IMG/VR virus record: IMGVR_UViG_3300025131_000225
Span: 1 to 33,239 of that record
DNA: 33,239 nucleotides
Reading direction: 5' to 3' (one strand)
From: a virus
Shown: one piece after another, positions 1 to 33,239 of the stretch
How positions within the stretch are numbered: position 1 is the stretch's first letter
How the letters are laid out: each line of letters opens with the position of its first letter
Notes under the pieces: model-generated
Told to the model about the DNA's origin: nothing
The model's database searches: none
The model's input: the letters and a program-made list of their open reading frames with translations, nothing else
Translations under genes and position numbers: made by a program

Positions 1-1
1 C

Positions 2-1159
2 ACGGATTCAGTTTATAATGAGTCAGAACCTCAATGTGCAGATGGCACTAGCATGGTATTGAGCATTTGGGACCAGCCAGTCTCTGAAAATAATCTATTA
101 ATTGCCGGCGCCGATTGGTTAGATGGCGATCTTACTTCTCGTACATATTTAATGGGAGGTAGTGGAACTCCAGGTGTTGATAGGTGTTGGGGTCTATCTA
201 CCGGTACTACATACTGCGATGGCACTAGCGCTGATTTTGATTATCAGATTCCATGGTCCGTGACCTCGACCACCTTCGCCGGCCTCTCCTGGATCACCAC
301 TGATACTTATTCTGTAGAGGCAGGGTTTATTGGTGATGGCATGGAGCAAGCTTGGGAGGACTATTATATGATGATCGAAGAGCTGTACGATTATCTTGTA
401 TTAAATACCGCCGGCCCCCAGTTAGCTCAAATAGGAAACTTTGGCGCCCCAGGCGACGATGTTGCTTATGCAATTGTGACTCCCGGCTCACTAACGGTAC
501 CACACGAGAATGCGCGCCAAAGGATTACCTATAGTTTAAGCTTGTGGGACGAAGCCACAATGATCCTTTTAGAAGATGCAGTTTTGGCCGGCGATACTAG
601 CCAACGCTGGACAACTAGCACAGCATGCAAGTCCAGCAGCGGTTCAACAAGCGGGTATTGGTCCAGCTATTGTGATAGGACCATTGGAGTTTATACTGTA
701 AGTCAATGGCAAGAGATGCATGCCCAGCTCGACGCAGATCAGTATTCTGCATATGTAACGGGTCACAGCTCAACCGACTCGGCATATGGCGGCAACTACC
801 CTGAATACCTGTGGTCACGACGGATTAGCCTATGGGCGGGCTCTGAGTCTTCTGATTACGCTGCTTTGTATGATGCTTTCGTAGGTTTTGCTCAATGGGC
901 TTGGCCAAATGATCAGGCTAATGGCGGTAAGATTGATGTAGCCTCACTGCTTGCTAGTCATGGTGTGGCCGGCCCAAGTCCTTACGCCACAGTGCCAGAT
1001 GGTTGGCTTATGTCAGCTATGCAATCATTTCAAGATGGTGATTGCGGCGTTTCTGGCCTTGGCCCAGAGGATCGAAAGGAGTGGCGCGCCTCCTCCTCAA
1101 GTAGTTGCTCAGCTACCAGCGTTGGTTACGCTTGTTTCGAGTCTCCATATTCAGGATAA
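2..1159 (+). CDS. Virion-type protein, C-terminal part (5' truncated by window edge)
   Basis: The frame is open from base 2. The first ATG (base 53) has no Shine-Dalgarno and sits inside continuous coding sequence, so this is the C-terminal ~386 residues of a longer protein that begins before the window. The sequence is rich in Ser, Thr, Gly, Trp, Tyr and Asp, with scattered cysteines and a Ser-rich stretch near the end. A short element of the type C-x-DGTS appears twice, once just before base 53 and once about 60 residues later, suggesting a small internal repeat. I see no signal peptide, membrane segment or catalytic motif. The composition and the run of structural genes downstream suggest a tail, baseplate or adhesin-like virion protein. 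No specific family is recognised, so this is inference from context. Confidence 0.6.
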   Translation, partial: TDSVYNESEPQCADGTSMVLSIWDQPVSENNLLIAGADWLDGDLTSRTYLMGGSGTPGVDRCWGLSTGTTYCDGTSADFDYQIPWSVTSTTFAGLSWITTDTYSVEAGFIGDGMEQAWEDYYMMIEELYDYLVLNTAGPQLAQIGNFGAPGDDVAYAIVTPGSLTVPHENARQRITYSLSLWDEATMILLEDAVLAGDTSQRWTTSTACKSSSGSTSGYWSSYCDRTIGVYTVSQWQEMHAQLDADQYSAYVTGHSSTDSAYGGNYPEYLWSRRISLWAGSESSDYAALYDAFVGFAQWAWPNDQANGGKIDVASLLASHGVAGPSPYATVPDGWLMSAMQSFQDGDCGVSGLGPEDRKEWRASSSSSCSATSVGYACFESPYSG

Positions 1160-1224
1160 TTAAAATATTTTAATAAAACCTATTTAAGTGATAGAATATA
1201 TATTTAGTATAAAGGAATAAACAA
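1160..1224 (+). promoter_or_regulatory. AT-rich intergenic leader, possible late promoter region
   Basis: This 65-base gap is almost entirely A and T. It begins with a perfect 14-base AT palindrome (1160-1173), followed by TATTTA-type elements, and ends with AAAGGA as the ribosome binding site for the 1225 gene. In such a densely packed genome it is a natural place for a promoter or a transcript end. No exact T4-type late promoter (TATAAATA) is present on the + strand, so the assignment is weak. Confidence 0.25.
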
Positions 1225-1782
1225 ATGGCTAAAAGAACAAGCATTACAATAGCTGATATAAAAAATCGCTCATCTCGCAGGCCTACCTCTAGGCGAAAGA
1301 TGTATAATGGTCGCGTTATTTCAAGTAGGGGCGCCACTGCCAAAGTAATGTCTTTTAGCCAAAAGCTGATCGATAGGAGCGCGATGAAAGAGGCTAACTC
1401 TACAGCTTCAACTATAGATGTGAGCCTCGATGTCTTAAACGCTATCGGATGTACGATATTAGATGAGGGCCCCTTAAAATCTTTGGTGGCCCTTCAGACC
1501 GATAAAGAAAATATTTTTATTAACAGAGAACAATTAACAATTGATGGGGAAGCCATAACAGCTTATGAAATGAGCAATAAGATTGTAAAGGCAACTGATA
1601 AATTCAAAGATGTTGATGAAGATCCTTTTTATATTTTGGACGATGGGCCCTTTAGAAACATGAGAATACAATTAGACAATCAGAAGAAAAAACAAGTGCC
1701 CGATACAAGATCGGTTGTCAGCGCTTTATACGAATTAAATGTTTTGGATAAAAGCACATTGACATTAAAGTATTTAAATTAA
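1225..1782 (+). CDS. Hypothetical protein, 185 aa, in the tail/baseplate gene run
   Basis: The ATG is preceded by AAAGGAATAAACAA, a good ribosome binding site. The N-terminal ~55 residues are very basic and Ser/Arg-rich (paired Arg and Lys), while the remainder is a mixed alpha/beta globular sequence with alternating acidic and hydrophobic residues. I see no signal peptide, transmembrane segment or known motif. It lies between a large virion-type protein and further structural genes and is probably co-transcribed with them. A small tail or baseplate component, or an assembly chaperone with a flexible basic arm, would fit, but I do not recognise the family. Confidence 0.7.
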   Translation: MAKRTSITIADIKNRSSRRPTSRRKMYNGRVISSRGATAKVMSFSQKLIDRSAMKEANSTASTIDVSLDVLNAIGCTILDEGPLKSLVALQTDKENIFINREQLTIDGEAITAYEMSNKIVKATDKFKDVDEDPFYILDDGPFRNMRIQLDNQKKKQVPDTRSVVSALYELNVLDKSTLTLKYLN

Positions 1783-1808
1783 ATAGCTAATTATACAAGG
1801 ATAAGAAA

Positions 1809-2384
1809 ATGCCATCGTTTACATCATGGAATACGGTTATAGGAGATTTTGGAGAGTTTGACTCTGGTGGCTACATAAGCCAACTTGGCTTCAGTTTAAT
1901 ATACGATTCTCTTTCGGAAACGGAATATAGTTATGCCGTTGATACTTTATCATCGATCGATATGACTATACATTCTTTTTATGATATTGTGACTGCAGAT
2001 GTTGGCTATATAACTCATACTAGCCTAGAGCCTGACGACGATTATAGACCCACTATCACATATTTAGAGGCCACCGTCGACAATACTCAAGCAGTTGCAT
2101 ATAGCACCAGCGAAGGCCGCGGCCTTCAAAGCAAGTTTGGTTTTACTAGCGGCTCTACATCACAAGACATATATGAGGAAGCAATAATGGAACTTATAGG
2201 GGATTTTGAACTGCAGTTGAATCCAACTCGCCAAACTTTCAGGCGCCTTTCTCCCGGTTCAATTGGTCCTCACAATTTAATGTCGTTTGGATCCTGGCGT
2301 TTAAAATATACTCAGGAAAGTGAGAGGCACGGACTTCTGGGTTCGAATGATAAACCTGTGGGAGTTAAGGGTGGGGGCTATTAG
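1809..2384 (+). CDS. Hypothetical virion-type protein, 191 aa
   Basis: The start is supported by AAGGATA 8-14 bases upstream. The sequence is rich in Ser, Thr, Tyr, Asp and Gly with alternating polar and hydrophobic residues, typical of beta-structured phage tail components, and it ends in a Gly-rich tail. It has no catalytic motif or membrane segment. Its stop codon overlaps the GTG start of the 927-residue gene by one base (TAGTG), so the two are probably translationally coupled and may act together in the same part of the tail or baseplate. The family is not recognised. Confidence 0.65.
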   Translation: MPSFTSWNTVIGDFGEFDSGGYISQLGFSLIYDSLSETEYSYAVDTLSSIDMTIHSFYDIVTADVGYITHTSLEPDDDYRPTITYLEATVDNTQAVAYSTSEGRGLQSKFGFTSGSTSQDIYEEAIMELIGDFELQLNPTRQTFRRLSPGSIGPHNLMSFGSWRLKYTQESERHGLLGSNDKPVGVKGGGY

Positions 2385-5167
2385 TGAGCACAAAACCGTA
2401 TAGAGTAATAGATCAAAATTTATTTAGCGCTTCAATTGACAATACGAGAAACTACTTCGCTTCTTATTGGACAATTGCATCAGGCGCAACAGGCCTGCAG
2501 CCTGTTTGGATACATCCAGAAGGCTATAGTATCCAAAGAAATACCGACTACAATGATATCGTAGAAACAGAATTAAACACAGATTATATAGAAAAGATAT
2601 CAATAAATTTTGCTCTGGAGACCACAGCGTCATCGCACGTCATATTTCCTAATAGGATGATCCCCGTTAGGGCTTATGGGAATGTGGATAATATCATTAA
2701 TGATGAGCAGTGGCGCGCCGTGATGTTTGGAGGCACATGGACATCAGAGGAAGGTGCCTTTTCTTATCCTGGTATCTATAGGCTTGGCGCCTATGACGTA
2801 CACAACTTCGAGTTTGAAACCGCCTACTCTCTTCGCGAAGCTCGAAACTTAGGAGGTAATGAAGCTTATGCAGAATATATGTATTATAATATGAACTACG
2901 ACTATAATTCATATTATAAGAAATATGAAAATACGATAAGTAGTCGTACCGAATATGAAATACCAAATGCATATTACATTCAATCTCTGATAGGAGATCT
3001 AAATGTAGAGCCTAATATCATAAAATTTATTTCTAGAGAAGGGATCCTTTACCCAAGCGATGATGGAGAAGATGGTACCGCTGCCGAGATCACATATATG
3101 GAGATTCCAGTAGAGGACTTACTTACGCCAAAGGAAACGATCTTGCCTCCTCCCTATACCGTTACTTCTGAGGATATTGTAGAGGGCACCTCTGGAGAAA
3201 TAACTTATACTGATAGAACTTATAACATAAGAACCTACCTGACTGGAGCTTATACGTTAGTTGATCTTTCTGGTACCACCAACGATTACCTGCGAACTAA
3301 AACTCGGAACCTATTTTTTAATGAAGAGTCAATAGATAATCTCTTCGCAGACGTGGAATCAAATAAGAGCAAATACCCTTTTTATATAAATGTCAACGTG
3401 GTTAACCCTACGGAGATTGAAAAAGACTGGACACCCGGATCGCCTAATACAATATTCAAAGATGCGATCCAAAGTTCTGGATTGGAAGAAATCTTGCTTG
3501 AGCGACTGAAAGATAAGTTTAGAGGTTCCCGCGCCTATAGTGATTATACTGCAGTTCAGCACACTACAGTTTTAACTTCTTCTTATGACACCGAAACCGC
3601 CGAAAGTACCCTTATTGAGCATGAGAGCACAAGAGATAGATCTTTTCCTATGATTGATTTTGCTGGCTTGTTAATGGAAATCGTAAACGAGCCAGATTTG
3701 CCGGCCGCCGGTGATATTTATTTTGTGGGCGACAAAAACCTAAAGACTAGAATTGTCGATAATCCTGCAGGAACTTTTAGATACGCACACACCATAGGTG
3801 CGATTAGAATGATTGATGAATTAAAAGCGTTCATGGAAGAGAACGCGGCCGTAAGACCTACCCAGGAAGGATATTTTAATACCGAGACAGAAGAAGATTA
3901 TGGAGGCTTTTTGGGATTTTTAAATTATGCGGAAAATTCTTCATATAGAGAAACCATTGCATATAGAATTTCCAAGGGAAATACAAGTGTCGACCAGGAT
4001 ATTTGGCTTACAAATTGTGAATCGCTGGGGTCTGACTTCGCTTATGTCGATACGCAAGTTAGATACGGCGAACGATATGCCTATACGGTCTATGCTTACG
4101 ATGTAGTTGCAGGATATAAGTATCGAATATCAGATGGCGTTGTGTCGACAGTAATAGGCTCGGCTCCGGTAGATATAGATGGCGATGGAGTAGATGACGA
4201 AGATTGGTCATGTATCCAGTTTGAGGATCGCGGTAACGTAGCTTCTGATCAGTTATTTTTCGATTTCGCCGATAACCCCCTTTCGGCAAGTAATCAATTC
4301 GCCACAAATGCTCAAACTTTATCAGAACACAAATATCTGTTTGATTTTAATTTAACAATTGAGCCGTCCATTAAAATAATCGAAAGAGCTGTGGCTAGTC
4401 ATATGGGGACCGTACTGGATCATCCACCTGTTAAAATTGATGTTACGCCATATCAGAGAGTAGACAATTCACAGATTATAGGGTTTTTCTCGACTTATGA
4501 ATCCTTCTCGCCACGCAAATATCCTGTGCAATTGAATACTGCTGAACAGGCAACAGCTGAGGTGTATTTGATGTCTAATAACTTATTAAGCACCACTGAG
4601 ATAGAGGTTGATTCAGTTTCGCGTGTTCGTTATGTGGATGTTTATCGATTATCGGATAAGCCAACTTCTATGAAGCAGTTTAACGATGGATATATTACGA
4701 CTAAAGATTTACTCATAACAGGTACCGACTTTACAGACACCACTTGTTTTTATGAAGAGCAGATTCAAACAAATACTAAATATTATTATCTCTTTCGATT
4801 CCGAAGCGAACATGAGATGCCCGGGCAATGCTCCCGGATAATCGCAGCAGAGATGATAGACGACGGTGGTTATAAATACACTACCTTCGATGAATTAACT
4901 GCAGCCGACTTGGAAAAAGATAATTTTGAAGATGTGTCTATTCCATTCAAAAAACTAATAAATCTTATCCCGAATATCAATCAGCTAGAATTTGAGTATG
5001 GAGACGTTGATTTGGCGGAAACGGCTTTCTCGCAAATAGAGAAGTTAAGTGTTGGCACTCTATCAGATTCTTTGTGGGGCAAGACATTTAAACTAAGGTT
5101 AACATCTAAAAAGACTGGAAAGAAGATAGATTTAAATGTTACGTACAACCTTAAAGAAGAACTATAA
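2384..5167 (+). CDS. Large tail/baseplate-type structural protein (927 aa) with FN3-like segments
   Basis: Translation probably starts at GTG 2384, overlapping the previous stop by one base. The protein is long, acidic and Tyr/Thr/Ser-rich. Around residue 560 and again around residue 800 there are FN3-like core patterns, with alternating aromatic and hydrophobic residues (YAYTVYAYDV and KYYYLFRFRSE) following NTKY- or GERY-type turns. Residues 597-607 read DIDGDGVDDED, a DxDGDGxxD loop of the type that binds calcium in dockerin or thrombospondin type-3 repeats. The C-terminal ~90 residues are more Lys-rich. No enzyme motif is visible. Size, domain type and position in a run of virion genes suggest a baseplate-wedge, tail-associated or adhesin protein. 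The precise part is unknown. Confidence 0.65.
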   Translation: MSTKPYRVIDQNLFSASIDNTRNYFASYWTIASGATGLQPVWIHPEGYSIQRNTDYNDIVETELNTDYIEKISINFALETTASSHVIFPNRMIPVRAYGNVDNIINDEQWRAVMFGGTWTSEEGAFSYPGIYRLGAYDVHNFEFETAYSLREARNLGGNEAYAEYMYYNMNYDYNSYYKKYENTISSRTEYEIPNAYYIQSLIGDLNVEPNIIKFISREGILYPSDDGEDGTAAEITYMEIPVEDLLTPKETILPPPYTVTSEDIVEGTSGEITYTDRTYNIRTYLTGAYTLVDLSGTTNDYLRTKTRNLFFNEESIDNLFADVESNKSKYPFYINVNVVNPTEIEKDWTPGSPNTIFKDAIQSSGLEEILLERLKDKFRGSRAYSDYTAVQHTTVLTSSYDTETAESTLIEHESTRDRSFPMIDFAGLLMEIVNEPDLPAAGDIYFVGDKNLKTRIVDNPAGTFRYAHTIGAIRMIDELKAFMEENAAVRPTQEGYFNTETEEDYGGFLGFLNYAENSSYRETIAYRISKGNTSVDQDIWLTNCESLGSDFAYVDTQVRYGERYAYTVYAYDVVAGYKYRISDGVVSTVIGSAPVDIDGDGVDDEDWSCIQFEDRGNVASDQLFFDFADNPLSASNQFATNAQTLSEHKYLFDFNLTIEPSIKIIERAVASHMGTVLDHPPVKIDVTPYQRVDNSQIIGFFSTYESFSPRKYPVQLNTAEQATAEVYLMSNNLLSTTEIEVDSVSRVRYVDVYRLSDKPTSMKQFNDGYITTKDLLITGTDFTDTTCFYEEQIQTNTKYYYLFRFRSEHEMPGQCSRIIAAEMIDDGGYKYTTFDELTAADLEKDNFEDVSIPFKKLINLIPNINQLEFEYGDVDLAETAFSQIEKLSVGTLSDSLWGKTFKLRLTSKKTGKKIDLNVTYNLKEEL

Positions 5168-5191
5168 ACTAATTAAAGAAAGAGTGTTATA

Positions 5192-6211
5192 ATGGCTTTT
5201 CAAGATACCGCAGGAACAATTGTTCTGGATGCTACATTGACAGAAATTGGCAGAAAGCGAATGGCCGAAGGGAAATTTCGTGTAACGAAATTTGCTGTTG
5301 GTGATGACGAGATAGACTATACGCTTCTTAAAATGGATGAGCCGTCTTCGGACGAAAGGGATACTAATCTGGCCGCTTCACCGCTTTTTGAGGCATATAC
5401 ACAAAAAAGTTCTGTGATCAATCATGGTCTGTTGAATTATCCTCGAATGGACATCCTTTATATTCCGAATCTAAAAGTGAACAACTGTGTTTATATTGAA
5501 GAGTTTGCACAGCCTTATGGAGGCGTATACTACCTATCTGCCAATGATGAGACGACTGTAAAGCTAAAATCATATTTTGGTATAAACGAATATATCCTAG
5601 AAAGCAATGCGGATACGAAGACTAAATTAGTTATTGAGAGCGGCCTCTCACAAAACCTTCCTAAGACCGAATTGGCTCGCGAAAGATACATTTTAAATCT
5701 GAATATGTTAGATAGATATTATTTATTGTATTGTGATAACCGATTGTTTCACTATGTGATGAGTAATCCCGCGGCCAGCCGATTCAGAAATGACTCAGAA
5801 AACAATCTTGATGTCAATTTTGAACCACTCCAGAGAAATATTAAGATATCATTAGCTTCAAATGTGAATAACTATGATACTTATCGACTCCGCGCTACTG
5901 ATGATTTGATTTTGGAAGCAGAAAGCGATCGTTTTGAAGAGGGAAGCTCAACGGACGATAGATGGTCTGCTCATGAGGGTCCAAGAGGCTCCGTGATTGC
6001 AATCAATTTTAAGCTTTATGATACTCTTTGTGGTCCTTCCAACGGAGAAACAGATATAAATTATTCTAGATTCGGCACCACCGGCTCGGCACTTTTTGGT
6101 AATTCAGATTACTATGATTATATTGACACCAATATTCATATTGAGGGACTTACCACTAATTCACAAATAAACGTTCCATTGAGAATTATTCGATATAGCG
6201 GAAGCGCTTAA
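5192..6211 (+). CDS. Virion structural protein, paralogue A of a tandem pair (339 aa)
   Basis: This protein and the next one share the same opening (a D-x-x-G-x-I-x-LDA-x-LT-x-x-GR-K-R motif, then AEG-x-F and the block GDDEI) and the same ending (NVPLRIIRYSG here, QVPIRIIRYAG in the next). They are therefore tandem paralogues of near-identical length. From memory, proteins with this opening are frequent in marine T4-like phages and are annotated as structural or hypothetical, but I cannot name an experimentally defined role. There is no signal peptide, membrane segment or catalytic motif. The ribosome binding site (AAAGAAAGAG) lies upstream of the ATG. A tail or baseplate location is inferred from context. 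Confidence 0.75.
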   Translation: MAFQDTAGTIVLDATLTEIGRKRMAEGKFRVTKFAVGDDEIDYTLLKMDEPSSDERDTNLAASPLFEAYTQKSSVINHGLLNYPRMDILYIPNLKVNNCVYIEEFAQPYGGVYYLSANDETTVKLKSYFGINEYILESNADTKTKLVIESGLSQNLPKTELARERYILNLNMLDRYYLLYCDNRLFHYVMSNPAASRFRNDSENNLDVNFEPLQRNIKISLASNVNNYDTYRLRATDDLILEAESDRFEEGSSTDDRWSAHEGPRGSVIAINFKLYDTLCGPSNGETDINYSRFGTTGSALFGNSDYYDYIDTNIHIEGLTTNSQINVPLRIIRYSGSA

Positions 6212-6276
6212 AAGAAGTATATTTTTGATGACGACAAATAAAATAGCTACTATTTATGTAAGAGAGGAAATATTAA
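6212..6276 (+). promoter_or_regulatory. Intergenic leader between the tandem paralogues
   Basis: This 65-base AT-rich gap separates the two paralogous genes and ends with AGAGAGGAAATATTAA as the ribosome binding site for 6277. It contains ACTATTTAT (6249-6257), a 9-mer that recurs in the gap before the 31716 structural gene. A promoter or processing site is possible. The 9-mer is AT-rich and also occurs inside coding sequence, so the support is weak. Confidence 0.25.
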
Positions 6277-7293
6277 ATGGCATCATTTTTAGATAACTCG
6301 GGAGATATTATTCTAGACGCAGTGTTGACTGACACTGGTCGTAAGAGATTAGCAGAGGGAAATTTTAAGATTTCAAGATTCGCATTGGGCGACGATGAGA
6401 TCAACTACGCTTTATATGATAAGAACCATGCGTCAGGATCGGCTTATTACGATCTTGAAATCCTGCAGACACCTGTTCTTGAATCTTTCACCCAAACAAA
6501 CGCGAGCATCCAGCACGGCCTACTTACTATGCGTCCGGACTTGTTGTATATGCCCACTTTGGCGACCAACGATAAGTCCCGCTTGTCCAGCAAGGGTGCT
6601 GTCAGCGCAACAGGAAGCATTTATTATGTTGCAGCTAATGCTGAGACGTTTACAGAAATAGTTTCCTCCTCGGCTTTTGCTGACGTGAGATACGCACTTC
6701 AAGCAAACAGCGTAACGACTAATGTAATTTTTATTGAATCGGGAATGAACACCACTGAACTAGCAGATACATCCACTAATCGTTCGGCATATATTATCGG
6801 CAACTCTTTGGACGATCGTCGCTTCAAGACTTCTGTTGACAATCGTTTCATCAACGGTGTGTACGGGCCCGCTGCCGGCTCGACATTCAGCAATAACACC
6901 ACGACAAATACTTTAGTAATGTCATGGGGAAGCGCCGTCGCCGGCGGCGGTGCGCGCGCGACGTATCTGAACAATTACACAACTTATAATATTAGAGGGG
7001 TATCTAATCTAATCTATAAGCCATCAGTGGGTAATTCTACTGACTTATCGGCCATTAGTGGCCCACGCGGCAGTATCACTTCTATGGGATTTAGAGTATT
7101 TAATGAACTTACCACTCTATCTACTGGTGTTCGTTCGGACTTATATACAAAATATGGCCTTACTGATCAGACTTTATTGGGCCATGGAAAGAAGTACGAT
7201 TATATTGACACGATTGTGTATGTGGCAGGTAGTAGCACGTCCGCGTTGATTCAAGTCCCAATTAGAATTATAAGATATGCAGGTATGACATAA
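6277..7293 (+). CDS. Virion structural protein, paralogue B of a tandem pair (338 aa)
   Basis: This is a paralogue of the gene at 5192. It shares the N-terminal LDA-LT-GRKR-LAEG-F-GDDEI block, the mid-region LL-Y-P-L pattern, the YDYIDT element near the end and the closing VPIRIIRYAG. The central parts have diverged: this copy is richer in Ser, Thr, Ala and Gly and includes a GC-rich stretch coding AVAGGGARAT near 6937-6962. An AGAGAGGAAA ribosome binding site precedes the ATG. Two adjacent divergent copies imply an old tandem duplication, possibly giving two related subunits of one hetero-oligomeric tail or appendage structure. The role is inferred from neighbours. Confidence 0.75.
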   Translation: MASFLDNSGDIILDAVLTDTGRKRLAEGNFKISRFALGDDEINYALYDKNHASGSAYYDLEILQTPVLESFTQTNASIQHGLLTMRPDLLYMPTLATNDKSRLSSKGAVSATGSIYYVAANAETFTEIVSSSAFADVRYALQANSVTTNVIFIESGMNTTELADTSTNRSAYIIGNSLDDRRFKTSVDNRFINGVYGPAAGSTFSNNTTTNTLVMSWGSAVAGGGARATYLNNYTTYNIRGVSNLIYKPSVGNSTDLSAISGPRGSITSMGFRVFNELTTLSTGVRSDLYTKYGLTDQTLLGHGKKYDYIDTIVYVAGSSTSALIQVPIRIIRYAGMT

Positions 7294-7307
7294 AACGGAG
7301 ATATTAA

Positions 7308-8438
7308 ATGCCAGTTATTAATTATGAAGAATTAAATGCGTCAAGTGACAGCACAACAACCAGAACCCTCCTTCATGAGGTAATTCCAGTAACAGGTACA
7401 ATTGTTAGCGGAACATATGGGTCCTTTCCTAGTGATGATAATATTAAAAATTACACACATGGAATGTTTCAGTCAGTTTATGACTATCCCTACCTAAGCT
7501 CATCCGCGAATCATATTTTTGATATTTCGATTGGCTATGCTAACGCTTCCTCTATGAGTGGAGCGTCTTCTGTACAAAATGCCAAAAAGATTAATATGTA
7601 TAATCAGATGGCTCAGGTGCTTTTGGGATACAGCGGAAGCACTAGCGAGATTGAAACCTTTGAGAGTGATTTTACTTTTGATAACACGAATCAGATGTCT
7701 GAATTGTTCTTTTTGAGTTTGTCTCGTCCCTTAGTTAAAGATCAGATCAAGAAAGGATCTTTTGAGATTCAAATCGGAACTTCATCGTGGGACACCGGCA
7801 ACGCCGCCGGCGGCTGGGGCCCCTTCGGAACTGGTAGTCGCGACAGCGGTCTTTTGGTCCTCGGAGATGTTTCGGCTTCGGCGACAGATAATTATAAGAA
7901 TACTCAAGGCGGTGATTTTGGATTGCTGTACAGCAAGAACAATGACGGCTCTAACGGAACAGTATACGGGGTCATATATTATCAGGCCGGAATCGTTGCT
8001 TTGAGCAGCTCTATGTTTAAGAACAAAGGTACTGCAGCTGGAGCTACTGCCGACTTCTTGTCTGGTACCACTCTCTGTGGCGATGTTGCAAAGAAATCAG
8101 TAGACGAGGCGCTAACCGGTTCCGCCATTTCTGGTGCTTGTGATGCGCTACGGCATAGAATTAAGAACTTGTCTTTTAACAATACTACTGAAATTAATTC
8201 TAGAATTTACTTCTGTCGTGTTCCACATAATAAGTATAATTACAGCTCTAATCCGACATATGTGTCTGCTAGCAAGATCAGAGTAAAGAATGTGGCCTCT
8301 GACCAGCCTGTTTCTTACATTACCACTATCGGTTTATATAACTCAAGCAATGAGCTTCTCGCAACCGCCAAGTTGTCAGAGCCACTTAGAAAGGATCCAA
8401 ACAACGAGTTAACTCTGCGTGTCAGACTGGATTACTAG
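7308..8438 (+). CDS. Virion structural protein with shared C-terminal beta module (376 aa)
   Basis: The ATG follows ACGGAGATATTAA, a good ribosome binding site, 14 bases after the previous stop. The C-terminal ~80 residues carry the pattern YNYSSNPT, then an Ile/Val-Lys-Asn segment, then ITTIGLYN-x4-LLATAKLSEP and a terminal LRVRLDY. The next protein (8441) has the same ordered pattern, so the two share a domain. The upstream part is rich in Ser, Gly, Asn and Thr, as expected for a beta-structured virion protein, with a GC-rich Gly/Trp segment around 7796-7822. No catalytic residues are visible. A tail or baseplate position is inferred from gene order. Confidence 0.7.
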   Translation: MPVINYEELNASSDSTTTRTLLHEVIPVTGTIVSGTYGSFPSDDNIKNYTHGMFQSVYDYPYLSSSANHIFDISIGYANASSMSGASSVQNAKKINMYNQMAQVLLGYSGSTSEIETFESDFTFDNTNQMSELFFLSLSRPLVKDQIKKGSFEIQIGTSSWDTGNAAGGWGPFGTGSRDSGLLVLGDVSASATDNYKNTQGGDFGLLYSKNNDGSNGTVYGVIYYQAGIVALSSSMFKNKGTAAGATADFLSGTTLCGDVAKKSVDEALTGSAISGACDALRHRIKNLSFNNTTEINSRIYFCRVPHNKYNYSSNPTYVSASKIRVKNVASDQPVSYITTIGLYNSSNELLATAKLSEPLRKDPNNELTLRVRLDY

Positions 8439-8440
8439 TC

Positions 8441-9826
8441 ATGTTCTTTCGGGAATTTGGTGGAAAAGATGTTTTCATAAATACAATGAAAGCTCACGCG
8501 TCGTGTGAGTTTTTCATTTATGACGGAGTGGCTTACTATAATGACACCCCCAATCAAGAGGGCACCTTCGGTTCAATTAATAGTGGATATGCACAATCGA
8601 CTACGGCTTCGGGCGGCGATTATCCCGTTTATACGGCTCCTGTAAATAATATTAGAAATGTTCCTCCTGGCTATATAAGCTTGTACGAGTACAATATTGA
8701 TAGGCCCGAGATCAAGAGTACTAGTTCGGTTGACGGTGGCATTAATGTTGTTGGCACTTCGTCATTGGTCAATAATAACAGAATTTATCCATGGATTTCA
8801 AAAGATGGCGCTCGAACTAGCTTCAGGACTGTTATTGGTAATGTTGATAATGAAGCATACCAAAATGAGTTCATTTTTGGCGATATACTAACCGCGGAAT
8901 ATCCTCTTAAGGCTAGCATAACTAGAGAGTTCATTGTTAATCCATCTTCTTCCGCGGCCACGACGCCGGCAGAGGAGGCGGGGGCTTATAATAAACACTT
9001 TGCAAGTCTAAAGAATAGACTCAACTATTATGGAATGAAGAGCGAACACTATAAAGTTTCTTCATCGTTTGGGGATAAAAACAGTCAAACAATTAATATG
9101 ATCTCCATTCCTTCGATATTTTATGGCTCTGCGATTAAGGCAGGCAGCCTTTCATTGAGGTGGTATGTTAGCGGCACCCTCAAAGGAGAGCTAAAGGATG
9201 AGAGGTTAAATGGTGAACTGATCCAGATCGGGCCGTCCGGTAGCGTTGGCAGCGGCTCAGTGGCCGGCGTAGCCCTATATGAAGAAGGCTTTATCTTATT
9301 GACAGGTTCGTGGGATCTTGAAGGCCAGCCATATTATTTAGGAAAAAATGATGCCGGTAGTGTTTCTGCATCAGCACCAAGCTGGATTTATTTTGCTGCT
9401 GGATGTAATGATGGATCTGGTTCCGCTCTTTCTGAGGCAGACTCAGACGCGGATAGTTTATATGCCAGCGCATCTTTTGGGCTTTCGTTCCAGGCAACGA
9501 CCACTACGCAGGTAGTAACCATGTTTGCTCACGCCAAAAGAGGAGAAGTAAACTATTCCAATAATCCGACATTCTTAGAATATGGCCAAGAGAAAACACT
9601 GTTCACTTCATCGCATGTATACGAAGAATCACCCGATATTATCATAAAGAATACAGTTAGTTCTAGTTGGGTGAATCACAGCGCATCATTTCGTCGACAA
9701 GTATACGTCTCCAGGATTGGCGTATATGACAAAAATAGAAATCTAATTGGTATCGCGACATTGGCCGATCCGGTTCTTAAAAAAGAAAACGAAGCAATTA
9801 CATTTAAATTGAAGCTCGACATATAG
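8441..9826 (+). CDS. Virion structural protein sharing the C-terminal beta module (461 aa)
   Basis: The ATG lies two bases after the previous stop, so translation is probably coupled. The C-terminus repeats the module of the upstream gene: VNYSNNPTFL, a DIIIKN segment, YVSRIGVYD-x4-LIGIATLADP and a closing FKLKLDI. Middle segments such as SLRWYVSG and GVALYEEGFILLTGSW show strong beta alternation. This is the last gene of the left-hand structural run. The shared C-terminal module in two adjacent, otherwise different proteins suggests a common docking or oligomerisation domain on the virion. The function is not directly known. Confidence 0.7.
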   Translation: MFFREFGGKDVFINTMKAHASCEFFIYDGVAYYNDTPNQEGTFGSINSGYAQSTTASGGDYPVYTAPVNNIRNVPPGYISLYEYNIDRPEIKSTSSVDGGINVVGTSSLVNNNRIYPWISKDGARTSFRTVIGNVDNEAYQNEFIFGDILTAEYPLKASITREFIVNPSSSAATTPAEEAGAYNKHFASLKNRLNYYGMKSEHYKVSSSFGDKNSQTINMISIPSIFYGSAIKAGSLSLRWYVSGTLKGELKDERLNGELIQIGPSGSVGSGSVAGVALYEEGFILLTGSWDLEGQPYYLGKNDAGSVSASAPSWIYFAAGCNDGSGSALSEADSDADSLYASASFGLSFQATTTTQVVTMFAHAKRGEVNYSNNPTFLEYGQEKTLFTSSHVYEESPDIIIKNTVSSSWVNHSASFRRQVYVSRIGVYDKNRNLIGIATLADPVLKKENEAITFKLKLDI

Positions 9827-9838
9827 TATAATAAGAAC

Positions 9839-10423
9839 ATGATACTTGGTATAGATATATCTACCAGCATAACTGGCTTTGCTGTTGTTGCAGAGGGCGA
9901 AATTGTTTTTTATGATTCTGTTGATTTGCGAAAATATAAAAACTTATTTGAGAAAGCAGAAAGAATAAAAGAAGCACTATTCAATCTGATGGACAACTAT
10001 CAATATGAAAGAGAAGAACATTGGCTAGCTGAAGATCAGGACAAAGAGAATAAGATTAACCACATCTATATCGAGCAGTCTCTTCATATGTTTATGGGCG
10101 GAAAGTCTTCAGCAAAAACCCTCTCAACTCTCACTCGTTTTAACGGCATTGTTTCATGGCTTACTTACGAGATGTTTGAGATGGAGCCAAAATATATCGC
10201 CGCAACATCCGCACGCAAGCACGCTGGCATTAAAGTTCCGAGAGGACAAAAAGCAAAACAAGTTGTTTTGCAACATTTACTTGACAACGAGCCTGCTTTC
10301 AAGATACAATATACAAAGCACGGAAATCCGAAACCTGAGTCGTATGATCGTGCGGACGCAATTGTTATAGCAAAAGCAGGGTGGGCGATTGAACAAGCAA
10401 GCAGCGAAGAAGATACTGAATGA
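9839..10423 (+). CDS. RuvC-like Holliday junction resolvase (194 aa)
   Basis: RuvC-family nucleases cut four-way DNA junctions with a cluster of acidic residues on an RNase H fold. Here the first strand reads MILGIDIS with Asp6. The second acidic residue is Glu79 in HIYIEQS, and the final pair is Asp170 and Asp173 in SYDRADAIVIA, so the D, E, D-x-x-D set is complete. The length (194 aa) fits RuvC, which is about 170-180 aa. In T4 the analogous role, resolving branched replication DNA before packaging, belongs to the unrelated gp49, so this would be a functional replacement. The downstream primase starts inside this gene's 3' end, consistent with a replication and recombination operon. Confidence 0.85.
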   Translation: MILGIDISTSITGFAVVAEGEIVFYDSVDLRKYKNLFEKAERIKEALFNLMDNYQYEREEHWLAEDQDKENKINHIYIEQSLHMFMGGKSSAKTLSTLTRFNGIVSWLTYEMFEMEPKYIAATSARKHAGIKVPRGQKAKQVVLQHLLDNEPAFKIQYTKHGNPKPESYDRADAIVIAKAGWAIEQASSEEDTE

Positions 10424-11327
10424 GGCATTTGGTTCTTCATACTCAAAGGGAACCGAGTTACTTTTCACGTGTCCGTCGTGTAATCATCACAAGCATAAAT
10501 TCTCAATTAATGTGGATAAAAATGCTTTTAAATGTTGGGTGTGCGATTATCGTGGCCGTAATATTAGGCGCCTTATTAGGCGTTTTGGTACGTATATACA
10601 ATTACAAAAATGGGACCAAGCTTTCGGCCGTACAGATCTGGAGAGATTTGATGATCTCTTTGTGGGAAGAGTCGAAGAGAGAAGTCATCAGAAACTGGAA
10701 CTCCCGCCAGAGTTTATAAGCCTGTGTCATCATAGTGCACCGAAGACTGGCCTCTATGCACTCAAATATCTGAACTCGCGCGGAATTACAACGGAAGATA
10801 TCCTCAAGTGGAAGATTGGGTATTGCTTCAGCGGAGAATATAGAAATAGAATAATAGTTCCTTCTTTCGATGACGAAGGGGATGTTAGTTATTTTATAGC
10901 ACGCTCTTATAGCGGAGATTCATATAAGTATAAAAACCCTCGCGTCTCTAAAAATATTGTGTTTAACGAGCTATACGTTGATTGGAACAAAGACCTGACA
11001 ATTGTTGAGGGAGTGTTCGATGCGCTTGTGGCTGGAAATGCTGTACCCATTCTAGGCTCAACGTTGAGATCAGATTCAAGACTTATACAGAAAATTGTCG
11101 CGAATGATACTCCGGTATATATCGCTCTGGATCCCGACGCGCGGTCAAAAGAAAACAAAATTATTCAAACACTTCTTCGGTATGATATCGAATTACATAA
11201 GATAGACGTGAGCGGCTATGAAGATGTGGGCTCGATGCCCAAAAATGTGTTTGAGGAAAGAAAGCAAAACGCTGTCTTTATTGACAGAGATAACTATTTA
11301 TTGTTAGATTTACTATCGTCTATATGA
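10389..11327 (+). CDS. DnaG-like DNA primase with zinc finger and Toprim domain (312 aa)
   Basis: The product should synthesise RNA primers for lagging-strand replication. The N-terminus holds a four-cysteine zinc ribbon (Cys28, Cys31, Cys49, Cys52: CPSC and CWVC). The C-terminal half carries Toprim signatures: Glu207 in LTIVEGVFDAL and the DxD pair Asp248/Asp250 in ALDPDAR. The length is close to T4 gp61 (about 340 aa). TTG 10389 is the best start I see. It overlaps the resolvase gene by 35 bases, with AGGGTGGG just upstream. No helicase domain is fused, so a separate helicase gene should lie elsewhere in the genome. Confidence 0.8.
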   Translation: MNKQAAKKILNEAFGSSYSKGTELLFTCPSCNHHKHKFSINVDKNAFKCWVCDYRGRNIRRLIRRFGTYIQLQKWDQAFGRTDLERFDDLFVGRVEERSHQKLELPPEFISLCHHSAPKTGLYALKYLNSRGITTEDILKWKIGYCFSGEYRNRIIVPSFDDEGDVSYFIARSYSGDSYKYKNPRVSKNIVFNELYVDWNKDLTIVEGVFDALVAGNAVPILGSTLRSDSRLIQKIVANDTPVYIALDPDARSKENKIIQTLLRYDIELHKIDVSGYEDVGSMPKNVFEERKQNAVFIDRDNYLLLDLLSSI

Positions 11328-11336
11328 GGGCTTATA

Positions 11337-11384
11337 ATGAAAATCACAAAAACACAACTTAAACAGATCATCAAGGAAGAACTT
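11337..11384 (+). repeat. Dispersed 5' gene-start repeat, copy 1
   Basis: The first 48 bases of this gene match the first 48 bases of the gene at 19423 at 45 positions, and the first 27 bases are identical. Related copies open the 11676 and 19116 genes and lie inside the 12287 gene. The DNA identity includes synonymous positions, which suggests fairly recent copying rather than only protein-level constraint. Confidence 0.7.
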
Positions 11385-11675
11385 GAAGAGGCCTCTTATC
11401 CTCTTAAGAATGTTCCTCAAGATACTGTGACTGCAGGCGCGCCTGGAGAACAGGCAGTCACGCAAACAATGAGAGCACCCAACCAACAAGAAGAGGCATC
11501 GCAACTTTTTGGAGGTCGCATGAATATCGATATATCTAAGCATGCCTATCGTATAGGTCAGCATTTGGGTCCAGATCACGCAAAGCGTGTAGCCATGGCT
11601 TTGAGCACCGCTGCACCCCACGCCGGCGAACAAATGCTCTTAGGTGCCCAGCATGGCTTCGGAGACAACGATTAA
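11337..11675 (+). CDS. Small protein with MKIT-type N-terminal peptide (112 aa)
   Basis: The protein opens with MKITKTQLKQIIKEELEEA, a short amphipathic basic-then-acidic helix shared with several other genes in this window. It contains IKE, which fits the (L/I)xE consensus cut by T4-type prohead proteases. The next ~55 residues are polar and Gln/Pro/Thr-rich and probably disordered. The last ~50 look helical, with HAYRIGQHLGPDHAKRVAMAL suggesting a small helical bundle. A GAGGG element overlapping the primase stop serves as ribosome binding site. The function is unknown. If the N-terminus is a prohead-targeting tag, the product would be a minor internal head protein. Confidence 0.75.
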   Translation: MKITKTQLKQIIKEELEEASYPLKNVPQDTVTAGAPGEQAVTQTMRAPNQQEEASQLFGGRMNIDISKHAYRIGQHLGPDHAKRVAMALSTAAPHAGEQMLLGAQHGFGDND

Positions 11676-12290
11676 ATGAAAATCACAAAATCACAACTTA
11701 AGCAACTTATCAAAGAAGTCATTAGCGAGGCTTGGGATGATAATGATGATGAGTGGCTGACTGCCGATGAAATGCGCAAGAGCCCTCGCAGTAAGATGAT
11801 GGGCCCTTCCCCGATTGCTGGACAAGAAGATCCTTCCGATACAGAGGGGGGCTATACGATGGCCCAAGAAGAAGAGAACTTTCGCACTGTAGACTACATG
11901 ATTGATTTTTATCGTGAAAAACCACGTATGTGGCAATGGGCCGAGAATCAGTATCACGATATGGCCCACGGCAATGATCCCGAAGGAATACGTTCTGAGA
12001 TGTATTCCGACTGGTCTGATGAAGACTTTGCAGAGGTGATTGCAGCTATGGGTGAATCTCCTATGTATTACGAAGAAAAGGACAAATCTTTTTCAGAAGC
12101 CGGCGAAGAGATTGAAAAGAAAGGCACCGAAGGCGTTTTTACGGCTAAAGCCAAGAAAGCAGGAATGGGCGTACAGGCCTACGCCAAGAAAGTTTTGGCC
12201 AAAGACAGCAAAGCTAGCACAAAAACCAAGAGGCAGGCAGCCTTTGCGAAGGGTGCCGCAACTGTAGCTCGGAAAAGAAAAAAGAAATGA
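11676..12290 (+). CDS. Protein with MKIT-type N-terminal peptide and basic DNA-binding-like tail (204 aa)
   Basis: The ATG directly abuts the previous stop. The N-terminal peptide MKITKSQLKQLIKEVISEA contains ISE|A, an (L/I)xE-type site. The middle (~25-145) is acidic and Trp/Tyr/Met-rich. The C-terminal ~55 residues switch to a strongly basic Ala/Lys region (GVFTAKAKKAGM, then QAYAKKVL, then RQAAFAKGAAT, ending in Arg/Lys). This resembles, from memory, a short conserved C-terminal domain of phage and giant-virus proteins annotated DUF5872 or similar. A packaged DNA-binding protein, analogous to T4 internal proteins, is my inference. The stop overlaps the next ATG (ATGA). Confidence 0.7.
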   Translation: MKITKSQLKQLIKEVISEAWDDNDDEWLTADEMRKSPRSKMMGPSPIAGQEDPSDTEGGYTMAQEEENFRTVDYMIDFYREKPRMWQWAENQYHDMAHGNDPEGIRSEMYSDWSDEDFAEVIAAMGESPMYYEEKDKSFSEAGEEIEKKGTEGVFTAKAKKAGMGVQAYAKKVLAKDSKASTKTKRQAAFAKGAATVARKRKKK

Positions 12291-13054
12291 AGATCACCAA
12301 GAGCGAACTTAAACAATTCATTATTGATGAATTTAAGGTCGTTGGAGGTGTTGGAGATCCTAATTTGATCAATCAGATTGGACAGACTCCCACATCTCCG
12401 CAGTTAGGCTCTGTGGCTACTCAGGGTTCCGCAGCTGCGACAGCGGGTTCGCCAGATGACCTTAAACAAATCTTCTCTAATTTAAATAAGATAAGGCCAG
12501 CTTTGCTTAAAATGGTAGCAAAAGGGCTTAAAAATCCCATTGATGTTACAAAGATGCTAAAGTTCTATGCAGATCAAAAGAACTTAAATTCACTGTTGGC
12601 CTATTTCGCTAAAGAATTGACAGCAGAAGTCCCGGCTAATTCTACCGATGAACAAGTTATAGAATACCTCAATAAGAACACTGAGGCACTCATACAGCTT
12701 GGAATAAAACACTATAATAGTGCCACCGCACAAGGAGTTAAGATGGAGCGAAGAAATAAAATAACAAAAACACAACTTAAGCAGATTATCAAAGAAGAGC
12801 TTGACGAAAGTCTCGGTGGCATGCGACCCACAAAACCCGAGTATTCTCACGTAAGTGGTAAAGGATACGTAGATGCCCCAGCTGGCATGCAGCCACAGCC
12901 AAAAACATATGCTATAAATAATGATGTTATAGCTGCCGTTGATGATGACGGAAGAGTGGAAGTTTATACCGGTGCGGATCCCAAAGGTGTTCTGGATTTA
13001 TTAAAAAGACTTGGCTATACATATGCTAATTTCCCTGTTGGGGGTCCAGCTTAA
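12287..13054 (+). CDS. Two-unit protein with N-terminal and internal MKIT-type peptides (255 aa)
   Basis: The protein starts with MKITKSELKQFIIDEF and is followed by a Gly/Ala/Thr/Ser-rich linker and a helical region (residues ~60-145). At residue 153 there is a second Met followed by RRNKITKTQLKQIIKEELDES (residues ~155-175), a full second copy of the tag. After it comes a small domain (~75 residues) ending in an alpha/beta segment with DDDGRVEVYTG and VLDLLKRLGY. The simplest reading is two ancestral cassettes joined in frame by loss of a stop codon. Because Met153 has its own strong ribosome binding site, a separate 103-residue product may also be made. Functions of both halves are unknown. 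Confidence 0.7.
   Translation: MKITKSELKQFIIDEFKVVGGVGDPNLINQIGQTPTSPQLGSVATQGSAAATAGSPDDLKQIFSNLNKIRPALLKMVAKGLKNPIDVTKMLKFYADQKNLNSLLAYFAKELTAEVPANSTDEQVIEYLNKNTEALIQLGIKHYNSATAQGVKMERRNKITKTQLKQIIKEELDESLGGMRPTKPEYSHVSGKGYVDAPAGMQPQPKTYAINNDVIAAVDDDGRVEVYTGADPKGVLDLLKRLGYTYANFPVGGPA
12732..12745 (+). promoter_or_regulatory. Internal Shine-Dalgarno and ATG inside the 12287 gene
   Basis: AAGGAG (12732-12737) lies five bases before an in-frame ATG (12743-12745), an ideal initiation signal buried within an open reading frame. The ATG immediately precedes the second MKIT-type tag. It would start a 103-residue product spanning 12743-13054. Confidence 0.55.
12758..12802 (+). repeat. Dispersed 5' gene-start repeat, internal copy
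   Basis: These 45 bases encode KITKTQLKQIIKEEL within the 12287 gene and match the corresponding 45 bases at the start of the 19423 gene at 41 positions. This is the only copy found inside a longer open frame. Confidence 0.65.
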
Positions 13055-13056
13055 TA

Positions 13057-13197
13057 ATGCTTAAAAAGCTCTCACGATATCTTTTTAAAAAAGGCATAAG
13101 TGATATAGAGTTTTTAAAAATTATCGTGGTTGTTATAATGTCAGCTACATTTATGGGCGTTATGCTTTATGGGGCGATAGGGGCCCTCCTACTATAA
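13057..13197 (+). CDS. Small single-pass membrane protein (46 aa)
   Basis: An ATG three bases after the previous stop opens a 46-codon frame ending at TAA 13195-13197. The first ~20 residues are Lys/Arg-rich (MLKKLSRYLFKKG), followed by a ~24-residue hydrophobic segment (from IIVVVIMS to IGALLL) that would span the membrane with the basic end in the cytoplasm. No strong ribosome binding site is seen apart from a G-run, so expression would depend on coupling to the upstream gene. The basic-plus-hydrophobic design makes chance coding less likely. Roles such as a holin-like, superinfection-exclusion or host-membrane peptide are possible but not shown. Confidence 0.5.
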   Translation: MLKKLSRYLFKKGISDIEFLKIIVVVIMSATFMGVMLYGAIGALLL

Positions 13198-13204
13198 AAA
13201 AGTC

Positions 13205-13233
13205 TTGACAGCAGCTCCTACATGGGTTATGAT
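13205..13233 (+). promoter_or_regulatory. Sigma70-type promoter upstream of the Mre11/Rad50 gene
   Basis: TTGACA (13205-13210) is followed after exactly 17 bases by TATGAT (13228-13233), a near-perfect host-type promoter. It sits in the 68-base gap between the 46-residue membrane protein and the start of the recombination gene at 13266. This suggests early transcription of the downstream block by unmodified host RNA polymerase. Confidence 0.75.
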
Positions 13234-13265
13234 ATATTAACGGCATAACTACGTCTGGAGGGAAC

Positions 13266-16200
13266 TTGAAGTTTGCACATATAAGCGATACTCATATCAA
13301 AAATCTGAAGTATCATTACGAGTATAGAATTGTTTTTGAGCAATTATACGAAACATTACGAGAACAAGAAGTCGATTACATTGTTCACTGCGGAGATATC
13401 GCGCACACAAAAACACAAATCTCACCAGAGTTTGTGGAAATGTGTTCTGATTTCTTCCGCAACTTAGCGGCGATTGCGCCCACATATATTATCCTGGGCA
13501 ACCACGACGGCAACTTAAAGAACAGCAGCCGCCAAGATGCGCTCACGCCGATTGTAGATGCGTTAAACTTACCCGGACTCAACTTGCTCAAAGATTCTGG
13601 CGAAACACATTTGGACGATAAGTTCTGCTTGAATGTGCTTTCCGTGTTCGATCGAGAGCAATGGATTAAACCAAGCAATCCAGACAAGATCAACATCGCA
13701 CTTTACCATGGCTCAATTAGCAACTGCAAAACAGATGTCGGTTGGACGATGGTTAACGGCGAAGATACAATCACGATCTTTGATGACCACGATTTCTCAA
13801 TGCTGGGCGACATTCACAGGCGCCAGTTCTTGGATGAAGAAGGCCGCGTATGGTATGCTGGCTCAACAATCCAGCAGAATCACGGCGAGACTAACGACAA
13901 AGGCATTCTCATTTGGGATATTAGATCAAAGAATGATTGGGACATTGAGCCGATTGTTTTAAAGAATCCAAAACCATTCTTCACGATCCCTCTTACACTA
14001 AAGGGGCGAATGCCTCGCAAGATTGACGTGCCCATGGGTGCCAGACTTCGCCTTGTTAGTACCAACAACTTACCGCTCGATGTTATGCGCAGAGCAATGG
14101 ATATTGCGAAACACAGATTCAAGCCAGAAAGCATTTCGTTTCTGAACCGCGCCAGCGGACAACGTGGAAATGTGGAGGATATTACTAACGGATTACAAAC
14201 AGAAAACCTGCGAGATCCAAAGATCCAAGAGGAGCTTATGGATGAGTACCTTAAGGACTATCAGGTGCCCGCTGATACGATGGAAAAAGTTTACGAGCTT
14301 AATCGTACTTACAACAAAATTATCGAGGAGAAAGAGGAGATAGCGCGTAATGTAAATTGGAGACTAAAGTCGTTTGAATTCGATAACCTTTTTAATTATG
14401 GAGAAAATAATGCTGTCAATTTTGATAGGCTTAATGGTATTGTTGGCATTTTCGGAAAGAACTTTAGCGGTAAGAGTTCTATTATTGACGCTGCTCTTTA
14501 TACTCTTTTTAATACAACTTCAAAGAATGAGCGAAAGAACCTCAATGTCATCAACCAGAATAGAGATAGCGGCCGCGGCAGACTTACGATTGAGGCCAAC
14601 AATGCCACGTATACTATTGAGCGAGAATCGGTAAAATATACAAAGCGATTAAAGGGCGTTGAAACGCTTGAAGCTAAAACCGATCTAAACTTTGAGATGC
14701 GGGATCACATCACTGATGAAGTAATTTCACTTAACGGCACAACTCGTAACGAGACAGACGCAAACATTCGCAAGCATTTTGGAACGATCGATGACTTTAT
14801 GGTTTCGTCATTGGCCTCCCAGCACGGAGCGCTATCGTTCATTGACGAAGGTTCAACGGGTCGAAAGGAAATCATCGCAAAATTTCTAGATCTTGAAATC
14901 TTTGAGAAGAAATTTAGAATGGCCAAAGACGATTCCGTTGAGGCGAAAGTTATGCTCAAGAAGCACGAAGACAAGAACTATGACGAAGAGATTGACGTCG
15001 TGAGTGAGATCTTGGAAGATCATCGCGATAGCGTGGTAGCCAATAAATATTTCTGTACCGAATTAAGAGAAGAACTGGCTCTCTTGCAAGATAGTCTCGG
15101 CACTATAGAAACGCAGATCTCCACAATCCCCACTAAACTTATTGATATCGCTAAGCTCCGCGAAGAACAAAAAGGTAAAACTGAAAAAGTCATAGCTCTC
15201 ACAGAGAAAATCAAAGAACAATCGCAAGAAATTACGAGAAAGAAGAGAGTAATCGAGACTTCTAAAAGCAAGACTAACAAAGTTGATATCGCCAAATTCA
15301 TGAAGCTTCAGATGCAGATTGATCAGCTGCGTGCAAAAGAAAAGGAACTCAGAGAAGAGCTATCCGAGATTAAGAAAAAGGAAAAGTTATTAGAAGAGCA
15401 CGAATATGATCCGGATTGTAAATTTTGCTGTGAAAATAAATTTGTTAGGGAAGCCCATGTTGCTGTTGCCAGCAAAGACCTCGCAGAACACGAACTTCGG
15501 AATACGACAGTCGACTTGGATGCTCTTAATCCGAGCGATGTGTTTACTAAACTTATGGAACACAGCCGCCTCACTGAGTTAATTAAAAAAATTGAAGCAG
15601 AAACAACGCAAGCCGATCTTGAGCGAGAGCGAAACAAAACCGTTAAGTCAAAGATAGAACTCGCCCTTAAAGACATCTCTTCGAAGATTGCCGAGTATGA
15701 GGACAATAAGGAAGCAATTGAGAACCTTGAGAAATTGCTCGGCAAAAAGCGCTCTTTAGAGAAGAGCATTGAGGGCGATAACAAGAAGATTGCATCTTGC
15801 GAAGAAGAGACGCTTGACCTCGTTAAACTTGTGGGATCCTACGAACAACGAGTAGAAACTCTCCGAGAGCAAAAGCAAGAATATCACGACCTAAGATCAT
15901 CTTTTGCCGCATACGATTTGTTTATGCGATGCATGCACCCTAACGGAATCGCCTACGATGTTATCAAGAAAAAGATACCGGTAATTAATCAAGAGATCGC
16001 AAAGGTTCTCGCTAATATTGTGGAATTTGAGATTTTCTTTGAGAGTTCTGGCAATAAATTTGACATCTTCATTAAGCATCCACAATACGATGAGCGCCCA
16101 ATTGAAATGGCCTCTGGCGCCGAAAAGACAATGGCGGCGATGGCCATTAGATTGGCGCTTCTGTCCGTCTCATCGCTACCCAAAAGTGATCTGTTTATTC

Positions 16201-16382
16201 TTGACGAGCCAGGGACAGCACTGGATGAAGAAAATATGGAGGGTTTTATTCGAATTTTGGAACTAATTAAAGTGTATTTTAAGAATGTTTTGCTTATCTC
16301 GCACCTTGATTCTCTCAAAGACTGTGTTGACATGCAAATCGTTATAGACAAAAAACGCGGATACGCCAGGGTTAATCAATAA
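13266..16382 (+). CDS. Fused Mre11-Rad50 (SbcD-SbcC, gp47-gp46-like) recombination nuclease/ATPase, 1038 aa
   Basis: One uninterrupted frame joins two proteins that are normally separate. Residues 1-~340 form an Mre11/SbcD phosphoesterase with all metal-site motifs: SDTH (Asp8, His10), CGD (Asp44), GNHD (Asn79, His80, Asp81), then YHGS, LGDIH and a WYAGS-x4-NHGE segment. From ~365 a Rad50/SbcC half follows: Walker A GIFGKNFSGKSS (~394-405), long coiled coils, a zinc-hook Cys718-x2-Cys721, the ABC signature ASGAEKTMA (~949) and Walker B FILDEPG (~980). T4 gp47/gp46 resect DNA ends for recombination-dependent replication and host DNA breakdown. Translation starts at TTG 13266, four bases after GGAGG. 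The stop overlaps the next ATG (TAATG). Confidence 0.93.
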   Translation: MKFAHISDTHIKNLKYHYEYRIVFEQLYETLREQEVDYIVHCGDIAHTKTQISPEFVEMCSDFFRNLAAIAPTYIILGNHDGNLKNSSRQDALTPIVDALNLPGLNLLKDSGETHLDDKFCLNVLSVFDREQWIKPSNPDKINIALYHGSISNCKTDVGWTMVNGEDTITIFDDHDFSMLGDIHRRQFLDEEGRVWYAGSTIQQNHGETNDKGILIWDIRSKNDWDIEPIVLKNPKPFFTIPLTLKGRMPRKIDVPMGARLRLVSTNNLPLDVMRRAMDIAKHRFKPESISFLNRASGQRGNVEDITNGLQTENLRDPKIQEELMDEYLKDYQVPADTMEKVYELNRTYNKIIEEKEEIARNVNWRLKSFEFDNLFNYGENNAVNFDRLNGIVGIFGKNFSGKSSIIDAALYTLFNTTSKNERKNLNVINQNRDSGRGRLTIEANNATYTIERESVKYTKRLKGVETLEAKTDLNFEMRDHITDEVISLNGTTRNETDANIRKHFGTIDDFMVSSLASQHGALSFIDEGSTGRKEIIAKFLDLEIFEKKFRMAKDDSVEAKVMLKKHEDKNYDEEIDVVSEILEDHRDSVVANKYFCTELREELALLQDSLGTIETQISTIPTKLIDIAKLREEQKGKTEKVIALTEKIKEQSQEITRKKRVIETSKSKTNKVDIAKFMKLQMQIDQLRAKEKELREELSEIKKKEKLLEEHEYDPDCKFCCENKFVREAHVAVASKDLAEHELRNTTVDLDALNPSDVFTKLMEHSRLTELIKKIEAETTQADLERERNKTVKSKIELALKDISSKIAEYEDNKEAIENLEKLLGKKRSLEKSIEGDNKKIASCEEETLDLVKLVGSYEQRVETLREQKQEYHDLRSSFAAYDLFMRCMHPNGIAYDVIKKKIPVINQEIAKVLANIVEFEIFFESSGNKFDIFIKHPQYDERPIEMASGAEKTMAAMAIRLALLSVSSLPKSDLFILDEPGTALDEENMEGFIRILELIKVYFKNVLLISHLDSLKDCVDMQIVIDKKRGYARVNQ

Positions 16383-17221
16383 TGAAAATGAAATTATTAA
16401 TGGAAAACTGGAGACAGTTTGTCAATGAAGAAGATCGTCAAGCAAAAGCATATTTAGACAAAGTGCTCGACATTGATAATTATGAGCAGTATGTTGCTCA
16501 CTTGGGAAAAGCCGCCGGCGATCCCAGAGTAAAGGCTGTCATTGCAGGGGGCAGAGGAGACGGCAACCCCGAAGATGAGGCTGTCGGTGTTTCTCCTGGC
16601 GGCGGTCCTTGCACACAGTTCTTACCGGTTCAAAATGAAATCGATTTATCTAAATCGCTCGGCTTCCCTGCAACAAAGGATCCCTCTAATGTTGCCAAGG
16701 TATTGGCCGGTGGCCCCATGACTGCGGCAGATCTTGGGGGAAGTCCGATTGTTAGCGCTGTCGAACGATACATTGTTGATGGCCATCACCGCTGGTCGCA
16801 GGTGTATATGCTGAATCCTGATGCCGTCATTGAGACAATGGATATAAAAATACCGGATCCGGAAGCAGCGCTTAGGGCAATGCAGGCTTCGATTGCTGTG
16901 GTACAGGGAAAAGTGCCGTCACAGCATGCTGATCCTGGTCTAAACATTTTTAACATGTCAGATAAAGCAATGGTGGCGTGGATGAATCAAAACTTTAGCG
17001 ATCAATTTGTAGAAATTTATGTCGCCAATTCAGATGCCACAGATAAGGCAGGAGTTATAGAGCAGATTCTATTTAATATCCAACTTATGCGAGAGCAGAA
17101 CCCTCCTCAAACAGATACGAGTCGCGGCTATATGCCTCAGACAGGTAAAGCCGGCGACATTGATCGCGAGCTAGATGCTTTAGAGGCCGGCCATGTTAAC
17201 TGGAAAGAGCCGGCAGAATAA
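16382..17221 (+). CDS. ParB/sulfiredoxin-like protein with capsid-targeting-like N-terminus (279 aa)
   Basis: The N-terminus MKMKLLMENWRQFVNEE is a short amphipathic peptide of the class shared with the 18379 and 28102 genes and similar in design to the T4 capsid-targeting sequence. Residues ~80-155 look like a ParB/sulfiredoxin fold: FLPVQNEIDLSKSL, then VERYIVDGHHRWSQVY, with the characteristic DGHHR at residues 133-137. Families with this motif include ParB-type CTPases, nuclease-like ParB proteins and phosphotransferases such as SerK and sulfiredoxin, so the activity cannot be fixed from sequence. It lies between the Mre11-Rad50 fusion and a tubulin-like gene. A role in DNA partition, or as an enzyme packaged in the head and injected, are competing readings. 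Confidence 0.7.
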   Translation: MKMKLLMENWRQFVNEEDRQAKAYLDKVLDIDNYEQYVAHLGKAAGDPRVKAVIAGGRGDGNPEDEAVGVSPGGGPCTQFLPVQNEIDLSKSLGFPATKDPSNVAKVLAGGPMTAADLGGSPIVSAVERYIVDGHHRWSQVYMLNPDAVIETMDIKIPDPEAALRAMQASIAVVQGKVPSQHADPGLNIFNMSDKAMVAWMNQNFSDQFVEIYVANSDATDKAGVIEQILFNIQLMREQNPPQTDTSRGYMPQTGKAGDIDRELDALEAGHVNWKEPAE

Positions 17222-17236
17222 ATAACAAGGAAAATA

Positions 17237-18382
17237 ATGAGCACAAACAACGACAATAAGGATAATGAATTTGATTTTCTGCCACCGGCAGAACCTCCCC
17301 CTTCTTTTAACCAAGAGAAGGACAGTTACCACGAACAAGTAGACGCCGAAGATTTTGGCATGGTAGAGGACTTTGGACTTCAGATGGAATACTCCGACGA
17401 AGATCTTTTACCCGAGAATACTGCCCCTTCCTCTATCAATGTTGGGTTTGTAGGCGTTGGAGGCGGTGGCAATAAAATGGCCAACGCATTTTTAGAGCTT
17501 GGTTTTAACAAGACATTGCTTGTAAACTCGACAGGCAAGGATATCCCAAAGAACGTGGAAGAAGATCACGTTGTTCTTATTCCCGATAGCGATGGCATCG
17601 GAAAGAATGTAGATTATGGTAAAGAGATCTTATCACAGAACGGCGCCGTCGTTGAAGACGCACTACGCATTAAGCTTGGAAAAGTAGATTGGTTGTTTGT
17701 TTTAGCCGGCGGCGGTGGCGGTACCGGAAGTTCTGTAACTGCGCTACACGCGGTATTTGAACGTTATATGAAATCTATTCAAGCTTCCGGAAAGGTTGTA
17801 TATATCGTCTCTTGGCCCACCGCGCAAGAAAACCTTAACCCTACAATTGCTCGTAATGCGTTAACACTAGCAAACGATGTTGCTAGATATCCGCATATCA
17901 TTCTCGACAACGAACGAGCCACTCGTCTACTTCGCGGCAGAATCGGCATGCTCGGCATGTATCCTGTCGCCAACACACAATTTGCTAAGTCGTTCGCCCA
18001 GGTGCTAAAACTCTCCACCGAGGATTCACCGATCCAATCTTTTGATAGTAAAGATCTGGAAACATGCTTGGGCAACGACGGGAGAGCTTTTCTCGGCTCA
18101 ACCATGATAAAAGATCCAAATACTGGAAAGCTTGGATCGGTGATCCTCCACAACTGTATGAATAGGTCTGCCTGTCCTCCACCTAAAGGCAAAGCCGCCG
18201 CAGGTTCGTTAATCTTAGTGGCGTCTGAGGAAATGGTGGCAGATCCAAAAGTTAGCAAAAACATTGAGTCAGCAATCGCTTATGTCGGCGGTCGATGCGA
18301 GACACTATTCTCTGGCGTTTACGTGCGGAAGAATGTGCCTGGATTGATTGCGATACTAAGCATGAATGGATTGGCGACATGA
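17237..18382 (+). CDS. FtsZ/tubulin-superfamily GTPase (381 aa)
   Basis: The product should be a cytoskeletal GTPase that polymerises head to tail. Residues 1-66 are an acidic, probably disordered arm. The GTP-binding core starts with VGFVGVGGGGNKMAN (glycine loop 73-80). The tubulin signature is AGGGGGTGSS (157-166). The T7 synergy loop appears as SFDSKD (268-273), keeping the two acidic residues of the FtsZ NxDxxD motif while the Asn is Ser, followed by GRAFLGS, which resembles FtsZ GYAMMGS. The C-terminus ends in a short SMNGLAT. The length is close to FtsZ (about 380 aa). Phage tubulins are known (PhuZ centres phage DNA, TubZ partitions plasmids), and this one looks closer to FtsZ by eye. 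An AAGGA ribosome binding site precedes the ATG. Confidence 0.85.
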   Translation: MSTNNDNKDNEFDFLPPAEPPPSFNQEKDSYHEQVDAEDFGMVEDFGLQMEYSDEDLLPENTAPSSINVGFVGVGGGGNKMANAFLELGFNKTLLVNSTGKDIPKNVEEDHVVLIPDSDGIGKNVDYGKEILSQNGAVVEDALRIKLGKVDWLFVLAGGGGGTGSSVTALHAVFERYMKSIQASGKVVYIVSWPTAQENLNPTIARNALTLANDVARYPHIILDNERATRLLRGRIGMLGMYPVANTQFAKSFAQVLKLSTEDSPIQSFDSKDLETCLGNDGRAFLGSTMIKDPNTGKLGSVILHNCMNRSACPPPKGKAAAGSLILVASEEMVADPKVSKNIESAIAYVGGRCETLFSGVYVRKNVPGLIAILSMNGLAT

Positions 18383-18383
18383 A
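18354..18383 (+). repeat. 30-base gene-junction repeat, copy 1 (end of tubulin-like gene)
   Basis: These 30 bases encode the last residues of the tubulin-like protein, its stop and the ATGA start overlap of the next gene. They recur at 19398-19427 with two mismatches (28/30). Confidence 0.75.
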
Positions 18384-19119
18384 GAAACTATTTGAAAATT
18401 GGAACAGGTTTTTGAGCGAAGCCGACTACGGCAAATGGAAGAGACAGCCGCGCGGAGGAGGCAGAGGCTACGGCGATCGCTATGCGTCCGATAAACTGAC
18501 AAAATTTGAAGATAGACTTCGGTCGCTCGGCATCGACGATGCACGACACCTCGTGCAATTTCTTATAGGTCTCGTTGGTATGGGTGATGATCCTGCGGAA
18601 TGGGCAGAGGGCGAAAGACAGCAAACGCTTGATGATATAACAGCAGTGCTTGCAAGAGAAAGCGATCCACAGCAGACACCAGTTTCGGACGAGGAGCTAT
18701 TACAGATGCAGCTTTCTCGCGAACTCGTTCTTTTGAGAATAGATAATAAAAAAGCTCGATCAATAATGAAATCCATACGCGATTTGCTTACATTATCTGA
18801 TGAAGAACAAGAAGAAATTATTAATGAATTAATGATGTTTACAAAACCAAAAGAAGAAGAACACTGGGTGGAAGATGAAGAAAAAACATCAGACCATATG
18901 GACGCTTCTTCGATCAATTCGGTAATCGACCAAGTAAGAGAAGTAACTACACTGTTCGCAGATTTGTACAATGGTCTTCCCGATGACGAATCAAAAGAAC
19001 TTTTTGAAGAGTATCTTAACGCAAATGTTCAGTTATATACTGAAAGGTGGCAAGAAGAAAGAAGTGCAGGGACCGAAGATTGGAGATCAAACCCAGATCT
19101 TCCGGAGGAGCAGCCATGA
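18379..19119 (+). CDS. Helical acidic protein with capsid-targeting-like N-terminus (246 aa)
   Basis: ATG 18379 overlaps the tubulin-like stop (ATGA) and places MKKLFENWNRFLSEADY at the N-terminus, matching the peptide class of the 16382 and 28102 genes. An upstream in-frame ATG inside the tubulin gene would bury this motif and is less likely. FLSE|A fits the (L/I)xE cleavage consensus. A Gly/Arg-rich stretch (residues ~20-35) follows. The rest is mostly helical and very acidic, with long Glu/Asp/Gln segments and no catalytic motif. A head-internal or scaffold-type protein is possible. The family is not recognised. Confidence 0.7.
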   Translation: MKKLFENWNRFLSEADYGKWKRQPRGGGRGYGDRYASDKLTKFEDRLRSLGIDDARHLVQFLIGLVGMGDDPAEWAEGERQQTLDDITAVLARESDPQQTPVSDEELLQMQLSRELVLLRIDNKKARSIMKSIRDLLTLSDEEQEEIINELMMFTKPKEEEHWVEDEEKTSDHMDASSINSVIDQVREVTTLFADLYNGLPDDESKELFEEYLNANVQLYTERWQEERSAGTEDWRSNPDLPEEQP

Positions 19120-19403
19120 AAATCACTAGACGACAGCTTAAACAGATTATTAAAGAAGAGTATGATGCCTACAGCATTGAAAGCATCCGCGAACGTGGCG
19201 ATGCTATGGAAATGGCGCAGGAAGTCAGCGAGATCATGAATTCAATGGGCCCCGGTGCGCTCTCAGGCAAAGAAGCTTATGACATGATAGTGGACGCTAT
19301 TAACACCAAGGGAGACCGCGGTGATGTGGCTCAATTCTGGGATATGATGCTTAGTCCGCAGGGGCCCCTTCTGTATCGAGAAGAACCAGAAGAAGAATAC
19401 TAA
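19116..19403 (+). CDS. Small protein with MKIT-type N-terminal peptide (95 aa)
   Basis: ATG 19116 overlaps the previous stop (ATGA) and has an excellent GGAGGAG ribosome binding site six bases upstream. An earlier in-frame ATG at 19047 would lie deep in the preceding gene. The protein begins MKITRRQLKQIIKEEYDAYS with IKE as candidate cleavage site. The remaining ~75 residues form an apparently helical domain rich in Met, Glu and Asp (YDMIVDAINTKGDRGDVAQF) and end in an acidic tail. The function is unknown. It belongs to the same tagged set as the 11337, 11676 and 19423 genes. Confidence 0.7.
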   Translation: MKITRRQLKQIIKEEYDAYSIESIRERGDAMEMAQEVSEIMNSMGPGALSGKEAYDMIVDAINTKGDRGDVAQFWDMMLSPQGPLLYREEPEEEY

Positions 19404-19427
19404 GTATGAATGGATTAGCGACATGAA
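19398..19427 (+). repeat. 30-base gene-junction repeat, copy 2 (leader of the 19423 gene)
   Basis: This matches 18354-18383 at 28 of 30 positions. Here the bases form the stop of the 19116 gene and the noncoding leader and ATG of the 19423 gene, so a piece that codes for the C-terminus of the tubulin-like protein elsewhere serves as untranslated spacer. It still reads as a six-codon frame, MNGLAT. Confidence 0.75.
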
Positions 19428-19470
19428 AATCACAAAAACACAACTTAAAGAGATTATCAAGGAAGAGCTT
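19423..19470 (+). repeat. Dispersed 5' gene-start repeat, copy matching 11337
   Basis: The first 48 bases match the start of the 11337 gene at 45 positions. Together with the internal copy at 12758-12802 these form the closest members of the repeat family. Confidence 0.7.
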
Positions 19471-19842
19471 CTTAAAGAATATGGTGGCTCTATCGCTAAC
19501 TTCGGCGGTATGGCTTCTTCCCTCGGCGCCGTCGCAGGCCGCAACGAGCCCGCCTCGATGGAAAATGACCCAGATTCAATCGTTCAAGAAAAGGCAGTTC
19601 AGTTTTTTACAAACTTAGAGATAACTGAAAAAGTAGTTGGCATTTTGGTGAACAATATTGCTATCCCCGATCTAATAACAATTATGGAGAAAGTTCCGAA
19701 GATTGATACCGCCGAAGAAGAATTACACGAAGCGGAGAAAAATAATCCTTGGGCAATTTGCACGGCATCGGTTGGTCGAGAAGATAAAGAGAAATATGAG
19801 AAATGCGTCAAGAGCATGAAAAAGAAGAAAGGTAAAAAATGA
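19423..19842 (+). CDS. Protein with MKIT-type N-terminal peptide and NPWAIC-type C-terminal motif (139 aa)
   Basis: The N-terminus MKITKTQLKEIIKEELLKE contains IKE and LKE, both possible prohead-protease sites. A short Gly/Ser/Ala linker follows, then a helical segment (residues ~45-95). The C-terminal ~40 residues read NPWAICTASVGREDKEKYEKCV and end in a run of Lys and Gly. This two-cysteine module recurs, from memory, in many marine phage proteins of unknown function. The 5' leader is a duplicate of the tubulin-gene end. The stop overlaps the next ATG. The product may be a minor virion protein with a basic, nucleic-acid-contacting tail. Confidence 0.7.
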   Translation: MKITKTQLKEIIKEELLKEYGGSIANFGGMASSLGAVAGRNEPASMENDPDSIVQEKAVQFFTNLEITEKVVGILVNNIAIPDLITIMEKVPKIDTAEEELHEAEKNNPWAICTASVGREDKEKYEKCVKSMKKKKGKK

Positions 19843-20033
19843 TGGACGAAACAAAAGGAAAACTAGATAGATTGGTCGAGAAGATGATTTCTCGCAAGTT
19901 TCTGGTTTGGCTAACAGCCACAGGATTGATGGCATTTTATGGATTAGAATCTGGCGATTGGGTAATGCTATCTGCAATTTACATTGGCACGCAAGGCGTT
20001 ATTGATGGTCTTGCGAAAATGAAAGGCGTCTGA
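19839..20033 (+). CDS. Small membrane protein, holin-like candidate (64 aa)
   Basis: Two adjacent ATGs (19839 and 19842) overlap the previous stop, and either could be used. A basic N-terminus (KGKLDRLVEKMISRKF) leads into two hydrophobic stretches, VWLTATGLMAFYGL and WVMLSAIYIGTQGVI, separated by the short polar turn ESGD. This makes a two-helix hairpin with charged ends. Small two-helix membrane proteins next to a coiled-coil, single-TM protein commonly belong to phage lysis cassettes (holin followed by Rz-type spanin), which fits the next gene. No endolysin is seen nearby, so the assignment is tentative. Confidence 0.55.
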   Translation: MMDETKGKLDRLVEKMISRKFLVWLTATGLMAFYGLESGDWVMLSAIYIGTQGVIDGLAKMKGV

Positions 20034-20443
20034 TGTTAAAGATTGACTGGCTTAAAGTTATCGGTCTCGCAAAGAAAAACTGGAAAGAAATAGCCATTAT
20101 TATTCTTTTGCTTACAGTTATTGGAAAAATGCGTTATGATTATAAACAATTAGAAAGCACTTATGAAACCAGCCAACAATCTCTTCAAAACCAAATCGAC
20201 GGTTTACAAGAAATCCATGCAGAAGAATTAGAAAAAAAAGAACACGCATTGCAACAATATCGTGATGCACTAGATTTGTTGGAGAGACAATATGAAGAAG
20301 AAAGAGAAAATGTTAAAGTGGTGGTGGAAGAACGAGTTGTTGAAATTGAAACAACGATCGACAACAGGAAGCAGTTCACCGAAAACAAAGAAGAACTCGC
20401 AGAACAAATAACAGATACATTCGGATTTCAGTATGTTCCTTAA
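20033..20443 (+). CDS. Membrane-anchored coiled-coil protein, i-spanin (Rz)-like (136 aa)
   Basis: The ATG overlaps the previous stop (TGATG). A basic N-terminus (KKNWKE) precedes a single hydrophobic anchor (IAIIILLLTVIG, residues ~20-31). Almost all the rest (residues ~35-120) is a long Glu/Gln/Lys coiled coil. This N-in, single-TM, periplasmic coiled-coil architecture is that of Rz inner-membrane spanins, which link to an outer-membrane partner to disrupt the envelope during lysis. Position directly after a holin-like gene supports this, but sequence identity to known Rz proteins was not tested. The 3' end overlaps the next gene by 11 bases. Confidence 0.5.
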   Translation: MLKIDWLKVIGLAKKNWKEIAIIILLLTVIGKMRYDYKQLESTYETSQQSLQNQIDGLQEIHAEELEKKEHALQQYRDALDLLERQYEEERENVKVVVEERVVEIETTIDNRKQFTENKEELAEQITDTFGFQYVP

Positions 20444-20849
20444 AGTGCTATTGTTTTCATTGGCGGCTCATGCGAATCCGCCACAGTTTACTATTGTTGG
20501 TCAGGACGAACCCGCTCCCTTTGAAGGTGTTTTGTTTAATAAGCGCGCCCTATCAGAGTTATTGGTTCTCCCAGAACAATACAAAATGGAATGTGATTTA
20601 GAGATTGAGTATCACCTAGATGTTCAGGCCACCGAATTTCACCTAGAGCGCCAGAATTTTCAAATCCGCTTAGACGCGTTAACGAAGGAATATGATCTAC
20701 GCATCGAACAAAAGAATATTGAAATCTCCGCACTGCAAGAGGCAATGCTAAAGCAGGCGCCTTCTAATAAGTGGTGGTGGTTTGTGGGTGGCATAGCCGC
20801 CGGCGCAGTGACTACCTACGCCGCATATCGGGCTTTCGATGAGCGATAA
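20433..20849 (+). CDS. Exported protein with signal peptide and C-terminal membrane anchor (138 aa)
   Basis: The N-terminus MFLKVLLFSLAAHANPP has the form of a signal peptide with an AHA|N cleavage site. The sequence GQDEPAPFEGVLFNKRALSELL resembles, from memory, a conserved segment of phage proteins found in lysis regions. A helical or coiled-coil middle follows (residues ~60-110), then a C-terminal anchor WWWFVGGIAAGAVTTYAAY. There is no lipobox cysteine, so it is not a classical o-spanin. Overlap with the Rz-like gene suggests coupled expression and a shared envelope role, perhaps as an unusual spanin partner. Confidence 0.55.
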   Translation: MFLKVLLFSLAAHANPPQFTIVGQDEPAPFEGVLFNKRALSELLVLPEQYKMECDLEIEYHLDVQATEFHLERQNFQIRLDALTKEYDLRIEQKNIEISALQEAMLKQAPSNKWWWFVGGIAAGAVTTYAAYRAFDER

Positions 20850-21234
20850 GCTGAATAAGCTAGCTGCCTTTGAGAAAGCTATTGCTGCAAAATATGGCAA
20901 AGAAGCTATTCAAAACCCAAAGGGAAATTGGGACGAAGATAAAGAAAAAGAATATATCCAACAATCCCGAGAGTTCTATAGAAAGCAGACCAAGAATGAC
21001 GAGGGCCAAGAAAAAGTAGATGTTAATGGGATTAAGATCTCAAAAAAACTACTTAATAGAGAATCTGTAAAATATTGTTCAATCTGCGGAGCTTTTCCAA
21101 AGAAATCTATGGATGATGTTTGTTTGGTTAAGTTTGATTGTTGCAATAAATGCTACATTCAATACATTGAGGGAAGAGAAGAGAGATGGCTAAAAGGATG
21201 GAGACCTGATGAAATTAGATCCAAGCGCACTTAA
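20839..21234 (+). CDS. Small zinc-finger protein (131 aa)
   Basis: The ATG overlaps the previous stop. The N-terminal ~70 residues are helical and highly charged, while the C-terminal half carries a cysteine cluster: Cys80-x2-Cys83, Cys95, and Cys101-Cys102-x2-Cys105. This is likely a zinc-binding treble or ribbon, followed by an aromatic, basic tail (YIQYIEGREERWLKGWRP). The architecture fits a nucleic-acid or protein adaptor. It sits before another tagged gene and the packaging genes. No family is recognised with certainty. Confidence 0.65.
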   Translation: MSDKLNKLAAFEKAIAAKYGKEAIQNPKGNWDEDKEKEYIQQSREFYRKQTKNDEGQEKVDVNGIKISKKLLNRESVKYCSICGAFPKKSMDDVCLVKFDCCNKCYIQYIEGREERWLKGWRPDEIRSKRT

Positions 21235-21835
21235 ACAAATTATTAGAGAAGTATTGGTAGAATCGAACGGAGTTCCCAAAGATCCAACAAGTTTGGCTGG
21301 TGGCTCCGGTGTGCAGCAGACCACCCTTAAGAGAGGAATGCGCCAAACTGGAGAAGAGATCGCCGGCATAGAGGATTTTACCCCACAAGAAGGCAAGATA
21401 ATAAAAAGATACATTGGATTGTTGCAGAAAGCAGCCGAAGAGCTAAGTCTTGAAAAGGGCGCCCTCTTTACGCTGCTTAATGTGCACTTTAAGAAATTGG
21501 CCTCTGTAGTTGGCAACGAGCTAGAGAAAAAGAAAGATACGCCGTCTTCCTCTGAGGATCCCATGGCCGCAGAAAAAGGCTCTCAGACGGTAGCCGAGCA
21601 GTGCGGCCCACCCCCCGTTGTAAGTGCACCAATTAATGTAGATTCAGAAAACGGAGAAGGGCGAATGGCTAAATCTCAGCTCTACAAGGCAGCTACTTAT
21701 GCGGCCGAATTAGAAGAGATGATTCAGGATGGAGAAGAATTAGATGCTTGGGTACAATCTAAGATTACCAAAGCATCAGACTATTTATCTTCAGTAAAAC
21801 ATTACTTAGAATACAAGAAAATAAGAGGAAATTAA
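21209..21835 (+). CDS. Protein with MKIT-like N-terminal peptide and conserved helical C-terminal domain (208 aa)
   Basis: The gene overlaps the zinc-finger gene by 26 bases. The N-terminus MKLDPSALKQIIREVLVES is a diverged member of the tag family with IRE and LVE sites. A middle helical region (~55-110) is followed by a Ser/Pro/Asp-rich linker. The C-terminal domain begins GRMAKSQLYKAATYAAEL and continues with a DGEELDAWVQSKITKA segment. From memory, this domain is widespread in environmental phage proteins and often stands alone or behind different N-termini. Its function is not known to me. The modular build (tag, linker, mobile domain) fits a packaged virion protein. Confidence 0.7.
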   Translation: MKLDPSALKQIIREVLVESNGVPKDPTSLAGGSGVQQTTLKRGMRQTGEEIAGIEDFTPQEGKIIKRYIGLLQKAAEELSLEKGALFTLLNVHFKKLASVVGNELEKKKDTPSSSEDPMAAEKGSQTVAEQCGPPPVVSAPINVDSENGEGRMAKSQLYKAATYAAELEEMIQDGEELDAWVQSKITKASDYLSSVKHYLEYKKIRGN

Positions 21836-21837
21836 GA

Positions 21838-22371
21838 ATGGCAACAATATACGATATTATCCAAGGCTTATCACAAGCAGCTGCGAATGCTTATGATGGG
21901 GCCCTGGGCGAGGACTACGAACCAGCGAATGATGGTATTTTACGCAGAGAAGAGGGGAACGCTCTTATCGACCAGCGTGTTATGGACGGCTTCAACGTAA
22001 AGTTTTATGGCAACATGATGTGCCTTTCATACCACTCAGAGATCCAATTGAAAGAGGTGTATGCTTCCGGTTTCGAGGGAGATATGGATCAGCGCATAGC
22101 GGATATTGCAGGCTGGCTCAAGAAAGAATATAAGAAGATTACTGGAAATTCCGTAACCCTCACCGAAGAAGGGGAGATTGATGTATTCGTGGAGAATTCC
22201 TCTAGAGTGCGTTCGTGGGTTATCGCTAAAAAGCACTACAAAGTAGGAGGTCTTGCAGAGGAGATGGGAATAGAGCAACCATCTAAGCGCGGCTTAGAGC
22301 CCGGCTGGAAGAAGTTCTTAGATCAGGGCGGCTGGGGTAAAAGACCAAAGAATGATACTAGGAAAAAGTAA
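21838..22371 (+). CDS. Hypothetical protein, 177 aa
   Basis: The ATG lies two bases after the previous stop, with AGAGGAAATTAAGA as ribosome binding site. The sequence is a compact alpha/beta protein. A helical N-terminus (IIQGLSQAAANAYDGAL) is followed by FNVKFYGNMMCLSYHSEI, a helix with IAGWLKKEYKKITG, and a beta pair around VTLTEEGEIDVFVENSSRVRSWVIAKKHYKV. It ends in a basic tail. There is no tag peptide, signal or membrane segment. Its place between two tagged genes and just before the terminase suggests a head or packaging accessory role. It is not recognised. Confidence 0.65.
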   Translation: MATIYDIIQGLSQAAANAYDGALGEDYEPANDGILRREEGNALIDQRVMDGFNVKFYGNMMCLSYHSEIQLKEVYASGFEGDMDQRIADIAGWLKKEYKKITGNSVTLTEEGEIDVFVENSSRVRSWVIAKKHYKVGGLAEEMGIEQPSKRGLEPGWKKFLDQGGWGKRPKNDTRKK

Positions 22372-22373
22372 AA

Positions 22374-23126
22374 ATGAAAATATCCCTACAGAGATTAAGA
22401 GAGATCATAACTGAAGAATTGATTAAAGAAGAGCTTGCTCCAGAGATAGCTGCGCCCGCCATTGCTGCAATGCTCCAGGGAATGGAAGCAGAAGCTACTT
22501 CTGATATTTTCGGAGATGTGTTTACTCATATGTATGGAGAAGCGGCACTCCAAGCGCAGGCGGATGCAGCTCAGCCCGGCGATTTCGAAGAAGAAGGCTT
22601 CCCCACAGAGTACCAACCAGGAGGCGGTGAAGGCGATCGCCCCGTGATGGGATTCAAAGAGGGCATTAGCGACATCATCCAAGAAGAATATTACTTGTAT
22701 AAAATTAAAGATCATATGAGCGCAGAACTTTTAACTGAGGTTCGCGGGATGAACATTGAGGATGCCAGAGAAATTATGGGAAAACTAGATGCTGATCCCG
22801 ATGACCCCACTGTGTCCCGCGAGGATGCTTGGGATGCGAAGATGACCGTGCGCGAATATGAACAAGGCGACTATGCCGACCCCGCAGAGCTACGCCAGCA
22901 AGCAATGACAATGGCCGACGATGTTATCACCAATCCAATGCGCCGCACTACTCGGCAGATCAAACAGTTGGAAGATATGTGGCGAAAATACAAAGGAGAT
23001 CTTCGCAACGCGATAGAGACAATTCGGGCAGATAACAACGAAGAGGAAACGACCGTGGATGCATTGGCTAGTTTTTATGATTACTTAACTTCTGCAGGCA
23101 ATATACAGCAACATGATGTTTCATGA
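22374..23126 (+). CDS. Acidic helical protein with MKIT-like N-terminal peptide (250 aa)
   Basis: The protein starts MKISLQRLREIITEELIKEE, a diverged tag with ITE and IKE sites. The rest is strongly acidic and Ala/Met/Gln-rich. It has a Gly/Pro/Glu linker around residues 65-90, a FKEGISDIIQEEYYLYKIKDH segment resembling a second, weaker copy of an (I)IxEE helix, and a helical C-terminal half with many Asp/Glu. The stop overlaps the terminase start (ATGA). Position immediately before the large terminase is where a small terminase often lies, but the sequence shows no clear DNA-binding domain, so I do not call it that. Confidence 0.65.
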   Translation: MKISLQRLREIITEELIKEELAPEIAAPAIAAMLQGMEAEATSDIFGDVFTHMYGEAALQAQADAAQPGDFEEEGFPTEYQPGGGEGDRPVMGFKEGISDIIQEEYYLYKIKDHMSAELLTEVRGMNIEDAREIMGKLDADPDDPTVSREDAWDAKMTVREYEQGDYADPAELRQQAMTMADDVITNPMRRTTRQIKQLEDMWRKYKGDLRNAIETIRADNNEEETTVDALASFYDYLTSAGNIQQHDVS

Positions 23127-24709
23127 GTTTTCAACTATCAAAGCAGCAAAAAGTAAAAGAGATACTTAAGTGTGGAAAAGATCCCTCCTACTTCCTCAAC
23201 AACTACGCCCGAATATCGCACCCATTACATGGACTTATTCTTTTTAACACTTTCGACTTCCAAGATGAGCTTCTCAAAGATTTTAATGATTACCGTTTTA
23301 ACGTTATTCTAAAAGCTCGTCAGCTGGGTATCTCAACGATTACCGCTGGCTATATCGTGTGGATGATGTTGTTCCATCGCGATAAGGCTATTCTTGTTAT
23401 GGCGACGAAATTCGCAACTGCAGGAAACTTGGTTAAAAAAGTGAAGAATATCATGCGGAATGTTCCAGAGTGGCTAAAAATTTCAAAGATTAGTGTTGAT
23501 AATCGCACCTCTTTTGAACTTTCGAACGGCTCTTCAATTAAAGCCGCCTCTACGTCTGGGGATGCTGGTCGTTCGGAAGCCCTGTCGCTCTTGGTGCTTG
23601 ATGAGGCCGCACATATTGAGAGTCTCGGCGAATTGTGGACTGGCCTGTATCCTACGCTATCAACAGGCGGCCGCTGCATTGCGCTTTCTACGCCTAATGG
23701 TGTAGGTAATTGGTTTCACAAAACATGTACCGAGTCGGAATCTGGAGCAAACAACTTTAACTTAACAACATTGATGTGGGATGTCCATCCAGATAGAAAC
23801 GAAGAGTGGTACAAGAAAGAAACTAAGAATATGTCCAAGCGGCAAATTGCACAAGAACTAGAATGCAATTTCAACACATCCGGCGAGACTGTTATCGATT
23901 CAGATTGTATGGAGTGGATGCTCTCAATAGTTAGAAGCCCCAAATATAGAACTGGCTTTGATCGCAACTTTTGGATCTTCGAAGAATTCGATCCGACTTG
24001 TAATTATCTACTGGTGGCCGATGTTTCTCGCGGCGACGGCGCCGACTTTTCTACTTTTCATATCATCAAGCTTGAAACGCTTGAAGCTGTGGGTGAGTAT
24101 CAAGGCAAGCCTACACTAGATATGTTTGCTAATATGCTCAATAGTGTAGGGAGAGAATTCGGCGCGTGTATGCTTGTGGTCGAGAACAATAATATCGGAT
24201 ATTCTGTTCTAACCAAGCTTATCGAAGATCATCAATATCCCAATGTATATCATTCTATAAAGTCTACGCATGAGTATATCGAACAACATCAGGCTGAAGC
24301 ACGCAGCTCCGCTGTCCCCGGGTTCACAACATCTATGAAGACGCGCCCCCTCATCGTCGCCAAATTAGAGGAGTTTATCAGAAACAAACTAATTACCATA
24401 TATTCCTCTCGGACCATTAACGAGATGAAGACATTTATTTGGAGGAACGGCAAGCCGCAAGCAATGAAAGGTTACAATGATGATTTAATTATGGCATTAG
24501 CGATCGCTTGCTGGGTGAGAGATACAGCGCTTCAAGTGAATGCCCGAGAGTTAAACTATCAAAAAGCTTTTGTGAGTGCGATTATAACCAGCAAGACTAC
24601 CATGAATACCCGGATTAAAGGACAGATAGGCTATAAAAAGAATGAATTGTTTGATAAAATGACAGAAGCAGAAAAGATGTATCAACAATACAAATGGATT
24701 ATAAAGTGA
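23123..24709 (+). CDS. terL: Terminase large subunit (gp17-like), 528 aa
   Basis: This is the DNA-packaging motor ATPase and headful nuclease. The ATPase half has an atypical Walker A ARQLGIST (residues 65-72), Walker B LLVLDEAAH (Asp160, Glu161) and a coupling motif LSTPNG. The nuclease half (RNase H-like) has Asp300 in VADVSRGDGADF, Glu354 in LVVENNN and Asp453/Asp454 in YNDDLIMA, so all catalytic acids are present. The length is slightly below T4 gp17 (610 aa). The ATG overlaps the previous stop. The portal gene follows after eight bases, the usual terminase-portal order. Confidence 0.95.
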   Translation: MSFQLSKQQKVKEILKCGKDPSYFLNNYARISHPLHGLILFNTFDFQDELLKDFNDYRFNVILKARQLGISTITAGYIVWMMLFHRDKAILVMATKFATAGNLVKKVKNIMRNVPEWLKISKISVDNRTSFELSNGSSIKAASTSGDAGRSEALSLLVLDEAAHIESLGELWTGLYPTLSTGGRCIALSTPNGVGNWFHKTCTESESGANNFNLTTLMWDVHPDRNEEWYKKETKNMSKRQIAQELECNFNTSGETVIDSDCMEWMLSIVRSPKYRTGFDRNFWIFEEFDPTCNYLLVADVSRGDGADFSTFHIIKLETLEAVGEYQGKPTLDMFANMLNSVGREFGACMLVVENNNIGYSVLTKLIEDHQYPNVYHSIKSTHEYIEQHQAEARSSAVPGFTTSMKTRPLIVAKLEEFIRNKLITIYSSRTINEMKTFIWRNGKPQAMKGYNDDLIMALAIACWVRDTALQVNARELNYQKAFVSAIITSKTTMNTRIKGQIGYKKNELFDKMTEAEKMYQQYKWIIK

Positions 24710-24717
24710 GACAATAA

Positions 24718-26754
24718 ATGGCACCCAGAAATCGCAATAGAAATAAAAACCCAGCAAACGAGCAAACAACTCTCTATAAGGCTCTTACGAGACTCTTCTC
24801 GGGCCCTATTGTAAGTTATCGATCCCAGACCGGCCGGCGCATCCGCCGCCAGCATTTAGACAAATACTCCTCCAGGTTCAAGAGTGCATCCGGCCAGCAG
24901 TTTAAAAAATCATTATATAGCCCGTTGGATGAGATATCTACGAATGCAATCGCAAATCAGAGACGTTCTGAGAGATATGTTGACTTTGATCAAATGGAGT
25001 ACACCCCGGAGATTGCATCTACCATGGATATCTACGCCGATGAGATGACAACGTATTCAAATCTTAGCCCTATGTTAAACATTAAATGTCCCAATGAGGA
25101 GATTAAAGCTGTTTTGCATATATTATATTCAAATATTTTGAATCTTGAATATAATTTGTTTGGATGGTCGCGCACAATGTGTAAATATGGCGACTTTTTT
25201 CTGTATTTAGATATTGATGACGTGTATGGCGTAAAGTCGGTCATTGCACTCCCGCCAGCAGAGATCGAAAGACTGGAAGGGCAAGACTCCACAAACCCTA
25301 ACTATGTACAATATCAATGGAATTCTGCCGGAATGACCTTTGAGAATTGGCAAATAGCTCATTTTCGTATCTTGGGTAATGATAAGTATGCTCCTTATGG
25401 TACGTCTATTCTAGAGCCAGCGCGCCGGATTTGGCGACAGTTAACGTTAATGGAAGATGCAATGATGGCATATCGCGTTATTCGCTCTTCCGAGAGAAGA
25501 GTATTTAAAATTGATGTGGGTGCAATCCCTCCACAAGATGTAGAGCAATACATGGAAAAAATCGTAACCCAGCTTAAGCGACATTCTGTTGTGGATCCGT
25601 CGACCGGACGCGTCGATCTTCGCTACAATCCAATGAGTATTGAGGAAGATTATTACATTCCAGTCCGCGCGGGATCTGCCACGGATATTGTTTCGCTAGC
25701 CGGCGCGCAGAATATTACAGCAATTGATGATATCAAATATCTTCGAGATAAACTATTCTCGGCTCTCAAGATACCCCAGGCCTATTTGGCAATGGGAGAG
25801 GGCGCCGCAGAAGATAAGACCACCCTGGCACAAAAAGATATTCGCTTTGCAAGAACAATTCAGCGCCTTCAAAGAGTTATTATAGCAGAGCTGACCAAGG
25901 TTGGCATCATTCACCTTTATACTTTGGGTTTTCGGGGAGATGATCTCTTAGCCTTTAGCTTGTCGCTCAACAATCCATCTAAAATTGCAGAACTCCAGGA
26001 AATTGAACACTGGAAGCAAAAATTTGATATCGCTGCAGCAGCCACAGAAGGATATTTTTCACGTAGATGGGTAACAGAACATATCTTTGGAATGTCGAGT
26101 GAAGAATTTATCCGATGTCAGAGAGAAATGTATTATGATCGGAAGCATGACGCCGCACTTCAACAAGTGGCCGAGGGCGCCGCCGCCGCCGAGTCAGGTC
26201 TTGGTGGCGGGACGGCTGATCTTGAAGGTGACCTGGGAGGCTTAGACCTTGGCGATGAGCAGGAGATGCCGGCCAGCGAAGCTGGAGGAGGAGAGCTTGA
26301 TCTTGGCGCCACGGACGCTGAAGGCGGCGCTGAAGGCGGCGCCGAAGGTGGAGAGGAAGACAGCACCCTATTGGCGGTTCCTCCGGGTTCAAGAAACGCA
26401 CCGCGCCTTACTCCCCGCTCTAAAGGGAAGGTGTATCATCCCGTTAAGAATGATCGTAGATCTTCCGGCGCCGCAAGACGACATCGCCAGAGCCAATGGG
26501 CCAAGGAAAAAGCATCAAGTGCAATTAGGAATATAGTCCCAGGAATGGCCGATATCCAATCTCTAGCAAGTCCCCCCGGGTCGAGAGGGATTTACGAGCA
26601 TGATGAATCTATTTATAGTTTGAGTGATAAGACTGAAGAAGAAAAGCTTTTTAAGATTAACAATAGTCTTCGAGTTTTGTTGGAAGGCTTAAAAAGCAAA
26701 GAAGAAAATTTATTAGAGCAAAAGGAAAAGGATAATGAAAATAAAGCACAATAA
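24718..26754 (+). CDS. Portal protein (gp20-like), 678 aa
   Basis: The portal forms the dodecameric ring at one head vertex through which DNA is packaged. Assignment rests on position directly after the large terminase and on gp20-like segments in the core: SLYSPLDEISTNAIANQ-type N-terminus, PEIASTMDIYADE, the wing/clip region with ILEPARRIWRQLTLMEDAMM and YRVIRSSERRVFKIDVG, and KTTLAQKDIRFARTIQRLQ. The length exceeds T4 gp20 (524 aa) because of a C-terminal extension. Residues ~482-548 are almost only Ala, Gly, Glu, Asp and Leu with GAEGG repeats, followed by a basic Arg/Lys segment and an acidic helical tail. The 3' end overlaps the next gene by 20 bases. Confidence 0.9.
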   Translation: MAPRNRNRNKNPANEQTTLYKALTRLFSGPIVSYRSQTGRRIRRQHLDKYSSRFKSASGQQFKKSLYSPLDEISTNAIANQRRSERYVDFDQMEYTPEIASTMDIYADEMTTYSNLSPMLNIKCPNEEIKAVLHILYSNILNLEYNLFGWSRTMCKYGDFFLYLDIDDVYGVKSVIALPPAEIERLEGQDSTNPNYVQYQWNSAGMTFENWQIAHFRILGNDKYAPYGTSILEPARRIWRQLTLMEDAMMAYRVIRSSERRVFKIDVGAIPPQDVEQYMEKIVTQLKRHSVVDPSTGRVDLRYNPMSIEEDYYIPVRAGSATDIVSLAGAQNITAIDDIKYLRDKLFSALKIPQAYLAMGEGAAEDKTTLAQKDIRFARTIQRLQRVIIAELTKVGIIHLYTLGFRGDDLLAFSLSLNNPSKIAELQEIEHWKQKFDIAAAATEGYFSRRWVTEHIFGMSSEEFIRCQREMYYDRKHDAALQQVAEGAAAAESGLGGGTADLEGDLGGLDLGDEQEMPASEAGGGELDLGATDAEGGAEGGAEGGEEDSTLLAVPPGSRNAPRLTPRSKGKVYHPVKNDRRSSGAARRHRQSQWAKEKASSAIRNIVPGMADIQSLASPPGSRGIYEHDESIYSLSDKTEEEKLFKINNSLRVLLEGLKSKEENLLEQKEKDNENKAQ

Positions 26755-27568
26755 GAAGCGTAATACTGCTTTCGTATATGAGGCATTAATAAAAGAGACG
26801 ACTGTTTCAATTCTTAAAAATGATCTTGCAAGGCGAAAAGCTGCCATTTCTGTCATTAAAAAGCATTTTTCTGATGGCTCCATATTGAAATCGGAGCTAG
26901 AATGTTATCGTTCTTTAAACGAGAAGCAAAATTTAGATAGATTGACTTGTGAGAAGATCTTGAAAGAGGCAAAGCTGCAAAAAAGGCTGCTCGACCCCGC
27001 TGAGCTATTTGAGAAGCAGACTGAACTCATCCATGATGTTAATAAGGAGGTATCGCCTTCGGTCTTTAATAATTTTGTTCCTAACTATAAGTCTCTGGCA
27101 ACTATTGCTCAGATCTTTTCGGACAAAACCTCTCCGAAGAATCAGATAATCTTAGAGAATCAGATCATAAAGGACATGCTCGCCTCAACGAGTGAAGATA
27201 TCGTGTCTGAAGATATAGACGAGCTAGTATATCGCTCTTTTGTGGTAAAATTTAATGATAAATATGACAACAACTTATTGCAAGAGCAGAAAGACTTACT
27301 GGGTTTTTATATATCCTCTTTCGCCGACAACTCCCTACAGTTAAAAATATTCCTCAATGAGGAGATCAGCAGACTAAAAGAGGCACTATCGAGCACCACT
27401 GCTGAGGACGTAATGGGCGCCGATGAAGACATGCAACAAAAAGCCTCACAAGTCGTAGAGAAGCTTGACTCTTTTGCGTCCGAAACAATTAACGACACTG
27501 TTCTCTTAACAGTCATGAAAACACAACAGCTAGTAAAGGAAATCTACTCTGATGGCAGTAACGATTAA
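26735..27568 (+). CDS. Conserved phage protein between portal and protease (277 aa)
   Basis: The gene starts inside the portal's 3' end with AAAGGAAAAGGATA upstream. It opens with a basic MKIKHNKKRNTAFVYEAL and is mainly helical, with many Lys/Glu/Leu heptad-like stretches (RLTCEKILKEAKLQKRLLDP, LKIFLNEEISRLKEAL). From memory, proteins with the opening KHNKKRNTAF-x-EAL follow the portal in many T4-like marine phages and are annotated as hypothetical. A helical head-assembly or prohead-core role is plausible. No catalytic motif is visible. Confidence 0.7.
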   Translation: MKIKHNKKRNTAFVYEALIKETTVSILKNDLARRKAAISVIKKHFSDGSILKSELECYRSLNEKQNLDRLTCEKILKEAKLQKRLLDPAELFEKQTELIHDVNKEVSPSVFNNFVPNYKSLATIAQIFSDKTSPKNQIILENQIIKDMLASTSEDIVSEDIDELVYRSFVVKFNDKYDNNLLQEQKDLLGFYISSFADNSLQLKIFLNEEISRLKEALSSTTAEDVMGADEDMQQKASQVVEKLDSFASETINDTVLLTVMKTQQLVKEIYSDGSND

Positions 27569-28091
27569 AATTGGAAAGGGCGAAACAAAGACCACAGTCA
27601 CTTTAGAACTAGACATTCGAAAGAGCCTTAACGGAGATCTAATGATTTTTGATCATGGAGATATCGATATTGTGTTATCAACAACCAAGAATAAGGTGCT
27701 GGCGTTTCCTAAAGAGACTATGACTGATTTGGTTTATGGTGCTCAAAATAGACTGTTTTCGCACCTGCAGAAGAGAGGCATCGTTATGCCCGAATCGATC
27801 CAGGCTGGTTCTTTTTTTGGCGCCTTCGAAGCAACCATGGAGACTCCTTTTAAAGAAGATGTTAATGCTGCCAAGCTAGCGCTTGTTAACATATCTCAAT
27901 TTATCGAAGAAGAGCGTCCATATTTTGAGTCACTTGAGGCAATTGTCGCAATGGACGATGATGAGCTGACGCATCCCGATAAGACAGACTCTACTGAATT
28001 GGGAGAAGTGCCCCAAAAGACGAAGCAGGGCTCAATCCGCCCGGGCTTTGTGCGCGATCCTTATTCACTAAACTACCTCTATACTATTTAG
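27552..28091 (+). CDS. Hypothetical head-module protein (179 aa)
   Basis: The gene overlaps the previous one by 17 bases. The first ~60 residues are beta-like (VTIKIGKGETKTTVTLELDI, then HGDIDIVLSTTKNKVLAF). A helical segment with LVYGAQNRLFSHLQKRGI and ESIQAGSFFGAFEATM follows, then an acidic linker with a long Asp/Glu run, and a C-terminal RPGFVRDPYSLNYLYTI. There is no tag, signal or membrane segment. It is probably co-expressed with portal and protease and involved in head assembly, but the family is not recognised. Confidence 0.65.
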   Translation: MAVTIKIGKGETKTTVTLELDIRKSLNGDLMIFDHGDIDIVLSTTKNKVLAFPKETMTDLVYGAQNRLFSHLQKRGIVMPESIQAGSFFGAFEATMETPFKEDVNAAKLALVNISQFIEEERPYFESLEAIVAMDDDELTHPDKTDSTELGEVPQKTKQGSIRPGFVRDPYSLNYLYTI

Positions 28092-28101
28092 GAGCCCATC
28101 T

Positions 28102-28689
28102 ATGTCAGAAATGAAATTGATAATGGAGAGCTGGAATGGCTTCCTTGAGGAAGAGTTTGGTGCATGCCCAGTGCAGCCGATTGACATAGATTCTTTTTTA
28201 GATGGTGTCGAAATTGCAATGATGGACCCCGCTGTTCAGAAAGAAAAGATTGAAGAACTTAAAAAACAAGGTGAAAGTGTGGAAAAGCTTAATAAAATTA
28301 TGGAGGTCGTTGGTCTTACTGCCGACGTTCTCGGGCCCAGTGCTGGCTCTCTTGGTGCTGCAGTTGTCGGCATCTTCGCAAATGTGATAAACAATGTCCA
28401 GCAGAAGAAGACAGATGAAAAAACAGAAACATTGCTTCGAGTGCTTTGTATTGACAAGGCTCTTCTGGATACAATATCCAACGATATTGAGAAAACTTAT
28501 TGGGCGAGCAGCGGAATTCAGCAAAAGGTAGAGGCGTATATACGAGCTGCCCGCGGAACGGCAGCGCCCGACCCTATGCCAGACTTCACAGAGCACTTAG
28601 TTAAGTGGTTAAATACGGCCGGCGACTCTCCTTATGCTAAGCAAGGCACTCCTGGTTTGGATACTGATATAGTTATAAGAGGTGGCTAA
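28102..28689 (+). CDS. Protein with capsid-targeting-like N-terminus and hydrophobic core segment (195 aa)
   Basis: GGAG lies seven bases upstream of the ATG. The N-terminus MSEMKLIMESWNGFLEEEF matches the MENW class, with LEE as candidate (L/I)xE site. A helical region with Lys/Glu follows, then a long apolar stretch around residues 75-100 (VGLTADVLGP, then LGAAVVGIFANVI), long enough for a membrane span, and a helical C-terminal half. A protein delivered from the head with a membrane-active segment would fit, but an ordinary hydrophobic core helix cannot be excluded. The stop overlaps the next ATG (TAATG). Confidence 0.65.
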   Translation: MSEMKLIMESWNGFLEEEFGACPVQPIDIDSFLDGVEIAMMDPAVQKEKIEELKKQGESVEKLNKIMEVVGLTADVLGPSAGSLGAAVVGIFANVINNVQQKKTDEKTETLLRVLCIDKALLDTISNDIEKTYWASSGIQQKVEAYIRAARGTAAPDPMPDFTEHLVKWLNTAGDSPYAKQGTPGLDTDIVIRGG

Positions 28690-29000
28690 TGGAACTATTA
28701 ACATTTATATTATGTGCTTATGGGCTTACACAGGTTCTTGTCTATGGGCATGTATTTGAGAAAATAAGACCCAAGAAAACATGGCTTAAAGGCTTTGGAC
28801 AGCTATTTCATTGTCCAATGTGCATGGGCTTTCATGTTGGTTGGTTTTTAATGCTACTTTCTCCATTTACAGAACTATTTAGTTTTGATGTATCTGTATT
28901 TAATTTCTTCCTTCTAGGGTGGTTATCGTCAGGCACGTCTTATGTACTTAATATGATATTCGGAGATGAAGGAGTAAAACATGAACACAAGTTGGACTAA
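28689..29000 (+). CDS. Small membrane protein with CPMC motif (103 aa)
   Basis: Three hydrophobic segments are visible: residues ~3-22 (LLTFILCAYGLTQVLVYG), ~48-65 (FHVGWFLMLLSPF) and ~70-92 (FNFFLLGWLSSGTSYVLNMIF). Between the first two lies FHCPMCMGFH with Cys42-x2-Cys45. This layout resembles DUF1360-type membrane proteins, which have a membrane segment, a C-x2-C-xGF-W element and further membrane segments, but I could not align it. It sits in the head module just before the protease, where T4 carries small core genes. A link to prohead initiation at the inner membrane is speculative. Confidence 0.65.
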   Translation: MELLTFILCAYGLTQVLVYGHVFEKIRPKKTWLKGFGQLFHCPMCMGFHVGWFLMLLSPFTELFSFDVSVFNFFLLGWLSSGTSYVLNMIFGDEGVKHEHKLD

Positions 29001-29046
29001 CAAATGGATGTTACAGCCGGTTCGCCGTTGCTGTAAAGGATCGTGA
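28981..29046 (+). CDS. Possible 21-residue peptide nested at the protease start
   Basis: An ATG at 28981, six bases after GAAGGAG, opens a 21-codon frame. It overlaps the end of the membrane-protein gene in another frame and ends at TGA 29044-29046, overlapping the GTG start of the protease. The peptide is MNTSWTNKWMLQPVRRCCKGS (split here as MNTSWTNKWM, LQPVRRCCKGS). Without it, the strong ribosome binding site would lie more than 60 bases from the protease start. It may be a leader peptide coupling protease translation, or only chance. Confidence 0.4.
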   Translation: MNTSWTNKWMLQPVRRCCKGS

Positions 29047-29654
29047 CTATGGGACAGAAACTTTTACGAGAATACTATGAGCTTTGTGAAGGTGGCGTTT
29101 GTCAAGATCTTTTGACTGAAGAAGAAAAAAGATTTGTGGCAAGTGGCGGCATGATTTTGTCTGGCAAATTGCAAGAAGCAGATATCCAAAATGGTAACGG
29201 AAGGGTATACCCCCACCGAGTGCTTATGCGTGAGATGAAAAATTATCAAAAGCTCGTCAAAGAACGTCGCGCCCTTGGAGAATTAGATCACCCAGAGGAT
29301 TCTGTCATTAATCTTAAGAATGCGTCTCACATGATTACTGAAGTGTGGTGGGATAACAAATCGGTTATGGGCAAAGTGAAAGTGCTTAACACTCCCTCTG
29401 GAAAAATACTAAAAGAGCTAGTAAGCGACGGCGTTAAACTTGGCATTTCTTCTCGCGGAATGGGATCTGTTACCGAGAGCGCGGGCCAGACGATAGTAGA
29501 AGATGATTTTCAATTGATATGTTTTGATTTTGTGTCCGAGCCTTCTACTCCCAATGCATTCATGATGCAAGAAGCAAAGCAGTTTAAAAATAAAGTATTC
29601 ACCAAAGCCGATCGTATCAATAGATTATTGAACGAGGTTTTGGACAATGAGTGA
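29043..29654 (+). CDS. Prohead core protease (gp21-like, S80-type serine protease), 203 aa
   Basis: This enzyme matures the prohead by digesting scaffold and trimming head proteins after (L/I)xE sites in T4. Hallmarks seen are NGNGRVYP, LGELDHPED with the catalytic His (residue 83 counted from GTG), GISSRGMGS with the catalytic Ser (136 or 137) and FVSEPSTPNAF near the C-terminus. The length is close to T4 gp21 (212 aa). GTG 29043 or ATG 29049 could start, with AAAGGA upstream suiting either. A self-cleavage-like LTEEE occurs near residue 25. The gene is flanked by head genes and overlaps the next one by eight bases. Confidence 0.92.
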   Translation: MTMGQKLLREYYELCEGGVCQDLLTEEEKRFVASGGMILSGKLQEADIQNGNGRVYPHRVLMREMKNYQKLVKERRALGELDHPEDSVINLKNASHMITEVWWDNKSVMGKVKVLNTPSGKILKELVSDGVKLGISSRGMGSVTESAGQTIVEDDFQLICFDFVSEPSTPNAFMMQEAKQFKNKVFTKADRINRLLNEVLDNE

Positions 29655-31005
29655 CTGGTCAAGTTTTCAAAAAGACAAGAGAACGGCTGACGCATGGCGC
29701 CAGTTTTTAAAAGAATCTCAAGAGCTTGATGAGCGCGCCGGCTTTCTTGCTGGCTTAGAGCACGGCGCCCGCGCTGCCGCAGGCCTAGGCCAACGCCCCG
29801 ATGACAAAGCTCCGGGTATTGCAAAATTGGCCAGAACCTCTGACGCGACGAAGTTAAAAAAGAAAATTGATGAAGCAGTTAGTGCTATTTTGCGTTCTAC
29901 CACTCTTGAACAGTTTGAGGAGCGCTATGTTGAACTAGCCACCATCTTAAGAGCGGCCTCATCGGTAAGATTATCAGAAGCGACCGATGAAGAAATAAAA
30001 GCCCAGCAAGCTAGTCGAAACCTTAGCGATCGCCTGCGCAATATGGTGGACAATTATGAATCTGACGAGCCCCTGGACCGCGAAGACGCGCAAGCGGTTG
30101 TTGATTCTGCACAGCAGGCAAAGACTAATGAGCCCAAAGTCAATAAAGTTCTTGCACGAGTCCTGAAGACTTTCGGAATAGACCCCGAAGAGTTAGAAGA
30201 TGTTCAAGGCGCCGAAGCCGCAGTTAAGAAAATGTCGTCTGAAGCCCCGGCCGAAATTGCAGCCGAACAGCCAGGACTTAAAGGAGACCCAGAAGAATGG
30301 ATCGAGCAATCTAAGAAAGAATTAGCTGCTGCCAAAAAAGCGTGGCATGCCGCGTCCCAGATAGTCGGGCGCGCAACCGAAGAAGCTGATATCACAGCTG
30401 GTAAAACTGCAAGACTTAAATCAGCAATGCAGCTCTCAGATTTCGGACTTCCCGAAGAACAGGTTCGCCAGATTCGTATGAAGTGGCTTGAATTAATGGC
30501 CTCTAAGGCCGGCCAATACACTACCTGGGGCGGCCAGCCCGAACCTGAGCCCACTGAAGAGCCCGAAGAGCCTGAACTAGAGTTGGCAGATGATGATGAA
30601 AAAGCTCCCCCCGAGCCCCGTGCTATTGGTGGGTGGACTGACGCTCCTCAAGACTATGGGGATCAGCCCGACACCTCGTTCTACGATGACTTCCGCATCG
30701 ACGACTATGGCCCTAAGCCTGAGCCGGGAATGGAAGATTATGATACCCCCACTTTTGCGGGCGCCACAGATAAAACTGCTGCACGGCGCGCAGCTGCCCG
30801 GCCACCCACTATTACTCCTACCGCAGATCAAGAATATGAAAAAATGTCTCCGGAAGAACTTAAAAAAGCACAAGAGCGTACTGCAAGGATGGTTGATAAA
30901 GGGCGAAAGCGTCCCGCAACGAAGAAAAAGAAAGTTGCAGAAAGCAAAAGACTCACAGAAAGTGAAATAAAAAGATTTAAACTATTAGCAGGTATAAAAA
31001 AATGA
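29647..31005 (+). CDS. Candidate prohead core/scaffold or internal head protein (452 aa)
   Basis: The protein immediately follows the protease, where T4 carries scaffold gene 22. The N-terminus contains DAWRQFLKESQEL, resembling the MENW-class tag, and LKE|S fits the protease consensus. It is helical and Ala/Glu/Lys-rich up to ~residue 300 (for example QSKKELAAAKKAWHAA), then has an acidic Pro/Glu/Asp linker and a disordered Tyr/Asp/Pro region. It ends with a basic Lys/Arg stretch and KRLTESEIKRFKLLAGIKK, another LTE|S site. Scaffold-like composition and flanking cleavage sites support a core role, but it is longer than gp22 (269 aa) and no identity was tested. Confidence 0.6.
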   Translation: MSDWSSFQKDKRTADAWRQFLKESQELDERAGFLAGLEHGARAAAGLGQRPDDKAPGIAKLARTSDATKLKKKIDEAVSAILRSTTLEQFEERYVELATILRAASSVRLSEATDEEIKAQQASRNLSDRLRNMVDNYESDEPLDREDAQAVVDSAQQAKTNEPKVNKVLARVLKTFGIDPEELEDVQGAEAAVKKMSSEAPAEIAAEQPGLKGDPEEWIEQSKKELAAAKKAWHAASQIVGRATEEADITAGKTARLKSAMQLSDFGLPEEQVRQIRMKWLELMASKAGQYTTWGGQPEPEPTEEPEEPELELADDDEKAPPEPRAIGGWTDAPQDYGDQPDTSFYDDFRIDDYGPKPEPGMEDYDTPTFAGATDKTAARRAAARPPTITPTADQEYEKMSPEELKKAQERTARMVDKGRKRPATKKKKVAESKRLTESEIKRFKLLAGIKK

Positions 31006-31424
31006 AAAAATCAGATTTAAAACAATTAATTAAGCCACTCGTAAAGGAGTGTATTCATGAGGTGCTCATAGAAGAAGGCCTCCTCTCTAATGTTGTGGCG
31101 GAAGTGGCTAAAGGCATGCAAGGAAACCTTGTTGTTGAAACGAAGCAAAAAAAGGTCGACCATCTATTTAGTGAAGAGTCTCGCAGAACACGTAAGTCTG
31201 CAGAAACAAGTGCTAAATTGAATGAACATCGTAAAAAGCTTATGAATTCCATTGGTTCCGATGCCTATAACGGCGTTGACCTTTTTGAGGGCACAGAAGC
31301 TTTAACTCGGAGCGAGAAGCGCACCGGCGCCGGCTCAGTAGATCTGGGATCCCCCGGAGATGCTGGTGTCGATATCTCCTCTCTGATGGGCGATGCATCT
31401 AAAATTTGGCGAGCAATGAAATAG
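31002..31424 (+). CDS. Head-module protein with MKKSDLK-type N-terminal peptide (140 aa)
   Basis: The ATG overlaps the previous stop (ATGA). The N-terminus MKKSDLKQLIKPLVKEC continues with IHEVLIEEG, a diverged version of the tag family with IHE and IEE sites. The body is helical and basic in the middle (RRTRKSAETSAKLNEHRKKL) and ends with a Gly/Ser/Asp-rich segment (GAGSVDLGSPGDAGVDIS). From memory, proteins of this build occur near capsid genes in many environmental T4-like phages. It is probably a minor head or core protein. The function is unproven. Confidence 0.65.
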   Translation: MKKSDLKQLIKPLVKECIHEVLIEEGLLSNVVAEVAKGMQGNLVVETKQKKVDHLFSEESRRTRKSAETSAKLNEHRKKLMNSIGSDAYNGVDLFEGTEALTRSEKRTGAGSVDLGSPGDAGVDISSLMGDASKIWRAMK

Positions 31425-31431
31425 GAACAAA

Positions 31432-31674
31432 ATGAAAAAGAACTCTAATTTCTCTGTTACATCCAGAGAATGCCGCGGCAATCATGAGAAAATGATCCGC
31501 AAATTTATTAAAAAAACAAAAAAACATCGGATTATTGAACAAGTAAAAGACCGCCAAAGATACAAAAAACCTTCTGTGGCCAAGAAAGAAAAGCACCAAC
31601 GCGCCGAACGCCAACGGACCCGAGATGAACAAAAACGCAGAAGAGCTAAAGAAAGACGCAATAGAAGGAATTAA
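31432..31674 (+). CDS. bS21-like ribosomal protein (80 aa)
   Basis: The sequence is extremely basic and follows the bS21 pattern. A short beta-like N-terminus (FSVTSRECRGNHEKMIRKF) parallels the bacterial V-E-x-F-x-ALRRFKR region. It is followed by KKTKKHRIIEQVKDRQRYKKPS, matching the S21 block in which a helix ends in R-x-YEKPS, and then a Lys/Arg helix. The length (80 aa) is close to E. coli S21 (71 aa). S21 sits on the small subunit near the mRNA exit and assists initiation. Phage-encoded bS21 homologues are known from aquatic phages, including some infecting SAR11. AGGA precedes the ATG. It lies among late head genes, suggesting late expression. Confidence 0.78.
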   Translation: MKKNSNFSVTSRECRGNHEKMIRKFIKKTKKHRIIEQVKDRQRYKKPSVAKKEKHQRAERQRTRDEQKRRRAKERRNRRN

Positions 31675-31715
31675 GGACTATTTATAATGAAACTATATAA
31701 TTTAGGAGGTTTATC

Positions 31716-32114
31716 ATGCCAGCAGATTCTTGGAGACTAACACCGGGTGTTAATCACGTAGGCGCCTATCAGGTTAGCGGAAGGCCCTTTGTTAGTGGAA
31801 ATATAGACACCAGCAGCAAATCTGTTGTATTTTTCCAAGGTGTCACGAGGTGGGTCTACGTACAGAATCAGGGGAAGCGCGACTTGAGAGTGGCTTTTTC
31901 AGAGGACGGCATGGATGGTAACAATTATTTTGTTGTGCATCCTGAATCAGGTAGCTTCGGGCCCGTAGAACTTAAGTGTTCAGAAGTGTGGCTACATACA
32001 CCGTCCGGAGACGATGCAAAGGTTAATGTAGTGGCCGGCCTCACCCTTGTGGCACCCGAAAGAATTAGTGGCTCTGGTGGCCGCAGCTATGCAGGCATCT
32101 ACGGAGTAGGCTAA
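31716..32114 (+). CDS. Small beta-rich virion protein (132 aa)
   Basis: TAGGAGG eight bases upstream is an exceptionally strong ribosome binding site, suggesting high expression. The sequence has alternating hydrophobic and polar residues and many Gly/Ser/Val (GAYQVSGRPFVSG, KSVVFFQGVTRWVYVQNQG, AKVNVVAGLTLVAPE), consistent with a single beta-sandwich. It has no signal peptide, membrane segment or catalytic motif. Placement between head genes and a fibre-like protein suggests a head decoration protein or an adaptor for head or tail fibres. The family is not firmly recognised. Confidence 0.65.
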   Translation: MPADSWRLTPGVNHVGAYQVSGRPFVSGNIDTSSKSVVFFQGVTRWVYVQNQGKRDLRVAFSEDGMDGNNYFVVHPESGSFGPVELKCSEVWLHTPSGDDAKVNVVAGLTLVAPERISGSGGRSYAGIYGVG

Positions 32115-32116
32115 CC

Positions 32117-33043
32117 ATGGCACGGTTTGGTTGGGCTTACATAAATTGTGAGGATTCGGGCTCTCAAGCTTTGGGGGTTCCGGAATCTGTACAATATATG
32201 ACTCAGGCTGGAAACCGCACAAGCGGATCCGCCAATCTTTTGTTTCGTACCGGTGCAACTGAGCAAGCTCATCATACGTTAGTATTAACAGGCACTTTGA
32301 TTGTTAGTGGTTCAATTACAGCGAGTCATTATCACATTAAAGATGTTTCAACTATTGATTCAACCGGCTCAACATACTTTGGAAATAGTGGTGATGATGT
32401 ACATATCCGCACAGGCAGTTTGCGTATTTCGGGCGCGAGTGGCGTCCGACCTACCCTCTTTACCAAATACAGCAATGTATCCTATACAGACACCTTTGGA
32501 TACATGGTCGGAATCGGCACTGATTCGCCGGGCCATACTCTAGAAATCAGTGGAACAGTTTCTGCTAGCTCTAATATTTCCGCTTCTCGATATTATGGAT
32601 CGGGAGAATTTTTAGCTAGTATTCCTATTGATGGCGGCGTTAATAATCGCATCATAACAGCTAAGGGCCCCATTTCGATCAAGGGCGAAAGTGGCCTTCA
32701 GTATGAAAGTACGATGGGATCCGCTCTTTTAACTATTAGCGGAGCCATTAGGTATACAAGAGATCAGGTTGCCTCTGCCTGGACCATTACTAAAGATCAG
32801 TATTATATTGGAGTTGATTCAAGCGGCGGTACACGCGCATTAACATTGCCGGCCGCCTCCACCTTGTCAAGTGGACAGTCGTTTATAATAAAAGATGAAG
32901 GCGGCGCCGCCGCCACAAATAGTATAACGGTTGTTTGTGCCGGTAGCGATACGATCGATGGTGAAAATACGGTTGTTTTGGATTCAAGTTATGCATCAAT
33001 TACCATTTTTACAAACGGTAGTAATAAATATTTTATCATTTAG
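32117..33043 (+). CDS. Fibre-type structural protein with C-terminal tip module (308 aa)
   Basis: The middle carries repeated beta-helix-like units of the form GxLxVSGxIxASxYxI (LTGTLIVSGSITASHYHI, IRTGSLRISGASG, ISGTVSASSNISASRYYG) and an FGNSGDDVHI element, a pattern common in trimeric phage fibres. The C-terminal ~75 residues (YYIGVDSSGGTRALTLPAA, then SFIIKDEGGAA and a closing TIFTNGSNKYFII) match, from memory, a widespread fibre-tip or receptor-binding module. No chaperone or peptidase domain is seen. The ATG lies two bases after the previous stop. Likely role: host-contacting fibre or whisker on head or tail. Confidence 0.75.
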   Translation: MARFGWAYINCEDSGSQALGVPESVQYMTQAGNRTSGSANLLFRTGATEQAHHTLVLTGTLIVSGSITASHYHIKDVSTIDSTGSTYFGNSGDDVHIRTGSLRISGASGVRPTLFTKYSNVSYTDTFGYMVGIGTDSPGHTLEISGTVSASSNISASRYYGSGEFLASIPIDGGVNNRIITAKGPISIKGESGLQYESTMGSALLTISGAIRYTRDQVASAWTITKDQYYIGVDSSGGTRALTLPAASTLSSGQSFIIKDEGGAAATNSITVVCAGSDTIDGENTVVLDSSYASITIFTNGSNKYFII

Positions 33044-33080
33044 AGTTAAACAGCCCTAGTAAACTAATTATTAATGAAAA

Positions 33081-33107
33081 AGGGCAGCTGTAATGCTGCT
33101 TTGTTTT
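33081..33107 (+). terminator. Candidate intrinsic terminator after the fibre gene
   Basis: GCAGC (33084-33088) pairs with GCTGC (33095-33099) around a six-base loop. The stem can extend by two G-U pairs and one A-T pair and is followed by TTTGTTTT. A competing pairing of GCCCT (33053-33057) with AGGGC (33081-33085) is also possible. The stem is short, so strength is uncertain. It lies in the 91-base gap before the last gene. Confidence 0.4.
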
Positions 33108-33134
33108 ATGGCATAACTTTGGAGGGTTTAACTA

Positions 33135-33239
33135 ATGGCATACAAATTTTCTTACGGAACTTCTTTTTTTAGTGGAAGTCTAGATCTCGGTGGTTCACCC
33201 ACCTCCCTATCAGCTTCACATGAAATTCAAGCTGGTTCG
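33135..33239 (+). CDS. Start of a further structural/fibre-type gene (3' truncated by window edge)
   Basis: An ATG preceded by TTGGAGGGTTTAACTA opens a frame that runs to the window end (35 codons). The visible start, MAYKFSYGTSFFSGSLDLGG followed by a Ser/Pro/Thr-rich stretch, contains an FSGSLDLGG segment resembling the repeat units of the upstream fibre-type protein. That suggests another fibre or virion protein. Too little is present for a firmer call. Confidence 0.6.
   Translation, partial: MAYKFSYGTSFFSGSLDLGGSPTSLSASHEIQAGS

Follow-up and report, generated by a model that had tools for sequence, protein, structure and literature searches.

A doubly tagged cargo gene in a marine T4-like phage and its possible origin as a fusion of neighbouring cassettes

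The internal head proteins of phage T4 are described as reaching the prohead core by means of an N-terminal sequence that is later removed by gp21 (PMC9026906, PMC5694885); the rule given for gp21 is a cut after L/I-X-E, and the CTS propeptides are 10–19 residues long (PMC9026906). The locus considered here resembles the T4 proteins that carry a CTS (IPI–IPIII, Alt) in that a short N-terminal peptide with an L/I-X-E inside it is found on unrelated cargo, and in that a gp21-family protease is encoded in the same genome as the tags. By this likeness, the tag is probably a signal for entry into the head and for cutting there. Unlike the T4 CTS, the KITKxQLKQIIKEEL tag is lineage-specific, is also repeated within one ORF and is known here from sequence alone.

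Two other described systems also place more than one product in a single reading frame. The two-polypeptide phage endolysins, as presented in PMC9430671, resemble our locus in that a single ORF contains a second ATG, in frame and served by a Shine–Dalgarno (SD) sequence, but here the inner cassette has lost its own start and no endolysin domain was found. The polyvalent proteins of phages and conjugative elements, in the account of PMC5512222, likewise hold several units per chain, which are possibly separated after synthesis; they have their own peptidase domain alongside recognisable effector domains, whereas neither half of our protein contains a known domain and the cutter would be a separate prohead protease acting at the repeated tag. 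Among the papers searched, tandem tags of this kind were not found described in connection with polyproteins and the prohead protease, nor with shared N-terminal motifs and capsid targeting, and five 8-mers of the tag gave no match in the literature searched.

The cassette slot and its doubly tagged gene

The window, i.e. the whole stretch of DNA analysed, is one virus record of 33,239 bases from a marine T4-like phage, which encodes a T4-type portal (PF07230, E 9.1e-75) and a large terminase. A slot for cassettes is bounded by the primase (10401–11327; phrog_47) and a 1038-aa SbcD–SbcC protein (13266–16382), and three ORFs within it, beginning at 11337, 11676 and 12287, start with the nearly identical peptide MKITKxQLKQIIKEEL. 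The features concerned are as follows.

11337–11675, plus strand: neighbouring single-tag cassette, with a relative (L237, 9209) at 76%
11676–12290, plus strand: single-tag cassette, neighbour of the 12287 ORF, which it overlaps by 4 nt
12287–13054, plus strand: double-tagged ORF of 255 aa, stop TAA, both halves coding in the same frame
12287–12337, plus strand: tag 1, MKITKSELKQFIIDEFK, matrix score 19.5, with IDE at residues 13–15, so that [LI]xE ends at residue 15
12338–12742, plus strand: first cargo body, no relatives detected
12732–12737, plus strand: AAGGAG, 5 nt upstream of the ATG at 12743, with a predicted anti-SD duplex
12743–12745, plus strand: in-frame ATG (Met153), the start suggested by the earlier note
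12745–12748, plus strand: GGAG, 7 nt upstream of 12756, the commonest spacing for tag-gene starts
12755–12757, plus strand: AAT, in the place that a start codon occupies in 548 of 561 tags
12758–12808, plus strand: tag 2, KITKTQLKQIIKEELDE, matrix score 52.2, with IKE at residues 168–170 and LDE at 172–174
12809–13051, plus strand: second cargo body, 81 aa, no relatives detected
13057–13197, plus strand: 46-aa membrane-like protein, downstream border of the slot, with counterparts in six of the seven relatives examined (none seen in L088)
29043–29654, plus strand: prohead protease, Peptidase_S77 of the T4 gp21 type (PF03420, E 5.6e-31; phrog_207, E 3.6e-55)

The tagged genes in this slot differ from one to another of seven relatives, the conserved 46-aa protein usually coming after them (6/7), and in L094 a cassette of the 11337 type is found beyond that protein, immediately before SbcDC. 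The slot is therefore a site of cassette exchange. The SbcD-like and SbcC-like halves next to it share a single ORF of the window (phrog_100 on residues 1–461, phrog_77 on 334–1037), and further downstream, at 17237–18382, a GTPase of the Tubulin/FtsZ type is weakly supported by Pfam (PF00091, E 4.2e-7, 30.9 bits, just below the curated cut-off).

Coding signal in the frame of the 12287 ORF amounts to 34.9 and 29.4 nats for its two halves, the other frames being strongly negative, and the score of tag 2 exceeds the training-set median of 46.9; this second tag is no chance match. The ORF with its in-frame Met153, the 103 residues from there to the stop and the AAGGAG at five-base spacing are all present as the earlier note described them. 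Its second MKIT-type peptide after Met153 is a near-perfect tag, but one that would read M-ERRN-KITKTQLKQIIKEELDE and so be four residues longer than a tag beginning at its own methionine, and the IKE that it placed at about residue 172 lies at 168–170, with LDE occupying 172–174. The 255-aa protein has no Pfam family above the curated cut-off and no PHROG hit.

Tags and tagged junctions in related phages

A 16-position matrix, built from 162 tags of relatives, was used to scan 352 loci including the window (3.9 Mb), at a score threshold of 14, or 12 for the second tag of an ORF. The loci came from portal, SbcDC and primase scans, from seven phage records and from the listed matches of a DNA pattern search in which no start codon was demanded. 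The scan gave 561 distinct tags scoring at least 14, with a start codon directly before 548 of them. The remaining 13 comprise six N-terminal tags, explained by a one- or two-residue extension or a slip of register, and seven internal ones, among them tag 2 of the window. All seven of the latter belong to ORFs with a tag at their N-terminus, although such ORFs supply only some 4.7% of residues when all open frames of at least 100 aa are counted, and this indicates that internal tags without a start are real features. The tag is carried by unrelated cargo, 258 cargos falling into 131 clusters with 97 singletons.

Two tags occur in 16 of 545 tagged ORFs, namely the window gene and 15 genes of related phages, so the earlier note's view of two cassettes fused in frame has parallels well beyond the window. 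An internal ATG is kept in nine of them (L060, L348, L138, L131, L264, L323, L257, L086 and L298) and the internal start is absent in seven (the window, L223, L269, L290, L283, L319 and L282). For six of the 16 (L060, L131, L264, L282, L283 and L319) the second cassette occurs alone elsewhere, and the comparison with separate halves that had been proposed therefore succeeds, though for sister genes only. Adjacent tagged-to-tagged junctions number 199, of which 16 are fused, 80 overlap (64 by 4 nt and 4 by 26 nt) and 103 leave at most 60 nt between the genes; 163 further non-adjacent pairs were left out of this count. The relatives thus support reading the window gene as a fusion, and point to a wider pattern in which head-cargo genes are fused and may use their tags again within the chain.

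A small C-terminal cassette, SNIYKWC, shows this most clearly. It is found as six stand-alone copies, in which KITK or KVTK follows an ATG or GTG, and as three copies fused to three unrelated tagged proteins. The fused copies have lost the start and KITK and retain the IIKEEL-type core (EIIKEEL, QIIKEEL or EIIREEL), which favours a role of the internal tag at the protein level, most simply as a site for the prohead protease. In effect, such fusions dissect the tag by natural means, and they suggest that its front serves initiation or targeting and its back cutting. KITK is intact in none of the six other start-less internal tags, compared with 397 of 548 start-preceded tags; it is intact in tag 2 of the window, which is therefore not a typical old polyprotein tag.

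In a different gene family, represented in the window by the gene at 22374, L089 (from 11753; same gene in L223) has an internal tag-like stretch without a start, KESLAELTEIIKEEIN, to which the window's MGFKEGISDIIQEE is similar but weaker.

Starts at the second tag and the origin of the fusion

The duplex of AAGGAG before Met153 with the anti-SD has an energy of -8.0 kcal/mol. Of the 111 in-frame ATGs inside 11 other ORFs of the window, 3 reach this strength and one has a 6-base SD match; the SD at 12743 exceeds chance. An internal product from 12743 is thus possible. The earlier note went further, proposing that both cassette starts had been kept and that the fusion arose by loss of a stop. 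The first proposal is not supported at the second cassette, whose canonical start is absent, AAT standing in its place, and the MERRN extension is matched by none of the other 560 tags; the second is probably wrong, as the local sequence better fits loss of one base at the second start codon. The absent start, together with a GGAG at the modal spacing, fits such a loss fusing two overlapping cassettes. The adjacent frame across tag 2 stops at 12778–12780. In a layout common among relatives, the upstream gene runs into the following tag and stops 26 nt past the start of that tag (6 of 83 long upstream frames), and the stop in the window, at the corresponding place in the tag, matches this layout, seen in six relatives and four tagged-to-tagged junctions, which again fits one lost base. 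A single base deleted at the second start codon would account at once for the joining of the frames, the loss of the start and the preservation of the tag, and it is from this layout that we infer it. Gapped DNA alignment of the junction with other tags gave no information, since the regions upstream of tags cannot be aligned, and the in-frame upstream frames of L135, L082 and L181 were discarded as untagged and probably non-coding read-through.

In the reading we prefer, two adjoining cargo cassettes were recently fused in frame, probably by one-base loss, and the product would be cut at its tags by the gp21-type protease; we put the chances of this reading as a whole just short of even. The source of the fusion would be a tandem array of genes with a common, capsid-targeting-like N-terminal tag, in which one base lost at the second start codon of overlapping cassettes would both remove that start and bring the frames together. 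A protein of all 255 residues would then be translated from 12287 and brought into the prohead core by tag 1, and the protease would cut after E15 and after E170 or E174, yielding two mature fragments, the first from residue 16 to 170 or 174 and the second of 81–85 residues. Neither half has a relative in viral_contigs, among the tagged cargos or in the 50 phage contigs behind the loci (where the queries lacked a positive control), nor has the C-terminal half in the phage collection, so ancestral separate genes are not seen, which counts against this reading. No unfused copy of the window gene was found, and the flanking DNA (11000–16400) has no match in the phage collection.

Three other explanations have to be weighed against this one. 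That the gene yields both the fusion and a 103-residue protein from ATG 12743, with its own Shine–Dalgarno, draws on the strong duplex just described, on the canonical internal ATG kept in nine of the 16 ORFs with two tags, six of which (L086, L131, L138, L257, L298 and L348) show, as judged by eye, a site resembling an SD, and on the precedent of in-frame internal starts in phage endolysins, as PMC9430671 describes them. The four extra residues speak against such a start, as does its spacing, since among 198 tag starts with an SD match 7 nt is the mode (52) and 5 nt is found in only 10; moreover, the start is kept in none of the three SNIYKWC fusions, and we consider this dual output unlikely. 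We think it similarly improbable that the real virus has two separate, overlapping cassette genes, which appear joined through a one-base error of assembly or sequencing in the second start codon. A single base does separate the record from the overlapping arrangement seen in relatives, and misassembly would leave the same picture; no tag but tag 2 combines an intact KITK with four residues between it and the nearest start, and no second copy was found besides this record. Real in-frame fusions are nevertheless common at such junctions (16/199). Over 9,795 nt the window agrees with a contig obtained independently from this virus (L004) except for 6 mismatches and a single gap of 3 nt, thus with no frame-breaking indel, though the gene lies outside the match.

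It is also conceivable, though we regard it as quite unlikely, that the fusion is real and stays whole, as one uncut protein of 255 residues, the internal tag being a relic or the tag no substrate for the protease. The case for cleavage is an indirect one and the cargo bodies show no absolute depletion of [LI]xE, both of which suit an uncut chain; set against it are the three fusions that keep the core of the tag while losing the start, and the [LI]xE that 15 of the 16 internal tags have retained in its conserved place.

Cleavage motif and wider occurrence

It is this retention, together with the S77 protease in the genome, that makes cleavage at the second tag plausible in the fusion we favour. 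Within the first 20 residues [LI]xE is found in 261 of 266 tags, compared with 15.6% of 1500 body windows, and in the 255-aa protein it occurs only within the two tags, at residues 15, 170 and 174. At that body rate about 2.3 sites would be expected by chance in the cargo bodies of this protein, with P ~0.1 for their absence, so the restriction is suggestive and chance could account for it. Cargo bodies overall contain 350 such sites against 352.8 expected from shuffles (controls being the first 800 of 921), patterns related to [LI]xE are enriched in them, and depletion was dropped as a proof of cleavage.

More broadly, marine T4-like phages may possess tag-punctuated polyproteins, in which head cargo genes of tandem arrays would be repeatedly fused in frame and the inner tag would act as a site for the prohead protease in trans, allowing several cargo proteins to be delivered in fixed ratio from one translation product; we offer this tentatively, as somewhat more likely to be wrong than right. 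If internal tags are cut, a phage would thereby have a simple means of packaging several internal proteins as a single chain and releasing them. For annotation, a second tag should be looked for in tagged ORFs before an internal start is assumed. Laboratory testing is possible, since the cultured Flavobacterium phage immuto (L356, MW353176.1) has similar tags at the N-termini of its proteins (MKKSQLRQIIKEALD, MKKSELVKLIKEELN and MKKSQLREIIRKELQ); a further N-terminus, FDLKKFLVENKLT or similar, is common to three proteins of that phage.

Synonymous codons within tags are skewed relative to the bodies of the same ORFs (Leu7 is CTT in 69% versus 29%, e.g. window 12776–12781), as if tags spread or become homogenised as DNA. 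A second tag type, resembling ExWxxFLxE, was noted by eye in the window at 16382, 18382, 28102 and 29647, with MENWRQFVNEE, FENWNRFLSEA, MESWNGFLEEE and DAWRQFLKE as examples, the ORF directly after the protease being included. A third common N-terminus, M(A/P)(R/L)RKNxKxxDPRYFMxEK, is found on different proteins after the primase in L084, L085, L086, L088, L089, L093 and L094.
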